A stretch of DNA of 64,000 nt from Streptomyces sp. NBC_00654 (GTDB lineage Bacteria > Actinomycetota > Actinomycetes > Streptomycetales > Streptomycetaceae): assembly GCF_026341775.1 (NCBI RefSeq), contig NZ_JAPEOB010000001.1, positions 3,348,001-3,412,000 of the forward strand. The letters run 5' to 3'. Positions within the stretch are counted from its first letter, which is position 1; each line of letters starts with the position of its first letter. This document shows, one piece after another, positions 1-64,000 of this stretch. The notes under the pieces are model-generated. The model saw only the letters and a program-made list of their open reading frames with translations. It was not told where the DNA came from and ran no database searches. The position numbers and the translations under genes are program-made.

Positions 1-1
1 G

Positions 2-1579
2 GTCGCCACCGACTCGCTGGAAAGGGTCTCCAGCAGACTGCTCAACGGGCTCATCCACAACGGTGGCTGGGCCTTCATGCTCGCGGCGTCCGGCTTCGTG
101 GTCTTCGCGCTGTGGCTCTCGATCAGCCGCTACGGGAAGATCTCTCTCGGCCAGGAGGGCGAGGAGCCGGAATTCCGGACCGTCTCGTGGGTCGCGATGA
201 TGTTCAGCGCCGGCATGGGCATCGGCCTGATGTTCTACGGGGTGAGTGAGCCGCTCGCCCACTTCATCGATCCGCCTCCGGGCACCCATCCCGCCGACGC
301 GGCCGAGGCCATGCAGACGGCCATGGCCACCACCCTCTTCCACTGGACGCTGCACCCCTGGGCGATCTACGCGGTGGTCGGGCTGGCCATCGCCTACAGC
401 ACCTACCGCCGACGCCGGCGGCAGACGATCAGCGCGGTCTTCGAGCCGCTGATCGGCGCACGGCACGCCCACGGAGGCATCGGCCGCTTCATCGACATCC
501 TCGCCATCTTCGCGACCCTCTTCGGATCGGCCGCCTCCCTGGGCCTGGGCGCCCTCCAGATCGGCAGCGGATTCCACGAGCTGAACTGGAAGGAGAAGAC
601 GGGCACGGGACTGCTGGTCGCCATCATCGGGGTCCTGACCATCGCCTTCGTCGCCTCCGCCGTCTCCGGCGTGGAGAAGGGCATCCAGTGGCTGTCCAAC
701 ACCAACATGGTGCTCGCCCTGATCCTGGTCGTGTTCGTCTTCATCGCCGGTCCCACCATCATTGTGCTGGACCTGCTGCCCACGTCGATCGCCGCGTACT
801 TCGGCGACCTCGCCCAGCTCGCCGGACGGACCGAGGCGACCGGCAAGGACAAGGTGGCCGAGTGGCTCGGCAGCTGGACGGTCTTCTACTGGGCCTGGTG
901 GATCTCCTGGACGCCCTTCGTCGGCATGTTCATCGCGAGGATCAGCCGGGGCCGGACGATCCGCCAGTTCGTCGGCGGCGTCATCCTGGTCCCCAGCGCC
1001 GTCAGCCTGGTCTGGTTCGCCGTGTTCGGCGGCTCGGCGATCAAGCTCCAGGAAGCCGGGAGGCTCGGCGACGCCGACACCCCGGAGGCCCAGCTCTTCG
1101 GTGTCCTCCAGGAGTTCCCCATCCCCACCGTGATGAGCGTCCTGGTGATGGTGCTCGTCGGCATCTTCTTCGTCTCCGGCGCGGACGCCGCCTCCATCGT
1201 CATGGGCACGCTCTCCCAGAAGGGCGTCCTCGAACCGGCCAAGTGGGTCGTGATCTTCTGGGGAGTCGTCACCGGCGCCGTCGCCGCCGTCATGCTGCTC
1301 ATCGGCGACGGCAAGGGAGACGCGCTGGCCGGGCTCCAGAACCTCACCATCCTGGTGGCCGCGCCCTTCACCATCGTGATGATCGGGATGTGTGTGGCCC
1401 TGATGCGGGACCTGCGCCAGGACCCGCAGATCGTCCGGCAGGAGTTCGGGGTGGAAGCCGTCGAATCCGCCGTGATCGAGGGCCACGCCAGGTACGACGG
1501 CGACTTCGAGATCCGGATCGGCCCGGGGACCGCACAGATCACCACGGACCGGCGCCACAAGTCCGACCCCTCCGACTGA
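2..1579 (+). CDS. BCCT-family betaine/choline/carnitine transporter, 5' end outside window
   Basis: Secondary transporter that imports quaternary-amine osmolytes such as glycine betaine or choline across the cytoplasmic membrane, usually driven by Na+ or H+. The frame is open from base 2, so the true start lies upstream; the visible 525 codons cover most of a typical 520-600 residue protein. Many hydrophobic helices are visible. The glycine-rich FSAGMGIGLMFYGVSEP stretch and the tryptophan-rich FYWAWWISWTPFVGMFIAR segment are the family hallmarks of the substrate-binding helices. The C-terminal 50 residues are charged and cytoplasmic. A G+C-rich hairpin follows the stop. Substrate cannot be told from sequence. 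Confidence 0.93.
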   Translation, partial: VATDSLERVSSRLLNGLIHNGGWAFMLAASGFVVFALWLSISRYGKISLGQEGEEPEFRTVSWVAMMFSAGMGIGLMFYGVSEPLAHFIDPPPGTHPADAAEAMQTAMATTLFHWTLHPWAIYAVVGLAIAYSTYRRRRRQTISAVFEPLIGARHAHGGIGRFIDILAIFATLFGSAASLGLGALQIGSGFHELNWKEKTGTGLLVAIIGVLTIAFVASAVSGVEKGIQWLSNTNMVLALILVVFVFIAGPTIIVLDLLPTSIAAYFGDLAQLAGRTEATGKDKVAEWLGSWTVFYWAWWISWTPFVGMFIARISRGRTIRQFVGGVILVPSAVSLVWFAVFGGSAIKLQEAGRLGDADTPEAQLFGVLQEFPIPTVMSVLVMVLVGIFFVSGADAASIVMGTLSQKGVLEPAKWVVIFWGVVTGAVAAVMLLIGDGKGDALAGLQNLTILVAAPFTIVMIGMCVALMRDLRQDPQIVRQEFGVEAVESAVIEGHARYDGDFEIRIGPGTAQITTDRRHKSDPSD

Positions 1580-1590
1580 GGGCACTCCCC

Positions 1591-1619
1591 GGGAGCCCCG
1601 CGCGGCGGGGCCGCCTCCC
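1591..1619 (+). terminator. Hairpin after BCCT gene
   Basis: Arms GCCCCGC and GCGGGGC around a 3-base loop, extended by outer GGGAG and CTCCC, start 12 bp after the stop codon. There is no U-tract, which is usual for Streptomyces terminators. Confidence 0.5.
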
Positions 1620-1670
1620 AGGCGCGCCCCGGCCGCCGGCTCGGCCGCCCCGGTGCGTCCCGCGGCCGAT

Positions 1671-1676
1671 TAGTAT
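1671..1676 (+). promoter_or_regulatory. Candidate -10 box giving a near-leaderless ABC-F mRNA
   Basis: TAGTAT lies 10 bp before the ATG at 1687, so transcription would begin within about 4 bases of the start codon. No ribosome binding site is visible in front of that ATG. No convincing -35 box was seen. Confidence 0.4.
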
Positions 1677-1686
1677 CGACACCCTG

Positions 1687-3324
1687 ATGACTGCCACCCT
1701 CGTCGCCAAGGACCTCGCCGCCGGACACGGCGACCGCACACTCTTCGCCGGACTCGACCTCGTCGTCGCGCCCGGTGATGTGATCGGTCTCGTCGGAGTC
1801 AACGGCGCCGGAAAATCGTCCCTGCTCCGTCTCTTCGCCGGGCTGGACCTGCCGGAGGAGGGGGAGCTGCGGCTCTCCCCGCCCACCGCCACCGTCGGGC
1901 ACCTCCCGCAGGAGCCCGAGCGGCGCCCGGAGGAGACCGTGCGGGAGTTCCTGGCCCGCCGCACCGGGGTCGCCGACGCCCAGCGCGCGATGGACGCCGC
2001 GACCCAGGACCTGGTCGACGGGGCGCAGGGCGCGGACGACGCGTACTCCGAGAGCCTGGAGCGCTGGCTCGCACTCGGCGGCGCCGACCTGGACGAGCGG
2101 GCCGAGGAGGTCGCCGCCGACCTGGGGCTGACCATCGGCCTCGACCTCCCCATGACGGCGCTCTCCGGCGGCCAGGCGGCCCGCGCCGGTCTCGCCTCGC
2201 TCCTGCTGTCCCGCTACGACATCTTCCTGCTCGACGAGCCGACCAACGACCTCGACCTGGACGGCCTGGAGCGCCTCGAACGCTTCGTGTCGGGACTGCG
2301 CGCGGGCACCGTCGTCATCAGCCACGACCGCGAATTCCTGCTGCGCACGGTCACCAAGGTCCTCGAACTGGACCTCGCCCAGCAGCAGATCAACCTCTAC
2401 GGCGGTGGCTACGCGGCCTACCTGGAGGAGCGCGAGACCGCCCGCCGGCACGCCCGCGAGGGGTACGAGGAGTACGCCGGCAAGCGCGCGGCCCTCGAAG
2501 CCCGCGGCCATATGCAGCGCTCCTGGATGGACAAGGGCGTCAAGAACGCCCGGCGCAAGGCCACCGACGGCGACAAGCTCGGCCGCAACGCGCGCAGCGA
2601 GGCGAGCGAGAAGCAGGCCGCGAAGGCCCGGCAGACACAGCGCATGATCGAGCGGCTCGACGTGGTCGACGAGCCGCGCAAGGAGTGGGAACTGCGGATG
2701 GAGATCGCCACCGCCCCCCGCTCCGGATCGGTCGTCGCCACCCTTCGCGACGCACAGGTCGTGCGCGGCGACTTCACGTTCGGGCCGGCATCGCTCCAGA
2801 TCGACTGGGCGGACCGGGTCGCCATCACCGGAGCCAACGGCGCGGGCAAGTCCACCCTGCTCGCCGCCCTGCTGGGCAGGCTCCCGCTGGACTCGGGGCA
2901 CGCCACGCTCGGCTCGGGCGTGGTGGTCGGCGAGGTCGACCAGGCGCGGAAGCTGTTCCTGGGCGCGGAGTCGCTGCTGGAGGCGTTCTGCGCGGCGGTC
3001 CCCGACACCGAGCCCGCCGAGGTCCGCACCCTGCTCGCCAAGTTCGGTCTGCGCGCCGACCATGTGATGCGCCCCGCGACGACCCTCTCCCCGGGCGAGC
3101 GCACCCGGTCGGCCCTCGCTCTCCTCCAGGGCCGGGGCGTCAACCTCCTCGTCCTGGACGAGCCGACCAACCACCTGGACCTGCCCGCGATCGAGCAGCT
3201 GGAGTCGGCGCTGGAGTCGTACACGGGGACGCTGCTGCTGGTCACGCACGACCGGCGGATGCTGGAGGCCGTTCGGACGACGCGGCGGGTCGAGGTCGCG
3301 GCCGGCGGGATCAAGGAACTCTGA
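1687..3324 (+). CDS. ABC-F family duplicated ATP-binding cassette protein
   Basis: 545-residue soluble protein with two ABC ATPase domains and no membrane segments, as in ABC-F translation factors and ribosome-protection proteins. The first domain (about 1-230) has Walker A GVNGAGKSS, signature LSGGQ and Walker B FLLDEPTN. A charged, Arg/Lys-rich linker of about 80 residues follows. The second domain has GANGAGKST, the variant signature LSPGE and LLVLDEPTN. Family members bind the ribosomal E site and modulate translation or displace antibiotics; which role applies here cannot be read from sequence. The frame is open far upstream, but the ATG at 1687 begins the first recognisable domain and sits just behind a TAGTAT box. 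Confidence 0.9.
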   Translation: MTATLVAKDLAAGHGDRTLFAGLDLVVAPGDVIGLVGVNGAGKSSLLRLFAGLDLPEEGELRLSPPTATVGHLPQEPERRPEETVREFLARRTGVADAQRAMDAATQDLVDGAQGADDAYSESLERWLALGGADLDERAEEVAADLGLTIGLDLPMTALSGGQAARAGLASLLLSRYDIFLLDEPTNDLDLDGLERLERFVSGLRAGTVVISHDREFLLRTVTKVLELDLAQQQINLYGGGYAAYLEERETARRHAREGYEEYAGKRAALEARGHMQRSWMDKGVKNARRKATDGDKLGRNARSEASEKQAAKARQTQRMIERLDVVDEPRKEWELRMEIATAPRSGSVVATLRDAQVVRGDFTFGPASLQIDWADRVAITGANGAGKSTLLAALLGRLPLDSGHATLGSGVVVGEVDQARKLFLGAESLLEAFCAAVPDTEPAEVRTLLAKFGLRADHVMRPATTLSPGERTRSALALLQGRGVNLLVLDEPTNHLDLPAIEQLESALESYTGTLLLVTHDRRMLEAVRTTRRVEVAAGGIKEL

Positions 3325-3331
3325 CAGCACC

Positions 3332-3358
3332 GGGTGCGGGGGCAGCGCCCCCGCACCC
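3332..3358. terminator. Bidirectional terminator between convergent ABC-F and tex genes
   Basis: Perfect 12-bp arms GGGTGCGGGGGC and GCCCCCGCACCC around AGC lie in the 42-bp gap between two converging stop codons, so the hairpin can serve both genes. Confidence 0.75.
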
Positions 3359-3366
3359 GCCCGGAC

Positions 3367-5814
3367 TCAGCGCTTCCGGCCGCCGCCCTGCTGCGGATCC
3401 GTCAGCCCGGCCCGGCGCAACGCGTCCGCCATCGCGCTGTTGGCCGGAGCCGGGGCTCCCGCCCCGCCGCGGGAGGCGCCGCCGCCACGGGCCGCACCGC
3501 CCCCGCCGCCGCGCCGGTCCTGGCCGCCCTGGCCCCGCTGACCTCGGTCCGCCCGGCCGTCGCCCTGACCCTGTCGCTGCTTCGGCGGACGGCCGCCCCG
3601 GCCACCGCCCTGCCCGCCACCGGCCGGCGCGCCCGGCTCGTCGTCCAGCCGCAGCGTCAACGAGATCCGCTTGCGCGGAATGTCGACGTCCATGACCTTG
3701 ACCTTCACGATGTCCCCGGGCTTCACGACATCCCGCGGATCCTTCACGAACGTCTTCGACAGCGCCGAGACATGCACCAGACCGTCCTGATGGACGCCGA
3801 TGTCGACGAACGCGCCGAACGCGGCGACGTTCGTGACGACCCCCTCCAGCACCATTCCCTGAGCCAGGTCGCCGAGCTTCTCGACGCCCTCCTTGAACGT
3901 GGCCGTCCGGAAGGCCGGACGCGGGTCGCGGCCCGGCTTCTCCAGTTCCCGCAGAATGTCCGTCACGGTCGGCAGCCCGAACGTGTCGTCCACGAAGTCG
4001 GCCGCCCGCAGCGACCTCAGCGCGCCCGCGTTCCCGATCAGGGAGGCGACCTCGCTGCCCGTCGTCCTCACCATCCGCCGCACCACGGGGTACGCCTCGG
4101 GGTGCACGCTCGACCTGTCCAGCGGGTCGTCGCCGTCCCGGATGCGCAGGAAGCCCGCGCACTGCTCGTACGCCTTCGGGCCGAGCCGCGCCACGTCCTT
4201 GAGCGCCCTGCGGGACCGGAAGGGGCCGTTGCTGTCCCGGTGGGCGACGATGTTCTCGGCGAGCCCGGAGCTGATCCCGGAGACCCGTGAAAGAAGGGGC
4301 GCCGAGGCGGTGTTGACGTCGACACCGACACCATTCACACAGTCCTCGACCACCGCGTCCAGCGAGCGTGACAGCTTCACCTCGGACAGGTCGTGCTGGT
4401 ACTGGCCGACCCCGATCGACTTGGGGTCGATCTTCACCAGTTCGGCCAGCGGGTCCTGGAGCCGCCGGGCGATCGACACGGCACCGCGCAACGACACATC
4501 CATGTCGGGCAGTTCCTGCGAGGCGAACGCCGACGCCGAGTACACGGAGGCGCCCGCCTCCGACACCATCACCTTGGTGAGCTTCAACTCGGGGTGCTTG
4601 TCGATGAGTTCACCGGCCAGCTTGTCCGTCTCGCGGGACGCCGTGCCATTGCCGATCGCGATCAGATCGACGTGGTGCGCCTTCGCCAGCTGCTCCAGCT
4701 TCGCCAGTGACTGGTCCCACCTGTTCGCCGGGACATGCGGGTGGATGACATCGGTGGCCACCACCTTGCCGGTCGCGTCGACGACGGCGACCTTGACGCC
4801 CGTACGGAATCCGGGGTCGAGACCGAGCGTGGCGCGCGTCCCGGCCGGGGCGGCGAGCAGCAGATCACGCAGGTTCGACGCGAAGACGCGTACCGCCTCG
4901 TCCTCCGCGGCCGTACGCAGCCGCAGCCGCACATCGATGCCGAGGTGCACCAGAATCCGGGTCCGCCACGCCCAGCGCACCGTGTCGCCGAGCCACTTGT
5001 CGCCGGGACGGCCGCGGTCGGCGACGCCGAAGCGGCGGGCGACCATGCTCTCGTAGACGGAGGGGCCCGGCCGGTCCGCCTCCTCGGGCGCCTCGGGCTC
5101 CAGGACCAGGTCGAGCATCTCCTCCTTCTCGCCCCGCAGCATCGCGAGCACCCGGTGCGAGGGCAGCGCGGTGAACGGCTCCGCGAAGTCGAAGTAGTCC
5201 GCGAACTTCGCGCCCGCCTCCTCCTTGCCCTCCCGGACCTTCGCCGCGAGCCGCCCGCGCGACCACATGCGCTCACGCAGCTCGCCGGTCAGATCGGCGT
5301 CCTCGGAGAAGCGCTCGGTGAGGATGGCACGCGCGCCCTCCAGCGCCGCCGCCCCGTCCGCGACGCCCCTGTCCGCGTCGACGAACGCGGCGGCCGCCGC
5401 GAGCGGATCCACCGACGGGTCGCCGAGCAGTCCGTCGGCCAGCGGTTCGAGCCCCGCCTCCCGGGCGATCTGCGCCTTCGTGCGCCGCTTCGGCTTGAAC
5501 GGCAGATAGATGTCCTCAAGACGCGCCTTGGTGTCGGCGGCCCGGATCCGCGCCTCCAGCGCCTCGTCGAGCTTGCCCTGTTCACGTACGGAATCGAGGA
5601 TCGACGTACGCCGGTCCTCCAGCTCCCGCAGATACCGCAGCCGCTCCTCCAACGTGCGCAGCTGCGCATCGTCGAGCATCTCGGTCGCTTCCTTGCGGTA
5701 GCGCGCGATGAACGGCACGGTCGACCCGCCGTCGAGCAGCTCGACGGCCGCCTTCACCTGACGCTCACGTACGCCGAGCTCCTCGGCGATCCTGCCTTCG
5801 ATGGACGTCGTCAC
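3367..5814 (-). CDS. Tex family RNA-binding transcription accessory protein
   Basis: 815-residue cytoplasmic nucleic-acid binding protein of the Tex/Spt6-like family. In order: the N-terminal helical Tex region, a YqgF/RNase H-like domain (TLGLDPGFRTGVKVAVVD), a helix-hairpin-helix region (VSGISSGLAENIVAHR) and an S1 RNA-binding domain (GVVTNVAAFGAFVDIGVHQDG). A roughly 85-residue Gly/Arg/Gln-rich low-complexity tail follows the S1 domain and is longer than in compact Tex proteins such as that of E. coli. The GTG at 5814 is chosen because the family's N-terminus (TTSIEGRIAEEL) begins there; in-frame sequence farther upstream reads as non-coding. Confidence 0.93.
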   Translation of the reverse strand: MTTSIEGRIAEELGVRERQVKAAVELLDGGSTVPFIARYRKEATEMLDDAQLRTLEERLRYLRELEDRRTSILDSVREQGKLDEALEARIRAADTKARLEDIYLPFKPKRRTKAQIAREAGLEPLADGLLGDPSVDPLAAAAAFVDADRGVADGAAALEGARAILTERFSEDADLTGELRERMWSRGRLAAKVREGKEEAGAKFADYFDFAEPFTALPSHRVLAMLRGEKEEMLDLVLEPEAPEEADRPGPSVYESMVARRFGVADRGRPGDKWLGDTVRWAWRTRILVHLGIDVRLRLRTAAEDEAVRVFASNLRDLLLAAPAGTRATLGLDPGFRTGVKVAVVDATGKVVATDVIHPHVPANRWDQSLAKLEQLAKAHHVDLIAIGNGTASRETDKLAGELIDKHPELKLTKVMVSEAGASVYSASAFASQELPDMDVSLRGAVSIARRLQDPLAELVKIDPKSIGVGQYQHDLSEVKLSRSLDAVVEDCVNGVGVDVNTASAPLLSRVSGISSGLAENIVAHRDSNGPFRSRRALKDVARLGPKAYEQCAGFLRIRDGDDPLDRSSVHPEAYPVVRRMVRTTGSEVASLIGNAGALRSLRAADFVDDTFGLPTVTDILRELEKPGRDPRPAFRTATFKEGVEKLGDLAQGMVLEGVVTNVAAFGAFVDIGVHQDGLVHVSALSKTFVKDPRDVVKPGDIVKVKVMDVDIPRKRISLTLRLDDEPGAPAGGGQGGGRGGRPPKQRQGQGDGRADRGQRGQGGQDRRGGGGGAARGGGASRGGAGAPAPANSAMADALRRAGLTDPQQGGGRKR

Positions 5815-5986
5815 GGTTTTCCCGACTCGCCTTCTCGTACTGGCTGTGCTGGCCGTGCAAAGAGCTTGCCGCGACTGCCGCTGCACGCTCTTGCGGGGGT
5901 GGTCCCCTTCGCCTGCATTGTGCCGGGTGGCCGGGGGCCGTGTCGCGCGCCCTCCACGAACACGGCCGGACACCACCGGGACGCGG

Positions 5987-6850
5987 TCAGCCCTTGCCGG
6001 TCAGCTCGCCGGGGAACGCGCCCGCCGAGGCCGCCGTGAACAGGAAGCCGCGCCCCAGCTCCGTGAGCCGCTCCACACCGGACGCGCCCAGGTGCTCGTA
6101 CGGCGCGGAGTCCATCTCGTCCGTGGCCTCCTCCACCTCCGCCCGCAGCGCCGTGCCGGACTCCGTCAACCCGCCCTCGGCGTTCATCAGGCCGCGGCCG
6201 CGCAGCCGCCCGGCCGCGGCCTCCCAGTCGTCACGGCTCCAGCCCCGGGTGGCGAGGATCCAGCCCGGAGCCATGCCCTTGCCCGTGGCGGTGTGGCTCA
6301 CCAGGGCCTCGACCGGGTCGAGACCGGCGGTGAGCAGGGCGGCGAGATGGGCGTCGCCGCGGTGCTCGCGCAGCAGCGTCGCGGCATGCCAGTACGCCAG
6401 GTGCGGCTGCTCGGGCACCGGCAGATCCGCGTGGGCGGCGTACAGCGGCCGGGCGTGTCGGGTGCAGGCCTCGGTGGCGCGCAGCGCGAGTCCGGCCGCC
6501 TCGGCCAGCTCGGCGGAGGCGAGGGTCTCCTCCCCGAGCACCCGGCGCAGGGTCGAGTCGACCGCGCGCAGCCGAGCGCCGAGGACCGCCCCGGGAGCGG
6601 CGACGGACCAGACGGCGGGCACATGGCGGGCCACCAGCTCATGGCTGAAGTTGTAGAAGGCCGCGGTGACCGTGCCGGCTCCCACCGCGCCCAGCGCGGC
6701 GCTCCGGGCGGCGAGGTAGACGGCGTGCGCGTCGTCGATACCGAGCTCCCCGAGCTCCTTGCCGAGGTCGGGGGAGAAGTAGACGGTGGAGTGGAACGGG
6801 TTGAGGGCGTTGTGACAGCGGCGTCCGGCGCGGGGCGGCAGAGTAGTCAT
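5987..6850 (-). CDS. SCO6745 family protein
   Basis: 287-residue soluble protein matching the actinobacterial SCO6745 family, whose biochemical role is not established. The sequence is Ala- and Leu-rich and mostly helical. The N-terminal half carries NPFHSTVYFSPDLGKELGELG, and the C-terminal third looks like a winged-helix segment (GWSRDDWEAAAGRLRGRG, then a GGLTESG turn). The start at 6850 has no Shine-Dalgarno sequence. A -10-like TAACGT ends 6 bp upstream, so the mRNA is probably leaderless. A TetR-type palindrome sits in the promoter spacer, pointing to repression by a TetR regulator. The family name is from memory and fits the synteny with S. coelicolor. Confidence 0.8.
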   Translation of the reverse strand: MTTLPPRAGRRCHNALNPFHSTVYFSPDLGKELGELGIDDAHAVYLAARSAALGAVGAGTVTAAFYNFSHELVARHVPAVWSVAAPGAVLGARLRAVDSTLRRVLGEETLASAELAEAAGLALRATEACTRHARPLYAAHADLPVPEQPHLAYWHAATLLREHRGDAHLAALLTAGLDPVEALVSHTATGKGMAPGWILATRGWSRDDWEAAAGRLRGRGLMNAEGGLTESGTALRAEVEEATDEMDSAPYEHLGASGVERLTELGRGFLFTAASAGAFPGELTGKG

Positions 6851-6856
6851 GCCCGC

Positions 6857-6886
6857 ACGTTACCGACTGGTCGGTACGTTCCGTAA
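6857..6886 (-). promoter_or_regulatory. Promoter with TetR-type operator for the SCO6745-family gene
   Basis: On the minus strand TTACGG (6886-6881) and TAACGT (6862-6857) are 18 bp apart. Between and overlapping them lies TACCGACTGGTCGGTA (6861-6876), two perfect 7-bp arms around TG. Binding there would block the promoter. The -10 box is 6 bp from the ATG. Confidence 0.6.
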
Positions 6887-6983
6887 CCCCCGGTGCCGCC
6901 GGAATGCGGGACCGTCGCCGTGGCAGGAAAGGTGGGGAACTCGTCATTGCGGCCATCGGGGCCCGCCGCCCAGGATGGCACCC

Positions 6984-7958
6984 ATGAAGCAGCGATCCGT
7001 ACTCGTCGTCCTCTTCGACGGCGTCCAGAGCCTCGATGTGAGCGGGCCGATGGAGGTCTTCGCCGGAGCCTCCCGCTTCCCCGGGGTCTCGTACGAACTG
7101 CGCACCGCCTCACTGGACGGCGGCCCGGTCCGCTGCGGCAGCGGGCTCACGCTGCTCCCCGACAGCAGCCTCGCCGACGCCGCCGCACCGCACACGCTGC
7201 TGGTGCCCGGCGGGCACGGCACGCGCACCGCCGACCCGGCCCTCACCGCCTGGCTGCGTGCTGCGGCCCCGCACGCGGAGCAGCTGGTCTCCGTGTGCAC
7301 GGGCGCCCTGCTGCTGGCGGAGGCGGGGCTGCTGGACGGTCACCGGGTGACGACGCACTGGAACTACTGCGAACAGCTCGCCCGCGATTTCCCGGCCGTC
7401 GAGGTGGACCCCGACCCGATCTTCGTACGCGACGGGAGGCTGGCCACCTCGGCGGGTGTTACCGCGGGCATCGATCTCGCGCTGGCCCTGGTCGAGGAGG
7501 ACCACGGGCGGGAGATCGCGCTCACCGTCGCCCGGCATCTCGTGGTGTTCCTGCGACGGCCGGGCAACCAGGCCCAGTTCAGTGCCCAGCTCACCGCCCA
7601 GACGGCCAGGCGCGAGCCGCTGCGGGACGTCCAGCACTGGATCAGCGAGCACCCCGGCGGGGATCTCTGCGTGGAGGCGCTGGCGCGGCGGGCCAGTCTC
7701 TCCCCCCGTCACTTCGCCCGCGCCTTCCAGGCGGAGACCGGTCTGACGCCGGGCCGGTACGTCGACCGGGTGCGCCTGGAACATGCGCGCAGGCTTCTGG
7801 AGGACACCTCCGACGGCGTGGTCGGCGTCGCGCGCGCCAGCGGTTACGGCACCCCGGAAGCCATGCGCCGCGCCTTCGTCAAAGCCCTCGGAACGGCGCC
7901 GTCCGAATACCGCCGCCGCTTCCGGACCACGGACCTGACCGACCGGCCCGGGGAATGA
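6984..7958 (+). CDS. GlxA family transcriptional regulator (DJ-1/PfpI domain plus AraC-type HTH)
   Basis: 324-residue DNA-binding regulator. Residues 1-180 form a DJ-1/PfpI amidotransferase-like sensory domain with the nucleophile-elbow region VSVCTGALLLAEAGLLDG. Residues 215-315 form an AraC/XylS C-terminal domain with two helix-turn-helix motifs (LARRASLSPRHFARAFQAET and VARASGYGTPEAMRRAFVK). ATG 6984 is preferred over ATG 6975 because AGGA at 6972-6975 is 8 bp upstream. A second DJ-1/PfpI gene follows 100 bp downstream in the same direction, a frequent pairing. The effector and target genes are unknown; the neighbour is the likeliest target. Confidence 0.9.
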   Translation: MKQRSVLVVLFDGVQSLDVSGPMEVFAGASRFPGVSYELRTASLDGGPVRCGSGLTLLPDSSLADAAAPHTLLVPGGHGTRTADPALTAWLRAAAPHAEQLVSVCTGALLLAEAGLLDGHRVTTHWNYCEQLARDFPAVEVDPDPIFVRDGRLATSAGVTAGIDLALALVEEDHGREIALTVARHLVVFLRRPGNQAQFSAQLTAQTARREPLRDVQHWISEHPGGDLCVEALARRASLSPRHFARAFQAETGLTPGRYVDRVRLEHARRLLEDTSDGVVGVARASGYGTPEAMRRAFVKALGTAPSEYRRRFRTTDLTDRPGE

Positions 7959-7994
7959 CCGGCAGGCCCGGGCCATGACCGAGCGGCCGGGCGG

Positions 7995-8050
7995 CAACGA
8001 CCGACCCCCGCAACGACCGACCGAGACAACGACCGACCGAGACAACGAGA
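7995..8050 (+). repeat. 16-bp tandem repeat, about 3.5 copies
   Basis: Units of CAACGACCGACCGAGA occupy 8011-8026 and 8027-8042 exactly. An imperfect copy precedes them (7995-8010) and a half copy follows (8043-8050). The array lies between the GlxA regulator and the DJ-1 gene and runs up to 10 bp before the GTG start. Confidence 0.85.
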
Positions 8051-8060
8051 GGCCACTCCT

Positions 8061-8696
8061 GTGCAGATCGCCATCCTGCTCTTCGACCGCTTCACCGCCC
8101 TGGACGCGGTGGGCCCGTACGAGATCCTCAGCCGCACGCCCGGTGCCGAGACGGTGTTCGTCGCCGAACGCACCGGCCCCGTGCGCAACGACAGCGGGAG
8201 CCTCGAACTGGTCGCCGCCAGGACCCTTACCGAGGTGCCCGCACCCGATGTCGTCATCGTGCCCGGCGGCCCCGGCCAGAGCGACCAGATGGAGAACGAG
8301 GCGCTGCTCGGCTGGCTGCGCGCGGTCGATGCCACCAGCACCTGGACGACCTCCGTGTGCACCGGCTCGCTGCTGCTGGCGGCGGCCGGTCTGCTGTCGG
8401 ACCGCCGGGCCACCTCGCACTGGCTGGCGCTGGAGACCCTGAAGGAGTACGGAGTGGAGCCGACCGGCGAACGTGTCGTCCTCGACGGCAAGTACGTCAC
8501 CGCCGCGGGGGTTTCGTCCGGCATCGACATGGGGCTCACCCTGCTCGGCCGGATCGCGGGGGACGAGCACGCCCAGGCCGTGCAGCTGCTCACCGAGTAC
8601 GACCCGCAGCCGCCGTACGACGCCGGATCGCCCGACAAGGCGCCCGCCGCACTCGTCGCGGAGTTCCGCGGTACGAGCCGCTTCACCCTCCGGTAG
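8061..8696 (+). CDS. DJ-1/PfpI family protein
   Basis: 211-residue single-domain DJ-1/PfpI superfamily protein, cytoplasmic. The nucleophile elbow TSVCTGSLLLAAAGLL carries the conserved cysteine, and the N-terminal IAILLFDRFTALDAVGPYEIL is typical of the isonitrile-hydratase-like and intracellular-protease-like branch. It starts at GTG with a modest GAGAGG upstream. The paralogous sensory domain in the preceding GlxA-type gene suggests regulator and enzyme act in one response. Its 3' end overlaps the convergent enoyl-CoA hydratase by 14 bp. Substrate unknown. Confidence 0.85.
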   Translation: MQIAILLFDRFTALDAVGPYEILSRTPGAETVFVAERTGPVRNDSGSLELVAARTLTEVPAPDVVIVPGGPGQSDQMENEALLGWLRAVDATSTWTTSVCTGSLLLAAAGLLSDRRATSHWLALETLKEYGVEPTGERVVLDGKYVTAAGVSSGIDMGLTLLGRIAGDEHAQAVQLLTEYDPQPPYDAGSPDKAPAALVAEFRGTSRFTLR

Positions 8697-9528
8697 CCGC
8701 GCCCCCGGCGCTCCCGGCATCCCCCGCGGCCGCGGCGTCCCCGGTCGTCCAGGTGAAGCGGGGCGCGCGGCGCTCCAGGAAGGCGGCGACCCCCTCCGCG
8801 GTGTCGCCGCTGCCGCGCGCCTGCTCCTTCCAGTACGCGTCCCGGTCCTCGCGTCCCGCCGCGAACTCCTTCGCCGCCGCCTGCGTCAGCAGGGAGCGGG
8901 ACGCCAGGACGCGGGTGTACTCCTCGACGCGCTCGTCCAGCCCGCCGGCCGGCAGCACCTCGTCGGCCAGCCCGGTGCGCAGGGCCCGCCGGGCGTCGAT
9001 CAGCTCGCCGGAGAACAGCAGGTGCTTCGCGGCCGACGGGCCGGTCAGCGCGACCAGCCGCCGCGTCGACGACGCGGGGTACACGATCCCGAGCTTGGCC
9101 GGAGTGACCCCGAACGACGCGCCCTCCTCGGCGAACCTCAGGTCGCAGGCGGCCGCGAGCTGGCTGCCGCCGCCCACGCAGTACCCGCGCACGGCGGCGA
9201 GCGTCGGCAGCGGGAAGGCGGCCAGCGCCTCTTCGGCCGCCACGGCGAGGGCCTGCGGATCTTCGGCCGGGTCGCGGAGCGAGGAGATGTCCGCGCCGGC
9301 GCAGAAGGTGTCCCCGGCCCCGGTGAGCACCAGGACCCGCACGGCGGGATCGGCCGCCAGCCGCTCCAGGAGGCCCGGCAGCGACCGCCACATGGCGGCC
9401 GTCATCGCGTTGCGTTTCGCGGGGTTGCTGATGACGACGGTGGCGATGCCGCCGTCGACGGCGTGCTCCAGCCGCGCGTGTGGACGCTCTCCGCCGGCTC
9501 CGTGCTCCACAGGGTCGCTACGCTCCAT
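8683..9528 (-). CDS. Enoyl-CoA hydratase/isomerase family protein
   Basis: 281-residue crotonase-fold enzyme acting on acyl-CoA thioesters. The fold core is visible: ISNPAKRNAMTAAMW, the CoA-binding loop with oxyanion-hole backbone (GDTFCAGADISSLRD) and the second oxyanion segment (YCVGGGSQLAAACDLRFA). Canonical hydratases have two catalytic glutamates. The first expected position is not a clear Glu (VGGGSQLA), so it may act as an isomerase or other crotonase-fold enzyme. The start at 9528 is chosen over longer in-frame options because coding features begin there. It is divergent from the HdeD-like gene, 80 bp away. Confidence 0.85.
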   Translation of the reverse strand: MERSDPVEHGAGGERPHARLEHAVDGGIATVVISNPAKRNAMTAAMWRSLPGLLERLAADPAVRVLVLTGAGDTFCAGADISSLRDPAEDPQALAVAAEEALAAFPLPTLAAVRGYCVGGGSQLAAACDLRFAEEGASFGVTPAKLGIVYPASSTRRLVALTGPSAAKHLLFSGELIDARRALRTGLADEVLPAGGLDERVEEYTRVLASRSLLTQAAAKEFAAGREDRDAYWKEQARGSGDTAEGVAAFLERRAPRFTWTTGDAAAAGDAGSAGGAATGG

Positions 9529-9608
9529 GCGCCGGATGCTATCCGTACTGTTCGAACCTATGATCAAGAAGGGGTCATGATCCGGGCACGCACCGTAGGG
9601 AGCTGTCG

Positions 9609-10229
9609 ATGGCCGATCCCAGAGTCGAAGGCAGGAAACTCAGCCGCAGTTTCGGCGGGCTGGCCCTGCTCGGCGGCCTGCTCGTCGTCGCGGGGCTCGT
9701 CGGTCTCGTCTACACGGGCGTCGCCACCCTGACCTCGATGCTGCTCTTCGGCTGGCTGCTGCTCGTCGGCGGGCTGGTCGGACTGCTGCACGCGGTCCAG
9801 TCCCGCGGTACCAACTACTTCTGGCTGGCCGTCGTGGTCGCCGCGCTGAACATCGCGGCCGGGGTCGTCGTGATCCGCCACCCGCACGGTACCGCCGAGG
9901 CGCTGACCATGTTCGCCGCGCTGCTCTTCCTGACCGGCGGGGTGTTCCGGCTGGTCGGCAGTGTCGTGGTGCGCGGTCCGCAGTTCGGCTGGACGCTGCT
10001 GCAGGGGGCCTTCGGGCTGCTGCTGGGTGTGCTGGTCCTGGTCGACTGGCCGCACAGCAGCCTGTACGTACTGGGCTGTTTCTTCTCGCTCGCCCTGCTG
10101 TTCGACGGGCTCGGTCTGATCGCCATCGGGGTGGGCGGCCGGCGCATCGTGGGGCTGATGTCGGACCGGCTCGCGCCGGAGGGGGACCGGGGCGAGCCGC
10201 GCCCGACGTCAGAAGAAGAGCAGAAGTAG
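9609..10229 (+). CDS. HdeD/DUF308 family membrane protein
   Basis: 206-residue integral membrane protein with about six hydrophobic helices between residues 15 and 180, arranged as repeated pairs in the DUF308 pattern (LALLGGLLVVAGLVGLVY; FGWLLLVGGLVGLLHAV; AALNIAAGVVVIRHP). E. coli HdeD is linked to acid resistance at high cell density, but the role in actinobacteria is not known. The C-terminus is a charged, Glu-rich cytoplasmic tail. GGGAG lies 6-10 bp before the ATG. It is monocistronic and divergent from the enoyl-CoA hydratase gene. Confidence 0.85.
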   Translation: MADPRVEGRKLSRSFGGLALLGGLLVVAGLVGLVYTGVATLTSMLLFGWLLLVGGLVGLLHAVQSRGTNYFWLAVVVAALNIAAGVVVIRHPHGTAEALTMFAALLFLTGGVFRLVGSVVVRGPQFGWTLLQGAFGLLLGVLVLVDWPHSSLYVLGCFFSLALLFDGLGLIAIGVGGRRIVGLMSDRLAPEGDRGEPRPTSEEEQK

Positions 10230-10376
10230 TCTCCCGGCTGGCATCGCCGAACCCGCTCGATCGTATAGGGCCGATAGATGCCCATTTCCGGTCAGTTGCA
10301 CGGACCGGAGCGAGCGGTTCCCAACACTCTTTACTCGACGGTCAGTGATGTGCGAGTCGAGAGCGGGTGCCGGTCC

Positions 10377-10832
10377 ATGGAGAGCCGCGGGAGTTGCCCG
10401 GCCCATCCCGCGTCGTACGAAGGGGTGTGGCGTTTCACCGCCCCCGCCGTCGACGTATCCGTGCCGCGGGCGCGGCATGCCGTGCGTGATCTGCTCGACC
10501 GGCAGGGTGTGCCGGTCCAGGACGACATCCTCCAGGGACTGCTGCTCATCGTCTCGGAACTCGTCACCAACGCGGTCAGGCACGCCGCCCTGCTCTCGCC
10601 CGAACTGGCGGTGGAGGTGGCCATCGACGCCGAGTGGGTCAGGGTGTCGGTGGAGGACAGCCATCCCTACCGCCCGACCGCGCTGGAGACCGACCACGCC
10701 CGGACGGGAGGCCGCGGGCTGCTGCTGGTCAGGGAGATCACCGCGCAGGCGGGCGGGAGCTGCGACGTGGAGCACACCGCGGGCGGAGGGAAGGTCGTCT
10801 GGGCGGCGCTGCCGTTGAAGACGCAGCTCTGA
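10377..10832 (+). CDS. ATP-binding protein, anti-sigma (RsbW/SpoIIAB-like) GHKL kinase
   Basis: 151-residue GHKL-fold protein of the very large Streptomyces group related to the anti-sigma kinase RsbW. The N-box (LLIVSELVTNAVRHA) supplies Mg-ATP ligands, and the GGRGLLLVREIT segment is the G1/G2 lid region; the first box VEDSHPYRP is degenerate, which is common in this group. Such proteins phosphorylate anti-anti-sigma factors or bind sigma factors. No sigma or STAS-domain gene adjoins it, so the partner must be elsewhere. ATG 10377 is chosen because conserved sequence begins soon after; ATG 10278 would add 33 poorly conserved residues. Confidence 0.85.
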   Translation: MESRGSCPAHPASYEGVWRFTAPAVDVSVPRARHAVRDLLDRQGVPVQDDILQGLLLIVSELVTNAVRHAALLSPELAVEVAIDAEWVRVSVEDSHPYRPTALETDHARTGGRGLLLVREITAQAGGSCDVEHTAGGGKVVWAALPLKTQL

Positions 10833-10853
10833 CCGCCCCCGTCGCCCGTAGGG

Positions 10854-11447
10854 TCACCAGCCCGCGGCCGGGCCCGTCAGCTCCCTGATCGCGGGGCGCG
10901 CGGCGTCGAGCACCGTCATGAACCAGGCCGAGAACGGCGCCCGGTCGTGCCGCTCGGCCAGTTCGCCCGCGGTCACGAAGGCCGTCTCGCCGACCTCCTC
11001 CGGATCGGGCTTCGGCTGCTCCTGCGCCATCCCCACGAAGAGGTGGTTGAACTCCTGCTCCACCAGGCCCGACGCCGGGTCGGGGTGGTTGTAGCGGACG
11101 GTGCCCGCCTCGGCGAGCAGCGAGGGCGAGATGCCCAGCTCCTCGTAGGTGCGCCGGGCCGCCGCGGCGAACGGCGCTTCGCCCGGGTACGGATGGCCGC
11201 AGCAGGTGTTCGACCAGACGCCGGGGGAGTGGTACTTGCCGAGCGCGCGGCGCTGGAGGAGCAGCCGCCCCTGCTCGTCGAAGAGGAACACGGAGAACGC
11301 GCGGTGCAGCTGGCCGGGAGCCTGGTGGGCGGCGAGCTTCTCCGCGGTGCCGATGGTGTTGCCGTTCTCGTCGACCAGTTCGAGCATGATCGCTTCTGCT
11401 GTTCCGTTCGACGAGCTGTGCGTCGCGGTGGCTGGTGTGGTCGGCAT
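10854..11447 (-). CDS. idi: Isopentenyl-diphosphate delta-isomerase, type I
   Basis: 197-residue Nudix-fold enzyme interconverting isopentenyl and dimethylallyl diphosphate, supplying the allylic primer for prenyl synthesis. Visible signatures are HRAFSVFLFDEQGRLLLQRR, the catalytic cysteine in WSNTCCGHP, the EELG metal-binding region and the FNHLF segment. ATG 11447 is chosen because GAAGGA lies 6 bp upstream; ATG 11453 overlaps that site. Actinobacteria using the MEP pathway do not strictly need Idi. The hopanoid squalene pathway 11 kb downstream consumes both isomers, and S. coelicolor has idi (SCO6750) in the same relative place. Confidence 0.95.
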   Translation of the reverse strand: MPTTPATATHSSSNGTAEAIMLELVDENGNTIGTAEKLAAHQAPGQLHRAFSVFLFDEQGRLLLQRRALGKYHSPGVWSNTCCGHPYPGEAPFAAAARRTYEELGISPSLLAEAGTVRYNHPDPASGLVEQEFNHLFVGMAQEQPKPDPEEVGETAFVTAGELAERHDRAPFSAWFMTVLDAARPAIRELTGPAAGW

Positions 11448-11546
11448 ACCCATCCTTCGCTTTGGTTCCCGGCCTCGTGCGCCGGACCCCTGGAGTCCGG
11501 TCAAGTCTGCCGCACAAAAGGCGCCGGTCCGCACTGCGGGTCCCGT

Positions 11547-11589
11547 ATGTCCGCCCCGCCGCGCCGTCCGGGCGTGGCGGGGCGGACAT
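11547..11589 (-). terminator. Strong hairpin after the methyltransferase-acetyltransferase gene
   Basis: Perfect 14-bp arms, ATGTCCGCCCCGCC (11547-11560) and its complement (11576-11589), lie 6 bp beyond the stop at 11595 of the minus-strand gene and upstream of idi. Confidence 0.7.
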
Positions 11590-11594
11590 CCGTG

Positions 11595-12872
11595 TCAGAC
11601 GCCGAAGGCCGCCGGATACCGGATCGTGCCCGCAGGCACGGACGCCGCTTCGTCCAGGACCAGGGCCATCATCGCCTCGTCGGGCACCTCGAAGCCCGGC
11701 CGGATTCCGTAACGCGACGCCGGTACGAAACCGAACCGCGGGTAGTACTCGGGATGGCCCAGCACCAGGACCAGCGCCTCGCCCCGCACCCGGGCCGCGT
11801 CGAGCGCCGCCCGCACCGCGGCCCCGCCCGCGCCCCGACGCCGGCAGGCGGGAGCGGCCGCGACCGGTGCCAGCGCGAGCGCCGGGGTGTCGCCGACCCG
11901 GCACCGGGTCAGCAGGGCGTGCGCGGCGAGGGAACCGTCCGGCCCCTCCACGACGTAGGACAGCCCCGGCAGCCAGGCTTCGGCGTCGGCCCGCAGGGCG
12001 TCCACCAGATCGGCCTCGGCCCGGGTGCCGAACGCCGCCGTGTGCAACGCGTGCACCGCCTCGCGGTCCGCCGCCGTCTCGGGGCGGGCCGGCCAGCGCG
12101 GATCGGCGGGGCGCAGCACATAGGCGGCGTAGCCGTACTCCGTGCCGTGCTCGCGCCGCATGTCCAGCTCCTCACGCGTGGCCGCGAGCGCCCATTCCAT
12201 GCCGGGACTCTGGGGATCGGCGGCGGCCACCCGCTCGGCGAGCGGGACGTAGTACTCGTCCCAGTCGCTCTCGGGCTGGAGGAGGACCGCCAGGACATGG
12301 CAGCCCGCGGCGACGGCCGCCGCTGTGGTCTCCGCGACGGGGCGCGGCGCGCCGTGCCGCGCCCAGAAGTCACGGGCCGGCGCGGTCGGGGCGCCGGTGG
12401 TCCAGACGCATTCGGAGACCACCAGGGAGCCGCCCGGTGCGAGCAGCCGCTGCCAGTCGCGTACGGCGGTGTCGAAACCGATGCAGTACGCCGAGCCCTC
12501 GGCCCAGACCAGGTCGAACGACCCGGCCGGGAACCGGGGGCCGGTGAGGTCGCCCATGTCGGCCTTGACGGTGTGGACGCGGTCGCCGAGACCGCGGGCC
12601 TCGGCGGACGCGCGCAGCTCGTCGAGGAAGGGCTGGTGCAGATCCACCGCGGTCACCTCGGCGCCCGCCTCGGCGGCGAGCAGCAGGGTGGCACGGCCGG
12701 GGCCGCATCCCAGGTCGAGCACGCGCGGGCGGCTCGGCAGAGGTCCGGCGAGGGCGAGCAGCCGACGCGTCGTGGCGTCGGAGCCGGGGCTCTGCCGGGG
12801 AAGGCCGTGGTGCAGGGTGAAGAACGCCTCGGTACGTGAGTCGTCGTGCGAGGTGTCTGAGGTGTCGGTCAA
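11595..12872 (-). CDS. Bifunctional class I SAM methyltransferase / GNAT N-acetyltransferase fusion
   Basis: 425-residue two-domain protein. Residues 1-270 are a Rossmann-fold methyltransferase with the SAM-binding motif VLDLGCGPGR, the acidic VTAVDL strand end, FDLVWAEGSAY and LAPGGSLVVSE. Residues 271-425 are a YhbS-like GNAT acetyltransferase (ALAPVAAAPACRRRGAGGAAV for acetyl-CoA binding, then VLGHPEYYPRFGF). The domains share one frame with no sign of a joined frameshift. YhbS-like domains often act on small molecules or peptides, and fusion suggests both modify one substrate, but none is known. A 22-codon ORF with a strong ribosome binding site lies 59 bp upstream, and a perfect terminator hairpin follows. 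Confidence 0.88.
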   Translation of the reverse strand: MTDTSDTSHDDSRTEAFFTLHHGLPRQSPGSDATTRRLLALAGPLPSRPRVLDLGCGPGRATLLLAAEAGAEVTAVDLHQPFLDELRASAEARGLGDRVHTVKADMGDLTGPRFPAGSFDLVWAEGSAYCIGFDTAVRDWQRLLAPGGSLVVSECVWTTGAPTAPARDFWARHGAPRPVAETTAAAVAAGCHVLAVLLQPESDWDEYYVPLAERVAAADPQSPGMEWALAATREELDMRREHGTEYGYAAYVLRPADPRWPARPETAADREAVHALHTAAFGTRAEADLVDALRADAEAWLPGLSYVVEGPDGSLAAHALLTRCRVGDTPALALAPVAAAPACRRRGAGGAAVRAALDAARVRGEALVLVLGHPEYYPRFGFVPASRYGIRPGFEVPDEAMMALVLDEAASVPAGTIRYPAAFGV

Positions 12873-12931
12873 CGGAGGAACCCTTGGTGTGAGGGCTCCG
12901 GCCGACGGGGCGACGCGGAAGACGCCGTGAG

Positions 12932-13000
12932 TCAGCCGAGAACCCGGGAGATGAGGAGGGACCGGTTGCTGCGCCGGGCAGCCGTCGTCGCGACAGTCAT
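12932..13000 (-). CDS. Possible 22-residue leader peptide upstream of the methyltransferase fusion
   Basis: ATG at 13000 is preceded by GAGAGGAGCTGAGG, far stronger than most sites here. The ORF encodes 22 residues rich in Thr, Ala, Arg and Ser (begins MTVATTAARR, ends LISRVLG) and stops 59 bp before the next gene. An in-frame ATG 33 bp upstream could lengthen it. A TAGGAT -10-like box (13063-13068, minus strand) and a small GAGAC/GTCTC hairpin (13040-13055) lie upstream. It could be a translated attenuator or simply a short gene; no family was recognised. Confidence 0.4.
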   Translation of the reverse strand: MTVATTAARRSNRSLLISRVLG

Positions 13001-13101
13001 CAACCTCAGCTCCTCTCGGGAAGGGTCTCGCACCATGATGAGACTCGAACGTCTCAGCGAAGAAATCCTAGCATCGCCGCGCGCACCGTACCCCGGGGTA
13101 C

Positions 13102-14043
13102 TCAGTGGCAGAGCTTCGCCTCGTGCTCCGCATGACCGCTCGGCTCCAGCTGGAAGGTGCAGTGCTCCACGTCGAAGTGATCCCCGAGGCAGCCCTGCAG
13201 TTCGTGCAGCAGCTTCTCGTGCCCGATCGAGTCCAGCATCTCCTGGTGCACCACCACATGGGCGGAGAGCACCGGCATCCCTGAAGTGATCGTCCAGGCG
13301 TGCAGGTCATGGACGCCCAGTACCCCGGGCAGCGCCGTGATGTGGGCCCGTACCTCGCCCATGTCCACGCCCTTGGGGGCCGACTCCAGCAGGACGTTCA
13401 GGGTCTCGCGCAGCAGTTTGACCGTCCGGGGAACGATCATCAGGCCGATCACCAGCGAGGCGATCGGGTCGGCCGCCTGCCAGCCGGTGGCCATGATGAT
13501 GCCGGCGGACACCAGCACCGTGACCGAGCCGAGGGTGTCGGCCAGGACCTCCAGATAGGCGCCCCGCACATTGAGGCTCTCCTGCTGTCCGCGCATCAGC
13601 AGGGACAGGGACACCATGTTGGCCACCAGGCCCACCGCGGCGAAGGCGATCGCCAGGCCGCCCTTGGTCTCGGCCGGGGTGATGAACCGGTCGACCGCCT
13701 CGAAGACCAGGAATCCGCCGACGCCCAGCAGCAGCAGACAGTTGGCCAGCGCCGCCAGGATCTCGGCACGGGCGTAGCCGAAGGTGCGGTTGAGGCCGGC
13801 CGGTTTGTTGGCGAAGTGGATGGCGAGCAGCGCCATGCCGAGTCCCAGCGCGTCGGTCGCCATATGGGCCGCGTCGGCGATCAGGGCGAGCGAGTCGGAG
13901 AGCAGCCCGCCGACGATCTCCATGACCATCACGCTCAGGGTGATCCCCAGGGCGATCCGCAGCCGGCCCCGGTACGCGGCAGCCGCCGTACCCGTCGGAG
14001 GCGGTCCGCCGTGTGTGTGCCCGTGGTCGTGGCCAGCCCCCAT
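13102..14043 (-). CDS. Cation diffusion facilitator (CDF) family divalent metal exporter
   Basis: 313-residue membrane protein that exports Zn2+, Cd2+, Co2+ or similar ions by proton antiport. A His-rich N-terminus (GHDHGHTHGG) precedes six transmembrane helices. Helix II contains DSLALIADAAHMATDALG with the HxxxD half of the transport site, and helix V supplies the second half in VLADTLGSVTV. The C-terminal cytoplasmic regulatory domain (VRAHITALPGVLGVHDLHAW) is typical. ATG 14043 has GGAGG 8 bp upstream. It lies downstream of the GalE-like gene on the same strand with 167 bp between. The metal specificity is uncertain; the HxxxD/DxxxG layout is closest to ZitB/CzcD-type zinc exporters. Confidence 0.93.
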   Translation of the reverse strand: MGAGHDHGHTHGGPPPTGTAAAAYRGRLRIALGITLSVMVMEIVGGLLSDSLALIADAAHMATDALGLGMALLAIHFANKPAGLNRTFGYARAEILAALANCLLLLGVGGFLVFEAVDRFITPAETKGGLAIAFAAVGLVANMVSLSLLMRGQQESLNVRGAYLEVLADTLGSVTVLVSAGIIMATGWQAADPIASLVIGLMIVPRTVKLLRETLNVLLESAPKGVDMGEVRAHITALPGVLGVHDLHAWTITSGMPVLSAHVVVHQEMLDSIGHEKLLHELQGCLGDHFDVEHCTFQLEPSGHAEHEAKLCH

Positions 14044-14136
14044 GAAAACGCCTCCAGGTTCGTGCGACAGCTCGGACGCCAACCGCCCGACGAAGCCCAG
14101 TGAACTACGGGTGGGGGGTATCCGGCAACACGGGAC

Positions 14137-14189
14137 TGAACACCGTTGTCATATGCTCTGACCTGCGCAAACGTATCCCAGGTCAGAGC
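14137..14189. promoter_or_regulatory. Near-palindrome and long inverted repeat upstream of the CDF gene
   Basis: TGAACACCGTTGTCA (14137-14151) is an imperfect palindrome of the type bound by metal-sensing repressors. Next to it, GCTCTGACCTG (14155-14165) and CAGGTCAGAGC (14179-14189) form a perfect 11-bp inverted repeat with a 13-base loop. The hairpin may terminate the GalE-like transcript or act as an operator. No regulator gene adjoins. Confidence 0.4.
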
Positions 14190-14210
14190 CTTGACGTGAT
14201 CGTTCAGGGC

Positions 14211-15212
14211 CTATTCGGCGCGGGCCTCGGGGTGCCGCAGGCACCAGCCCTCCCAGGCCGACTCGACCATCTCGCGGACCCCCCGGCGCGCGGTCCATCC
14301 CGTCTCCGCGGTCATCCGGGCGGCCGAGGCCACGGCCCGTGCGGCATCGCCGGGCCGGCGCGGCTCGACCACCGGCTCCACCCGGTGACCGGTCACCTCG
14401 GCGATCTCATCGGCCAGCTCCCGCACCGAGACGCCCTCGCCCCGGCCGACGTTCAGGGTCAGGTCGCCGCCGTCGTGCCGCCCCCCGCCCGCGTGCTGCC
14501 CGCCCAGGCGCCGCGCGATGGCGAGGTGGGCCTCCGCCAGGTCCGCGACATGGATGTAGTCACGGATACAGGTGCCGTCCGGGGTCGGATAGTCGTCACC
14601 GAAGATCCGGGGTGCCTCGCCGCGCGTCAGCCGGTCGAAGATCATCGGGATGACGTTGAACACCCCGGTGTCCGAGAGCTCCGGCGCCGCCGCCCCCGCC
14701 ACGTTGAAGTACCGCAGACAGGCGGTCGAGACCGAGTGGGCCCGCCCCGTCGCCCGGACCAGCCACTCCCCGGCGAGCTTGGTCTCCCCGTACGGATTGA
14801 TGGGGAGGCAGGGGGTCTCCTCGGTGATCAGATCCACATCCGGTACGCCGTAGACGGCGGCCGAGGAGGAGAAGAGGAAGCGCCGCACACCGGCCGCGAC
14901 CACGGCCTCCAGCAGGACGGTCAGCCCGGCGACGTTCTCCCGGTAGTAGAGCAGCGGCTTCTCGACGGACTCGCCGACCTGCTTCTGCGCCGCGAGATGC
15001 ACCACACCGGTCACCGCGTGCTCCGCGAACACCCGGTCCAGCAGTGCCCGGTCCGAGAACGAGCCGCGCACCAGGGGGATCTCCGCGGGCAGCCGCCCCG
15101 CGATGCCCGTCGAGACGTCGTCGAGGGCGACGACCCGTTCCCCCGCCGAGGCCATGGCCTTCGCCACATGTGCCCCGATATACCCCGCTCCGCCTGTGAT
15201 CAGCCATGTCAT
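14211..15212 (-). CDS. UDP-glucose 4-epimerase (GalE-like) NAD-dependent sugar epimerase
   Basis: 333-residue short-chain dehydrogenase-fold enzyme interconverting UDP-sugars such as UDP-glucose and UDP-galactose. The NAD-binding motif TGGAGYIGAH is at residues 6-15, SSSAAVYG is the catalytic serine region, and YGETKLAGE is the YxxxK active site. YFNVAGA and the DGTCIRDYIHV substrate-binding segments are typical of GalE. ATG 15212 directly precedes the dinucleotide-binding strand. It is divergent from the DUF5941 gene (228 bp apart), so it could supply a nucleotide sugar to the glycosyltransferase there; this is inference. The exact sugar is unproven. Confidence 0.9.
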   Translation of the reverse strand: MTWLITGGAGYIGAHVAKAMASAGERVVALDDVSTGIAGRLPAEIPLVRGSFSDRALLDRVFAEHAVTGVVHLAAQKQVGESVEKPLLYYRENVAGLTVLLEAVVAAGVRRFLFSSSAAVYGVPDVDLITEETPCLPINPYGETKLAGEWLVRATGRAHSVSTACLRYFNVAGAAAPELSDTGVFNVIPMIFDRLTRGEAPRIFGDDYPTPDGTCIRDYIHVADLAEAHLAIARRLGGQHAGGGRHDGGDLTLNVGRGEGVSVRELADEIAEVTGHRVEPVVEPRRPGDAARAVASAARMTAETGWTARRGVREMVESAWEGWCLRHPEARAE

Positions 15213-15425
15213 GACCGCCAGCCTATGCGCTGGTCCCGGCGCGGTTTGTGGGGCGAGGTGCTGATCGACAATGATGATCGCGAACGGCGCCGCACAGCGC
15301 GGGTCCGCCCCGAACGGAGCACAAACGGGCGGTGAACTCGGCCTTCCGTTCATCCGATAGCCTCAGCCGACGCGCCGCCGGCCCGTATCCGGGCCGCACT
15401 GCCGCGCGCCGTCCACGCCAGCGCC

Positions 15426-15431
15426 AAGGAG
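15426..15431 (+). promoter_or_regulatory. Ribosome binding site supporting a CTG start
   Basis: AAGGAG at 15426-15431 is nine bases before CTG 15441. A stop codon in the same frame at 15432-15434 rules out any earlier start. No ATG, GTG or TTG occurs in frame until GTG 15609, which has no comparable site. Confidence 0.55.
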
Positions 15432-15440
15432 TGAGTTCGT

Positions 15441-17273
15441 CTGTCGACCGCCATCCTCACCGGTGCGCCGGTACCCGGATCGTCGCTCGAGGACGATCTG
15501 CGGTCACTGGGTTTCGAGGTACAAACCGCCACTGACGCCACGGACGCCGCCCGGCTGCTCGCGGCAGTCCCCCCGAGCCGCCGCGTCGCGCTCGTCGACC
15601 CGCGCTTCGTGGGGCACGCGCACGCCCTGCGGCTGGGCCTGACCGATCCCCGCTTCCCCGCCGCCACCGTCCCCGGCGCGCTCACCGCGCAGCCCGAGGC
15701 CCGCGCCGCGCTCGTACGGGCCCTGCACCGGACCGTCGCGGCGGTCGGCGCGGGCAGCCCCGTGGGCGGCCCCGAGGAGCGTCCGGCCGTCGAGGACCGC
15801 AGCGTGCCCGGCCGCCTCGCCGTCGCGCTCGACGCCGAGGGCGTCGCCGTGCAGCGGCCCGAACTCGGCTCGCTCACCGCCGCCGTCCCCACCGGGGACG
15901 AGGAGCGCGCGGCCGCCGCGGCCGCCGTCGCCGCGGTGGACGACGAGGCGGTACGGCTGCGCAGCGCGGTGAAGGCCCACGACGGTTTCTTCACCACCTT
16001 CTTCATCAGCCCGTACTCCCGCTACATCGCCCGCTGGTGCGCACGCCGCGGCCTCACCCCGAACCAGGTCACCACCGCCTCGCTGATCACCGCGCTCATC
16101 GCGGCGGGCAGCGCGGCGACCGGTACCAGGGGCGGCTATGTCGCCGCCGGGGTGCTCCTCCTCCTCTCCTTCGTCCTGGACTGCACCGACGGGCAGCTCG
16201 CCCGCTACTCGCTCCAGTACTCGACGATGGGCGCCTGGCTGGACGCCACCTTCGACCGGGCCAAGGAGTACGCGTACTACGCGGGCCTCGCCCTCGGGGC
16301 TGCCCGGGGCGGCGATGACGTCTGGGTACTGGCGCTCGGCGCGATGGTGCTCCAGGCCTGCCGTCATGTCGTCGACTTCTCGTTCAACGAGGCCAACCAC
16401 GACGCGGTTTCCAACACGAGCCCGACCGCCGCCCTGTCCGACCGGCTCGACAGCGTCGGCTGGACCGTCTGGCTGCGCCGGATGATAGTGCTGCCGATCG
16501 GTGAGCGATGGGCGATGATCGCCGTCCTCACCGCCGTCACCACCCCCCGGGTCGTCTTCTGCGCCCTGCTCATCGGCTGCGCCCTGGCCGCCTGCTACAC
16601 CACGGCCGGCCGGCTGCTGCGCTCGCTGACCCGCAAGGCGCACCGCACCGACCGAGCCGCCCGCGCCCTCGCGGACCTGGCCGACTCCGGCCCCCTGGCA
16701 CAGGCCGTCGCCGCCGCGGGGCCCAAGCCGCGCGGCACCTTCACCGCCCCGGCGCTCGCCCTTCTCGGCGCGCTGGTGATGGTCGCCGGAGCCCTGTTCC
16801 TCCCGTTCGGCGGCTGGCTGACGGTCGCCGCCGCCGGGGTGTACGCGGTGCTCTCCGGCCTCGCTGTCGCCCGCCCGCTCAAGGGCGTACTGGACTGGCT
16901 CGTCCCGCCGGTCTTCCGGGCCGCGGAGTACTGCACGATCCTGGTCCTGGCGGCCCGCAGTGATGTGCCGCACGCCGTTCCCGCGGCCTTCGGACTGGTT
17001 TCGGCCATCGCCTACCATCACTACGACACGGTGTACCGCATCCGCGGCGGCACCGGCGCGCCGCCCCAGTGGCTGGTGCGGACGATCGGTGGGCACGAGG
17101 GCCGGACCGTTGTGGTGGCCGTGCTCGCCGCCGTACTGACTCAGCATTCAGGTTTCACCACGGCTCTCACCGCGTTCGCGGTGGCCGTGGCTCTGGTGGT
17201 GCTCGTGGAGTCCATCCGCTTCTGGGTGTCCTCCTCGGCCCCCGCCGTACACGACGAAGGAGAACTCGCATGA
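15441..17273 (+). CDS. DUF5941 / CDP-alcohol phosphatidyltransferase fusion protein, probable CTG start
   Basis: About 610-residue membrane protein. Residues 1-180 are a soluble actinobacterial domain (DUF5941) of unknown role. The middle is a CDP-alcohol phosphotransferase domain with the complete motif DCTDGQLARY, then G and the DATFD pair, which transfers a phospho-alcohol from a CDP-linked donor. The C-terminal 250 residues contain further hydrophobic helices (ALLGALVMVAGALFLPFGG). The N-terminal sequence STAILTGAPVPGSSLE before the first conventional start looks coded, so CTG 15441 is preferred; a GTG 15609 start would remove 56 residues. It begins a run of overlapping genes and overlaps the next by 4 bp. 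Confidence 0.8.
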   Translation: MSTAILTGAPVPGSSLEDDLRSLGFEVQTATDATDAARLLAAVPPSRRVALVDPRFVGHAHALRLGLTDPRFPAATVPGALTAQPEARAALVRALHRTVAAVGAGSPVGGPEERPAVEDRSVPGRLAVALDAEGVAVQRPELGSLTAAVPTGDEERAAAAAAVAAVDDEAVRLRSAVKAHDGFFTTFFISPYSRYIARWCARRGLTPNQVTTASLITALIAAGSAATGTRGGYVAAGVLLLLSFVLDCTDGQLARYSLQYSTMGAWLDATFDRAKEYAYYAGLALGAARGGDDVWVLALGAMVLQACRHVVDFSFNEANHDAVSNTSPTAALSDRLDSVGWTVWLRRMIVLPIGERWAMIAVLTAVTTPRVVFCALLIGCALAACYTTAGRLLRSLTRKAHRTDRAARALADLADSGPLAQAVAAAGPKPRGTFTAPALALLGALVMVAGALFLPFGGWLTVAAAGVYAVLSGLAVARPLKGVLDWLVPPVFRAAEYCTILVLAARSDVPHAVPAAFGLVSAIAYHHYDTVYRIRGGTGAPPQWLVRTIGGHEGRTVVVAVLAAVLTQHSGFTTALTAFAVAVALVVLVESIRFWVSSSAPAVHDEGELA

Positions 17274-18007
17274 TCGGCCTCGTACTGGCAGCCGGTGCAG
17301 GACGACGTCTGCGCCCCTACACGGACACCCTGCCCAAGGCACTGGTGCCCGTCGACGGTGAGCGGACGGTCCTCGACCTCACGCTGGCCAACTTCGCCGA
17401 GGTCGGACTCACCGAGGTCGCGATCGTGGTCGGCTACCGCAAGGAGGCGGTCTACGACCGCAAGGCCGAGCTCGAGGCGAAGTACGGCGTCACGCTCACC
17501 CTCATCGACAACGACAAGGCCGAGGAGTGGAACAACGCCTACTCCCTGTGGTGCGCCCGTGAGGTCCTGAAGCAGGGCGTCATCCTCGCCAACGGCGACA
17601 CCGTGCACCCGGTCTCCGTCGAGAAGACCCTCCTGGACGCCCGCGGCAAGGGCCAGAAGATCATCCTCGCCCTCGACACGGTGAAGAGCCTCGCCGACGA
17701 GGAGATGAAGGTCATCACCGAGGGCGACAAGGGTGTGCGGCGGATCACCAAGCTGATGGACCCGGCCACCGCGACCGGCGAGTACATCGGTGTCACGCTG
17801 ATCGAGCCCGAGGCCGCCGAGGAGCTCGCCGACGCGCTGCGGACCACCTTCGAGCGCGACCCCGACCTCTACTACGAGGACGGCTACCAGGAACTCGTCA
17901 ACCGCGGCTTCACCGTCGACGTGGCCCCCATCGGCGAAGTGACGTGGGTCGAGATCGACAACCACGACGACCTCGCGAAGGGCCGTGAGATCGCGTGCCA
18001 GTACTGA
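17270..18007 (+). CDS. Nucleotidyltransferase (LicC-like phosphocholine/sugar-phosphate cytidylyltransferase family)
   Basis: 245-residue NTP transferase that activates a phosphorylated small alcohol or sugar with a nucleotide. The nucleotide-binding signature LVLAAGAGRRLRPYTDTLPK is at residues 4-23, the metal-binding aspartate is in ILANGDTV, and a C-terminal WVEIDNHDDL provides the second acidic motif. LicC-type members make CDP-choline. Here the neighbours are a glycerol-1-phosphate-dehydrogenase-like enzyme and two CDP-alcohol phosphotransferases, so a CDP-linked polyol such as CDP-glycerol is a reasonable guess. The start overlaps the upstream stop as ATGA, implying translational coupling. 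Confidence 0.85.
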   Translation: MIGLVLAAGAGRRLRPYTDTLPKALVPVDGERTVLDLTLANFAEVGLTEVAIVVGYRKEAVYDRKAELEAKYGVTLTLIDNDKAEEWNNAYSLWCAREVLKQGVILANGDTVHPVSVEKTLLDARGKGQKIILALDTVKSLADEEMKVITEGDKGVRRITKLMDPATATGEYIGVTLIEPEAAEELADALRTTFERDPDLYYEDGYQELVNRGFTVDVAPIGEVTWVEIDNHDDLAKGREIACQY

Positions 18008-19056
18008 CCCGGCTCATTCCGTCCCCGGTCGTCGTCGACATCAGCCGCGGCGCCATGGACGATCTGGCGGGCCTCCTGGCCGACCAGCGGATCTCCTCCT
18101 CGGGCAAGCTCGCCATCGCGATCAGCGAAGGCTCCGGGCGCGCCCTGCGCGAGAGGCTCGCACCGGTCCTGCCGGGTGCCGACTGGTACCCGGTGTCCGA
18201 CGGCACGATCGACTCGGCGGTGAAGCTCGCCGACGGCATCAAGGGCAACCGGTACGACGCCGTGGTCGGCCTCGGCGGCGGCAAGATCATCGACGTGGCC
18301 AAGTACGCCGCGGCGCGGGTCGGCCTGCCGCTGGTCGCCGTCGCGACGAACCTCTCGCACGACGGCCTCTGCTCGCCGGTGGCGACCCTGGACAACGACA
18401 ACGGGCGGGGCTCCTACGGGGTGCCCACCCCGATCGCCGTGGTCATCGACCTCGACATCATCCGTGAGGCGCCCTCCCGCTACGTACGCTCCGGCATCGG
18501 CGACGCAGTCTCGAACATCTCCTGCGTCGCCGACTGGGAGCTGGCGCACGAGGTCAACGGCGAGGAGATAGACGGTCTCGCGGCCGCCATGGCGCGGCAG
18601 GCCGGCGAGGCCGTGCTGCGCCACCCGGGCGGGGTCGGCGACGACGCCTTCCTGAAGGTGCTGGCCGAAGGGCTGGTGCTGACCGGCATCTCGATGTCGG
18701 TCGCGGGGGACTCCCGGCCCGCCTCCGGCGCCTGCCACGAGATCAACCACGCCTTCGACCTGCTGTACCCCCAGCGTGCGGCCAGCCACGGCGAGCAGGT
18801 CGGCCTCGGCGCGTGCTTCGCCATGCATCTGCGCGGCGCCCGTCAGGAAGCGCTGCTGATGTCCTCGGTACTGCGGCGCCACGGCCTGCCGGTCAGGCCC
18901 GAGGAGATCGGCTTCACCGCCGACGAGTTCGTGACCGCCGTCGAGTACGCCCCGCAGACCCGTCCGGGACGCTTCACCATCCTGGAACACCTCAATCTGT
19001 CCACCGACCAGATCAAGGACGCTTACGCAGACTATGCAAAAGCCATCGGTAGCTGA
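17995..19056 (+). CDS. Glycerol-1-phosphate-dehydrogenase-like iron/zinc alcohol dehydrogenase family protein
   Basis: 353-residue NAD(P)-dependent, metal-containing polyol-phosphate dehydrogenase. It resembles sn-glycerol-1-phosphate dehydrogenase (archaeal EgsA, Bacillus AraM): GLGGGKIIDVAK at 92-103 binds the nucleotide, NLSHDGLCSP at 119-128 matches the substrate loop, and likely metal ligands are Asp170, His248 or His252, and His265 in ASHGEQVG. EgsA reduces dihydroxyacetone phosphate to glycerol-1-phosphate, the stereoisomer not used in ordinary bacterial lipids. GTG 17995 overlaps the upstream gene by 13 bp. Substrate identity is inferred from family resemblance; 3-dehydroquinate or other polyol phosphates are possible. 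Confidence 0.8.
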   Translation: MPVLTRLIPSPVVVDISRGAMDDLAGLLADQRISSSGKLAIAISEGSGRALRERLAPVLPGADWYPVSDGTIDSAVKLADGIKGNRYDAVVGLGGGKIIDVAKYAAARVGLPLVAVATNLSHDGLCSPVATLDNDNGRGSYGVPTPIAVVIDLDIIREAPSRYVRSGIGDAVSNISCVADWELAHEVNGEEIDGLAAAMARQAGEAVLRHPGGVGDDAFLKVLAEGLVLTGISMSVAGDSRPASGACHEINHAFDLLYPQRAASHGEQVGLGACFAMHLRGARQEALLMSSVLRRHGLPVRPEEIGFTADEFVTAVEYAPQTRPGRFTILEHLNLSTDQIKDAYADYAKAIGS

Positions 19057-19813
19057 GCTTCGACCGGTCGTGCACCCCCCGGGTGTGAAGGACCGGCGGA
19101 GCGGCGAGCACTGGGCCGGCCGGCTCTACATGCGCGAGGTCTCCCTGCGCATCGACCGGCATCTGGTGAACACCCGGGTCACGCCCAACCAGCTGACCTA
19201 CGTGATGACGGTCGCCGGTGCCCTCGCCGCCCCGGCGCTGCTCGTACCGGGCATCGCGGGCGCGGTGCTCGGCGTTCTGATGGTCCAGCTCTATCTGCTG
19301 CTCGACTGCGTGGACGGCGAGATCGCCCGCTGGAAGAAGCAGTACTCGCTCGCCGGGGTCTACCTGGACCGGGTCGCCGCCTATCTGTGCGACGCCGCGG
19401 TCCTGGTCGGCTTCGGTCTGCGCGCCGCCGACCTCTGGGGCGAGGGGCGCATCGACTGGCTGTGGGCCTTCCTGGGCACGCTGGCCGCGCTCGGCGCGAT
19501 CCTGATCAAGGCCGAGACCGACCTCGTCGGCGTCGCCCGTCACCAGGGCGGGATGCCGCCCGTGAAGGAGGCGGCGTCCGAGCCGCGCTCGTCCGGCATG
19601 GCGCTGGCCCGCAGGGCCGCCGCGGCGCTGAAGTTCCACCGGCTGGTCCTCGGCGTCGAGGCGTCCCTGCTGATCCTCGCCGCGGCCATCGCGGACAGCG
19701 TCCGCGACGACCTGTTCTTCTCGCGTCTGGGCGTCGCCGTCCTGGCCGGGATCGCGCTCCTGCAGACGTTGCTCCACCTCGTGTCCGTGCTCGCTTCCAG
19801 CAGGCTGAAGTGA
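19034..19813 (+). CDS. CDP-alcohol phosphatidyltransferase family protein with altered active-site motif
   Basis: 259-residue polytopic membrane protein. The CDP-alcohol phosphotransferase motif is present as DCVDGEIARW at 91-100 (Asp91, Asp94, Gly95, Ala98, Arg99), Gly108 and Asp112, but the final aspartate four residues later is Ala116. In characterised enzymes this last aspartate is the proposed catalytic base, so the protein may use another residue (Asp120 follows) or have a changed reaction. Hydrophobic helices occur near 55-90 and 205-250. The start lies 23 bp inside the preceding gene. It is the second enzyme of this fold in the locus. Confidence 0.82.
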   Translation: MQKPSVAELRPVVHPPGVKDRRSGEHWAGRLYMREVSLRIDRHLVNTRVTPNQLTYVMTVAGALAAPALLVPGIAGAVLGVLMVQLYLLLDCVDGEIARWKKQYSLAGVYLDRVAAYLCDAAVLVGFGLRAADLWGEGRIDWLWAFLGTLAALGAILIKAETDLVGVARHQGGMPPVKEAASEPRSSGMALARRAAAALKFHRLVLGVEASLLILAAAIADSVRDDLFFSRLGVAVLAGIALLQTLLHLVSVLASSRLK

Positions 19814-20694
19814 GCTCTCCCATGAAACTCGGCGCGGTCATCATCACCATGGGCAACCGCCCGGACGAGCTGCGCGCCCTCCTGGATTCGGTCACCGCGC
19901 AGGACGGTGACCGGATCGAGGTGGTGGTCGTCGGCAACGGGGCCCCGGTCCCGGACGTCCCCGCCGGTGTACGCACGGTGGAGCTGCCCGAGAATCTGGG
20001 CATCCCCGGTGGCCGCAATGTCGGCATCGAGGCGTTCGGCCCGTCCGGTGCCGATGTGGACGGGCTGCTCTTCCTCGACGACGACGGACTGCTGCCGAAC
20101 ACCGACACCGCGGAGCTGTGCCGGCAGGCGTTCGACACGGACCCGAAGCTGGGCATCATCACCTTCCGGATCGCCGACCCGGACACCGGGGTCACCCAGC
20201 GCCGGCACGTGCCCCGGCTGCGTGCCTCCGACCCGATGCGCTCCTCGCGGGTGACGACCTTCCTGGGCGGCGCCAACGCCGTACGCACCCGGGTCATCGC
20301 CGAGGTGGGAGCCCTGCCGGACGACTTCTTCTACGCCCACGAGGAGACCGATCTGGCCTGGCGGGCGCTGGACGCCGGGTGGATGATCGACTACCGCGCG
20401 GACATGGTGCTCAACCACCCGACCACCGCCCCCTCCCGGCACGCGGTCTACCACCGCATGGTCGCCCGCAACCGGGTCTGGCTCGCCCGCCGGAACCTGC
20501 CCGCACCGCTGGTGCCCGTCTATGTGGGGGTCTGGCTGCTGCTGACCCTGTTGCGCAGGCCTTCGCGGCCCGCGCTCAGGGCATGGTTCGGCGGATTCCG
20601 GGAAGGCTGGGCGAAGCCCTGCGGGCCGAGGCGCCCCATGAAGTGGCGTACGGTGTGGCGGCTGACGAGACTGGGCCGACCTCCTGTGATCTGA
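19810..20694 (+). CDS. Family 2 glycosyltransferase
   Basis: 294-residue GT-A fold glycosyltransferase of the rhamnosyl/galactosyl-transferase-like GT2 type. The N-terminal strand GAVIITMGNRPDELRALLDS binds nucleotide, LPENLGIPGGRNVGIE is characteristic of GT2, LFLDDDG is the metal-binding DxD, and HEETDLAWRALDAG carries the catalytic-base ED-type motif. The C-terminal region is basic with a short hydrophobic helix near 230-250, suggesting membrane association on the cytoplasmic side. GTG 19810 overlaps the previous stop (GTGA); ATG 19822 is an alternative start. It presumably adds a sugar to the lipid or polymer made by the adjoining CDP-alcohol enzymes. Confidence 0.88.
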   Translation: MSSPMKLGAVIITMGNRPDELRALLDSVTAQDGDRIEVVVVGNGAPVPDVPAGVRTVELPENLGIPGGRNVGIEAFGPSGADVDGLLFLDDDGLLPNTDTAELCRQAFDTDPKLGIITFRIADPDTGVTQRRHVPRLRASDPMRSSRVTTFLGGANAVRTRVIAEVGALPDDFFYAHEETDLAWRALDAGWMIDYRADMVLNHPTTAPSRHAVYHRMVARNRVWLARRNLPAPLVPVYVGVWLLLTLLRRPSRPALRAWFGGFREGWAKPCGPRRPMKWRTVWRLTRLGRPPVI

Positions 20695-20796
20695 GAGGCT
20701 TTCCTCTGAGAGCATGAGGCGTATTTCTTCTTTCCGGGACCTGTCCGCCTGAGCCGCGCGCCTGGCTGCGCATCTTGAAGACGAGAGTTTCAACTT

Positions 20797-21726
20797 GTGA
20801 GTGACACAACCCACGACGGTGGGGTAGCCCTCGGCACCCTGTCGTCCGCCGACGAGGGGCTGAGCGCGGCCCAGACGGCCGCGAAGTACGGCCTGACCGT
20901 GAGCGGCGCCCGGCCTGGGCTGTTCGAATACATCCGGCAGCTCTGGGGCCGCCGCCACTTCATCCTGGCCTTCTCCAGGGCGAAGCTGACGGCGCAGTAC
21001 AGCCAGGCCAAGCTCGGCCAGCTGTGGCAGGTGGCGACCCCCCTGCTGAACGCCCTGGTCTACTTCCTGATCTTCGGCCTGATCCTGGGTACCAGGAAGG
21101 GGATGAGCCAGGAGGTCTTCATCCCCTTCCTGGTGACCGGCGTCTTCGTCTTCACCTTCACCCAGAGCTCGGTGATGGCGGGGGTGCGGTCCATCTCCGG
21201 GAACCTCGGGCTCGTCCGGGCCCTGCACTTCCCCCGCGCCTCGCTGCCCATCTCGTTCTCGCTGCAGCAGCTCCAGCAGCTGCTGTACTCGATGATCGTG
21301 CTGGTGCTCGTGGCGGTGGGCTTCGGCAGCTATCCCTCGCTCTCGTGGCTGCTGGTCGTTCCCGCGCTGGCCATGCAGTTCTTCTTCAACACCGGTCTGG
21401 CGCTCGCGATGGCCAGGCTCGGCAGCAAGACCCCCGACCTCGCGCAGCTGATGCCCTTCGTCATGCGGACATGGATGTACGCCTCGGGCGTCATGTTCTC
21501 CATCCCCGTGATGCTGGCGGACAAGCCGCAGTGGATCGCGGACGTGCTCCAGTACAACCCGGCGGCCATCTACATGGACCTGGTCCGCTTCGCGCTGATC
21601 GACGGGTACGGCTCCGAGAACCTCCCGCAGCACGTCTGGGCCGTCGGCCTCGGCTGGGCGCTCCTCGCGGGCGTCGCGGGCTTCGTGTACTTCTGGAAGG
21701 CAGAGGAACGGTACGGCCGTGGCTGA
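20797..21726 (+). CDS. ABC-2 type polysaccharide/polyol-phosphate exporter, permease (TagG/Wzm-like)
   Basis: 309-residue integral membrane component of an ABC exporter. A cytoplasmic N-terminus of about 65 residues (LWGRRHFILAFSRAKLTAQY just before the first helix) precedes six predicted helices. YSQAKLGQLWQVATPLLNALVYF is the amphipathic-to-first-helix segment typical of TagG, Wzm and KpsM. It starts at GTG 20797 with GAGAG upstream, 102 bp after the glycosyltransferase, and overlaps the ATPase gene by 8 bp. In Gram-positive bacteria such pairs export wall teichoic acid or glycans assembled on lipid carriers, which fits the CDP-alcohol and glycosyltransferase genes upstream. Confidence 0.9.
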   Translation: MSDTTHDGGVALGTLSSADEGLSAAQTAAKYGLTVSGARPGLFEYIRQLWGRRHFILAFSRAKLTAQYSQAKLGQLWQVATPLLNALVYFLIFGLILGTRKGMSQEVFIPFLVTGVFVFTFTQSSVMAGVRSISGNLGLVRALHFPRASLPISFSLQQLQQLLYSMIVLVLVAVGFGSYPSLSWLLVVPALAMQFFFNTGLALAMARLGSKTPDLAQLMPFVMRTWMYASGVMFSIPVMLADKPQWIADVLQYNPAAIYMDLVRFALIDGYGSENLPQHVWAVGLGWALLAGVAGFVYFWKAEERYGRG

Positions 21727-22507
21727 GGACAACACGCAGGGACGGAACGTTCCCACCGTCATCGCCGACGACGTCCACATCGTGTACCGCGTCAACGGTG
21801 CGGGCGGCGGCAGGGGCAGCGCCACCGCCGCGCTCAGCCGCATGGTGCGCCGCGGCAAGGGCGAGTCGCGGGGGGTGCGGAAGGTCCACGCCGTACGGGG
21901 TGTCACCTTCACCGCCTACCGGGGCCAGGCCATCGGCCTCATCGGCACCAACGGCTCGGGCAAGTCGACGCTGCTGCGGGCCATCGCGGGACTGCTGCCG
22001 ACCGAGTCCGGCAAGGTGTACACGGACGGTCAGCCCTCGCTGCTCGGTGTGAACGCGGCGCTGATGAGCGACCTGACCGGTGAGCGCAACGTGGTGCTCG
22101 GCGGCCTGGCCATGGGCATGAGCCGGGAGGAGATCCGCGAGCGCTACACGGGCATCGTGGACTTCTCCGGGATCAATGAGAAGGGCGACTTCATCACCCT
22201 GCCGATGCGGACGTACTCCTCCGGCATGGCCGCGCGCCTGCGCTTCTCCATCGCCGCCGCGAAGAACCACGACGTCCTCATGATCGACGAGGCGTTGGCC
22301 ACGGGTGACCGCAAGTTCCGGATCCGTTCCGAGCAGCGGATCCGCGAGCTCCGCAAGGAGGCGGGCACCGTCTTCCTGGTCAGCCACAACAACAAGTCGA
22401 TCAGGGACACCTGCGACCGGGTGCTGTGGCTGGAGAAGGGCGAGCTCCTGATGGACGGCCCCACCGAGGAAGTCCTCAAGGCGTACGAGCGCGAGACCGG
22501 AAAGTAG
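21719..22507 (+). CDS. ABC-2 type polysaccharide/polyol-phosphate exporter, ATPase (TagH/Wzt-like)
   Basis: 262-residue ATP-binding subunit pairing with the permease just upstream. Walker A is GTNGSGKST, the signature is YSSGMAARLRF (the TagH/Wzt-type SSGM variant of LSGGQ) and Walker B is VLMIDEALATGD. The long insert after the first strand (GAGGGRGSATAALSRMVRRG) is common to teichoic-acid and O-antigen exporters. No C-terminal carbohydrate-binding domain is present, so export is probably not gated by chain-end recognition. A perfect 19-bp hairpin follows the stop, ending the transcription unit. Confidence 0.92.
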   Translation: MAEDNTQGRNVPTVIADDVHIVYRVNGAGGGRGSATAALSRMVRRGKGESRGVRKVHAVRGVTFTAYRGQAIGLIGTNGSGKSTLLRAIAGLLPTESGKVYTDGQPSLLGVNAALMSDLTGERNVVLGGLAMGMSREEIRERYTGIVDFSGINEKGDFITLPMRTYSSGMAARLRFSIAAAKNHDVLMIDEALATGDRKFRIRSEQRIRELRKEAGTVFLVSHNNKSIRDTCDRVLWLEKGELLMDGPTEEVLKAYERETGK

Positions 22508-22516
22508 CCCTCCGTA

Positions 22517-22560
22517 CCGCCGTGGCCTCCGCCGGAACGCTCCGGCGGAGGCCACGGCGG
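22517..22560 (+). terminator. Perfect 19-bp terminator hairpin ending the export locus
   Basis: The arm CCGCCGTGGCCTCCGCCGG (22517-22535) pairs perfectly with 22542-22560 around a 6-base loop, 9 bp after the ATPase stop codon. Confidence 0.85.
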
Positions 22561-22719
22561 TGTGCGGCGCGATGTCCGGGCGCGGGGGAGACCCTGCGCA
22601 GTACGGCCCCGGGGGCGATCTCCTCCCGTCGGATGAGGTCAATTCCCCCGGGTGCGGGGAAGGTTGACGGGCGGGGCGGCGCACGCGTCACGCGCGCCAC
22701 ACCCCGGCGGGGCTCTGTG

Positions 22720-22741
22720 AGCTGTACAACGTAAGCTGTAC
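22720..22741 (+). promoter_or_regulatory. Direct repeat AGCTGTAC in the hopanoid cluster upstream region
   Basis: AGCTGTAC occurs at 22720-22727 and 22734-22741, a 14-bp period. It is the only obvious ordered motif in the 430-bp gap (22508-22938) apart from the terminator and a possible short ORF. It could be an operator or the -35 region of the cluster promoter; no confident promoter was seen. Confidence 0.35.
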
Positions 22742-22879
22742 CGGTGCTGATTCGTGGCAAGTGGGGCGATACCCCCTCGGGACGGCACCCGCAATGCGCC
22801 CGCGCACTCGGAAGAGCCAGCGGCGTGTCCGAAAAGGGATGTTTTGGGTCGGCAGTGTAGAACGGGAGATGTGACGGCA

Positions 22880-22942
22880 ATGACGGAAGATCTCCAGCTC
22901 CGACGTGGTTCGGCCGTCCCCGCGCCGGGCGGTACGCAGTGA
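22880..22942 (+). CDS. Possible 20-residue ORF coupled to hpnC
   Basis: ATG 22880 opens a 20-codon frame (starts MTEDLQLRR) whose TGA overlaps the GTG start of hpnC as GTGA. GGGAG lies 11 bp upstream, and hpnC itself has only a weak ribosome binding site. The frame is open further upstream to GTG 22754, which has no ribosome binding site. It may exist only to couple translation into hpnC, or may not be translated. Confidence 0.25.
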   Translation: MTEDLQLRRGSAVPAPGGTQ

Positions 22943-23856
22943 CGCGGACCCAGCAGGCGCGCCCCGACGCCGCCTCCACGACGCTCGACAAGGCCGCGGA
23001 CGAGAACTTCCCCGTCGCCCCCTTCTTCCTGCCGCGCGCCTGGCGCGACGACCTGATGGCGGTCTACGGATACGCCCGGCTCGTCGACGACATCGGCGAC
23101 GGCGATCTCGACCCCGGCGGCGCCGACGCGCGCCACCTCGGCCTGGAGACCGCGCAGAGCGACGACCGGGTCGCCATGCTCGACGCCTTCGAGGCAGATC
23201 TGCACCGGGTCTTCGCCACCACGGGCGACGGACCGCACCACCCGCTGCTGCGCGCCCTGCGCCCCACCGTGCGGCGCCGCGCGCTCACCCCCGAGCCCTT
23301 CCTCGGTCTCATCGAGGCCAACCGGCAGGACCAGAGGATCCGCCGCTACGGGACGTACGAGGAGCTCAGCGCCTACTGCGAACTCTCGGCCAACCCCGTC
23401 GGCCGCCTGGTCCTGGCGATCACCGGCACCGCCAGCCCCGAACGGATCCGCCGCTCCGACGCGATCTGCACCGCCCTGCAGATCGTCGAGCACCTCCAGG
23501 ACGTCGCCGAGGACCTCGGCCGCGACCGGATCTATCTGCCCGCCGAGGACATGGCCCGGTTCCATGTCAGCGAATCCGACCTGGCCGCACCTTCCGCGGG
23601 CGCGTCCGTGCGCGCCCTGGTCGCATACGAGGCGGAACGCGCACAGGACCTGCTGAATGACGGCGCCCCCCTGGTGGGTAGCGTGCACGGCAGGCTCAGG
23701 CTGCTCCTCGCCGGATTCGTCGCCGGGGGGCGTTCCGCCCTCACGGCGATCTCGGCCGCCGGGTTCGATGTACTGCCCGGACCGCCCAGACCCACCAAGC
23801 CCAGCCTGCTGCGCGAAGTGGGAGTCGTCTTGCGAAGAGCGCGTGGAAAGGGATGA
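22939..23856 (+). CDS. hpnC: Squalene synthase HpnC (hydroxysqualene synthase)
   Basis: 305-residue trans-isoprenyl diphosphate synthase of the squalene/phytoene synthase fold. In the HpnCDE route it converts presqualene diphosphate to hydroxysqualene. The two Asp-rich Mg-binding motifs are visible as LVDDIGDGD (about 52-60) and EHLQDVAEDLGRDR (about 183-196). Other conserved segments are NFPVAPFFLPRAWRDDLMAVY and RIYLPAEDM. GTG 22939 begins the hopanoid operon and overlaps a possible short ORF. The next gene starts 4 bp inside its end. The protein is soluble but works at the membrane surface. Confidence 0.95.
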   Translation: MTRTQQARPDAASTTLDKAADENFPVAPFFLPRAWRDDLMAVYGYARLVDDIGDGDLDPGGADARHLGLETAQSDDRVAMLDAFEADLHRVFATTGDGPHHPLLRALRPTVRRRALTPEPFLGLIEANRQDQRIRRYGTYEELSAYCELSANPVGRLVLAITGTASPERIRRSDAICTALQIVEHLQDVAEDLGRDRIYLPAEDMARFHVSESDLAAPSAGASVRALVAYEAERAQDLLNDGAPLVGSVHGRLRLLLAGFVAGGRSALTAISAAGFDVLPGPPRPTKPSLLREVGVVLRRARGKG

Positions 23857-24806
23857 GCCGGACCGTGGAGGGACAGGCGACGTACATGTCGGCACCGGTA
23901 CAGGCCGCATACAGTTACTGCGAGGCCGTCACCGGACAGCAGGCGCGTAACTTCGCGTACGGGATCAGGCTGCTGCCCCACGAGAAGCGGCAGGCCATGT
24001 CGGCGCTGTACGCCTTCTCCCGCCGGGTCGACGACATCGGCGACGGTGAGCTGGACCCGGAGACCAAGCGCACCCGGCTGGAGGGGACCCGCGAGGTGCT
24101 CGGCCGGATCCGGGACGGCGCCGTCGACGAGGACGACACCGACCCGGTGGCCGTCGCGCTCGCCGACGCCGCCCGACGCTTCCCGCTGCCGCTCGGCGGG
24201 CTCGACGAGCTGATCGACGGCGTGCTGATGGACGTGCGCGGCGCGACCTACGAGACCTGGGACGACCTGAGGGTCTACTGCCGCTGCGTCGCCGGTGCCA
24301 TCGGGCGGCTCAGCCTGGGCGTCTTCGGCACGGAACCGGGTGCGCCCGGCGTCGAACGCGCCTCGGAGTACGCCGACACCCTCGGCCTCGCCCTGCAGCT
24401 CACCAACATCCTGCGCGACGTCCGCGAGGACGCCGGCAACGGGCGCACCTACCTGCCCGCCGACGACCTCGCCAAGTTCGGCTGCTCCGCCGGATTCCAC
24501 ACGGCGACCCCGCCGCCCGGCTCGGACTTCGCGGGACTGGTCCACTTCGAGGTCCGCCGGGCCCGCGCCCTGTTCGCCGAGGGCTACCGGCTGCTGCCGA
24601 TGCTGGACCGCCGCAGCGGAGCGTGCGTGGCCGCCATGGCCGGGATCTACCGCCGCCTCCTCGACCGCATCGAACGCGACCCGGAGGCCGTGCTCCGCGG
24701 CCGGGTGTCGCTGCCGGGCCATGAGAAGGCCTATGTCGCGGTGCGCGGGCTCTCGGGCCTCGACGCCCGTCACGTCTCGCGGCTCACGGCCAGGGGGCGA
24801 GCCTGA
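23853..24806 (+). CDS. hpnD: Presqualene diphosphate synthase HpnD
   Basis: 317-residue squalene/phytoene synthase-fold enzyme joining two farnesyl diphosphates to give presqualene diphosphate, the first committed step to squalene in bacteria with HpnCDE. First Asp-rich motif SRRVDDIGDG and second motif TNILRDVREDAGNGRTYLP are intact, and YCRCVAGAIGRLSLGVFG is the conserved core helix. ATG 23853 overlaps hpnC by 4 bp. An in-frame ATG 33 bp later (MSAPVQAAYSYCEAV) is an alternative start. The stop overlaps a 39-codon ORF by one base, so hpnC, hpnD, the small gene and hpnE are translationally coupled. Confidence 0.95.
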   Translation: MSRTVEGQATYMSAPVQAAYSYCEAVTGQQARNFAYGIRLLPHEKRQAMSALYAFSRRVDDIGDGELDPETKRTRLEGTREVLGRIRDGAVDEDDTDPVAVALADAARRFPLPLGGLDELIDGVLMDVRGATYETWDDLRVYCRCVAGAIGRLSLGVFGTEPGAPGVERASEYADTLGLALQLTNILRDVREDAGNGRTYLPADDLAKFGCSAGFHTATPPPGSDFAGLVHFEVRRARALFAEGYRLLPMLDRRSGACVAAMAGIYRRLLDRIERDPEAVLRGRVSLPGHEKAYVAVRGLSGLDARHVSRLTARGRA

Positions 24807-24925
24807 TGGACCGCACCCGGCCCGCCCGCCGGGCAACCCTCCGGTGGCCCGGCGCGTCCCTGACTGCGACGATCCAGATGGCGACGCCCCTGGTGGCGAC
24901 CGCTCCACGAGAGGGGGAGGCATGA
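24806..24925 (+). CDS. 39-residue DUF6380-like small protein between hpnD and hpnE
   Basis: ATG 24806 shares its A with the hpnD stop (TGATG), and its TGA at 24923-24925 overlaps the hpnE start as ATGA. The frame therefore links both neighbours exactly with no gap. The 39 residues contain RRATLR followed by ASLTAT, the pattern I recall for the small Streptomyces DUF6380 family. S. coelicolor has a small gene, SCO6761, at the same place. The protein is Ala-, Thr- and Arg-rich with no signal peptide or membrane helix. Function unknown. It may be a coupling device rather than an enzyme subunit. Family assignment is from memory. Confidence 0.65.
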   Translation: MDRTRPARRATLRWPGASLTATIQMATPLVATAPREGEA

Positions 24926-26307
24926 GCGACGAGAGCCCGCGCTCCCGTGCGGTGGTCGTCGGCGGCGGTCTCGCCGGCGTCACGGCGGCCCTCCGTCTGG
25001 CCGACGCCGGACTTGACGTGACCCTGCTCGAAGGGCGGCCCCGGCTCGGCGGCCTCGCCTTCTCCTTCCAGCGCGGCGACCTGACCGTCGACAACGGCCA
25101 GCACGTCTATCTGCGCTGCTGCACCGGATACCGCTGGTTCCTGGACCGGATCGGCGGAGCCCGCCTGGCCCCGCTCCAGGACCGCCTCGACGTGCCCGTG
25201 CTCGACGTCGGCCGGGCCGCCGGCCCCCGACTGGGACGGCTGCGCCGCAACAACCTCCCCGTACCGCTGCATCTGGCCGCCGGACTCGCGGCCTACCCGC
25301 ATCTCTCGCTCGCCGAGAAGGCGAGCGTCGGCCGGGCCGCACTCGCGCTCAAGCGCCTCGACCCCGCCGACCCCGCGCTCGACCGGATCGACTTCGCCAC
25401 CTGGCTGCGCCGGCACGGCCAGTCGCAGCGGACCATCGAAGCCCTCTGGGACCTCGTCGGTGTCGCCACCCTCAACGCGACCGCGCCGAACGCCTCCATG
25501 GCGCTCGCCGCGATGGTCTTCAAGACCGGCCTGCTCTCCGAGCCGGGCGCCGCCGACATCGGCTGGGCCACCGTGCCGCTCGGTGAGCTGCACGACACCC
25601 TCGCCCGCAAGGCGCTCGACGCCGCGGGAGTGCGGACCGAGCTGCGCGCCAGGGTGGGCTCCCTGAGCCGCGGCGAGGACGGCGGCTGGAGCGTCGGCAC
25701 GGGCGGCGAACGGATCGCGGCGGACACCGTCGTCCTGGCCGTGCCGCAGACCGAGACACACGGCCTGCTGCCCGAGGGCGCCCTGGACGAGCCCGGCCTG
25801 CTGCTCGACATCGACACCGCGCCGATCCTGAACGTGCACGTCGTCTACGACCGCAAGGTGCTGCGCAGACCGTTCTTCGCCGCGCTCGGCTCCCCGGTCC
25901 AGTGGGTCTTCGACCGCACCGAATCCTCCGGCCTGACCGGCGGCGGACAGTATCTGGCGGTCTCCCAGTCCGCGGTCCAGGACGAGATCGACCTGCCCGT
26001 CGCCGAACTGCGCGCGCGCTACCTCCCCGAGCTGGAACGGCTCCTGCCGGCCGCCCGCGGCGCCGGTATCCGCGACTTCTTCGTCACCCGGGAACGCACC
26101 GCGACCTTCGCGCCCGCCCCGGGCGTCGGCCGGCTGCGCCCCGGACCCCGTACCCGTGCGCCCGGTCTGCACCTGGCGGGCGCGTGGACCGCCACCGGCT
26201 GGCCCGCGACGATGGAGGGCGCCGTGCGCAGTGGCTTCAGCGCCGCCGACGCCGCGCTCGCCGACCTCGGCCGCACCCATGGACATCCGCTGCAGGAGGC
26301 GGCATGA
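24922..26307 (+). CDS. hpnE: Hydroxysqualene dehydroxylase HpnE
   Basis: 461-residue FAD-dependent amine-oxidase-fold enzyme that reduces hydroxysqualene to squalene, completing the three-step HpnCDE route. The dinucleotide-binding motif VVVGGGLAGVTAALRLADAG is at residues 10-29, followed by LLEGRPRLGGLAFS, typical of carotenoid-desaturase-like flavoproteins. The C-terminal FAD signature is GLHLAGAWTATGWPATMEGA. GGGGGAGG precedes ATG 24922, which overlaps the upstream small gene by 4 bp. The downstream prenyl synthase starts 4 bp inside its end. Length is typical for the family. Confidence 0.94.
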   Translation: MSDESPRSRAVVVGGGLAGVTAALRLADAGLDVTLLEGRPRLGGLAFSFQRGDLTVDNGQHVYLRCCTGYRWFLDRIGGARLAPLQDRLDVPVLDVGRAAGPRLGRLRRNNLPVPLHLAAGLAAYPHLSLAEKASVGRAALALKRLDPADPALDRIDFATWLRRHGQSQRTIEALWDLVGVATLNATAPNASMALAAMVFKTGLLSEPGAADIGWATVPLGELHDTLARKALDAAGVRTELRARVGSLSRGEDGGWSVGTGGERIAADTVVLAVPQTETHGLLPEGALDEPGLLLDIDTAPILNVHVVYDRKVLRRPFFAALGSPVQWVFDRTESSGLTGGGQYLAVSQSAVQDEIDLPVAELRARYLPELERLLPAARGAGIRDFFVTRERTATFAPAPGVGRLRPGPRTRAPGLHLAGAWTATGWPATMEGAVRSGFSAADAALADLGRTHGHPLQEAA

Positions 26308-27407
26308 GCAGTACCACCGGAACAAGAGGAGAGTCAGTGACCCCGGCGAATCCGGCTTTCGACACCGTGGCAGACACCGCGGACGTCACCGCGCTTCTGG
26401 AGCGCGGACGGGCCCTGTCAGCGCCGGTGCTGCGGGCTGCCGTGGACCGGCTCGCGCCGCCCATGGACACCGTCGCGGCCTATCACTTCGGCTGGATCGA
26501 CGCCCAGGGACGGCCCGCCGACGGCGACGGCGGCAAGGCCGTGCGCCCCGCGCTCGCCCTGCTGTCCGCGGAAGCCGCGGGCGCCCCGGCCGAGGCCGGA
26601 ATCCCCGGCGCGGTGGCCGTCGAACTCGTGCACAACTTCTCGCTGCTGCACGACGACCTGATGGACGGCGACGAGCAGCGCCGCCACCGCGACACCGTCT
26701 GGAAGGTGCACGGCCCCGCGCAGGCGATCCTGGTCGGCGACGCGCTCTTCGCGCTCGCCAACGAGGTCCTGCTGGAGCTCGGCACGGTCGAGGCCGGCCG
26801 GGCGGCCCGCAGGCTGACCACCGCCACCCGCAAGCTGATCGACGGCCAGGCCCAGGACATCTCCTACGAGCACCGCGAGCGGGTCACCGTCGAGGAGTGC
26901 CTGGAGATGGAGGGCAACAAGACCGGTGCCCTGCTCGCCTGCGCCGTCTCCATCGGCGCGGTGCTCGGCGGCGCGGACGACCGCACCGCGGACATCCTGG
27001 AGGCATACGGCTACCACCTCGGCCTCGCCTTCCAGGCCGTCGACGATCTGCTCGGCATCTGGGGCGACCCGGAGGCCACCGGCAAGCAGACCTGGAGCGA
27101 TCTGCGCCAGCGCAAGAAGTCCCTGCCGGTCGTCGCCGCGCTCGCGGCGGGCGGCCCGGCCTCCGAGCGTCTGGGCGAACTGCTCGCCGCCGACGCCAAG
27201 AGCAGCGACTTCGACAGCTTCTCCGAAGAGGAGTTCGCCGCCCGCGCGGCGCTCATCGAGGAGGCGGGCGGCCGCGAGTGGACCGCCCAGGAGGCCCGCC
27301 GTCAGCATGCGGTCGCCATCGAGGCGCTGCACGGTGTCGACATGCCGCAGCACGTACGGGCGCAGCTCACCGCGCTCGCCGACTTCGTCGTCGTACGAAA
27401 GAGATGA
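26304..27407 (+). CDS. Polyprenyl diphosphate synthase (trans, FPP/GGPP-type) of the hopanoid cluster
   Basis: 367-residue trans-prenyltransferase that condenses isopentenyl diphosphate onto allylic primers; in this cluster it probably supplies farnesyl diphosphate to HpnD. The first Asp-rich motif is LLHDDLMDGDEQRR and the second FQAVDDLLGIWGD; GKAVRPALALLSAEA carries the conserved GK and R. Two starts are credible: ATG 26304, overlapping hpnE with CAGGAGG just before it, and GTG 26337, with AAGAGGAG 7 bp upstream. The longer form is listed. Chain length cannot be fixed from sequence, though small residues before the first motif allow C15-C20 products. S. coelicolor has an equivalent gene (SCO6763). 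Confidence 0.9.
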   Translation: MSSTTGTRGESVTPANPAFDTVADTADVTALLERGRALSAPVLRAAVDRLAPPMDTVAAYHFGWIDAQGRPADGDGGKAVRPALALLSAEAAGAPAEAGIPGAVAVELVHNFSLLHDDLMDGDEQRRHRDTVWKVHGPAQAILVGDALFALANEVLLELGTVEAGRAARRLTTATRKLIDGQAQDISYEHRERVTVEECLEMEGNKTGALLACAVSIGAVLGGADDRTADILEAYGYHLGLAFQAVDDLLGIWGDPEATGKQTWSDLRQRKKSLPVVAALAAGGPASERLGELLAADAKSSDFDSFSEEEFAARAALIEEAGGREWTAQEARRQHAVAIEALHGVDMPQHVRAQLTALADFVVVRKR

Positions 27408-27509
27408 TCACCATTCGCATATGACTCGCAGTCGCCGGCCGGTGCCCTTACGGGCACCGGCCGACGGAGACCCCAGCACAGCAGAGACACACTGCACGAA
27501 GGGGAAGCC

Positions 27510-29510
27510 ATGACAGCGACGACCGACGGAAGCACCGGAGCCGCGAACCCTCGCGCAGCCTCGGCAGGCGATCCGACCGAATCAACCATCGCCGCGGACG
27601 ACGTGCTCGCCGCCGCGCGGCGGGCCGCGGAACGCTCGGTGGAGCACCTCCTCGGCAGGCAGGACCAGCAGGGCTGGTGGAAGGGCGACCTCGCCACCAA
27701 TGTGACCATGGACGCCGAGGACCTGCTGCTCCGTCAGTTCCTCGGGATCCAGGACCCGGCCACGGTGCGGGCGGCAGCCCGGTTCATCCGGGGCGAACAG
27801 CACGGTGACGGCACCTGGGCCACGTTCTACGGCGGGCCCGGCGACCTCTCCGCCACCATCGAGGCCTATGTGGCGCTGAGGCTGGCGGGGGACCGGCCGG
27901 AAGAGCCGCACATGACGCGTGCGGCCGGGTGGGTCAGGGAACAGGGCGGGATCGCGGCCGCCCGGGTCTTCACCAGGATCTGGCTGGCCCTCTTCGGCTG
28001 GTGGAAGTGGGAGGACCTGCCGGAGCTGCCGCCCGAGCTGATGTTCTTCCCCAAGTGGCTGCCGCTCAACATCTATGACTTCGGCTGCTGGGCCCGGCAG
28101 ACCATCGTTCCGCTGACCGTCGTCTCCGCGAAGCGGCCGGTACGGCCCGCCCCGTTCACCCTGGACGAGCTGCACACCGATCCGGCGGCCCCGAACCCGC
28201 CCAGGAACATGGCTCCGGCGGCCAGTTGGGACGGCCTCTTCCAGCGGCTCGACAAGGCGATGCACCTTTACCACAAGGTCGCCCCCCGCCGGCTGCGCCG
28301 CATCGCGATGAACGCGGCGGCCCGCTGGATCATCGAGCGCCAGGAGAACGACGGCTGCTGGGGAGGCATCCAGCCGCCCGCGGTCTACTCCGTCATCGCC
28401 CTCCATCTGCTCGGCTACGACCTCGACCATCCGGTGATGCGCGCCGGGCTGGCCTCGCTGGACCGGTTCGCCGTGTGGCGCGAGGACGGCGCCCGCATGA
28501 TCGAGGCCTGCCAGTCGCCCGTCTGGGACACCTGCCTGGCCACCATCGCGCTCGCCGACGCGGGGCTCCGCCCCGACCATCCGGCGCTGGTGAGGGCCGC
28601 CGACTGGATGCTCGGCGAGGAGATCGGCCGGCCGGGGGACTGGTCGGTGCGCAAGCCCGGACTCGCCCCGGGCGGCTGGGCGTTCGAGTTCCACAACGAC
28701 AACTACCCGGACATCGACGACACCGCCGAAGTCGTCCTGGCACTGCGCCGGGTCGACCATCCCGACCGCGACCGGCTCGAAGCCGCGATCGAGCGCGGGG
28801 TGCGCTGGAACCTGGGGATGCAGTCCCGCAACGGAGCCTGGGGCGCCTTCGACGCCGACAACACCAGCCCGTTCCCCAACCGCCTGCCGTTCTGCGACTT
28901 CGGGGAGGTCATCGACCCGCCGTCGGCGGACGTCACCGGCCATGTCGTGGAGATGCTCGCCGTCGAGGGCCGGTCCCGCCACCCCCGTACCCGACGGGGA
29001 ATCGAGTGGCTGCTCGCCGAACAGGAGGCGTGCGGCGCCTGGTTCGGCCGCTGGGGCGTCAACTACGTATACGGAACAGGGTCGGTGGTGCCCGCACTGA
29101 TCGCCGCCGGGATCCCGGCCGGCCACCCGTCGGTCCGCCGGGCCGTGAGCTGGCTGAAGTCCGTCCAGAACGACGACGGCGGCTGGGGCGAGGACCTGCG
29201 CTCCTACCAGGAGGAGAAGTGGATCGGGCACGGTGAGTCGACCGCGTCCCAGACCGCCTGGGCGCTGCTGGCACTCCTCGCCGCGGGCGAGCGCGACAGC
29301 CGCTCCGCGACCCGCGGTGTCACCTGGCTGGCCGAGACCCAGCAGGCCGACGGCTCCTGGGACGAGCCGCACTTCACCGGGACCGGATTCCCCTGGGACT
29401 TCTCCATCAACTACCACCTCTACCGCCAGGTCTTCCCGCTCACCGCGCTGGGCCGCTTCGTGTACGGCGATCCGTTCGCCGGCCGCGCGGCCACCGGCGT
29501 GGAGGCCTGA
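27510..29510 (+). CDS. shc: Squalene-hopene cyclase
   Basis: 666-residue monotopic membrane enzyme cyclising squalene to hopene/hopanol. The catalytic acid motif D403DTAE407 is present. QW repeats typical of triterpene cyclases recur (for example QQGWW, QNDDGGWGEDL, QQADGSWDEP), and WGVNYVYGTGSVVPAL and GTGFPWDFSINYHLYRQVFP are family signatures. The first 35 residues are an Ala/Thr-rich unstructured extension. GAAGGGGAAGCC precedes ATG 27510. It is 102 bp after the prenyl synthase, and its stop overlaps the ATG of hpnG by one base. Confidence 0.97.
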   Translation: MTATTDGSTGAANPRAASAGDPTESTIAADDVLAAARRAAERSVEHLLGRQDQQGWWKGDLATNVTMDAEDLLLRQFLGIQDPATVRAAARFIRGEQHGDGTWATFYGGPGDLSATIEAYVALRLAGDRPEEPHMTRAAGWVREQGGIAAARVFTRIWLALFGWWKWEDLPELPPELMFFPKWLPLNIYDFGCWARQTIVPLTVVSAKRPVRPAPFTLDELHTDPAAPNPPRNMAPAASWDGLFQRLDKAMHLYHKVAPRRLRRIAMNAAARWIIERQENDGCWGGIQPPAVYSVIALHLLGYDLDHPVMRAGLASLDRFAVWREDGARMIEACQSPVWDTCLATIALADAGLRPDHPALVRAADWMLGEEIGRPGDWSVRKPGLAPGGWAFEFHNDNYPDIDDTAEVVLALRRVDHPDRDRLEAAIERGVRWNLGMQSRNGAWGAFDADNTSPFPNRLPFCDFGEVIDPPSADVTGHVVEMLAVEGRSRHPRTRRGIEWLLAEQEACGAWFGRWGVNYVYGTGSVVPALIAAGIPAGHPSVRRAVSWLKSVQNDDGGWGEDLRSYQEEKWIGHGESTASQTAWALLALLAAGERDSRSATRGVTWLAETQQADGSWDEPHFTGTGFPWDFSINYHLYRQVFPLTALGRFVYGDPFAGRAATGVEA

Positions 29511-30163
29511 TGGACGACGTACCGGGGCCGCCCGCCCCCGCCGCACCCCTGCTGATCGCCTGCGCCCTCGGCATCGAACAGCTCGCCCTGCGCAGCGGCC
29601 GGGGCAACGGGGCCCCGGCCGGAGTGAGCGTCGTACGCACCGGGATGGGCCCCAGGGCCGCCGAGGCGGCCATGGGGCGTGTGCTGGGCCGGCCCGGGGC
29701 GCGGGACGCCGCGGTGATCGCCTCCGGTTTCTGTGCCGGCCTGGCCCCCGGAATGCACCCCGGCGATCTGGTGGTCGCCGAGGAGACCCGGGACACGGAC
29801 GGCTCCACCGCCTGTGCCGGCACGGGCCTGCTCGTCGACGCCCTCGCCAGGACCGTGCCCGGACGCACCGTCCACACCGGCCCGCTGACCGGCTCCGGCC
29901 ATGTCGTACGCGGGCCCGAACGGGCCGGGCTGAGGGCCACCGGCGCCATCGCGGTCGACATGGAGTCCGCCGCCACACTGCGCACCGCCCTGCGCCACGG
30001 CCCACGCCCGGTTGCGGCCGTACGGGTGGTCGTGGACGCTCCAGAGCATGAGCTCGTCCGCATCGGCACGGTCCGCGGTGGAATATCAGCCTTCCGCGTT
30101 CTTCGTGCCGTCCTGCCGGCTTTCTATGAATGGCACCGATCTTTGCTGCTCCCCAGGAGGTGA
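29510..30163 (+). CDS. hpnG: HpnG, adenosylhopane nucleosidase/phosphorylase
   Basis: 217-residue nucleoside-phosphorylase-fold protein that removes adenine from adenosylhopane to give ribosylhopane, a step in making bacteriohopanepolyols. Family markers are VVRTGMGPRAAEAAM (phosphate/ribose loop), SGFCAGLAPGMHPGDLVVAEE and AVDMESAATLRTAL, where the DMES segment binds the ribose hydroxyls. ATG 29510 overlaps the shc stop (TGATG). The very strong ribosome binding site of hpnH lies inside its last codons. The sequence starts slightly longer than compact homologues because of a Pro-rich head. Confidence 0.92.
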   Translation: MDDVPGPPAPAAPLLIACALGIEQLALRSGRGNGAPAGVSVVRTGMGPRAAEAAMGRVLGRPGARDAAVIASGFCAGLAPGMHPGDLVVAEETRDTDGSTACAGTGLLVDALARTVPGRTVHTGPLTGSGHVVRGPERAGLRATGAIAVDMESAATLRTALRHGPRPVAAVRVVVDAPEHELVRIGTVRGGISAFRVLRAVLPAFYEWHRSLLLPRR

Positions 30164-30168
30164 GCTAG

Positions 30169-31188
30169 ATGGCCATGCCGCTCCGTCAGTCCATCAAGGT
30201 TGCGACGTACCTCATTGAACAGAAGCTCCGAAAGCGCGAGAAGTTCCCGCTCATCGTCGAGCTGGAGCCCTTGTTCGCGTGCAATCTGGCCTGCGAGGGA
30301 TGCGGGAAGATCCAGCATCCGGCCGGGGTCCTGAAACAGCGTATGCCGGTCGCGCAGGCCGTCGGCGCGGTGCTCGAATCGGGTGCCCCCATGGTGTCCA
30401 TCGCGGGCGGTGAACCGCTGATGCACCCACAGATCGATGAAATCGTGCGGCAGCTCGTCGCGAAGAAGAAGTATGTCTTCCTGTGCACCAACGCGATGCT
30501 CATGCGGAAGAAGCTCGACAAATTCACGCCGTCGCCGTACTTCGCGTTCGCCGTGCACATCGACGGGCTGCGCGAGCGGCACGACGAATCGGTTGCCAAG
30601 GAAGGCGTCTTCGACGAGGCGGTCGAGGCGATGAAGGAGGCGAAGCGGCGCGGCTTCCGCGTCACCACGAACTCCACCTTCTTCAACACCGACACCCCGC
30701 AGACCATCATCGAGGTCCTCAACTACCTCAATGACGACCTGAAGGTCGACGAGATGATGATCTCGCCCGCCTACGCCTACGAGAAGGCACCCGACCAGGA
30801 GCACTTCCTCGGCGTCGAGCAGACCCGCGAACTGTTCAAGAAGGCCTTCGCGGGCGGCAACCGGGGGCGCTGGCGCCTGAACCACTCGCCCCTCTTCCTG
30901 GACTTCCTGGAAGGCAAGGCGGACTTCCCCTGCACCGCGTGGGCGATCCCGAACTACTCGCTCTTCGGCTGGCAGCGCCCGTGCTACCTGATGAGCGACG
31001 GCTACGTCCCGACGTACCGCCAGCTCATCGAGGAGACCGACTGGGAGAAGTACGGCCGGGGCAAGGACCCGCGCTGCGCCAACTGCATGGCGCACTGCGG
31101 ATACGAGCCCACGGCGGTGCTGGCCACCATGGGGTCGCTGAAGGAATCACTGCGCGCCGCGCGGGAGACGGTCACCGGCAACAGGTGA
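30169..31188 (+). CDS. hpnH: HpnH, adenosyl-hopene transferase (radical SAM)
   Basis: 339-residue radical SAM enzyme that attaches the 5'-deoxyadenosyl group of S-adenosylmethionine to diploptene, giving adenosylhopane. The [4Fe-4S] motif is FACNLACEGCGKIQ (CX3CX2C) at about 41-48. GGEPLMHPQ is the SAM-binding GGE motif. A C-terminal cysteine group (RCANCMAHCGYEP) is also seen in HpnH. AGGAGGTGAG lies right before ATG 30169, one of the best ribosome binding sites in the window. The gene uses more A/T third positions near its start than its neighbours. A perfect hairpin follows, where S. coelicolor has ispG. Confidence 0.96.
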   Translation: MAMPLRQSIKVATYLIEQKLRKREKFPLIVELEPLFACNLACEGCGKIQHPAGVLKQRMPVAQAVGAVLESGAPMVSIAGGEPLMHPQIDEIVRQLVAKKKYVFLCTNAMLMRKKLDKFTPSPYFAFAVHIDGLRERHDESVAKEGVFDEAVEAMKEAKRRGFRVTTNSTFFNTDTPQTIIEVLNYLNDDLKVDEMMISPAYAYEKAPDQEHFLGVEQTRELFKKAFAGGNRGRWRLNHSPLFLDFLEGKADFPCTAWAIPNYSLFGWQRPCYLMSDGYVPTYRQLIEETDWEKYGRGKDPRCANCMAHCGYEPTAVLATMGSLKESLRAARETVTGNR

Positions 31189-31196
31189 CGAACCGA

Positions 31197-31231
31197 GCGG
31201 CGGAGAACCGGTTCTGCCGGTTCTCCGCCGC
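31197..31231 (+). terminator. Perfect 15-bp hairpin after hpnH
   Basis: GCGGCGGAGAACCGG (31197-31211) pairs perfectly with 31217-31231 around TTCTG, 9 bp after the hpnH stop. It may terminate or attenuate the operon before hpnO. Confidence 0.75.
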
Positions 31232-31357
31232 CACCGCCCCGGCCGCCCGTGCTGTGCCGCTCCGTCAGGCGCGTCCGGTCCGGGCCGGTGGCGGCCGTGT
31301 ACCCGCCGCGCGGCGGACGGTGGCCCGGCAGGACGTGCCGAAGGAGAGGAACGGGCG

Positions 31358-32755
31358 ATGAAGGACGGCGGACCCACGGGCTTCGACCTGGCGCGGCTCC
31401 TCGCGGAACGCGGCGCCGAACGATACGAACTCCATGCGCGGCATCTCAACCACCAGCTTCCGCGCATGCTGCACACCATCGGCTTCGACAAGGTCTACGA
31501 GCGGGCCGAGGGCGCGTACTTCTGGGACTCCGAGGGCAACGACTACCTCGACATGCTCGCCGGATTCGGGGTCATGGGCCTCGGCCGGCACCATCCCGTC
31601 GTCCGCAAGGCGCTGCACGACGTGCTGGACGCGTCGCTGGCCGACCTCACCCGCTTCGACTGTCAGCCGCTGCCGGGCCTCCTCGCCGAGAAGCTGCTCA
31701 CCCACAGCCCGCACCTGGACCGCGTCTTCTTCGGCAACAGCGGTACGGAAGCGATCGAGACGGCGCTGAAGTTCGCCCGCTACGCCACCGGCAGGCCCAG
31801 GGTGCTCTACTGCACCCACGCCTTCCACGGCCTCACCACCGGTTCGCTCTCGGTCAACGGCGAGAACGGCTTCCGGGACGGCTTCGCCCCCCTGCTTCCC
31901 GACACCGCGATCGAGCTCGGCGACCTCGACGCCCTGCGGCGCGAGCTGAGGCGCGGCGATGTGGCGGCGCTGATCGTGGAGCCCGTCCAGGGCAAGGGCG
32001 TGCACGCCGCGCCGCCGGGCTTTCTGCGGGCCGCACAGGAACTGCTGCACAAGCACAAGGCGCTCCTCATCGCCGACGAGGTGCAGACCGGGCTCGGCAG
32101 GACCGGCGACTTCTACGCGTACCAGCACGAGGAGGGCGTCGAACCCGATCTCATCTGTGTCGCCAAGGCGCTCTCCGGCGGCTATGTGCCGGTCGGGGCG
32201 ACCCTCGGCAAGGACTGGATCTTCAAGCGCGTCTACTCGTCGATGGACCGGGTCCTCGTCCACTCCGCGAGCTTCGGCTCCAACGCCCAGGCGATGGCGG
32301 CGGGACTGGCCGTGCTCGCGGTGATGGAGGACGAGGAGACGGTCGCGAACGCCCGGCGTACCGGTGACCTGCTGCGGGAGCGGCTGGCCGCCCTCGTCGA
32401 CCGCTACGAGCTGCTGCACGAGGTGCGCGGGCGCGGGCTGATGATCGGCATCGAGTTCGGCCGTCCGTCCTCGCTGAAGCTCCGCAGCCGCTGGACCATG
32501 CTCCAGGCGGCCCGCAAAGGGCTCTTCGCGCAGATGGTGGTGGTGCCGCTGCTGCGCAAGCACCGCATCCTCACCCAGGTCTCCGGCGACCATCTGGAAG
32601 TGATCAAGCTGATTCCGCCGCTGGTCGTCGGGGAGCCGGAGGTGGAGCGCTTCGTGACCGCGTTCACCGACGTCATGGACGACGCGCACAGCGGCGGGGG
32701 GCTGATGTGGGACTTCGGGCGGACCCTGGTGAAGCAGGCCGTCGCCAACCGTTGA
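31358..32755 (+). CDS. hpnO: HpnO, aminobacteriohopanetriol synthase-type aminotransferase
   Basis: 465-residue PLP-dependent class III aminotransferase that converts the ribose-derived end of the hopanoid side chain to an amine (aminobacteriohopanetriol). PLP contacts are visible: FFGNSGTEAIETALKFAR, the Asp of LLIADEVQTGLGRTG and the Schiff-base lysine in ICVAKALSGGYVPVG. The first 50 residues (ERGAERYELHARHLNHQLPRM) form a longer head usual in HpnO. GAAGGAGAGGAACGG precedes ATG 31358. It is 169 bp from hpnH, where S. coelicolor carries ispG and dxs. Confidence 0.9.
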   Translation: MKDGGPTGFDLARLLAERGAERYELHARHLNHQLPRMLHTIGFDKVYERAEGAYFWDSEGNDYLDMLAGFGVMGLGRHHPVVRKALHDVLDASLADLTRFDCQPLPGLLAEKLLTHSPHLDRVFFGNSGTEAIETALKFARYATGRPRVLYCTHAFHGLTTGSLSVNGENGFRDGFAPLLPDTAIELGDLDALRRELRRGDVAALIVEPVQGKGVHAAPPGFLRAAQELLHKHKALLIADEVQTGLGRTGDFYAYQHEEGVEPDLICVAKALSGGYVPVGATLGKDWIFKRVYSSMDRVLVHSASFGSNAQAMAAGLAVLAVMEDEETVANARRTGDLLRERLAALVDRYELLHEVRGRGLMIGIEFGRPSSLKLRSRWTMLQAARKGLFAQMVVVPLLRKHRILTQVSGDHLEVIKLIPPLVVGEPEVERFVTAFTDVMDDAHSGGGLMWDFGRTLVKQAVANR

Positions 32756-32818
32756 CCAGCCGCTGACCAGCCGTTGAGCGGGCACTGGACGGGTGGCGTC
32801 AGGGCCCCCGGGGATGTT

Positions 32819-32853
32819 TTGCCTCGGAGGTAAGAAATTTGCCTCCGAGGAAA
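32819..32853. promoter_or_regulatory. Tandem palindromic operators upstream of the XRE-cupin regulator
   Basis: TTGCCTCGGAGGTAA (32819-32833) and TTGCCTCCGAGGAAA (32839-32853) are two pseudo-palindromes with centres 20 bp apart, two helical turns. Their cores CCTCGGAGG and CCTCCGAGG are exact reverse complements. They end 20 bp before the regulator ATG, so autoregulation is likely. Confidence 0.7.
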
Positions 32854-32873
32854 GATCCTGGCCCAATGGAGGC

Positions 32874-33482
32874 ATGAATCCTCCTGACGGAGGGGTGGCC
32901 GACGAGCTCCCCGGCGTCGCACCCCGCCTGCGCGAACTGCGCCGCGGACGCGGTCTCACCCTGGAGACCGCCGCCCAGCGGGCCGGGCTTTCCCCGGCCC
33001 ATCTGTCCCGGCTCGAAACCGGCCGCAGGCAGCCCTCGCTGCCCATGCTGCTCGGGCTCGCCCGTATCTACGGTACGACGGTTTCCGAGCTGCTCGGCGA
33101 GACACCCCCCGAACGTGACGCGATCGTCCGCGGCGGCCGCTTCGAGGGCGCCGAGGCCGACGGCTGGATGTACCGGCAGGCGGGCGGCTCCGGCCGGGCC
33201 ATGCAGGCGCTGCGCGTCAGGGTCCCCTACGGCGCGCAGAGCGATCTCGTGCGGGTCCACCCCGGTGAGGAATGGCTGTACGTCCTCGACGGAACGCTGC
33301 GGGTGATCCTGGGGGAGACGGTGCACGACCTCGCCCCCGGCGACAGCGCGCACTTCGATTCGCTCACCCCGCACCGGATCGCGGCGCTCGACCGCGGCGG
33401 CGCGGAGCTGCTCTTCGTTCACTCGCTGATGCAGAGCCCCGCCGCCGAACTGTGTCTCGGCAGCGGGATCCACCGGCGCTGA
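32874..33482 (+). CDS. XRE-family transcriptional regulator with C-terminal cupin domain
   Basis: 202-residue one-component regulator. Residues 15-75 are an XRE helix-turn-helix (LRELRRGRGLTLETAAQRAG, then LSPAHLSRLETGRRQPSLPML). Residues 110-195 are a small-beta-barrel cupin (VRVHPGEEWLYVLDGTLRVI, then LAPGDSAHFDSLTPHRI) that likely binds a small effector. ATG 32874 has GGAGG unusually close, and GTG 32895 with GGAGGG is a possible alternative start. Two palindromes sit just upstream. It follows hpnO, as SCO6770 does in S. coelicolor, and precedes a small membrane protein; it may control the adjacent gene or the cluster. Confidence 0.9.
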   Translation: MNPPDGGVADELPGVAPRLRELRRGRGLTLETAAQRAGLSPAHLSRLETGRRQPSLPMLLGLARIYGTTVSELLGETPPERDAIVRGGRFEGAEADGWMYRQAGGSGRAMQALRVRVPYGAQSDLVRVHPGEEWLYVLDGTLRVILGETVHDLAPGDSAHFDSLTPHRIAALDRGGAELLFVHSLMQSPAAELCLGSGIHRR

Positions 33483-33558
33483 CCGGGCCCCGCCCGGTCA
33501 CCGCGCCCCCGTCGAACCCTTCGCTTCACCGGCCGTGCGGCCGGCAGAGAGGACTGTC

Positions 33559-33735
33559 ATGTCCGATTCCGAGAACTACGACCCCCTGACCCCGCAGCGG
33601 CCCAAGAACTACGACCCGCAGGAGCGGAAGATGCCGCGCGGGGTCGTGATCCGGCTTTTCGCCTACCTGGTGGCAGGACACGTCATCGCCGGCTTCCTGT
33701 ACCTGCTGTTCGCCGTGGCGGGCGGCAACAAGTGA
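33559..33735 (+). CDS. Small single-pass membrane protein (DUF6126-like)
   Basis: 58-residue protein. A charged head with a repeated YDP motif (NYDPLTPQRPKNYDPQERKM) precedes one hydrophobic helix (about 36-56, VIRLFAYLVAGHVIAGFLYL). It matches a small family I recall as DUF6126, commonly found beside XRE-cupin regulators. AGAGGA lies 6 bp before ATG 33559. S. coelicolor SCO6771 occupies the same place at the end of the hopanoid cluster. Function unknown; the tie to the regulator suggests it is the regulated membrane target. Confidence 0.75.
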   Translation: MSDSENYDPLTPQRPKNYDPQERKMPRGVVIRLFAYLVAGHVIAGFLYLLFAVAGGNK

Positions 33736-33742
33736 CCAGCCT

Positions 33743-34555
33743 TTAGGCTTCGTCCAGCAGCCGCTCGCGCAGCCGCTCCCGTGTCTCCGGGGCAAGGCCC
33801 AGTCCCTCGGTGAGGTAGCGGTCCGTGGTTCCCCAGATCTCCTCGATGGTGCTGAAGGCCGCGGCGAGGTATGCGGCGTGCGCGCCGAAGAGCGGGTTCA
33901 GCAGTTCGAGGACCTCCGGGGACATCCCGGTCTCCGAGGTGTCCGAGCGCCGCACCCGGTAGCGGCGGTGCGCGTCGTTGGACTTGAGGTAGTCGGCCTC
34001 GATGGCCTCCCGTTCCACTCCCACGGCGAGCAGCGACACGGCTATCGAGAGACCGGCCCGGTCCTTGCCCGCGGCGCAGTGCATCAGGGCGGGGACGCTG
34101 TCCTCGGCCAGGGCGTGCAGTACCCGGCTGTGCTCGGCGGTGCGGTCCCGGATGATCGACCGGTACGAGGTGATCATCCGGTCCGTGCCCTTGCTGCCCG
34201 AGAGGATCGAGCGCAGCTGGGCGATGTCGCCGTCCCGGACCAGCCGCCAGAACTCGGCGCCGTCGGCCGGGTCGGAGAGGGGGATGCTGACATTGCGCAC
34301 CCCCGCCAGCTCCACGTCGTGGCCGTCGAGCTTCCGGTCGGCGTCGTTGCGGAAGTCGAAGACCGTGTGCAGGCCGAGCCTGCCGAGGACCGCCGTGTCC
34401 TGCTCCGTGGCGTGTGCCAGGTGGCCGCTGCGGTAGAGCCGCCCGAACGCCACGCGGCGTCCGTCCGTGGTGGGGAGCCCTCCCACATCACGGAAATTAC
34501 GGACTCCGGTCAGCTCGGATTCTGTCGGCGGGACCTGCGGCACCTGCTGAGTCAC
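33743..34555 (-). CDS. Tyrosine/dual-specificity protein phosphatase, PtpB-like
   Basis: 270-residue phosphatase of the bacterial MptpB-like group. The phosphate-binding loop HCAAGKDRAG (HCxxxKDR type) provides catalytic Cys and Arg, and the N-terminal LTGVRNFRDVGGL with FGRLYRSG is the usual family signature. The HCxxGKDR loop is shared with enzymes that act on phosphoinositides as well as phosphotyrosine, so the substrate is open. No signal peptide is evident, so it is probably cytoplasmic. It starts at GTG 34555 with CAGGAG upstream. It is convergent with the hopanoid cluster and divergent from the GH36 gene. Confidence 0.9.
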   Translation of the reverse strand: MTQQVPQVPPTESELTGVRNFRDVGGLPTTDGRRVAFGRLYRSGHLAHATEQDTAVLGRLGLHTVFDFRNDADRKLDGHDVELAGVRNVSIPLSDPADGAEFWRLVRDGDIAQLRSILSGSKGTDRMITSYRSIIRDRTAEHSRVLHALAEDSVPALMHCAAGKDRAGLSIAVSLLAVGVEREAIEADYLKSNDAHRRYRVRRSDTSETGMSPEVLELLNPLFGAHAAYLAAAFSTIEEIWGTTDRYLTEGLGLAPETRERLRERLLDEA

Positions 34556-34745
34556 GGCGGCTCCTGGGGTGTCTGGCGTCGGCGCTGCTCGCCGACGAGG
34601 GCACGCTCGTGACGATACGACATCGATTCCTCAGGCAATCATCTCGGACGAGGCGCACAGCTCGCCACACAAACCCGCACGGGCATTGCCCCGCACCGTC
34701 ACCGTGGTCGATGATGTGCGGAACTGTTCGAACGTGAGGGAAATG

Positions 34746-36845
34746 ATGATCGAGACTGGTGACACGGGCCGTACCTGGGTGCTCAGTGGCGCGACCGGCA
34801 GCTACGCGCTCCACCTCACCGACCGCGATGAGCTGCTGCACCTGCACTGGGGGCCGCGCCTCACGATGGCCGCGGCCGAGGCGCTGGCCGCCGAGCCCTT
34901 CCCGCCCTGCCCCGGCTTCGATTCTCCGCTCGACGGCCATGAGGAGTACCCGGTCGAGGGCGGTCCCCGGTTCGTCCGCCCGGCGCTCTCCGTACGGACC
35001 GACGAGGTCAGGGGGACCGAGTGGGCGTTCGGGGGCGCCGAGACGGACGGTGACGAACTCCGGCTGGGCTTCACGGACGCCGTGCACCGCCTCGCGCTGA
35101 CCCTGCACTACCGGATGCGCGACGACTCCGATGTGATCGAGCGCTGGACCACCGTCGCCCACGCCGGCCCGGACGGCCCGCCCCTGGAGCTGCTGCGCGC
35201 CGACGCGGCGACCTGGACGCTGCCGGCCCGGGAGAACTGGCGGCTGAGCCAGCTGCACGGCAGCTGGGCGGCGGAGTCCCGGCTGGTGCGGTCGGAACTC
35301 ACGTACGGCGAGAAGATCCTCTCCAGCCGCCGCGGGCACACCGGACACCAGCATCTGCCATGGGTGGCCCTGGACGCGGACGGTGCCGCGACCGAGGAAC
35401 ACGGAGAGGTGTACGGCTGCGCCCTGGGCTGGTCCGGTTCCTGGCGGATCGCCGTGCATCAGCTGCCCGACGGTCTCGTGCAGATCAACGGGGGCGCGGG
35501 CTACGACGAGTCCGGCCTGCTGCGGCTCGCGCCGGGGGAGTCCTACACCACACCCGTCTTCGCCGGCCTGTGGAGCCCGGACGGCTTCGGCGGGGCGAGC
35601 CGGGCCTGGCACGCCTGGCAGCTGGCCCATGTGATCCCGGACGCCGGCACGCCGCGGCCGGTGCTCTACAACTCCTGGGAGGCGACCGGCTTCGACATCT
35701 CCATGGAACAGCAGCGTGCGCTCGCCGTGCGCGCGGCGGAGATGGGTGTCGAGCTGTTCGTGGTGGACGACGCCTGGTTCGGGCAGCGCACCAGCGACCG
35801 GGCCGGGCTCGGTGACTGGACACCGAACCCCGACCGCTTCCCCGGCGGGCTGCGGCCGCTCGCCGACGAGGTGCGCGGACTCGGCATGCGGTTCGGGATC
35901 TGGGTCGAGCCGGAGATGGTCAACCCCGACAGCGATCTCTACCGGGCCCACCCGGACTGGGTGCAGCACGTCCCCGGCCGTACGCGGACCGAGTTCCGCC
36001 ATCAGCTGGTGCTCAACCTCGCCCGGCCGGACGTACAGGAATACCTGTGGGAGCAGCTCGACGCGCTGCTCTCCAGTGCTCCGATCGACTATGTGAAGTG
36101 GGACTTCAACCGCTGCTTCACCGAGGCGGGCTGGCCGGGCGAGGAGTACCCGCAGAAGCTCTGGATCGCGCACGTGGACGCGCTGTACGCGCTGCTCGAC
36201 CGGCTGCGCGCCGCGCACCCGGGCGTGGCCTTCGAGTCCTGCTCGGGGGGCGGGGGCCGGGTCGACCTGGGCGTGCTCTCCCGGACCGATCAGGTGTGGA
36301 CCTCCGACAACACCGACCCGCTGGACCGGCTCGCCATCCAGGAGGGCTTCGGGCAGATCCATCCGGCGCGGGTGATGGCGGCCTGGGTCACCGACAGCCC
36401 GAACGTCCAGCTGAACAACCGGATGAGTTCGCTGCGGTTCCGCTTCGTCAGCGCGATGGCCGGGGTGCTCGGGGTCGGCGGCGACCTCACCGAGTGGAGC
36501 CCGGAGGAGCTGGCCGAGGCGCGGGACTGGGTGTCCCTCTACAAGGAGATCCGCCCGGTGGTGCAGCACGGGGCCCTCCACCGGCTCGCGGCGCCGCGCG
36601 GCGGGCTGAGCGCGGTGAGCTACGTCCTGGGCGAGGAGGCCGTGGTGCTGATGTGGCTGGAGGCACAGCGGTTCGGCCAGCGGCCGCCGGCCCTGCGGCT
36701 GCGCGGCCTGGACGCCTCGGCGACGTACGTCTGTCAGGACACCGGAGCGGAATACCAGGGATCGGTGCTGCTGCATCACGGGCTGCACACCGGGCTGAGC
36801 GGCGACCTGGACGCCCGGGTGCTGAGGTTGCGTCAGAAGCGGTGA
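34746..36845 (+). CDS. Alpha-galactosidase, glycoside hydrolase family 36
   Basis: 699-residue cytoplasmic enzyme releasing terminal alpha-galactose from raffinose-type oligosaccharides or galactolipids. It has an N-terminal beta-sandwich (1-300), a TIM barrel and a C-terminal beta domain. Catalytic features are the nucleophile aspartate in IDYVKWDFNRCF and the acid/base aspartate in WTSDNTDPLDRL. FVVDDAWFGQR and FESCSGGGGRVDLG are GH36 signatures. There is no signal peptide. ATG 34746 is chosen because GAGGG lies 5 bp upstream; ATG 34743 and GTG 34734 are also in frame. No transporter or sugar regulator adjoins. Confidence 0.93.
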   Translation: MIETGDTGRTWVLSGATGSYALHLTDRDELLHLHWGPRLTMAAAEALAAEPFPPCPGFDSPLDGHEEYPVEGGPRFVRPALSVRTDEVRGTEWAFGGAETDGDELRLGFTDAVHRLALTLHYRMRDDSDVIERWTTVAHAGPDGPPLELLRADAATWTLPARENWRLSQLHGSWAAESRLVRSELTYGEKILSSRRGHTGHQHLPWVALDADGAATEEHGEVYGCALGWSGSWRIAVHQLPDGLVQINGGAGYDESGLLRLAPGESYTTPVFAGLWSPDGFGGASRAWHAWQLAHVIPDAGTPRPVLYNSWEATGFDISMEQQRALAVRAAEMGVELFVVDDAWFGQRTSDRAGLGDWTPNPDRFPGGLRPLADEVRGLGMRFGIWVEPEMVNPDSDLYRAHPDWVQHVPGRTRTEFRHQLVLNLARPDVQEYLWEQLDALLSSAPIDYVKWDFNRCFTEAGWPGEEYPQKLWIAHVDALYALLDRLRAAHPGVAFESCSGGGGRVDLGVLSRTDQVWTSDNTDPLDRLAIQEGFGQIHPARVMAAWVTDSPNVQLNNRMSSLRFRFVSAMAGVLGVGGDLTEWSPEELAEARDWVSLYKEIRPVVQHGALHRLAAPRGGLSAVSYVLGEEAVVLMWLEAQRFGQRPPALRLRGLDASATYVCQDTGAEYQGSVLLHHGLHTGLSGDLDARVLRLRQKR

Positions 36846-36948
36846 CCATGACATGTCCGGAATGGGGCATTTGAGGGAACGTGCCCTGTTTGTGGGGGAG
36901 ATGGTGGCCCGCTGGTGAGCGGGATCATATCCGTGACGGTGTGTGGTG

Positions 36949-36977
36949 GCGGCGCCCGGAGGTGATCCGGGCGCCGC
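36949..36977 (+). terminator. Hairpin downstream of the GH36 gene
   Basis: GCGGCGCCCGG (36949-36959) and CCGGGCGCCGC (36967-36977) pair perfectly around a 7-base loop, about 100 bp after the alpha-galactosidase stop. Confidence 0.65.
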
Positions 36978-37064
36978 GCGGAATGCCAAGATCCGTAATC
37001 CACGGAGTGTGACGGGAATTCCGGACCGAAATTGAATCGGGGATTCCGGCAGGCAACCGATGGC

Positions 37065-37094
37065 TTGTTCCTGTCGTCCTGACTCGTTTACGGT
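37065..37094 (+). promoter_or_regulatory. Candidate promoter of the riboswitch-controlled M23 gene
   Basis: TTGTTC (37065-37070) and TACGGT (37089-37094) are 18 bp apart and end about 15 bp before the riboswitch. Confidence 0.45.
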
Positions 37095-37107
37095 CACCGT
37101 CAATCCG

Positions 37108-37285
37108 GACGGATCGCCTAATCCTGCCGCCGCCCGGAATTCGTACCCACCCACACTCGTGTGGCAGGAGCGGGGGACCCAGGTAAGCCGCCGGCCCGGA
37201 GAGATCCGGACCGGCTCGGGGTGAAGTCGCCGAGAGCGACCGGGCATCTCCAGCCCGAACCCGACAGCTCACCTCGTAGGCGCCG
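37108..37285 (+). promoter_or_regulatory. Cyclic di-AMP riboswitch (ydaO/yuaA type)
   Basis: The 5' leader of the M23 peptidase gene carries the conserved blocks of the ydaO-yuaA class: GGATCGCCTAATCCTGCCGC at the start, GCGGGGGACCCAGGT, CGGGGTGAAG and the closing CCGACAGCTCACCTCGTAGG. In actinobacteria this class, an OFF switch on binding c-di-AMP, typically precedes cell-wall hydrolase and resuscitation-factor genes, as here. Boundaries are approximate. The ribosome binding site AGAGGA (37287-37292) is just beyond the aptamer, so control could act on translation or by termination; no separate terminator stem was identified. Confidence 0.9.
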
Positions 37286-37300
37286 GAGAGGAATTCCCCC

Positions 37301-38290
37301 ATGCCCGCAATGGGTAAGCACCGTCGTACGAAGACCGGCCCGATCGCCCGCGGTGTCCTCGCCGCAGGGACCGGCGGCGCCGTCCTCGCCCTCCCGCTGA
37401 TCGGTGCCACCGGAGCGCACGCCGCGGAGAAGGCCGCGCCCGCGGCCAAGCCCGCCGCCGCCTCGGTCGCCGCCGCGCACACCGCCCCGGGTGCCGCGGC
37501 CGCGGCCCCCGGCGCCTCGAAGACCTACTCCGTCGTCTCCGGCGACTACCTCTCGAAGATCGCCGCCGAGCACAAGCTCAAGGGCGGCTGGCAGAAGCTG
37601 TACCAGGACAACCGCGAGGTCGTCGGCGAGAACCCGAGCCTGATCTTCCCCGGCATGAAGCTGACCCTCGGCGCCAAGGCGTCCGGTCCCGCCGACGCCG
37701 CGCAGTCCGCGCCGGCCCCGTCGAAGGCGGAGCCGGAGAAGGCCGCTCCGAAGGCCGCCCCGGCCGCCCCGAAGGCGCAGCCGGCCCCGAAGACCGCCTC
37801 GTCCGCGGACTCCTCGGCCCCGTCCTCCGGGGCCGGAAAGTCCACCACCTCCACGAACACCAGCGCCTCCCAGAGCAACAGCTCCGGCTGGACGACCCCG
37901 GTGGCCAACGCCAACGTCACCACCCAGTACCGCGCCTCCGGCGCCAGCTGGTCCAGCGGTTACCACACCGGCTCGGACTTCCAGGCCGCGTCGGGCACCG
38001 TCGTCCGCGCCATCGGCCCGGGCACCGTGGTCTCGGCCGGCTGGAGCGGTTCGTACGGCAACGAGGTCGTCATCAAGCACGCCGACGGCATGTACTCCCA
38101 GTACGCCCACCAGTCCTCGCTCAGCGTCTCCGTGGGCCAGGCCGTCACCGGCGGCCAGCAGATCGGCCTCTCCGGCTCCACCGGCAACTCGACCGGCCCG
38201 CACCTCCACTTCGAGGTCCGCACCGGCCCGAGCTACGGCTCGGACGTCGACCCGGTCGCGTACCTGCGCCAGCACGGCGTCTCCATCTGA
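37301..38290 (+). CDS. Secreted LysM / M23-family peptidoglycan endopeptidase
   Basis: 329-residue exported cell-wall hydrolase. A basic head and hydrophobic core (VLAAGTGGAVLALPLIGAT) end at an AHA cleavage site near residue 41. One LysM domain follows (about 74-126, TYSVVSGDYLSKIAAEHKLK), then an Ala/Pro/Lys- and Ser/Thr-rich linker. The M23 zinc peptidase domain (about 205-325) has the metal ligands in GYHTGSDF (HxxxD) and GPHLHFEV (HxH). It would cut peptide cross-bridges of peptidoglycan. The upstream c-di-AMP riboswitch ties it to turgor and wall homeostasis. A second ATG at 37310 is possible. A UUCG-loop terminator follows. Confidence 0.95.
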   Translation: MPAMGKHRRTKTGPIARGVLAAGTGGAVLALPLIGATGAHAAEKAAPAAKPAAASVAAAHTAPGAAAAAPGASKTYSVVSGDYLSKIAAEHKLKGGWQKLYQDNREVVGENPSLIFPGMKLTLGAKASGPADAAQSAPAPSKAEPEKAAPKAAPAAPKAQPAPKTASSADSSAPSSGAGKSTTSTNTSASQSNSSGWTTPVANANVTTQYRASGASWSSGYHTGSDFQAASGTVVRAIGPGTVVSAGWSGSYGNEVVIKHADGMYSQYAHQSSLSVSVGQAVTGGQQIGLSGSTGNSTGPHLHFEVRTGPSYGSDVDPVAYLRQHGVSI

Positions 38291-38317
38291 TGGAGCGGTG
38301 ACGACCGGACATGATCA

Positions 38318-38345
38318 GGGACGGTGCGCTTCGGCGCACCGTCCC
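38318..38345 (+). terminator. Terminator with UUCG tetraloop
   Basis: GGGACGGTGCGC (38318-38329) and GCGCACCGTCCC (38334-38345) pair perfectly around TTCG and are followed by TGTTCTTATT. Confidence 0.9.
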
Positions 38346-38374
38346 TGTTCTTATTCCGGCTTTACCAAAAACTG

Positions 38375-38400
38375 ACCGGGTGGTCTATCTCACCACCCGT
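38375..38400. promoter_or_regulatory. Inverted repeat upstream of the SGNH hydrolase gene
   Basis: ACCGGGTGGT (38375-38384) and ACCACCCGT (38392-38400) form an inverted repeat with a perfect GGGTGGT/ACCACCC core, 55 bp before the GTG start. It is probably an operator; no regulator adjoins. Confidence 0.4.
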
Positions 38401-38454
38401 CAACCCCGTATTACGGTCGCGTAGGTCACATTCGACGGTGCAGGATATGCGCTT

Positions 38455-39282
38455 GTGGCAGACGATTCGAGAAACAATCAACCAGGCATCATCGGGTCGT
38501 ACGCGGCGATTGGCGACAGTTTCACCGAAGGAGTCGGAGACCCCGGCCCCGACGGGACCTTCGTCGGCTGGGCGGACCGGTTCGCGGTCCTGCTGGCGGA
38601 CCGGCTCCCGGTCCCCGACACCGCGACGAGCCCGGAGGAATCCGCGCACGGGAATTTCCGGTACGCCAATCTCGCCGTACGCGGACGCCTCCTCGACCAG
38701 ATAGTCGAGGAACAGGTCCCCCGCGCCAAGGAGCTGGCCCCCGAGCTGGTCAGCTTCTGTGCGGGCGGCAACGACATCATCAGGCCGGGCACCGACCCCG
38801 ACGATCTGGCCGAGCGCTTCGAGCGCGCGGTCGCCGATCTGAGCAACGCGGTCGGCACCGTCATGATCACCACCGGGTTCGACACCCGCGGCGTGCCGGT
38901 GCTGCGGCACATGCGCGGGAAGATCGCGACGTACAACGTCCATCTGCGGTCCATCGCCGACCGCTACCACTGCCCCGTCCTGGACCTGTGGTCGCTCCGC
39001 TCGGTGCAGGACAGGCGCGCCTGGGACGACGACCGGCTGCACCTGTCGCCCGAGGGCCACACCCGCGTCGCACTGCGCGCGGCACAGGTGCTCGGTGTGG
39101 ACGTGCCCGCCGATCCGGATCAGGCCTGGCCGCCGCAGGCACAGCGCGGCACCTTCGAGGAACGGCGCGACGACATCCACTGGGCGCGCGAATACCTGGT
39201 CCCGTGGATCGGGCGGCGGCTGCGCGGCGAGTCCTCCGGCGACCACGCCGAGGCCAAGCGCCCCGATCTGCTTCCCCTCTGA
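38455..39282 (+). CDS. SGNH/GDSL-family hydrolase
   Basis: 275-residue esterase/lipase-fold protein. Block I AAIGDSFTEGVGD carries the nucleophilic serine, block III FCAGGNDI the Asn, and block V DRLHLSPEGHTRVA the Asp-x-x-His pair, so the catalytic set is complete. No signal peptide is visible, so it is probably cytoplasmic, unlike secreted lipases of the fold. GTG 38455 is chosen because it begins the first conserved segment; the ribosome binding site is weak. It converges on the STM4011-family operon with an 11-bp gap. Substrate unknown (carbohydrate or lipid esters are usual). Confidence 0.88.
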   Translation: MADDSRNNQPGIIGSYAAIGDSFTEGVGDPGPDGTFVGWADRFAVLLADRLPVPDTATSPEESAHGNFRYANLAVRGRLLDQIVEEQVPRAKELAPELVSFCAGGNDIIRPGTDPDDLAERFERAVADLSNAVGTVMITTGFDTRGVPVLRHMRGKIATYNVHLRSIADRYHCPVLDLWSLRSVQDRRAWDDDRLHLSPEGHTRVALRAAQVLGVDVPADPDQAWPPQAQRGTFEERRDDIHWAREYLVPWIGRRLRGESSGDHAEAKRPDLLPL

Positions 39283-39293
39283 CGGGACCGTCC

Positions 39294-40223
39294 TCAGGGC
39301 GCGTCGCGCAGGACCGTCAGGGGAAGAGCACGCCGGGCCGGGCTCGGCACCACGAGCCCGGCCGGCGGCGTGGCCAGGTCGCCCGGAGCCGGTATCCGCT
39401 CCAGCACACCGCCCGCGAACACGTCGTACAGCGGCAGCGTCTCCAGATGCACATAGCCGATGTGGCAGTCGCACACATCGAGCGGGCAGCCCCGCGGACC
39501 GAGCGCCCGGCGGTAGCTGCCGTCGTAGAGACTGCCCAGCTCCGCGCGGACGAAGTGACACCGCCGCACCGTGCCGTCACCGTCCACGGAGATGACCGAC
39601 TCTCCCGTGCGACAGGGCAGCCCGGCCGACCGGTGCGGATGCCTGCTGTACGGGAACAGCGGGTCCAGCGCCGTCCAGCGGTCCGCCTCCTCGTCCGTGT
39701 AGGTGTGCCCCTCGGCGGCGTTGACCCAGAGATAGACCTCGTCGGGCAGCGCCGCCCGCAGCCGCCGCGCCTCGTCGAGATGGGCGTCGAATCCGACCAC
39801 ACCCACGCTGTAGCGCACCTTGCGAGCGGTGAGCTCCCGGCACTTGCCGAGGAAACGCTCGTACGGCGTCTGACCGGGGTGGTACGTGCACCACAGCGCG
39901 ACCCGGTCCGTATCGGCCCCGGCCAGCCAGTCGGTGCGGCCGCTCAGATTGGTCTGGATGGCCACCCGGGCGATGTGCGGCAGCCGCGACAGCTCGACCA
40001 GCGCCCGCCGGTACCAGGACCTCACCAGACCCTCGCCCCACGGTGTGAACAGGACGGACAGCCGGTCGCCGGTCTGCGCCGCGGCCCACGCGGTGAACCG
40101 CTCCAGAGCCGCCCGGTCCGCCGTCAGCTGTTCCCGGCTGTCACGCCGCTTGGCGAACGGGCAGTACGGACAGTCGTAGTCGCAGGAGGCCAGCGGGCCC
40201 CGGTAGAGAATCGTCAGGTCCAT
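39294..40223 (-). CDS. STM4011-family radical SAM protein
   Basis: 309-residue radical SAM enzyme of an uncharacterised family named after Salmonella STM4011. The [4Fe-4S] motif is SCDYDCPYCPFAKRRDS (CX3CX2C) at about 14-21. TPWGEGLVRSWYRRAL takes the place of the GGE SAM motif. The C-terminal third has extra cysteines (LPCRTGE, RRCHFVRAE, GCPLDVCDCHIG) that could bind an auxiliary cluster as in SPASM-type maturases. ATG 40223 has GTGAGG 6 bp upstream; GTG 40235, overlapping the previous stop as GTGA, is the alternative. It is the last gene of the operon. The family name is well remembered, but the reaction is not known. Confidence 0.88.
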   Translation of the reverse strand: MDLTILYRGPLASCDYDCPYCPFAKRRDSREQLTADRAALERFTAWAAAQTGDRLSVLFTPWGEGLVRSWYRRALVELSRLPHIARVAIQTNLSGRTDWLAGADTDRVALWCTYHPGQTPYERFLGKCRELTARKVRYSVGVVGFDAHLDEARRLRAALPDEVYLWVNAAEGHTYTDEEADRWTALDPLFPYSRHPHRSAGLPCRTGESVISVDGDGTVRRCHFVRAELGSLYDGSYRRALGPRGCPLDVCDCHIGYVHLETLPLYDVFAGGVLERIPAPGDLATPPAGLVVPSPARRALPLTVLRDAP

Positions 40224-40231
40224 GGCGGGCC

Positions 40232-41599
40232 TCACTTCCGTTCGTACGCGGCCATCGCGGCCCGTACCGCGGGGGAGAACAGCTCGGGGCCCAGCGCGTC
40301 GGAGTGGGCCAGCCCCTCGGGGGAGAGCCGCAGCAGATCCCCGCCGGCGCTCCCGTCCAGCCAGCCGCGCGCCGCGAAGCGGTCCAGCTCGGCCGGGAAG
40401 TCCTCGCGCGGATCCGTGCCGAACCGCTGCCGGTACTCCTCGGGCCGCAGACCCGCGGCCTGGAGCAGCGACTGGAGGAGATGGCGCCTGCGCGCCTCGT
40501 CGGTGTCCACATACCGGCCCACCTCGGCCCGGGAGAAGTCCTCGGTCGCGGTGAACCCGTCGATGATGCCGCGGATCTCCCGCATCTCCACCGCGTAGTC
40601 GAAGGAGTAGTGAAGCGACGCGGTGTACGAGCGGGCTCCGCAGCCGAGACCGATCATGCCGTCGGTCTGGCAGGCGTAGTCGTCGGGGCCCTCCGCCGGG
40701 GCGTCGGCACGGCGGAACATCCGCATCGACACCTGCTCGTAGCCATGGGCCAGGAGATGGTCGCGTCCGGCCCGGTAGAGCCGCAGCCGCTGTTCGTCCC
40801 AGGAGTCCGCGGCACGCTCCTCGGCCGCCGGGTCCGCGGCCGTCCCGAGACGGCCGAGGCCGGTCAGCGGGCGTACGTACAGCGGATAGAGGTAGAGCTC
40901 CTCGGGGCGCCAGGCCAGCGCGGCGTCCAGGGAGGTGCGCCAGCTCCGCTCGGTCTGCCCGTCGATGCCGTAGATCAGGTCGATGTTGAGGACCGGCACC
41001 CGGGCGTCACGGATCCGGCCGAGGGCCGCCTCCACATCGGCGCGGTGCTGCGGGCGGACCGCCGCGCGGGCCTCGGCGTCGACGAAGCTCTGCACACCGA
41101 TGCTGATCCTGGTCGCGCCGCGGTCGGCGAGCACGGCCAGCCGGTCCGCCGTCGCGGTCGACGGCGAGGTCTCCACGGACAGCGGCACCGCGCGCAGGTC
41201 GGCGCCCATCCGCTTCTCCGCGATGTCGCAGAGCCGCTCCAGCTCGCCGGCGGTCAGGAAGGTCGGCGTACCGCCGCCGAACGCGGCGGCGGCGAACCGC
41301 ACCGGCTCCTGATCGCCCAGCGCGTCCCGGACGGCGGTCGCCTGCCGGTCCAGCGCGTCGAGATAGCGCGTGGTCAGCTCCTCGGGCGCACCGATCCGGG
41401 TGAAGAGATTGCAGAAGCCGCAGCGGACCTCGCAGAACGGTATGTGGAGATAGAGGGAGAGCGCGTCCTTGGGCTCCGCCGCCCACAGCTCACGCAGCGC
41501 GGGCCGGCCGGTGAGCGGCCGGTAGGCCGTCTTGTGCGGATAGGCGTAGACGTAGCTCTCGTACGGCCTGACGGCGGGCAGGGTCGGGCTGGTCATCAT
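40232..41599 (-). CDS. STM4012-family radical SAM protein (HemN-like)
   Basis: 455-residue radical SAM protein related to coproporphyrinogen dehydrogenase HemN and its relatives. The cluster motif is IPFCEVRCGFCNLFTR (CX3CX2C) at about 55-62. The HemN-type GGGTPTFL, SVETSPSTAT, ISIGVQSF and NIDLIYGIDGQT blocks are intact. HemN itself makes protoporphyrinogen, but HemW-like and methyltransferase relatives do other chemistry, and the context here is not haem. ATG 41599 overlaps the upstream hydrolase stop. With STM4011 it gives the operon two distinct radical SAM activities. Confidence 0.9.
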   Translation of the reverse strand: MMTSPTLPAVRPYESYVYAYPHKTAYRPLTGRPALRELWAAEPKDALSLYLHIPFCEVRCGFCNLFTRIGAPEELTTRYLDALDRQATAVRDALGDQEPVRFAAAAFGGGTPTFLTAGELERLCDIAEKRMGADLRAVPLSVETSPSTATADRLAVLADRGATRISIGVQSFVDAEARAAVRPQHRADVEAALGRIRDARVPVLNIDLIYGIDGQTERSWRTSLDAALAWRPEELYLYPLYVRPLTGLGRLGTAADPAAEERAADSWDEQRLRLYRAGRDHLLAHGYEQVSMRMFRRADAPAEGPDDYACQTDGMIGLGCGARSYTASLHYSFDYAVEMREIRGIIDGFTATEDFSRAEVGRYVDTDEARRRHLLQSLLQAAGLRPEEYRQRFGTDPREDFPAELDRFAARGWLDGSAGGDLLRLSPEGLAHSDALGPELFSPAVRAAMAAYERK

Positions 41600-42405
41600 G
41601 CGTCCCCGGGCTCAAGGAAGAAATGGGCGTACGGCACCGTCCAGACGGCTTCGTGGCCGAGCCGGTGGCCGGTGAAGCCGTCGTCCCCGTAGGCCGTGCC
41701 ATGGTCGGAGCAGACGATCGCGAAGCAGCGGCGGCGGCTGCTCGCCGCGGCGAAGAGCCGGCCGATGTGCCGGTCGACGTACTCCAGGGCGGCGGCGTGC
41801 GTGGCACGGGAGTCGCCCGCCTCGTGGGTGGCGCCCGGCCGGTGGAACCAGTTGGGCTGGTGCAGCGCCGACACATTGACGAACAGGAAGAGCCGCCGCT
41901 CCGGCGGGAGTCCGGCCACGACCTCCTCGGCGCGGGTCACCTGCTCCTCGAAGGAGGTGGGCGAGGCGACACCGAAGCCGGGCTCCCAGTGGCTCTCCTG
42001 GAACATGCCGGGCAGCACCGATCCGAGCGGCCCCTGCCGGTTGAAGAAGCCGACGCCGCCGATGCACACCGTGCGGTAGCCCTCGGCGGCCAGGGCGGAC
42101 ACCAGGTCGGGGGTGTCGAAGACGAAGGTGCCGTCCGCCGTCGTCTCACTGCCCGCGAACCGTGCCGCGAACAGCCGCGGATGCGGCCCCGGGGAGGCGG
42201 GGGTCGGCAGGAACCCGGCGAAGATCGCCTGGTGCGAGGCGTAGGTGAAACTCCCCGGCGCATGCCGCTTCTCCCAGACACCACCGGGCAGATGCCGGGC
42301 CAGATGCGGGATGCGTCCGGCGGCGGCCAGCTCCACGGCGACGTCGTAGCGCAGGGTGTCGAGAGTGACGAGCAGCAGATCGTGACGTCCGACGATCCCG
42401 CTCAT
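41596..42405 (-). CDS. STM4013/SEN3800-family hydrolase (alkaline phosphatase superfamily)
   Basis: 269-residue metal-dependent hydrolase of the sulfatase/phosphatase/phosphodiesterase superfamily, shorter than classical sulfatases. The N-terminal LLLVTLDTLRYDVAVE holds the first metal-binding aspartate and the nucleophile position (Thr), and FAIVCSDHGTAYGDDG with GHRLGHEAVW holds the second metal site. ATG 42405 begins the conserved region (RHDLLLVTLD). GTG 42492, with AAGGAA upstream, would give a 29-residue longer form overlapping the previous gene. There is no signal peptide. It is translationally coupled to the STM4012 gene by a 4-bp overlap. Substrate unknown. Confidence 0.87.
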   Translation of the reverse strand: MSGIVGRHDLLLVTLDTLRYDVAVELAAAGRIPHLARHLPGGVWEKRHAPGSFTYASHQAIFAGFLPTPASPGPHPRLFAARFAGSETTADGTFVFDTPDLVSALAAEGYRTVCIGGVGFFNRQGPLGSVLPGMFQESHWEPGFGVASPTSFEEQVTRAEEVVAGLPPERRLFLFVNVSALHQPNWFHRPGATHEAGDSRATHAAALEYVDRHIGRLFAAASSRRRCFAIVCSDHGTAYGDDGFTGHRLGHEAVWTVPYAHFFLEPGDA

Positions 42406-42472
42406 GGCGGGTTCCCCGGTGTCCGGGGCACCGGTGTCCGGGGTGTGGCCGTCAGGGGTGCGGCGGGCGGGG

Positions 42473-43618
42473 TCAGGGGGCAGCGATGACACGGTGGTTC
42501 CTTGCTCTGTCCAGTACGGCGGCGACCTGCGCCGCATAGGTGTCCAGTCCTTCGGCGCCGCTGCCCGGCAGTCCGGTCAGACCGGGCAGCAGATCACCGA
42601 AGGCGTTGACCTCGCCGATGGCGAACCGCCGCCAGCCGGTGGCCGGCAGCAGATCGACGCCCACGCACAGCGTCCGGGGGAAACAGGCGGCGGCGCGCTC
42701 ACACATCGCGAGCGCCTCCGGCCAGCTGCCGCCCGCCGCCGCGACAGCGGCCCGGACCTCGTCCAGATCGCCCCGGACGCCGCCGAGATGCAGATTCGTC
42801 ATCGGGGACCGGCTGGTCCGCACGACGGCGTGCGTCGCGCGGCCGGCGACGACCACGACCCGCAGATCCGCGGCCCGCCCCCGCTGGGAGGCCTTGGGCA
42901 GCCAGCGCTCGACATGCAGTCCGTCCGGGGCGAGCGCGTCGACGATCGCGGCCACCTCGTGCTCCGTCTCGTACCGCCGCACCCGGAGCGAATTGAACAG
43001 CCGCCCCTCCGCGTCCCGTTCCACCGAGGTGCTCGCCCGGACCCGGCCGGGACCGGCCGTCTCCACGGCCAGCACCCCCGAGGCGGACGAGCCGTGGGCG
43101 AGCTTCACGAACACCCGCGGCATGCCGCGTGCCGCCATCAGCTCGCGCACATCCTCCCAGCCCCGCACGACCGGTGCGGCGGGACCGGACGTCGGTGACG
43201 CAGGCACGGCGACTCCGGCGCCGTCCAGCACGGCATGACACAGCCGCTTGTCGAACAGCGCCGCGATGTCCCCGGGATCGCCGAGCAGGGTGGCGCCCGC
43301 CGCCGAAGCGGCCCGCGCCACCTCCCGCACGGCCTCGGTGAACGCCGCGTACCAGCGTGAGGTCCCCTCCACGCGCGAGGGATCATCCACCCCGCGCAGC
43401 AGCCGCTCCACCTCGGCGTCCTCACCGGGCGAGTCCATCCGTACGGTCTCGCCCGGCCGGAACGTCACCTCACCGGTCAGCACCTGGAGCCAGGACACGA
43501 CACGGACGCCGGGCAGCCCGGCGGCGCGCACGGCTTCCCGGAAGAAGGCGACGCGCCGGTTGTCCGGATTGCCGACGACCGCGAGACGTGGCGCGTGGCT
43601 ACTCGCTGACCGCGACAT
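42473..43618 (-). CDS. STM4014-family protein, ATP-grasp-like
   Basis: 381-residue protein of the uncharacterised STM4014 family. The layout resembles ATP-grasp ligases of the RimK type: an N-terminal domain with a VVGNPDNRRVAFF strand, a central segment with the nucleotide-binding lysine (RVFVKLAHGSSASGVLAVE), ERWLPKASQRGRAADLRVVV, and a C-terminal metal-binding strand FAIGEVNAFGDLLPG. ATP-grasp enzymes form amide bonds by carboxyl phosphorylation; RimK adds glutamates to a protein's C-terminal glutamate. ATG 43618 has AGAGGA 5 bp upstream and lies 20 bp inside the end of the preceding gene. The ATP-grasp assignment is by motif reading. Confidence 0.8.
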   Translation of the reverse strand: MSRSASSHAPRLAVVGNPDNRRVAFFREAVRAAGLPGVRVVSWLQVLTGEVTFRPGETVRMDSPGEDAEVERLLRGVDDPSRVEGTSRWYAAFTEAVREVARAASAAGATLLGDPGDIAALFDKRLCHAVLDGAGVAVPASPTSGPAAPVVRGWEDVRELMAARGMPRVFVKLAHGSSASGVLAVETAGPGRVRASTSVERDAEGRLFNSLRVRRYETEHEVAAIVDALAPDGLHVERWLPKASQRGRAADLRVVVVAGRATHAVVRTSRSPMTNLHLGGVRGDLDEVRAAVAAAGGSWPEALAMCERAAACFPRTLCVGVDLLPATGWRRFAIGEVNAFGDLLPGLTGLPGSGAEGLDTYAAQVAAVLDRARNHRVIAAP

Positions 43619-44546
43619 ACCGTTCCTCTTCGTCCTCATCCACGTACTCCGCCTCGCCACTGACCGAGGCGGGTGCGCAGGCCGCGCGGATGCGGTCGAA
43701 CACCTCGTCGCTCAGGTAGTGGTGATCCAGGTCGAGCGTGGACAGATGGGTCAGCGGCTGCCCGGCCAGGAGCGCCGCCCCGCCGAGGTCGCCGAGGGTG
43801 CCCATGGAGAGCGACAGCGACTTCAGCTGGGCCACGACGGGAGCCGAGGCGACCGCCGCCGCGATCTCGTCCTGGATCTCGCTGTTCTGCAGCCCCAGAT
43901 GGCGAAGCCGGGGGAACGTGCCGCCCGACAGCAGCGGGCCCAGGTCCTCGACCGTCGCGTCGCCCCCGTACCACGTGGACCCGAACCAGATCTCCAGCCG
44001 CTCCAGAGCCGGGAGTTCCGAGGAGGTGACCGCCCGCACGACATGGCCGGGCAGCCCACCGGACTCGAAGCACAGGGACCTCAGGCTCTCGTGGCGCACC
44101 GGAGAGAGCCGCAGCCCCGCCGCCCCCGCGGTCTCCCCGCAGCCGCGCACCAGCAGCTCCTCCAGGAGCGGAAAAGCGGTGAGCACCGGGGTGATGTCCG
44201 ACATCATCAGCCAGGAGATCTCGCACTGCTCGCTCTCCACATCCGCGAGGAACAGGGCCCGCAGCGCGGGGAAGCGGTCCGCGTGTCCGGCGATCAGCTC
44301 CACCACGGGTTCGATGCCGGTGTAATTCCCCTGCCACCACGGGCCGATCACCAGCGCCCGTACCTGCTCGGTGTCGACCGTGTCCAGGAAGTGCTGCCAC
44401 AGCACGGGGAACGTCAGGGAACCCTGCCAGCCGCAGTCCAGCCGCCAGGCGACCGTGTGCGCGGGCGGCAGCTCCGAGGGGTCCCCCTCGCCCGGCTCCG
44501 GAAGCGTATGGACGCGCAGGTCGAAGAAGAGCTCGCTGTCGGTCAT
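43599..44546 (-). CDS. STM4015-family leucine-rich protein, second paralogue
   Basis: 315-residue leucine-rich-repeat-like protein of the STM4015 family. Repeats of the form LPALERLEIW, FPRLRHLGLQN, LKSLSLSMGTLGDLG and LSTLDLDHHYLSDE run through residues 170-290, an LRR solenoid likely to bind proteins. The N-terminal half has AWRLDCGWQ and CEISWLMMSD. The C-terminus is acidic (EYVDEDEE) and ends ERYVAVSE, nearly the same as its neighbour. It lies 5 bp from the upstream paralogue and overlaps STM4014 by 20 bp. No signal peptide. Role unknown: scaffold, sensor or substrate of the operon's enzymes. Confidence 0.86.
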   Translation of the reverse strand: MTDSELFFDLRVHTLPEPGEGDPSELPPAHTVAWRLDCGWQGSLTFPVLWQHFLDTVDTEQVRALVIGPWWQGNYTGIEPVVELIAGHADRFPALRALFLADVESEQCEISWLMMSDITPVLTAFPLLEELLVRGCGETAGAAGLRLSPVRHESLRSLCFESGGLPGHVVRAVTSSELPALERLEIWFGSTWYGGDATVEDLGPLLSGGTFPRLRHLGLQNSEIQDEIAAAVASAPVVAQLKSLSLSMGTLGDLGGAALLAGQPLTHLSTLDLDHHYLSDEVFDRIRAACAPASVSGEAEYVDEDEEERYVAVSE

Positions 44547-44551
44547 CGTGG

Positions 44552-45511
44552 TCACTCCGCCACGGCGGTGTAACGGCCCTCGGGGCCACCGTCGCCCCAG
44601 GGCTCGCTGCGCTCGGAGAGGTCGACCCGGACCCCGTGGGGCACCAGCGAGTCGGTGATCCGGCGTTCCATCGCCTCGGAGAGGAAGTGGTGGTGCAGGT
44701 CGAGCACTTCGAGGTGGGTGAGCGGCTGGCCCTCCAGGAGCGCCGCGGCGCCCTCGTCGCCGAGCGTGCCGTTCGACAGGTCCAGCGTGCGCAGCCGGGC
44801 GACGACCGGGGCCGAGGCGACGGCCGCCGCGATCTCGTTCTCCACCTCGCTGTTGCGCAGGCCCAGATGGTGCAGCCGGGGGAAGCGGGTGCCGGACAGC
44901 AGCGGCGCCAGGTCCGCCACGTCGGCATCGCCGCCGTACGCCGAGACCCCGAGCCACAGGTCGAGCTTCTCCAGCGCGGGCAGCTCGCTGTCCAGCACGC
45001 CCCGTACCACCTGCACGGGCAGACCGCCCGCCTCGATGGTGAGCGAGCGCAGCCGCTCGTGCCTGGTCGCCGGGAACTCCAGGTCGGTGCCGCCGCGCAC
45101 CCCGAACTCCACCAGCGAGGGGAACGCGGTGAGCAGGGCGGTGACGTCCGACTGCTCGATCCAGGAGATCTCCGCCTCCTCCAGCACCAGGTCCCCGACG
45201 AAGATCCCCTCCAGCGAGGTCAGCCGGCCGGCCGCGGCGATGACAAGGCCGATCGGCACGGAGGACGTTTCCTCGTACGACTCGCCCCACTGGCCGATGA
45301 TCAGAGCACGCACCCCGGCCGGATCGACGGCGTCCAGGAATGCCGCGAACTCCTGCTCCCAGGTCCGGTCGGCGTCCTCGTCGTCGTACGGATCGACGCT
45401 GATCCGCCATGCGGCGGCGTCGGCGGCCGGACGGGGTGCTTCGGAGGCGTCACGCTGGAAGTCGACGGCCGGAAGGCCGCACAGCTCGCTGAGATGGTCC
45501 ACACCGGACAT
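44552..45511 (-). CDS. STM4015-family leucine-rich protein, first paralogue and first gene of the operon
   Basis: 319-residue paralogue of the next gene. Matching blocks include AWRISVDPYD, VRALIIGQWG, EISWIEQSD, ALLTAFPSL, AAVASAPVVARLRTLDLSNG and the C-terminal GRYTAVAE. Leucine-rich repeats again cover the second half. The shared DNA segments (for example 43845-43910 and 44810-44875) are close enough to recombine, so this is a tandem duplication that has diverged mainly at the N-terminus. ATG 45511 has AGGAG about 10 bp upstream. It is divergent from the gene at 45689 across a 177-bp region. Confidence 0.86.
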   Translation of the reverse strand: MSGVDHLSELCGLPAVDFQRDASEAPRPAADAAAWRISVDPYDDEDADRTWEQEFAAFLDAVDPAGVRALIIGQWGESYEETSSVPIGLVIAAAGRLTSLEGIFVGDLVLEEAEISWIEQSDVTALLTAFPSLVEFGVRGGTDLEFPATRHERLRSLTIEAGGLPVQVVRGVLDSELPALEKLDLWLGVSAYGGDADVADLAPLLSGTRFPRLHHLGLRNSEVENEIAAAVASAPVVARLRTLDLSNGTLGDEGAAALLEGQPLTHLEVLDLHHHFLSEAMERRITDSLVPHGVRVDLSERSEPWGDGGPEGRYTAVAE

Positions 45512-45569
45512 GGCCCTGAGCTCCTGATGCTGGGAACGGGTTGTTGTCCGCAAGGTCTATCAAGCCCCA

Positions 45570-45624
45570 CTGACAACGCGGTGACCGGGACCTGTCCGGG
45601 GTGCCGCCGCCGGTCGATTGTCAG
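45570..45624. promoter_or_regulatory. Inverted 7-mers in the divergent STM4015/DUF6745 promoter region
   Basis: CTGACAA (45570-45576) and TTGTCAG (45618-45624) are inverted about a centre midway between the two divergent start codons. They contain TTGTCA -35-like hexamers pointing outwards, but no convincing -10 box was found on either side. Confidence 0.3.
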
Positions 45625-45688
45625 ACCCTGCCCTTAGCGTTTTCCTCGTGTTCGGCACAGCGGGTGCCGCGACCGAGGGGAGACGTCT

Positions 45689-46015
45689 GTGTACCGGCAG
45701 GGCGATGTACTGATCATGGCGGTGGAGGAGTCGGCGGTGCCCGCCCCCTTCCTCAAGGCGTCGGGCGAACTGCGCGACGGGCGGGGGCGCCTGGTGCTCG
45801 CCCTGGGCGAGGTCACCGGGCACGCGCACGCCGTGCAGGGGCCCGGCCGGCTGATCCGGGAGGCCGGTCCGTTCGGCCCGATGCTCCTTCATCTCCCCGA
45901 GGGCGGCCGGGTGGTGCACGAGGAGCACGCGGTGATCCCGCTGCCGAAGGGCTGGTTCCGGGTCGTGCGCCAGCGGGAGTACGCGCCGGGGGCGATCCGC
46001 ATCGTCGCGGACTGA
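45689..46015 (+). CDS. Hypothetical 108-residue protein paired with the DUF6745 gene
   Basis: Small soluble beta-rich protein starting at GTG 45689 with GAGGGGAG upstream. The sequence opens YRQGDVLIMAV, contains LALGEVTGHAHAVQGPG and ends in a WFRVVRQREYAPGAIRIV strand. It has glycine turns between strands and no signal peptide or membrane helix. I do not recognise a named family. The histidines in GHAHA and HEEHAV could bind a metal. It is divergent from the STM4015 operon and 165 bp upstream of the DUF6745 gene in the same direction, so it probably shares a transcript with that gene. Confidence 0.75.
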   Translation: MYRQGDVLIMAVEESAVPAPFLKASGELRDGRGRLVLALGEVTGHAHAVQGPGRLIREAGPFGPMLLHLPEGGRVVHEEHAVIPLPKGWFRVVRQREYAPGAIRIVAD

Positions 46016-46180
46016 TTCCGCCGGACCGGCAGGCGCCGGCACGACGCGGGCAGACGAGCGAGCACCGGGAACCGGGCTCCGCGGACCGGGGGCCGGACAC
46101 CGGCTCCGCTGCCGGGAACGCGATTTCCGCGATTCCACGGACGAGATACGAGACACGAGAAACAGGGGACGGGACAACCG

Positions 46181-47182
46181 ATGCAGCATGTGAACTCTTG
46201 GCGGACCGTGGCGGCGGCGACGGGCAGGGCGGACCGGGCCGCGGCGGAGGAGGGCGTGCGGCTCGCCTACCGCAGCGCGGGCCTCGCCGAGCCGGGACGG
46301 ATCATCTGGGCCGACTCGCCGCGCGCGGCGGTCGGCGTGGTGGAGAAGCTGGCCGACGCCGGCCGTTCGGTCCGCGATGACATCCGCACCCGGCCCTGGG
46401 CCGAGGAACGCCGCCGGATGTACGACGAGTTGGGCCCCGCGGGCTGGTCCGCGCTCTGGTCCGCCACCGGGGCCCAGCTCTGGGAGACCACGGCGGCCCT
46501 CGCCGAACGGATACGGACGGGTGTCGTCGCGGACCTCGCCGCACGGCCGGAGGACGAGTCCGGTGTCCGGCTGCTGCTGCTCGACGCCGTCCTCGGACAG
46601 CACGACGCCGCCTGGCTCGCCGCCTTCGACGGGCGCGGCGAGCGGTTGACCGGCCTCGCGGAGGTCGCCCGCAACGCTGGCTGGTGGTGGCCGTACGAGA
46701 ACGCCGTGGTGATCAGCGAGCGCCCCGAGGCGCTGCACCGGGACGAGGCGGGACGACTCGACCACGGGGACGGTCCGGCCCTCAGCTACGCGGACGGCTT
46801 CGCGCTGTACGCGTGGCGGGGGATGCCGGTTCCCGCCGAATTCCTGGCGGAACTGCCGGCCCTGACCCCGGAGCGGATACGCGCCGAGGAGAACGCGGAA
46901 CTGCGCCGCGTGATGCTGGAGTACTACGGCTACGACCGCTACCTCACCGAATCCCGCGCCGAACCGGTCCACCGCGACGAGACGGGCATCCTCTGGCGGA
47001 TCGCGCTGGACGGGGACGAGGACGTGGTGATGGTCGAGGTGGTCAACTCCACTCCCGAACCGGACGGCACGCACCGCACCTACTGGCTGCGGGTACCGCC
47101 GTCGACGCGGACGGCGAAGGACGGAGTCGCGTGGACCTTCGGAATCGACGGCGCGGCCTACGCGCCGGTGCGCCAGACCTGA
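46181..47182 (+). CDS. DUF6745 domain-containing protein
   Basis: 333-residue cytoplasmic protein. The C-terminal half has the DUF6745 pattern: PEALHRDEAGRLDHGDGPAL, then YADGFALYAWRGMPVP, and an LEYYGYDRYL block. The N-terminal half is helical with tryptophan-rich ARNAGWWWPYENAVVISERP. The repeated HRDExG...W pattern (HRDEAGRL, HRDETGILW) suggests an internal duplication. Function unknown. In this window it sits head-to-head with an LRR-containing maturase operon. GGGGACGGGAC precedes ATG 46181. The family name is recalled from memory. Confidence 0.8.
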   Translation: MQHVNSWRTVAAATGRADRAAAEEGVRLAYRSAGLAEPGRIIWADSPRAAVGVVEKLADAGRSVRDDIRTRPWAEERRRMYDELGPAGWSALWSATGAQLWETTAALAERIRTGVVADLAARPEDESGVRLLLLDAVLGQHDAAWLAAFDGRGERLTGLAEVARNAGWWWPYENAVVISERPEALHRDEAGRLDHGDGPALSYADGFALYAWRGMPVPAEFLAELPALTPERIRAEENAELRRVMLEYYGYDRYLTESRAEPVHRDETGILWRIALDGDEDVVMVEVVNSTPEPDGTHRTYWLRVPPSTRTAKDGVAWTFGIDGAAYAPVRQT

Positions 47183-47212
47183 TCCGGGACGCCCCGGGCC
47201 GTGCCGGGGCAG

Positions 47213-47279
47213 TGGAGGGAAAGGCGCGGGAGAAGCGGGGGAGAAGCGAGGGAGAGACGGGAGAGGCGGGGGAGAGGCG
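47213..47279. repeat. Purine-rich low-complexity tract
   Basis: A 67-bp run on the plus strand made almost wholly of G and A with short GGGAGA/GGGGGAGA units fills the space between the convergent DUF6745 and TetR genes, up to the TetR stop codon. Confidence 0.7.
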
Positions 47280-47891
47280 TCAGGCCGTCAGGGTCGCGTG
47301 GTCGATGCCCAGTTCGCGGGCGAGTGCCTCATCGGTCCACCGCAGCATCGTGGTCCGGGAGAGCGGACCCGCGTACGACGTCATCTGCACGGCCAGGCCG
47401 TCGAGCAGGGCGGTCAGACGCCAGGCGACCGACTCCGGGTCGTCGCAGTGGAACTCACCGGCGGCGGCGCCCTCTTCGATGACCGCGGCCAGCTCGGCCT
47501 TCCACCGCTGGTCGAGCTCGCCCGCCACCTCGCGCAGCGCCGGCTCGCGCAGGGAGGCCGCCCAGCCCTCGATCCACAGACGCCAGCCCTTGGCCTGGCC
47601 GGTCGGCGCGTACCAGCGGACGGCCGCCCGCAGGCGCCGCACCGCGCTGGTGCGGCGGGCCAGCAGCTTGCGCAGATGGGCGAGGTCGGCCTCGGCCGCG
47701 TACGCGAAGGCGGCGGCGACCAGTTTCTCCTTGGTCGAGAAGTGGTAGAGCACCAGCGCGTTGCTCACCCCCAGTACGGAGGCCACATCGGCGATCCGTA
47801 CGGAGGAGACCCCGCGCACCTGGATCTGTTCGACCGCGGCGCGCAGCAATTCCTCACGCCGCTCCGCCACGCCCAACCGCACTCTTGCCAC
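47280..47891 (-). CDS. TetR/AcrR-family transcriptional regulator
   Basis: 203-residue one-component repressor. The N-terminal helix-turn-helix is VSSVRIADVASVLGVSNALV followed by LYHFSTKEKLV, the standard TetR fold. The C-terminal ligand domain is helical and tryptophan-rich (GWRLWIEGWAASL), similar to BetI-like or TetR_C_6 proteins. It converges on the DUF6745 gene and is divergent from the sigma-factor gene 355 bp away. The intervening stretch 47892-48246 contains no gene I can support. Ligand and targets unknown; the two TetR-type palindromes in the window lie far from it. Confidence 0.88.
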   Translation of the reverse strand: MARVRLGVAERREELLRAAVEQIQVRGVSSVRIADVASVLGVSNALVLYHFSTKEKLVAAAFAYAAEADLAHLRKLLARRTSAVRRLRAAVRWYAPTGQAKGWRLWIEGWAASLREPALREVAGELDQRWKAELAAVIEEGAAAGEFHCDDPESVAWRLTALLDGLAVQMTSYAGPLSRTTMLRWTDEALARELGIDHATLTA

Positions 47892-48246
47892 GCGGCCACC
47901 CTAACCAATGCCCGGACCGTGTCCGGAAAGCGAGGTTCGGCTCGTCGCCGGCCTCCGGAAGCCTCTTCGCCCCTCCGGGAGCGTGGCATCACGCGTCCGG
48001 TGCGGGACCGGCGCGGAGGCGGCGGAGGCGGCGAAGGCCGGTTCCACGCTTCCGCCATGGGCCGCAGGGGCGCTCGGACGCCCCTGTCGCAGGCCTGATC
48101 CGTAAAAACACCAGGTCCTCGCTGTGACGTTTCTGTGTGCCGCCACGCAGAGGTAGGCGAGGGACGTCGGCCCCGGGGCGGGCGGACGGGGCGAATTGTG
48201 TCGCGTCGGCATGCGCCGGCGAGGCGATCGGTACGAAGAGGAACGT

Positions 48247-48873
48247 GTGGCCAAGGTCGAGGAACAGCGCCGCGGGCAGGTGTACGACGCCGAGCTCGGG
48301 GCGGCCGTTGAGCGGGCCCAGCAGGGAGACGAGGAAGCGTTCGCAGCGGCCTACCGGCTGACCCATCCCGGTCTGCTCGGCTATCTGCGGGGAATGGTCG
48401 GCGATGACGCCGAGGACGTGGCCTCCGACGCCTGGCTGGAGATCGCCCGCGATCTCTGGCGGTTCCGGGGAGACGGCGCGGGGTTTCGCGGCTGGACCGC
48501 GACGATCGCGCGGAACCAGGCGCTGGATCATCTGCGCAAGCAGAAACGGCGCCCCGGAACCGCCCTGCTGGAACAGGACATGCTCGAACTGCCGGGCGGT
48601 CACGACACCGCCGCGTCCGCCTTGGAGACCCTCTCCACACAGGAGGCGCTGGAACTCATCGCCACCCTGCCGAGGGAGCAGGCGGAGGCGGTCCTGCTGC
48701 GAGTCGTCGTCGGACTCGACGGCCCCGCGACGGCGCGCGTGCTCGGCAAGCGGGTCGGTGCCGTCCGCACGTCCGCGTACCGGGGACTGAAGAGACTCGG
48801 CGAGCAGTTGACCGGTAACAGAGTGCTGGGTGCGTCGCGCGGGCGGCGGAGCGGGCGGGGAGACGAGGCATGA
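48247..48873 (+). CDS. RNA polymerase sigma factor, ECF (sigma-70 region 2/4) type
   Basis: 208-residue extracytoplasmic-function sigma factor. Region 2 spans about 25-95 (FAAAYRLTHPGLLGYLRGMV, DAEDVASDAWLEIARDLWRF with the GWTATIARNQALDHLRK -10 recognition helix). Region 4 spans about 125-180 (LIATLPREQAEAVLLRVVVG, then ARVLGKRVGAVRTSAYRGLK). GTG 48247 is chosen because AGAGGA is about 5 bp upstream; ATG 48211 and an earlier TTG are in frame. The next gene starts inside its stop codon (ATGA) and encodes a membrane protein, the usual arrangement for a sigma factor and its regulator. Confidence 0.88.
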   Translation: MAKVEEQRRGQVYDAELGAAVERAQQGDEEAFAAAYRLTHPGLLGYLRGMVGDDAEDVASDAWLEIARDLWRFRGDGAGFRGWTATIARNQALDHLRKQKRRPGTALLEQDMLELPGGHDTAASALETLSTQEALELIATLPREQAEAVLLRVVVGLDGPATARVLGKRVGAVRTSAYRGLKRLGEQLTGNRVLGASRGRRSGRGDEA

Positions 48874-49673
48874 CACAGGAACCGCGGCACGGGTCCGGGG
48901 CATCGGTGCCACCCGGGCCGGACGGGGCGGGGGCAGCCGCCCGGAGTGCGGAAGAGGCCGGGCGGGATGCGGAACAGCGGGCACTCGCCGCCTTCCGGGA
49001 GGCGCGCGGCCAGTGGCCGGACGGGACGGTGCCGCCGTGGCGCAGACGCGGGCGCGACGACTGGCGGCCCGCGCAGGGGCGACGCGGTGGAATTCCGGTG
49101 CGTGCGGCGATCGGCGGCTTCGCCGTCGCGGTGACGCTCGGCGGGGCCGCGCTGGCCGCCGGTTCGGGCGCGCTGCCGACGCCGTTCGGCGACGGGGGAC
49201 CCGGCGGCCGGGCCCCCGTCCGGCCCGCACACAGCGCGTCGGCCCCCTCGTCCGCCGGTCCGGAATCACCTCGCCCGGGTACGCCCCCGCCCCGCACCGG
49301 CGCCACGGGTCCGGGGCCGACCGGACCGACCGACTCCGGACGCCGCGCCGGTGGACCGGGGCAGGCACCGGACGGCGCGGCGCGGGCACCGGGCGACACG
49401 GCGCTCTGCCAGGTGTACGAGCGGTCGCGCGGCATCGGAAGGGCCGGAGACCCGACCGCCCTGGAGCGTCTGGAGAAGACCGCCGGAGGCGCGTCGGAGG
49501 TGGCGGGCCACTGTGAGGCGCTGCTCCGCCGGGCGGCCGACGGCACGGAGGGGAAAGCGGGCGCCGGCAGCGGTGCGCGGACGGGCCCGAAGCGCGAACC
49601 GGGGCCGGGAGCCGGGCGTGAGCCGGCACCGAAGGCCTCGGGCGCCGCCCGTGCCGGCCCCGCCGATCGCTGA
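48870..49673 (+). CDS. Single-pass membrane protein coupled to the ECF sigma factor
   Basis: 267-residue protein, translationally coupled to the sigma-factor gene. The N-terminal 75 residues are charged and cytoplasmic (EQRALAAFREARGQWP), one transmembrane helix follows (about 77-100, AIGGFAVAVTLGGAALAAG), and the outer part is a long Pro/Gly/Ser-rich region ending in a small helical segment (ALCQVYERSRGIGRAG to EALLRRAA) and a basic low-complexity tail. Position suggests an anti-sigma or signalling partner, but no zinc-binding HxxxCxxC anti-sigma motif is present. I do not recognise a named domain. Confidence 0.75.
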   Translation: MTQEPRHGSGASVPPGPDGAGAAARSAEEAGRDAEQRALAAFREARGQWPDGTVPPWRRRGRDDWRPAQGRRGGIPVRAAIGGFAVAVTLGGAALAAGSGALPTPFGDGGPGGRAPVRPAHSASAPSSAGPESPRPGTPPPRTGATGPGPTGPTDSGRRAGGPGQAPDGAARAPGDTALCQVYERSRGIGRAGDPTALERLEKTAGGASEVAGHCEALLRRAADGTEGKAGAGSGARTGPKREPGPGAGREPAPKASGAARAGPADR

Positions 49674-49676
49674 GGC

Positions 49677-49831
49677 GGGACGAGCGGACGGGCGGACAGG
49701 TGGGACGAGGGACGAGCGGACGCGTGGACGGGCGGGACGAGGGACGAGCGGACGCGTGGACGGGTGGGACGAGGGACGAGGGACGAGCGGACGCGTGGAC
49801 GGGTGGGACGAGGGACGAGGGACGAGCAGGT
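49677..49831 (+). repeat. Minisatellite, 32-39 bp units
   Basis: Two 32-bp copies (49702-49733 and 49734-49765) differ by a single final base. A third copy has an extra 7-bp GGGACGA (49766-49804). Partial copies flank them. Units are built from GGGACGAG, GCGGACGCGTGGACGGG and similar blocks. The array starts 4 bp after the preceding stop codon and lies upstream of the secreted protein gene. Confidence 0.9.
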
Positions 49832-49939
49832 CCGGCGGGACGCTTCAGGGGTGCGGGGCGGCCGCAGGAATTCCGCCCTCGTCGAGGAGCCCGCCGCGAC
49901 CGGTGTGATGGTTTCGTCCCGGCCGACGCTGGGCTGTAC

Positions 49940-51973
49940 ATGAACACGAAATTCGAACATGTGCCCGATATTGCGCGTCGTCTCGCCCTCGTCCTGGCTC
50001 TTGCCGCCGTGCCTGTCGCCGCGGTCTCCCCGGTGGCCCACGCCAAGGGAGCCGAGGCCGCGGAGGTCGTGGTGAGCGCACCGGACAGGTACACGCCCGT
50101 GCAGGACGTGCTGTACGCCGCCGGGGACACCGGCTATCTCCACCGGCGGGAGACGGACGACGGATCCACCGCTCCGTACCAGTGGCGCGGATACGACGGG
50201 TCGGAGCGGACCGTCGAGGGCTTCACCGGTCAACTGCCCGGCCAGCAGGGCTACTACGGAGCCGGTACGGACATCCTTCCCGTGCCCGTCGGCGCGAGCG
50301 GCGTGGTGCAGCTGCGCGACCCGGCGACCGGGGAATCGACGCCGCTCACCGTGCCGGACGGTCAGTACACCGTGGCTTCCTTCGGGCGGACGGTACTGAC
50401 GTTCTCGTACAACGAGGTGTGGCAGGTGGACAAGCTGCACATTCTCCGGCTCCAGGACGGCACGACCACCGACACCCCGGTCGACCCACCGTCAGGACTG
50501 CGATTCGACCGGTACCCGGTCGCCGCCGGGGACGGGCAGCTGGCCGTCGTGAAGTTCACCCGCGGGCACACCCTCGGCATCCTCGACCTGACCAGCGGCA
50601 CGCTCACCGCCGTCCCCACCCATGTGGTCGTCGACGAGTCCTGGTCCATCCAGGCCGCCGTCTCTCCCACCCACATCGCCTGGTACCAGCAGGGCATGAG
50701 CCAGGCACGGGTGATCCGCCGTGACGACCCGGCCGGGACACAGACCGCGGTCGCCGTACCGTCCTCCGGCGAAGGCACCCCCGTCGTCGGACTGGCCGGG
50801 GACTGGCTCCTCACCGCCTACCGGCCGCAGACCCCCACCGAGCAGAACCCTCCCGCACGTCGGGGAGGCCCGCTCAGAGCGACCCCGATCGCCGGCGGCA
50901 CACCGCTGACCCTGCTGGCCTCGGCCCAGCCCGGCCTCGCCCAGATCCCCGGCGGCGGAGCGGTGACGGTCGGCGGCGCGGACGCCGGTGACTGGGCGGT
51001 GCGCCGTATCGAGACCGCGTCGGACGGCCGCCCGACGCTGCGTACGCTCTCCGAGGTGCCCGCCGCACCCGCCGTACTGCGCGGCATCGCGCTGGCCGGC
51101 GGCCAGTTGGTCACCAAGGAGGAGGACAGCGCACCGCGGCCCTCCTACCAGACGCGGAAGGTGACCCTGACGGGAACGCCGTCGGCCGGGGAACGCTCCG
51201 AAGTCACCACCGCCCCTCTCGGCGACAACTACGGCCAGCCGCTGGGCGCGGGCGACGGCTCCGTCGTCCACGTCCGGTACGACGAAGCCACCCAGCGGGA
51301 TGTCCTCGTCCGCGCCTCGGCGACGGGTACACGCACCGAGGTCGTCCCCTTCGACCGCGTCATGCCGCCGACCTCCGGCCGCGGTCTGCGTGACGCCGCC
51401 GGGAGGTACGCGGTCTACGGAGGCGGCGACGAGCGGATGGTCGTCGACTTCGAAGCGGCCGACGGCGGCGCCGTGGTTCAGCAGCTGAAGACCCCGGCCG
51501 CCGCGCTCCAGGGGACCACGCTGTGGACCACCGACGGCACCGCGGGACGGATCGAGGCCCGCGACCTGGTCTCCGGCGCCGTCACCCCGTACACGGTCGG
51601 CGCCCCGTGCGTGATCCGTGACCTCCGGGTCGTCGGGCGCTGGGTGTACTGGGACTGCCTGGGCCAGGACACGACCGGCGACCTGTCGACCCCCTTCGGC
51701 GTGTACGACCTGAAGACCGGTGACGGCATCAGTCTGCCCAAGCGCGGAAAGCTCGGGGACGGGTTCCTCGTCAACCACGACACGGCCGCCGGCGAGCTGC
51801 GGCTCACCGACTTCCGCACCGGCACCGCCGCCGCGCCCCGGACGCTCACGGACCTGCCCGCCGTACCAGGCTGGAAGAACTACGACGTGGACAAGTTCGG
51901 CGACGGTATCGCCTGGCTGGACGCCGACGGCACGGCCCACGTCACATCGAGCGGTACACCCGCCCGGAGCTGA
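49940..51973 (+). CDS. Secreted beta-propeller-like protein of unknown function
   Basis: 677-residue exported protein. A basic head and hydrophobic core (ARRLALVLALAAVPVAAVSP) end at AHA near residue 35, a clear signal peptide. The remainder is a series of short beta-strand repeats with tryptophans and DG turns (WVYWDCLGQD, FGVYDLKTGDGISL, GIAWLDADGTAHV), which suggests a six- to eight-bladed propeller. No catalytic motif or LPxTG anchor is visible. It resembles the N-terminal propellers of larger Streptomyces FG-GAP or amidase-linked secreted proteins but lacks a C-terminal domain. ATG 49940 is chosen; the open frame upstream runs through a minisatellite. Confidence 0.75.
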   Translation: MNTKFEHVPDIARRLALVLALAAVPVAAVSPVAHAKGAEAAEVVVSAPDRYTPVQDVLYAAGDTGYLHRRETDDGSTAPYQWRGYDGSERTVEGFTGQLPGQQGYYGAGTDILPVPVGASGVVQLRDPATGESTPLTVPDGQYTVASFGRTVLTFSYNEVWQVDKLHILRLQDGTTTDTPVDPPSGLRFDRYPVAAGDGQLAVVKFTRGHTLGILDLTSGTLTAVPTHVVVDESWSIQAAVSPTHIAWYQQGMSQARVIRRDDPAGTQTAVAVPSSGEGTPVVGLAGDWLLTAYRPQTPTEQNPPARRGGPLRATPIAGGTPLTLLASAQPGLAQIPGGGAVTVGGADAGDWAVRRIETASDGRPTLRTLSEVPAAPAVLRGIALAGGQLVTKEEDSAPRPSYQTRKVTLTGTPSAGERSEVTTAPLGDNYGQPLGAGDGSVVHVRYDEATQRDVLVRASATGTRTEVVPFDRVMPPTSGRGLRDAAGRYAVYGGGDERMVVDFEAADGGAVVQQLKTPAAALQGTTLWTTDGTAGRIEARDLVSGAVTPYTVGAPCVIRDLRVVGRWVYWDCLGQDTTGDLSTPFGVYDLKTGDGISLPKRGKLGDGFLVNHDTAAGELRLTDFRTGTAAAPRTLTDLPAVPGWKNYDVDKFGDGIAWLDADGTAHVTSSGTPARS

Positions 51974-51984
51974 GTTTTTGATCC

Positions 51985-52020
51985 GGGCGCGGGCGGCGGC
52001 ACCTGCCGCCGTCCGCGCCC
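51985..52020 (+). terminator. Terminator hairpin after the propeller gene
   Basis: Arms of 17 bp at 51985-52001 and 52004-52020 pair with one mismatch, 12 bp after the stop. Confidence 0.65.
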
Positions 52021-52042
52021 TGCGGCGCCGATGACGTACGAG

Positions 52043-52073
52043 GGGGCGGGACCCCGCCAGGAGGTCCCGCCCC
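52043..52073. terminator. Second terminator hairpin between convergent genes
   Basis: GGGGCGGGACC (52043-52053) and GGTCCCGCCCC (52063-52073) pair perfectly and are followed by ATTGTT on the plus strand. Confidence 0.65.
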
Positions 52074-52168
52074 ATTGTTCCAACGGGTCATGCGCCAACG
52101 GCCGTGCGGCGACGGTGCGTCAACGGTCCCGGGCGACGGTCACATGCGCCGACGGGCCGCTTCCGGGC

Positions 52169-53842
52169 TCAGAACCGGTCCGGGGCACGCAGGGGGAGCG
52201 GAGAGCCGGGGAGCACGTCCCGCGTCCGGTTCTCGCGTGCCTCCGCGTTCTGGCCGGCCGTCGCCTCGCAGGTCACGTCTTTCGCCGGGAGCCTGCCGGT
52301 GAGCAGGTAGCGGGCGACCGTGCCGTCCGTGCACGCGTTGCCGTTCGGGTAGACGGCATGGCCCTCGCCGCCGAGGACGGTGAGCATGCTGGAACCCTTC
52401 AGGTCGGCGTGCAGGGCCTGACCGCTGGGCAGCGGGGTCTGCGAGTCCCACTCGTTCTGGACGATCAGGGAACCCACCTTGTTGTTCACCTCGGTCGCCG
52501 GTTCCACGGACTTGTCCCAGAACGCGCAGGGCTTGATGCTGGACGCGAAGTCACCGTAGAGCGGATACCGGCCCTTGTCCTCGATGGCGTCCCGGCGGTA
52601 GCTCTCGGAATCGCGGGACCACGCCGCCGAGTTGTCGCCGCACACCACGGCCCAGAAGCTCGCCGACATGTTGTCGGACGGCGCCTCGGCGGCATCGGCG
52701 GCGTCCGCCGTCCCGGTCCCTGCGGATCCCGCGAACGGAGCGAGCTTCTTCACGGAGGCGGTCCTGCCCGCCGCCGCCTTCTTCAGCTCCACGACCCCCT
52801 CGGTGGCGTATTCCGGGGTGAAGACCGCCACCCGCATACCGCTGCGGATGTCATCGCCGGTGAGCGGCTGCCCCTCCACCTCGATGGGCGTCTCGTCGGC
52901 CTGTGCCACCAGGTCCCAGAGGGTCCGGTCGACCTCCTTCGGGGTGTCGCCGAGGCCGTACTTCGCCGAACGCCCGGCGGCCCACTCGGTCCACCGGTCG
53001 AACGCGGGCTCGGCGCCCTCGGCCCACCACTGGATCATCCCTCGCCAGGCGCGCGCCGGATCGACCGCGCTGTCCAGCACGAACCGGTCGGCCCGGCCCG
53101 GGAAGAGCTGGGTGTAGACGGCGCCCAGGTAGGTGCCGTACGAGTACCCCAGGTACGAGATCTTCTTCTCACCGAGGACCGCCCGGAGCAGATCCATGTC
53201 GCGGGCGGTGTTGCGCGTGGTGATGTGGGGGAGCGTGTCGCCCGCGTTCTTCCTGCACTTGTCCGCGACGGTGCGCGCCCAGGCGACGTCCTTGTCGAAC
53301 GTCTCCTCCTTGTACGGCCGCAGCCAGTTCTCCTCCTCCGGCTCCAGGCCGCAGGAGACCGGGCTGCTCCGCCCCACCCCGCGCGGGTCGAAGCCGATGA
53401 GGTCGTACTTCTGCCGGGTGGATTCGGGCAGACCCTCCTTCATCCCCAGCGGCATGGAGAGCCCCGGCCCCCCGGGGCCGCCGGGGTTGGAGAGCAGGAC
53501 ACCGTGCCGCTTGCCGGGCGTGGTGCTCCTGATCCGCGATATGGCCATGTCGATCCGCTCGCCCCCGGGAACCCGGTAGTCCAGCGGGACCTTGATCGTG
53601 GCGCACTCGAACTCCGCAGGGGAGTCGGCTTCGCACCGCTTCCACCGCGGCTTCTGCTTCGCATACCGGTCCAGCGCGCTCCGGGCGGCGGGCGAGGAGG
53701 CGGCGGCCGAGGAAGCGGCGGGCGAGGAGACGGCCGACGGGGTGCCGGCCGGAGCGGCCGTGGCCGTCGAGGTGGCGAGCGCGGGAGCCAGCGTTGCCGT
53801 GACGCTCACGGCTAACAGGGGCACGAGACGTCGTCTGCGCAC
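52169..53842 (-). CDS. Secreted alpha/beta hydrolase, tripeptidyl aminopeptidase (Tap/SlpD) family
   Basis: 557-residue exported protease. A signal peptide (LVPLLAVSVTATLAPALATS, cleavage near residue 30) leads an Ala/Ser-rich propeptide. The mature enzyme has the oxyanion segment LLSNPGGPGGPGLSM, GFDPRGVGRSSPV, the nucleophile elbow LGYSYGTYLG, a C-terminal catalytic aspartate region (VQNEWDSQTPL) and histidine in GGEGHAVYP. Streptomyces Tap, SlpD and SlpE remove N-terminal tripeptides from secreted proteins. GTG 53842 has AAGGA 9 bp upstream. Gly/Ala-rich insert GTADAADAAEAP occurs in the lid region. Cysteines suggest disulfides. Confidence 0.92.
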   Translation of the reverse strand: MRRRRLVPLLAVSVTATLAPALATSTATAAPAGTPSAVSSPAASSAAASSPAARSALDRYAKQKPRWKRCEADSPAEFECATIKVPLDYRVPGGERIDMAISRIRSTTPGKRHGVLLSNPGGPGGPGLSMPLGMKEGLPESTRQKYDLIGFDPRGVGRSSPVSCGLEPEEENWLRPYKEETFDKDVAWARTVADKCRKNAGDTLPHITTRNTARDMDLLRAVLGEKKISYLGYSYGTYLGAVYTQLFPGRADRFVLDSAVDPARAWRGMIQWWAEGAEPAFDRWTEWAAGRSAKYGLGDTPKEVDRTLWDLVAQADETPIEVEGQPLTGDDIRSGMRVAVFTPEYATEGVVELKKAAAGRTASVKKLAPFAGSAGTGTADAADAAEAPSDNMSASFWAVVCGDNSAAWSRDSESYRRDAIEDKGRYPLYGDFASSIKPCAFWDKSVEPATEVNNKVGSLIVQNEWDSQTPLPSGQALHADLKGSSMLTVLGGEGHAVYPNGNACTDGTVARYLLTGRLPAKDVTCEATAGQNAEARENRTRDVLPGSPLPLRAPDRF

Positions 53843-54017
53843 GAAATTCGATCCTTCCGGTCATGTGTTCGGACAGGAAAGATCCTTCAGGAACCGGCCA
53901 CGCCCGCGGATCCCTCGTCGAGGCGCACCTCTCTCCACCCTGGGAATGACACAACATCCCTGGGTGGTCCCCTGGTTGTAGGGGAAGGACGGCTGACGGT
54001 CGGTTTCCGGCCCCGGC

Positions 54018-55265
54018 CTACCGGTACCAGCCGAACCGCTCCGCCATCAGCGGCAGGCGCTCTGCGACGATGGCGTGTGCCGCGGCCCTGGGTGTGGAGC
54101 CGTCGGCGTCCGCGCGGGCCAGCATCCGGTCGATCAGGTCCCGCATCGCGCGACGGGTGTGCGCGAAGGCCTGGCCGGCGTCGGGGCCGATGTCCCCGAA
54201 CAGGGTCCACCACCACCAGGCGTTCGTCCCGGAGTTGACCACGACATCGGGCAGCACTGTGATCCCCCGCGCCGTCAGCAGTTCCTCGGCCTCCGCGAGC
54301 ACCGGCATGTTCGCGGCCTCCACGACCCAGCGCGCCGTGATGCCGGCCTGGTTCGTCGCGTCGACGGCGTACGAGACGGCGGCCGGGACCAGCACCTCCG
54401 CTTCCACCGTCAGCCAGGCGTCGCGCGGCAGCTCCAGGTCGCCTTCGCGCAGAACGCCGCGGTCCACCGTCCCATGGGCGTCCCGCGCCATGAGGAGTGC
54501 CTCGATGTCCAGACCCTCCGGGTTGGCGATCGTGCCCTTCACATCGGCGACGGCGACGACCTTCAGGCCGGCCCGCGCGAGAAAGCGCGCCGTGGCTCCG
54601 CCCATGGTGCCGAGCCCCTGGACGGACACCCGGGTGTTCTCGTACGGAACGCCCGCGCGGTCCAGCGCGGCGAGTGCCGACTCCGCGACGCCGCACCCTC
54701 CCACCAGTTCGTCGAGTCCGATCCCGTCCACGGTGACCGCGAAGGCGGCGGCCAGCCGTTGCCGGGCCGCCGTCTCGTCGTCCAGGAGCGGGTAGACCGC
54801 CTGGATGGAGGAGACGAGCCCGGCCTCCGCCGCCGCCCGGTCGACGAGGTCCTGGGTGAGTCCGAGGTCCTCACCGGTCGTCCAGACGTTCTCGATGTAG
54901 GGGCGCACGGCCCGCAGGTAGCGGACGAGGACGCCGTACGCCGCCGGGTCGCGCGGGTCGCAGTCGATGCCGCCCTTGGCGCCGCCCAGCGGGATGTAGC
55001 GGGCCCGGGTGTCGGCGGCGTCGTAGTGCAGCGCCTCCTTCATCGTCATGCCGCGGGCCAGTCCCGCGACCTCCGCCCGGGTGCAGCCCTCGCGCATCCG
55101 CAGTCCGCCGCTGGAGACGCCGCGCACCAGCCGGTCGACGACCAGATAGCCGTTGCGGCCGGTGACGTGGTCCGTCCAGGTGAGGGAGATCAGGGGGTCC
55201 TGAGGATGCGGTGCGGCAGGTGCGAGGGGTACGGCGGAAGGGGTCGACGCCGTCGGTGCGCTCAT
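54018..55265 (-). CDS. Glu/Leu/Phe/Val dehydrogenase family enzyme
   Basis: 415-residue NAD(P)-dependent oxidative deaminase. The substrate-binding helix with catalytic lysine is IPLGGAKGGIDCDP, preceded by MTMKEALHYDAADTRARY, and the Rossmann motif is VQGLGTMGGATARFLARAG at about 220-238. PDVVVNSGTNAWWWW is an unusual tryptophan-rich version of the conserved NSG.VV segment. The N-terminus has an Ala/Pro-rich extension. ATG 55265 overlaps the stop of the ThDP-enzyme gene by 4 bp, so both are made from one transcript. The amino acid used cannot be fixed; a 2-oxo acid shared with the ThDP enzyme is likely. Confidence 0.9.
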   Translation of the reverse strand: MSAPTASTPSAVPLAPAAPHPQDPLISLTWTDHVTGRNGYLVVDRLVRGVSSGGLRMREGCTRAEVAGLARGMTMKEALHYDAADTRARYIPLGGAKGGIDCDPRDPAAYGVLVRYLRAVRPYIENVWTTGEDLGLTQDLVDRAAAEAGLVSSIQAVYPLLDDETAARQRLAAAFAVTVDGIGLDELVGGCGVAESALAALDRAGVPYENTRVSVQGLGTMGGATARFLARAGLKVVAVADVKGTIANPEGLDIEALLMARDAHGTVDRGVLREGDLELPRDAWLTVEAEVLVPAAVSYAVDATNQAGITARWVVEAANMPVLAEAEELLTARGITVLPDVVVNSGTNAWWWWTLFGDIGPDAGQAFAHTRRAMRDLIDRMLARADADGSTPRAAAHAIVAERLPLMAERFGWYR

Positions 55266-56917
55266 CGGACAGGCTCCTCGGTCACGGTGATCAGGGTGGG
55301 CCCAGGGGTGGCCAGGGCCAGGGAAAGAGCGCGGGCGAGGGCCGCGGGGGAGTCGGCGTGGCTGCCGCGGCCGCCGTAGGCACGGGCCAGTGCGGGCAGG
55401 TCGACGGGGGGCAGGTCGACGGCGACCGGGTGGTCGCCGCGGGCCGCCATTCCGTCGCGGATCTCGCCGTAGCCGCCGTTGTCGAAGACGACGACGGGCA
55501 ACGGCAGCCCCAGCTGCGCCGCGGTGGCCAGCTCCTGCACGGAGAACTGCAGGCCGCCGTCACCGCTCAGTGCCACGACCTGGCGCTGCGGGCAGGCGGT
55601 CTTCGCCCCGATGGCGGCGGGCAGCGCGTACCCGAGCGTGCCGAAGCCGGTCGGGTGCAGGAAGCGCCCCCCGGGGCCGACCGGGAGATGCGGCAGCGCG
55701 CCGTAGTAGCAGCACTGGGCGCTGTCGGAGGTGAGGACCGCGTCCGGGGCGAGCACCTCGCGTACGGCGCGGAGATACGGCAGCCATCGGGCGTCGCGGT
55801 CCGCCGTCTCCGCGTCCCGCCCCGCGCGCAGCGCCGCCACCGGGCCGGCGGGGTCCGGCGGCCGGACGTCCCTGCCGGCACGGTCCGCGGCCCCGGAATC
55901 CCCGTCCGACGGTTCCGCGAGCACCTCCAGCAACGCCGCGACGGTGCTGCGGGCATCGCCGGTCAGCGGGTGCTGGGCGGGCGGTCCCGTGTACATCTGC
56001 GCCGGGTCGAGATCGATCCGGATCAGCGTCCCGGAGAGGGCGGGCGGCGCGGACCAGAGGTCGGACTCGGCCAGCTCCGTGCCGATGGCGAGCACCGCGT
56101 CGCAGCCGGTCAGCCACCGCTGGACGGAGGGGCTGTGCAGGGACACCCCCAGCGCCAGCCGGTGCGTCTCGTCGACGATGCCCTTGCCGTTGGCCGTGGT
56201 GACGACGGGGGCGCCGAGCCGTTCGGCGAGGGCCAGACACCCGGCCGCCGCGTGCCGGGCGCCGCCGCCGAGCACCAGTGCGGGCCGCTCGGCCGACCGC
56301 AGGACCCGCGCCGCGTCGCGCACCGCGTGTCCGCCCGCGCCCGGCCGGGCCATCGGTGGGGCGAGCCGGACCGGTCCGGCCGGCTCCACGGCCTCCAGCA
56401 GGTCGAGCGGCACCTCGATGTGGACGGGGCGCGGGCGCTCGTGGCGCATCAGGGTGAACGCCCGCGCCACGGCGGAGCCGATCTCCTCGACCGAGGACAC
56501 CCGGTGGCTGAACGCGGCGACTCCCCGCAGGGCCTCGGTCTGGCTGCGCATCTCGTGCAGCAGACCGGTCGCCTGCCGGGGGTGACGCAGTGGCATGCCG
56601 GGCGACACGACCAGCAGCGGAACGCTGTCGGAGTAGGCCTGGCCGACCGCCGCGGCGATATTGAGCAGGGCCGGACCCGTGGTGGTGATCGCCACCCCGG
56701 GCCGCCCGGTGACCCGCGCGTACGCGTCGGCCGCGTATCCCGCGCCCTGTTCGTGGCGGGGCGCGACATGGCCGATGCCGTACGGCCCGAGATGCCGGTA
56801 GATCTCCAGGTTGTGTGTGCCGGGGATGCCGAACGCCTGCGTCACGTCGTGTGCCGCCAGCGCGCGGACGATCGCCTCGCCGCCGGTCAGCGACGTGCGG
56901 CCGGTCTGACCGGACAT
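55262..56917 (-). CDS. Thiamine-diphosphate-dependent enzyme, acetolactate synthase/2-oxoacid decarboxylase family
   Basis: 551-residue three-domain ThDP enzyme. The PYR domain has AFGIPGTHNLEIYR and HEQGAGYAADAYARVTG, where the glutamate of HEQGA activates thiamine. The central domain follows, and the PP domain carries GDGGLQFSVQELATA and VVFDNGGYGEI as the metal/ThDP site (GDG...NN-type). The HEQGA motif fits synthases and lyases of the acetolactate synthase group as well as decarboxylases. GGAGG precedes ATG 56917. The coupled amino-acid dehydrogenase downstream implies a pathway linking an amino acid and its 2-oxo acid to a decarboxylated or ligated product. Confidence 0.88.
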   Translation of the reverse strand: MSGQTGRTSLTGGEAIVRALAAHDVTQAFGIPGTHNLEIYRHLGPYGIGHVAPRHEQGAGYAADAYARVTGRPGVAITTTGPALLNIAAAVGQAYSDSVPLLVVSPGMPLRHPRQATGLLHEMRSQTEALRGVAAFSHRVSSVEEIGSAVARAFTLMRHERPRPVHIEVPLDLLEAVEPAGPVRLAPPMARPGAGGHAVRDAARVLRSAERPALVLGGGARHAAAGCLALAERLGAPVVTTANGKGIVDETHRLALGVSLHSPSVQRWLTGCDAVLAIGTELAESDLWSAPPALSGTLIRIDLDPAQMYTGPPAQHPLTGDARSTVAALLEVLAEPSDGDSGAADRAGRDVRPPDPAGPVAALRAGRDAETADRDARWLPYLRAVREVLAPDAVLTSDSAQCCYYGALPHLPVGPGGRFLHPTGFGTLGYALPAAIGAKTACPQRQVVALSGDGGLQFSVQELATAAQLGLPLPVVVFDNGGYGEIRDGMAARGDHPVAVDLPPVDLPALARAYGGRGSHADSPAALARALSLALATPGPTLITVTEEPVR

Positions 56918-57012
56918 GCTGCCTCCCTCCGCGAACGGGTCGCGTTACTGAACCGTCAGTCAGTATCGGGAAGTGCCGGCACCCCTGTCAAAGCGATTAC
57001 GGCCGCATGTGG

Positions 57013-57594
57013 TCACCGCTGACCGGCGGCTTTGCCCTGTGCCGGACCCCGCACCTCGCAGTGGTCCTTGAAGCCCTGGCTGGTCAGACCGAGGGCGGCG
57101 TTGGTGCGCGCGCGCATGTTCTCGACGGAGATCATGGTCGTCAGCTCGACCAGCGCCGCCTCGCCCAGCGAGGTCCGCAGCCGGTCCACCAGTTCGTCGC
57201 CGACCTGTGGCGGGGTGGCCGTCATGGCCTCCGCGTACTCCATGACGTCACGTTCCAGCGGGCTGTAGAGCGTGCTCCCGCGCCATTCCGGTACGTCCCG
57301 CAGCTTGCGGGCGTCCATCCCCCGCTGCCGGTTGGTCCAGTAGCCGAAGTCCATGCACCAGCCGCACCCGACCGACGAGGCGGTCACCATGACGGCGAGT
57401 GCCTTGAGGTCCGGGTCCAGGGCCTTCCACCGGCCCACGGCCAGTTCGAAGCGCAGGCCGGCCCACAGCACCCGGGTGTGGTGGGCGGTGGCCCGCACGG
57501 GGTCGATGACCTTGCCGTACGTACGGTTCGAGTACCAGGACACGCAACGGTAGAGGACGCCGCGGGGCGGGTCGAGCGAGATACGAGCTGTCAT
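57013..57594 (-). CDS. Carboxymuconolactone decarboxylase/AhpD-like family protein
   Basis: 193-residue helical protein of the CMD family. The AhpD-type redox motif SVGCGWCMDFGYW (CxxC with following Asp) is at about 74-84, so a peroxidase or thiol-reductase activity is more likely than lactone decarboxylation. A second helix pair (LVELTTMISVENMRARTNAALG) completes the fold. ATG 57594 is the first start after a long non-coding stretch. It shares a strand with the ThDP operon, 95 bp apart, and is divergent from the MBL gene. It resembles proteins found beside ECF sigma-factor genes, but none adjoins here. Confidence 0.87.
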   Translation of the reverse strand: MTARISLDPPRGVLYRCVSWYSNRTYGKVIDPVRATAHHTRVLWAGLRFELAVGRWKALDPDLKALAVMVTASSVGCGWCMDFGYWTNRQRGMDARKLRDVPEWRGSTLYSPLERDVMEYAEAMTATPPQVGDELVDRLRTSLGEAALVELTTMISVENMRARTNAALGLTSQGFKDHCEVRGPAQGKAAGQR

Positions 57595-57745
57595 GACCGG
57601 TCTCCTGATGAGCTGCGGCGCGGGGCCTGCGCCCCGGGCGCCGGATACGGACGCTTCACCGAGGGGACGTACGGCGGCCCGCAGGATGTGACATCGGGCG
57701 GCGGACGGGCGGAATCCTGCGGTGGGTACGGACGTTGGAGTCGGC

Positions 57746-57859
57746 ATGACGGAATGCGAACCCGCGCGGGAGGCGCCGCCGCGACTCATCGGCGAACGGG
57801 ACGGCCGGGTGCTGCCGGCCCCGCCTGCCGGCCAGGTGTACGGGCGGCCGCGTGCCTGA
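57746..57859 (+). CDS. Possible 37-residue small protein
   Basis: ATG 57746 has GGAG 5 bp upstream and opens a 37-codon frame ending at 57859 with Streptomyces-like third-position G/C (about 31 of 37). The product is basic and Pro/Arg-rich (begins MTECEPAREAPP) without a recognisable domain. It lies in the otherwise empty 378-bp divergent region 57595-57972. It may be chance; no homologue is recalled. Confidence 0.3.
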   Translation: MTECEPAREAPPRLIGERDGRVLPAPPAGQVYGRPRA

Positions 57860-57972
57860 AGGACCACCGGCCGCTCACGGCACCGGGTGCGCTGCTCCGT
57901 TCACCGCTCTGCTCTCGCCCTGTCGTACAGCCCGACGATAATGAAACGACACCGACTCCCTCAGGAGATGCT

Positions 57973-59232
57973 GTGACCGGCGCCGACTACTTGCTTCCGT
58001 TCCGTACGAAACTGCGTTCGATGCGTACCGAGGCCTTCGGTGCCGATCCGGCCGGAGCCAGGATGGAGCGCATCCGCCGCTCGCCCAACTTCGCCGACGG
58101 AGTGTTCCAGAACCCGGTGGGGGCGCGGACCAGACCGTCCGGCTCCACGCTGGAGTTCGCCAAGATCTATTTCCACAAGGAGCAGCGGGCCCGCAGGGCG
58201 CCGGCCGGCACCGTGCCCGTGCACCCCACCACCCTCGCCGATCTGGCCGAACCGCCCGCCACGGGTCTGCGGCTCACCTGGATGGGCCACTCCAGCGTCC
58301 TCGCCGAGATCGACGGCCGACGGGTCCTGTTCGACCCGGTGTGGGGCGAGCGCTGTTCCCCGTTCGCCTTCGCCGGGCCCAAGCGCCTGCACCCGGTGCC
58401 GCTGCCGCTGGCGGCGCTCGGGCCGGTCCATGCCGTCGTGATCTCCCATGATCACTACGACCATCTCGATCTGCCCACGATCCGGGCCCTGGCGGGCACG
58501 GACACGGTCTTCGCCGTCCCGCTCGGTGTGGGGGCCCATCTGGAGCGGTGGGGGGTGCCCGCCGACCGGATGTACGAGCTCGACTGGAACGAGACCGCGA
58601 AGGTCTCCGGGATCAGCCTGACCGCCACCCCCGCACGCCACTTCTGCGGCCGCGGGCTGCGCAACCAGCAGCACACCCTGTGGGCGTCCTGGGCGGTCGC
58701 GGGACCCGAGCACCGGATCTACCACAGCGGCGACACCGGCTATTTCCAGGGCTTCGAGGACATCGGTGCCGAGCACGGCCCGTTCGACGCGACGATGATC
58801 CAGATCGGCGCGTACAGCGAGTACTGGCCTGATATCCATATGACACCCGCCGAGGGCATGCGCGCCCACCTGGACCTCCAGGGCGGCCGGCCCGACGGGG
58901 TGATGCTGCCGATCCACTGGGCCACGTTCAACCTCGCTCCGCACCCGTGGGCCGAGCCCGGCGAGGGCACCCTCGCCGCGGCCGACGACGCCGGCCAGCG
59001 GCTCGCCCTGCCCCGTCCGGGCGAGCCCTTCGAACCGGCGGGGCAGTACGTTCCCGTCGAGCCCTGGTGGCGTGCGGTGGCGCCGCAGCCGATCGAGTAC
59101 CGGCCCGCCGGGGCGGCGCGGACGGCACAGGACGTGCCCGGGATCGCGCCGGGCGAGTCCGGGACGGGGCACGGGGCGGCCCCTGCGGCCGAAGCGGATT
59201 CCGGGCGGGCGGAGGTCGCCCCGACGCCGTAA
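57973..59232 (+). CDS. MBL-fold metallo-hydrolase (NAPE-PLD/UlaG-like)
   Basis: 419-residue metallo-beta-lactamase-fold hydrolase. Metal ligands are visible in ISHDHYDHLD (HxHxDH), TPARHFCGRG, YHSGDTGYFQGF and LPIHWATF, the set found in NAPE-PLD and UlaG-like phosphodiesterases and lactonases. The N-terminal helix region (MERIRRSPNFADGVFQNP) is typical of the NAPE-PLD-like branch, whose members act on lipid phosphodiesters. The C-terminal 60 residues are a Gly/Ala-rich extension. GTG 57973 has AGGAG 5 bp upstream. There is no signal peptide. A -10-like GATAAT lies about 35 bp upstream. Confidence 0.9.
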   Translation: MTGADYLLPFRTKLRSMRTEAFGADPAGARMERIRRSPNFADGVFQNPVGARTRPSGSTLEFAKIYFHKEQRARRAPAGTVPVHPTTLADLAEPPATGLRLTWMGHSSVLAEIDGRRVLFDPVWGERCSPFAFAGPKRLHPVPLPLAALGPVHAVVISHDHYDHLDLPTIRALAGTDTVFAVPLGVGAHLERWGVPADRMYELDWNETAKVSGISLTATPARHFCGRGLRNQQHTLWASWAVAGPEHRIYHSGDTGYFQGFEDIGAEHGPFDATMIQIGAYSEYWPDIHMTPAEGMRAHLDLQGGRPDGVMLPIHWATFNLAPHPWAEPGEGTLAAADDAGQRLALPRPGEPFEPAGQYVPVEPWWRAVAPQPIEYRPAGAARTAQDVPGIAPGESGTGHGAAPAAEADSGRAEVAPTP

Positions 59233-59380
59233 CGGCCGGGGACGGACACAGGACGGCCGCAAGGTACGGGGCCGGCCGCCGGAAGGCACAGTTTTGAGCA
59301 GTCCGGAAAGGGCCGGCTGCGTACGCTCGGCTCTCGCGTGCCGGTGGTGACCGGTGGGCGGGAACCGAGGGGGCCGGAGA

Positions 59381-60748
59381 ATGAGCGACACACTGCCCGG
59401 AACGAGCCGTGCGGGAGTGGGGGATGCCGGGGACCGCATCGAGTTCGCGTCGCGCGACGAGATCACCGCGCTGCAACTCACCAGGCTCCGCGGCACCCTT
59501 GCTCACGTCTACTCCCGGGTTCCCCACTACAGGTCCGTCTTCGACGGAGTGGGCTTTCATCCCTCGGAGCTGCGCGAGCTGTCCGATCTGGCCCGGATCC
59601 CGTTCACGACCAAGGAGGACCTCCGGGCGAACTACCCCTTCGGCATGCTGGCGGTGCCGCGGCGGGACGTGGCCAGGCTCCACGCCTCCTCGGGCACGAC
59701 GGGGCTCCCCACCGTCATCGGGTACGACCGGGAGGACATCTCCATCTGGTCCGACGTCATGGCCCGTTGCCTGCGGGCGGGCGGGGTGAGACCCGGTGAC
59801 ACGGTGCATGTCGCCTGTGGGTACGGGCTGTTCACCGGTGGGCTGGGCGCCCACTACGGGGCGGAACGGCTGGGGTGCACGGTGGTTCCGGCCTCGGGCG
59901 GAATGACCGAGCGGCAGGTCCGGCTGATCGCGGACTTCAGACCGGACGCCGTCGTGGTGACGCCCTCCTATCTGCTGGTCCTCGCCGACGCGATGAAGGC
60001 CGGCGGGATGGATCCGGCGGCCTGCTCCCTCTCGTACGCCCTGCTCGGTGGGGAACCGTGGACCGAGGGCATGCGCACCGAGATGGAGCAGGCCCTCGGT
60101 CTGGAGGCGACCGACCTCTACGGCCTGTCGGAAGTGATGGGCCCCGGGGTCGCCTGTGAATGCGTCGAGGCCAAGGACGGCCTCGTGGTCTGGGAGGACC
60201 ACTTCTTCCCCGAGATCGTGGACCCGGTCGACGGAACCCCGCTGCCGGACGGGCAGTTCGGGGAACTGGTGCTGACGACCCTGAGCCGGCGGGCCATGCC
60301 GGTGGTCCGCTACCGCACCCGCGATCTGACCCGGCTGCTGCCCGGTACGTCACGGTCCATGCGGCGTCTCGAGAAGATCGCCGGACGCAGTGACGACATG
60401 ATCAGTGTGCGGGGAGTCAACGCCTTCCCCTCCCAGTTCGAGGAGCAGATCCTCCGGGTCCGCGGTCTGGCCGCGCACTACCGGTGCGAGGTGAGCAGGG
60501 TCGGACGGCTGGACGAGGTGACCCTGCGGGTCGAGGCGGCGGAAGGGCGGGCGGGCGACGGGGAGGCCGGGGACGGTGGGGCCCGGATGGCGGCCGAACT
60601 GCGCAGACGGGTCAAGGACGGGATCGGTATCTCGGTGGGCGTCGAGATCCTGGCGCCGGGGACCCTGGAGCGCTCGACGGGCAAGGCCGACCGGGTGCTG
60701 GACCACCGCGGGCACACCGGAGCCGTGGCCGGTCCGGCGGGCAGTTGA
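59381..60748 (+). CDS. Phenylacetate-CoA ligase family adenylate-forming enzyme (PaaK-like)
   Basis: 455-residue ANL-superfamily ligase activating a carboxylic acid as acyl-AMP and then acyl-CoA. Motifs are the P-loop ASSGTTGLPTVIGYD, YGLSEVMGPGVACEC, RYRTRDLTRLL and the hinge GRSDDMISVRGVNAFP, all PaaK-like. No phenylacetate epoxidase (paaABCE) genes adjoin; the neighbours are a TetR regulator, an SCP2 protein and an acyl-CoA dehydrogenase, so another aryl or alkyl acid may be the substrate. GGAGA lies tight against ATG 59381. A TTGAGCAG box (59294-59301) sits 80 bp upstream. Confidence 0.9.
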   Translation: MSDTLPGTSRAGVGDAGDRIEFASRDEITALQLTRLRGTLAHVYSRVPHYRSVFDGVGFHPSELRELSDLARIPFTTKEDLRANYPFGMLAVPRRDVARLHASSGTTGLPTVIGYDREDISIWSDVMARCLRAGGVRPGDTVHVACGYGLFTGGLGAHYGAERLGCTVVPASGGMTERQVRLIADFRPDAVVVTPSYLLVLADAMKAGGMDPAACSLSYALLGGEPWTEGMRTEMEQALGLEATDLYGLSEVMGPGVACECVEAKDGLVVWEDHFFPEIVDPVDGTPLPDGQFGELVLTTLSRRAMPVVRYRTRDLTRLLPGTSRSMRRLEKIAGRSDDMISVRGVNAFPSQFEEQILRVRGLAAHYRCEVSRVGRLDEVTLRVEAAEGRAGDGEAGDGGARMAAELRRRVKDGIGISVGVEILAPGTLERSTGKADRVLDHRGHTGAVAGPAGS

Positions 60749-60749
60749 C

Positions 60750-61376
60750 GTGCTGCCCGCCGCATCGGCGCGCGGCACGGGCGGCCGGTCCGCCCCGTAC
60801 ACCGTGGAAACGCTGCTCGCCGTCTCCGTCGAGGTGTTCAACGAACGGGGCTACGACGGGACGACGATGGACGATGTGGCCCGCGCGGCCGGAATCTCCA
60901 AGTCCTCCCTCTATCACCATGTGCGGGGCAAGGAAGAACTTCTCGAACGTGCGGTCCGGCGCGCCCTCGAAGAGCTCTTCCGGGTCTTCGACGACGCGGA
61001 GGCCCAGCGGGGCCCTGCCGTGCTGCGGCTGGAGTACGTCGCCCATCGGGTCGTCCGGATGCTGGTCGCCGAACTTCCGTATGTCACACTCCTGTTGAGA
61101 CTGCGGGGCAATACCGGCGCGGAGCGGGCGGCACTGGCCCGGCGCCGCGAGTTCGACCGCCGGGTCACGGGCCTGGTGGAACGGGCGGTGGCCGACGGGG
61201 ACCTGAGTGATGCCGTCGAACCCCGGCTCGCCACCCGACTGCTCTTCGGGATGATCAACTCGGTGGTGGACTGGTACCGCCCGCACATCGCCGCAGCCGG
61301 TCCGGCGGCCGTCACGGGGCGCGAACTCGCCGACGCCGTCGTGCGCCTGGCCTTCCAGGGCCTGCGCCACACCTGA
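60750..61376 (+). CDS. TetR/AcrR-family regulator of the PaaK/acyl-CoA dehydrogenase cluster
   Basis: 208-residue repressor. The HTH is TTMDDVARAAGISKSSLYHH (about 36-55) followed by VRGKEELLERAVRRAL. The C-terminal domain (LEYVAHRVVRMLVAELPYVTL) fits the TetR_C type common in PaaR- and FadR/KstR-like fatty-acid regulators. GTG 60750 comes one base after the ligase stop, so the two are co-transcribed. A perfect CCGACCAATTGGTCGG palindrome in the next promoter is the natural operator. An acyl-CoA made by the ligase would be a plausible ligand. Confidence 0.88.
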   Translation: MLPAASARGTGGRSAPYTVETLLAVSVEVFNERGYDGTTMDDVARAAGISKSSLYHHVRGKEELLERAVRRALEELFRVFDDAEAQRGPAVLRLEYVAHRVVRMLVAELPYVTLLLRLRGNTGAERAALARRREFDRRVTGLVERAVADGDLSDAVEPRLATRLLFGMINSVVDWYRPHIAAAGPAAVTGRELADAVVRLAFQGLRHT

Positions 61377-61409
61377 GCCCGGCGGTCCGCCCGTTCTCCC
61401 CCACCGTGA

Positions 61410-61449
61410 GCGCTGCCGTGCGGTCCTGAAAGGGCCCGTGCGGCAGCGC
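61410..61449 (+). terminator. Hairpin after the TetR gene
   Basis: GCGCTGCCG (61410-61418) and CGGCAGCGC (61441-61449) pair perfectly around a 22-base loop, 33 bp after the stop. Confidence 0.5.
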
Positions 61450-61543
61450 GCTTTCCGCTGCCCGGACATTCCCGGGACGGCCGGCCCATAGCCAGAATTG
61501 AGCATCAGGCGCGTGACGCAGGTCGCAGAAGACCTTGCCGATT

Positions 61544-61613
61544 CTGCTCAGATTTGAGCAGGGAAGCGGTTCCGCCGCATGGCACGGTTCGTACCGACCG
61601 ACCAATTGGTCGG
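61544..61613. promoter_or_regulatory. Operator region of the SCP2/acyl-CoA dehydrogenase transcript
   Basis: Two perfect inverted repeats precede the SCP2 gene: CTGCTCA and TGAGCAG around GATT (61544-61561), and the gapless palindrome CCGACCAATTGGTCGG (61598-61613), a typical TetR-family site. The palindrome ends 35 bp before the ATG. Confidence 0.75.
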
Positions 61614-61648
61614 CTCACGGAAATCCAACGCAGAAACGCGGGAGTGAG

Positions 61649-62041
61649 ATGTCGGTATTCGAGTCGGAGAAGGCGGCGGCCGAGGCGCTGGGGCGGCTGA
61701 TCACCGAACTGTGGGAGCAGGAGGGCGTCCGGGCCGGACTGCGCGACAGCGGACTCACCGTGCTGTTCCGGCACACGAAGCCCAACTGTCCGGTCTTCCT
61801 GTCGGCCGACGGGGTCGTGACCGGGGATGAGGCGCTCCGGCCCGCGAGCCACACGCTGAAGCTCACCAGCAGTACCGCGCACGCGCTGTGGCTCGGTGAG
61901 ATCCCGGTGGCGAGCGCGCTGACCGGAGGCAGGGTGACCATCTTCGGAAAGATGGCCGCGGTGCCGGACCTGATGAACATTTTCGGCCCGGCCTTCGAGC
62001 TGTACCCGAAGATCGCCGCAGACCTGAAGATCGCCGGCTGA
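61649..62041 (+). CDS. SCP2 sterol-carrier-domain protein
   Basis: 130-residue single-domain protein of the sterol carrier protein 2 fold, which binds acyl-CoAs, sterols or other lipids in a hydrophobic tunnel. Markers are LTVLFRHTKPNCPVFLSADG, LTSSTAHALWLGEIPVASAL and the closing GGRVTIFGKMAAVPDLMNIF segment. GGAG lies 5 bp before ATG 61649. No signal peptide. It directly precedes the acyl-CoA dehydrogenase gene and probably presents or stores its substrate. Confidence 0.85.
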   Translation: MSVFESEKAAAEALGRLITELWEQEGVRAGLRDSGLTVLFRHTKPNCPVFLSADGVVTGDEALRPASHTLKLTSSTAHALWLGEIPVASALTGGRVTIFGKMAAVPDLMNIFGPAFELYPKIAADLKIAG

Positions 62042-62104
62042 CCCCGCTGCCGCGATCCGCGCACATCCCCGGTGGCCTGCCTCAAATTCGAGAAGAGGAA
62101 AACT

Positions 62105-63322
62105 GTGACGACTTTTGCACCCTCGGCGGAACTGAACTTCGACGTACTGCCGGCGGAGGTCGAGAAGTACCGCGACACGATCCGTGAATTCGCCCAGAAC
62201 GTCATCCTTCCCCGTGCGATGACGAACGATCAGGCGGCGCACGACGAGATGGACTGGGACATGGTGCAGCAGGGCCATGACCTCGGTCTGATGCGTATGG
62301 GGATACCGACGCAGTTCGGCGGTCTCGGCCTGGGGGCGCTCGGGGCGTCCGTGGTCATGGAGGAACTGGCGGCGGCGGACCCGGGTGCCGCGCTGATCTT
62401 CGGTGGCAGCGGCCTGGCGCAGGCCCCGATCCTGTACTCCGGGGACCCGCACCTCCAGGCCCGGTACCTTCCGCTGTTCACCGGTGACAAGCCCGTCCTC
62501 GCGTGCAACGCGGTCACCGAGGAACTGGTCGGCATGGACCTGATCGTGCCGGACAACGCCATCCACGCCCGGTCCATGACCACGGCACGCCGGGAGGGCG
62601 ACCACTATGTCCTCAACGGCCGGAAGCGGTTCATCACCAACGCGCCCGTGGCCACGTTCGCCTCGGTGCCGGCGAACATGGAGGGCCACCCCGGCTCGAC
62701 CGGACTGACCTACTTCATCGTCGACCTGGACCAGCCCGGCGTCACCCGGGGCCCGGTGGCGGACAAGATGGGCTACCGCACCGCGCTGGGCGGCGAGCTC
62801 GTCTTCGACAACGCCGTCGTGCCCGCGGAGAACGTCATCGGCGGGGAACTCGGCGGCTGGAACCTCAACATCGCGCAGAGCAACATGTGCCGCGTCACCT
62901 GCGCGGCCATCGCCACCGGCATCGCCAGGCACGCACTGGAGAAGGCGATCACGTGGTGCGGCGAGCGCATCCAGGGCGGCAAGCCCCTCTACAAGCACCA
63001 GTTCACCGCGGGAAAGCTCGCGAGGATGACGGCGAGCGTCGACGCCGCACGGCTGCTGTACCTGCACGCCGCGAACAAGGCCGACAACCGGATGCCCGCC
63101 CCGGAGTACGAGCCCGCCGTGGCCAAACTGATCGCGGACCGTACGGCGATCGATGTCGCGGACGCCGCGGCCTCCCTGATCGGCGCACGCGGATTCGTCC
63201 GGGACCACGGCATGGAGAAGGTCCTGCGGGACGCCTACGGCCCCCGCATCTACGAGGGCACACCGGAGGCCCTGTCGATCCTGATCACCGAAGGCATCTA
63301 CCGCACCGAGGACGAGGACTGA
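62105..63322 (+). CDS. Acyl-CoA dehydrogenase family protein
   Basis: 405-residue flavoenzyme that oxidises acyl-CoA to enoyl-CoA. The N-terminal helical domain (ILPRAMTNDQAAHDEMDW), the FAD-binding middle domain (ACNAVTEELVGMDLI and GRKRFITNAPVATFA) and the C-terminal helical domain are intact. The catalytic glutamate is in the conserved YGPRIYEGTPEALSI segment near the C-terminus. GTG 62105 has AGAGGA upstream. Its stop overlaps the ATG of the next ORF by one base. Glutamate in the YEGT position and length match medium-chain-like enzymes. Confidence 0.92.
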   Translation: MTTFAPSAELNFDVLPAEVEKYRDTIREFAQNVILPRAMTNDQAAHDEMDWDMVQQGHDLGLMRMGIPTQFGGLGLGALGASVVMEELAAADPGAALIFGGSGLAQAPILYSGDPHLQARYLPLFTGDKPVLACNAVTEELVGMDLIVPDNAIHARSMTTARREGDHYVLNGRKRFITNAPVATFASVPANMEGHPGSTGLTYFIVDLDQPGVTRGPVADKMGYRTALGGELVFDNAVVPAENVIGGELGGWNLNIAQSNMCRVTCAAIATGIARHALEKAITWCGERIQGGKPLYKHQFTAGKLARMTASVDAARLLYLHAANKADNRMPAPEYEPAVAKLIADRTAIDVADAAASLIGARGFVRDHGMEKVLRDAYGPRIYEGTPEALSILITEGIYRTEDED

Positions 63323-64000
63323 TGGCCACCGCGGCCGTGGTGGCCGAGCCGCGGGCGCACCCGTCGGCGGTCCGGTTCGCCGAGGACATCGTCCGGCTGC
63401 ACCGCCGGCTGAGCTTCGCCGGGCTGCCGGACGCCGTCGGCGGGCAGCCGCTGTACCTCCGGGAGTCACGCGACGGCGATCTTCTGACCCTCGCGGTACG
63501 GGAGTCCCAGCTGCCCCGGCGGTACGTGCTGGGCATCCAGGGCTTCCGGCTCGCACAGTTCCTCGAAAGGGGCTGGGTCTGCCGCAGCCATCTGCACCGG
63601 CTGGCGGCCTTCCACGAGCCGCTGCGCCCGCCGCATCCCGTCGACGACGTCCATGTCGTCGCGCTGTCCCCGGCCACCGGGAAGATCCTCGGATACACCT
63701 TCCTGGCCGGGTCGCTGGACGCGGAGCCGCTGCCGCTGGACAGCCCGGCGCGTGCCCGGCTGTCGGTGGAGCGCGACCACGGCCTGGACCTGCTGGGCCG
63801 GGCGGCGGCCCCGGGCTGGACGACGCACCGGGTCTACGAGGCCAAACGCCAGCTGCGCGCCGCGGGGATGCCCCGGGGCGTGCTGGCCACCCGGATCCCC
63901 TGGCACGTCATGGCCGGCATGGGCCGCTCGCTGCTCGCGCTCGGCGGCCCGCGCGGCCGGGTCATGGTGGCGGGGGACGCGAAGGAAGGCGGTTCCTTCC
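63322..64000 (+). CDS. Unrecognised protein, 3' end beyond window
   Basis: Open from ATG 63322, sharing the A of the acyl-CoA dehydrogenase stop, to the window end (226 codons seen). The sequence opens with an Ala-rich head, then a mixed alpha/beta region (DVHVVALSPATGKILGYTFL) and a conserved-looking VYEAKRQLRAAGMPRGVLAT segment with RIPWHVMAGMGRSLLALGG. The middle resembles GNAT-like or autoinducer-synthase-like folds (V.E.KR.L), but this is a loose impression only. It is translationally coupled to the acyl-CoA dehydrogenase, so it likely acts on an acyl-CoA product. Confidence 0.7.
   Translation, partial: MATAAVVAEPRAHPSAVRFAEDIVRLHRRLSFAGLPDAVGGQPLYLRESRDGDLLTLAVRESQLPRRYVLGIQGFRLAQFLERGWVCRSHLHRLAAFHEPLRPPHPVDDVHVVALSPATGKILGYTFLAGSLDAEPLPLDSPARARLSVERDHGLDLLGRAAAPGWTTHRVYEAKRQLRAAGMPRGVLATRIPWHVMAGMGRSLLALGGPRGRVMVAGDAKEGGSF

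Follow-up and report, generated by a model that had tools for sequence, protein, structure and literature searches.

The operon considered here lies in the window, the whole 64,000-nucleotide stretch of Streptomyces sp. NBC_00654 DNA that was analysed, and it raises the question of what two radical SAM enzymes, an ATP-grasp ligase and a hydrolase do beside leucine-rich repeat (LRR) proteins. The NCBIfam entries STM4011 to STM4015 and the PDB entry 2ra8 describe these very proteins, which in the available parts of the entries are labelled 'family protein' or 'uncharacterized protein', with no function named. In the accessible portions of open-access full text, STM4011-4015 were found as table entries only, and an open-access full-text search gave nothing on DUF6745, 2ra8, Q64V53 or SEN3800. 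The system was also absent from the titles and abstract openings of the matches listed for LRR, RiPP and radical SAM combined, and the excerpts of PMC8939145 (graspetides), PMC2879425 (an internalin and an unrelated radical SAM gene), PMC4431377 and PMC7794033 contained no mention of it under the terms used. The family names were already known; what is new here is the view of STM4015 as the probable substrate, with a near-invariant C-terminal glutamate. STM4011-4015 are read as a protein C-terminus modification system, an interpretation held with somewhat better than even confidence.

Layout, distribution and promoter of the operon

Six open reading frames on the minus strand between 39294 and 45511 correspond to STM4011, STM4012, STM4013, STM4014 and two copies of STM4015, and all score above their NCBIfam cut-offs; the gene coordinates were taken from the sequence and the start codons are the choice made in this analysis. 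The first-pass annotation had described spacings of at most 67 bp, and the widest gap, before STM4013, is indeed 67 bp. The LRR proteins STM4015-A (44552..45511, 388 bits) and STM4015-B (43599..44546, 366 bits; NF038076, cut-off 275) share 48% identity. The ATP-grasp ligase STM4014 is encoded at 42473..43618 (465 bits, cut-off 175), the alkaline-phosphatase-superfamily hydrolase STM4013 at 41596..42405 (NF038075, 421 bits, cut-off 250), the HemN-like radical SAM enzyme STM4012 at 40232..41599 (PRK08208, NF006067, 649 bits, cut-off 380) and the second radical SAM enzyme, STM4011, at 39294..40223 (NF038073, 415 bits, cut-off 200).

The five families, above their curated cut-offs and adjacent on one strand, were found together in the window and likewise at 77 of 80 loci. 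A profile search with the NCBIfam models placed all five in one and the same set of 6 genomes among the 296 of the phylum; the STM4014 model matched in 59 genomes, 53 of them below the cut-off and taken as other ATP-grasps. The same gene order is kept at loci in Deinococcota, Pseudomonadota and Bacillota. The stretch from STM4014 to STM4011 is present in 154 of 5426 complete E. coli genomes, and in the one region read, that of E. coli A0 34/86, STM4015 adjoins it. It had been asked whether the families co-occur outside Streptomyces and whether the radical SAM cysteines are conserved; the families stay together in several phyla and the cysteines are invariant across the sequences compared. Both results support a single pathway, and STM4011-4015 is a real single unit. 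A HAD hydrolase adjoins the operon in enterobacteria and is fused to STM4011 in Bacteroides. A defence system was considered and set aside, the sole PADLOC match among eight proteins being that of STM4012 to PDC-M51A (24 bits, residues 156-241), as was a phage origin, for which the core proteins gave weak PHROG matches only (E 0.035 and worse).

A putative near-consensus RecA-NDp (PafBC-type) promoter, TTGTCAGTG-N8-TAGACCT, lies at 45553..45576 on the minus strand. Relative to the consensus tTGTCRgtg-8nt-TannnT (PMC5656591, excerpt), the first box, the spacing and the TA are present in 73 of 78 Streptomyces loci, and in every tabulated variant the T follows one base later than in the consensus. 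The same promoter class was found upstream of recA, ruvC, uvrB and other genes of this genome, and to judge from the promoter sequence the Streptomyces operon is probably induced by DNA damage via PafBC. A further 16 loci, other than the 80 Streptomyces loci, L128 and the window, yielded no damage-type promoter; one of them, in S. fungicidicus, carries a version with one mismatch. Upstream regions in other phyla were searched for LexA boxes and for a Deinococcus-type damage motif, with one match only, in Bacteroides; this CTG-N10-CAG at -169 has the appearance of a terminator hairpin.

Two accessory genes are read divergently on the plus strand. The first encodes a 108-amino-acid protein without a named family (45689..46015; 71 of 80 Streptomyces loci), whose gene also occurs near the operon in Deinococcus and Methylobacterium, and the second a DUF6745 protein (46181..47182; PF20530, 388 bits; 70 of 80), present in 4 of 6 operon genomes versus 5 of 290 others. 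Both were considered as extra substrates and rejected, the STM4015 tail not being shared by the sequences compared. This pair at 45689-47182, the promoter and the conserved tail are additions to the first-pass annotation.

Predicted chemistry of the enzymes

CX3CX2C motifs are present in both radical SAM enzymes, and the extra C-terminal cysteines reported earlier for STM4011 are confirmed. In STM4011, C13, C17, C20, C203, C221, C245, C250 and C252 (numbering omits the first Met) are invariant in 10 sequences, as are C56, C60 and C63 of STM4012. The C-terminal set of STM4011, CX12GX4C...CX4CXC, is SkfB-like, and five cysteines align with those of SkfB 6efn (E 3e-4). With CX3CX2C and putative auxiliary-cluster cysteines towards the C-terminus, STM4011 has the sequence features by which SPASM/twitch enzymes are recognised. 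A full SPASM domain has seven cysteines, arranged as CX9-15GX4C, then CX2CX5CX3C, then C; STM4011 has the first half, as CX12GX4C, with CX4CXC in place of the second, and gave no match to the Pfam SPASM model up to E 1. Its resemblance to anSME is weak (E 0.08). STM4012 matches HemN 1olt (E 6e-54) and NocN 9p2u (E 2e-33), and falls far under the HemN, HemW and HutW cut-offs (124, 125 and 139 bits versus 325, 205 and 400).

STM4013 scores above the cut-off of the Pfam Sulfatase model, and its closest solved match is the nucleotide pyrophosphatase/phosphodiesterase 7n1s (E 2e-7). Type I sulfatases carry a C/S-x-P-S-R motif with Cys or Ser at its first position. This motif is absent from STM4013, which has an FTYASHQ-type motif instead; its Thr is invariant in 10 sequences and is the probable nucleophile position. 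Elsewhere, STM4013-type hydrolases adjoin a nucleotidyl transferase or cluster with thymidylate-kinase-like, radical SAM and NUDIX genes, neighbourhoods that hint at phosphorylated small molecules.

Structure comparison gave ArgX, LysX and RimK, all of them ligases that act on the C-terminus of a protein, as the nearest folds to STM4014, one of the matched structures being RimK with its partner RpsF. RimK glutamylates the C-terminus of ribosomal protein S6. STM4014 has core motifs in common with the LysX/ArgX/RimK group and is also structurally close to PsnB. In Z score, glutathione synthetase comes close to the LysX/RimK rows, with ranks 9 and 10 tied, and matches by sequence only include biotin carboxylase and D-Ala-D-Ala ligase. 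STM4014 is below the NCBIfam rimK_fam cut-off (23.5 bits versus 143.4), and the window's protein is without GSWGR and has KLAHGSSASG where LysX has KPVIGS. The role proposed for STM4014 is the ligation of an amine to the Glu at the end of STM4015.

The LRR protein and its C-terminal tail

In STM4015 a folded LRR body is followed by an acidic linker whose length varies and by a conserved tail whose position relative to the C-terminus is fixed; the tail mostly reads R-[Y/F]-x-x-[V/L/I]-[T/S/A/G]-E. Of 75 representatives, 73 have Glu as their last residue. In the window, the tail codons of STM4015-A (C-terminus GRYTAVAE) occupy 44555..44578 and those of STM4015-B (ERYVAVSE, C-terminus RYVAVSE) 43602..43625, both on the minus strand, the latter overlapping the start codon of STM4014. 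That the tail is kept merely through this overlap was ruled out by non-overlapping genes that retain it: it is found in STM4015-A, in unlinked copies and in STM4015 of Paenibacillus and E. coli, whose genes stop 58 and 59 bp before STM4014. The tail persists though whole-protein identity to STM4015-A drops to 31%. Copies of STM4015 multiply while the enzymes remain single-copy, and nothing else resembling a substrate gene was seen to recur.

The crystal structure 2ra8 (Q64V53_BACFR) is that of Bacteroides STM4015 (E 4e-122). The aligned range in this crystal extends to residue 357, and the tail is modelled fairly confidently (mean pLDDT 88 and 84 for the last two blocks); on these grounds the tail may pack onto the LRR instead of dangling as a free core.

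STM4015 is probably the substrate, with its C-terminal Glu as the modification site. The best reading is that the system is RiPP-like or carrier-like and that an LRR scaffold of about 300 residues has a modification assembled on its C-terminus. The LRR body would be the recognition, leader-like part; STM4014 would phosphorylate a carboxylate of the terminal Glu and then attach an amine, both radical SAM enzymes would next rework the tail or the added group, and STM4013, joined by the HAD hydrolase in enterobacteria and Bacteroides, would take phosphate off the donor or the adduct. In Streptomyces, PafBC would turn the operon on after DNA damage. An earlier suggestion of a protein scaffold served by radical chemistry, ATP-dependent ligation and hydrolysis is thereby supported and sharpened to an LRR substrate and its C-terminal Glu, and 'maturation pathway' remains an interpretation.

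A close parallel to the tail is LysW, which has an EDWGE tail and zinc-binding cysteines and is recognised by LysX/ArgX through the GSWGR motif (PMC10433800, excerpt). Both systems have an acidic C-terminal stretch with a terminal Glu and an ATP-grasp of the same fold alongside, but the body of STM4015 is an LRR of about 300 amino acids rather than a small zinc-binding protein, its tail is RY..V(S/T/A)E, STM4014 is without GSWGR and the operon encodes two radical SAM enzymes besides. RimK belongs to the same ATP-grasp structural group; unlike it, STM4014 is encoded beside a dedicated LRR partner, radical SAM enzymes and a hydrolase. SkfB-type RiPPs and graspetides share the cysteines of STM4011, the PsnB-like fold of STM4014 and the division into recognition part and C-terminal core, whereas here the recognition part is a folded LRR and no small precursor, dedicated peptidase or exporter was seen. 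In pearlins (PEARL, TglA/TmoA), too, chemistry takes place on the C-terminus of a ribosomal scaffold, in one case with a radical SAM step (PMC9303977, excerpt); the loader here is ATP-grasp-like, not PEARL, and the scaffold is far larger than the 50-residue TglA (PMC9016710, excerpt).

Competing readings and a possible link to the Streptomyces damage response

STM4015 could instead be a removable carrier, on whose terminal Glu STM4014 loads an amino compound that the radical SAM enzymes and STM4013 rework before a general peptidase frees a small product. This is improbable but carries real weight: LysW is loaded by LysX/ArgX at the gamma-carboxyl of just such a Glu (PMC10433800, excerpt), these ligases are the nearest to STM4014, pearlins are assembled at the C-terminus of a carrier, with a radical SAM step in one case, and the neighbours of STM4013-type hydrolases fit a phosphorylated small molecule. 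Against it, STM4015 is a large LRR protein, LysW having 54 residues, and no releasing peptidase recurs among the annotated neighbours (plasmid gene tables being incomplete), an S41 peptidase lying about 4 kb upstream in the Bacteroides region alone. The regions read show neither a peptidase nor an exporter as a constant companion of the unit, and for this reason a lasting modification is slightly favoured over a released metabolite. LRR domains typically bind other proteins, and a C-terminus-anchored tail behind a variable linker would also suit a docking motif, so that STM4015 might be a docking or regulatory scaffold whose tail binds the enzymes while these act in truth on a small molecule or a different protein. 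This is quite unlikely: STM4015 copies multiply beside single enzymes, no other substrate-like gene was seen to recur, and the pairing of a C-terminal-glutamate-type ATP-grasp with an invariant C-terminal Glu would have to be put down to chance.

It is very doubtful that the tail is a structural LRR cap or stability signal with no reaction site, as the fairly confident model and the crystal-aligned range reaching the tail end might suggest; for a cap there would be no call for the final residue to be invariant behind a variable linker, and the tail outlasts the divergence of the rest of the protein. Hardly credible is the reading of STM4012 as a heme enzyme and STM4011 as an anSME-like sulfatase activator for STM4013, with the LRR proteins as bystanders. 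It draws on the HemN, anSME and Sulfatase matches, and is opposed by the missing sulfatase motif, the invariant Thr of the FTYASHQ-type motif, the pyrophosphatase match and the low HemN-family scores. The C-terminus modification system has points against it as well. At the Streptomyces locus L064, to judge from the locus itself, STM4014 is lost between STM4015 and STM4013 and yet the tail is kept, and a Calothrix plasmid encodes an STM4015 relative with the tail but, over the 8.2 kb examined, none of the other members. P0214, a near full-length relative, is without the final TE, and the tail may pack on the LRR. The ligase assignment is weakened by the absent GSWGR, the sequence matches to other ATP-grasps and the small Z gap, and the damage induction by the lack of the promoter at the other 16 loci.

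In its fullest form the C-terminus modification reading is tentative, and is given clearly less than even probability: in a novel type of ribosomal biosynthesis, leader and carrier would be one folded LRR protein, some 300 residues long, in place of a short peptide, the ATP-grasp would extend its terminal Glu, and the two radical SAM enzymes would convert the tail into a cofactor or signal that stays bound to the protein; in Streptomyces this would take place within the PafBC damage response, and the single enzyme set would act in trans on unlinked LRR copies that have the same promoter and tail. For named-only families that are found in lab-friendly organisms, the reading says which protein would be the substrate, which of its residues would react and what class of reaction would be involved. 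If it is true, carrier-based or RiPP-like chemistry would reach folded repeat proteins, and the actinobacterial DNA-damage response would gain a new protein modification.

Conservation of the operon

The first-pass annotation had placed six genes, encoding STM4011 to STM4014 and two copies (A and B) of the leucine-rich protein STM4015, on the minus strand at 39294-45511. This placement was found to be correct and each gene lies far above the curated cut-off of its family, the start coordinates being our choice from the sequence. The genes for STM4014 (ATP-grasp) and STM4015-B share 20 bp (43599-43618), because the STM4014 start codon falls within the tail codons of STM4015-B. The host genome measures 9.6 Mb. 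Among 296 genomes of its phylum, above-cut-off matches to each of the five families are confined to the same six, the remaining 290 having none; five of the six belong to the host's genus, and hence they are not independent. The organism-named relatives of STM4015-A, among the matches listed, are all from Streptomyces.

At 77 of 80 Streptomyces-type loci, chosen via STM4011, all five families occur in identical order and strand. The remaining three comprise two close to contig ends (L039 and L046) and Streptomyces sp. ISL-43 (L064:6760-6900), where STM4014 has been lost between STM4015 and STM4013 and the STM4015 tail still reads RYIAVAE. STM4014 was found on 13 of 72,556 plasmid records, STM4011 on the identical 13, and STM4015 on these and one Calothrix record. 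The Calothrix relative (L125:1999-3285) ends in RYCSVAE, the other members being absent within the 8.2 kb examined. The annotated order STM4015-4014-4013-4012-4011 is shared by Salmonella (2 records), Paenibacillus, Methylobacterium, three Deinococcus and two Streptomyces. Of 5426 E. coli genomes, 154 carry the stretch, always on the chromosome; in the single region examined it is flanked by ompL and a HAD gene adjoining typA, and the Salmonella records are alike. The plasmid-borne operon of Bacteroides finegoldii has annotated STM4015, STM4014 and STM4011, the last with a fused HAD domain (PF08282), all three open, whereas the other two survive as remnants, STM4013 by its beginning and STM4012 by its final part (L113:9704-10070).

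A divergent pair upstream of the operon (45689-47182), encoding a 108-aa protein (RQGDV...HEEH...QREY) and DUF6745, recurs close to the operon in Streptomyces and also in Deinococcus and Methylobacterium; DUF6745 occurs in 5 of the 290 operon-free genomes as well. The window's genome contains a second STM4013-type hydrolase (G000:C2:1824148-1824975; L138:8649-9479) at 355 bits, above the cut-off, immediately preceded by a nucleotidyl transferase gene (PF00483). In other Streptomyces, its relatives lie near radical SAM (PF04055), thymidylate-kinase-like (PF02223) and NUDIX (PF00293) genes.

The C-terminal tail of STM4015

Comparison of C-termini across phyla led to the recognition of a conserved tail, usually R-[Y/F]-x-x-[V/L/I]-[T/S/A/G]-E. 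The terminal Glu was present in 120/120 relatives listed in a first protein search (best 120 of 2768) and in 116/120 in a second (best 120 of 1365), which started from sequences of Bacteroides, Salmonella, Paenibacillus and Methylobacterium. The four exceptions are P0174, which also has ATP-grasp domains; P0181, of 241 aa, which stops within the LRR; P0213, with another C-terminus and an additional domain; and P0214, which stops before the final TE. When 395 sequences were clustered, 73 of 75 representatives retained the residue (exceptions P0174 and P0213). In these 73, relative entropy was 3.6 bits at -1, 3.9 at -6 (Tyr in 51, Phe in 11) and 2.1-2.7 elsewhere to -8; it was 1.2-1.8 in the acidic linker (-9 to -15), 0.6-0.8 at -16 to -19 and 1.2 at -20. 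Glu accounts for 8% of residues in STM4015 proteins. An alignment of 35 hand-chosen sequences, every one with the tail, has 18 invariant columns, among them that of the terminal Glu.

The tail is also kept in unlinked copies: in Embleya (L126, L127), with no operon gene around the copies as read, in S. cadmiisoli, ~28 kb from STM4014, and in genome G161, ~100 kb from its operon. On plasmids, STM4015 occurs at up to four places per record, and STM4014 and STM4011 at one. Two STM4015 hits were obtained at 51/80 loci, at least one of which (L071) represents two fragments of a single gene.

A putative damage-type promoter

Upstream of the first STM4015, the box TGTC[A/G]GTG-N8-TA was found at 73 of 78 loci with sufficient upstream sequence, which contain only 83 matches in total on both strands; the other five retain the second half, TTGGTAGAA[C/A]T. 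The RecA-independent damage promoter, RecA-NDp, has the published consensus tTGTCRgtg-8nt-TannnT (excerpts of PMC5656591), and in S. coelicolor a macrodomain gene inducible by UV is preceded by a promoter of this kind (excerpts of PMC5087735). The window's operon site departs from this consensus by one mismatch: its final T comes one base late. The same box stands 65 bp upstream of the annotated start of the distal S. cadmiisoli copy and ~90 bp upstream of the likely start, as we placed it, of the distal G161 copy. The exact box occurred in none of 16 further loci (other plasmids and E. coli); S. fungicidicus (L122) has, by inspection, a one-mismatch version.

In the window's genome, the consensus with at most one mismatch gave 107 sites, against 11 for a reversed control, which looks like a genome-wide damage regulon. 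Of the frames downstream of the 23 exact sites, a Pfam scan covered ten that were picked by eye. Matches were RecA, RuvC, UvrB, a UvrD-type helicase, uracil-DNA glycosylase, O6-methylguanine-DNA methyltransferase, AlkZ-like and ThyX (Thy1), and two of the ten frames had no Pfam match. The genes at the 13 remaining sites could include new damage-response genes. Two neighbouring WYL-domain genes, the arrangement expected for pafB-pafC, lie at 1.53 Mb on contig C2. PafBC probably controls the operon.

Proposed mode of action

STM4011-4015 are already on record as named gene families; searches of the open-access literature yielded no assigned function for them and no account of the STM4015 tail. 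The established part of the case consists of the co-occurrence, the tail, the folds and the promoter pattern. In the mechanism suggested here, the STM4015 tail would be the substrate, STM4014 would act on its terminal Glu, the radical SAM enzymes STM4011 and STM4012 may act on the tail or its adduct, and the hydrolase STM4013 would handle a phosphorylated donor.

The outcome may be a lasting modification of STM4015 or, close behind, a product released from STM4015 as carrier. The former is preferred since no peptidase or exporter recurs in the annotated loci (for plasmids, as far as their incomplete gene tables show). What speaks most strongly against a free core is the fair confidence with which the tail is modelled, together with the range aligned to 2ra8, the crystal structure of a Bacteroides STM4015, which extends to the tail end.

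The operon proteins differ from LysW/LysX in lacking EDWGE and GSWGR, from RimK and HemN in scoring below the cut-offs of those models, and from SPASM proteins in lacking the full SPASM pattern. It is proposed that STM4011-4015 work like a carrier-protein or RiPP system.
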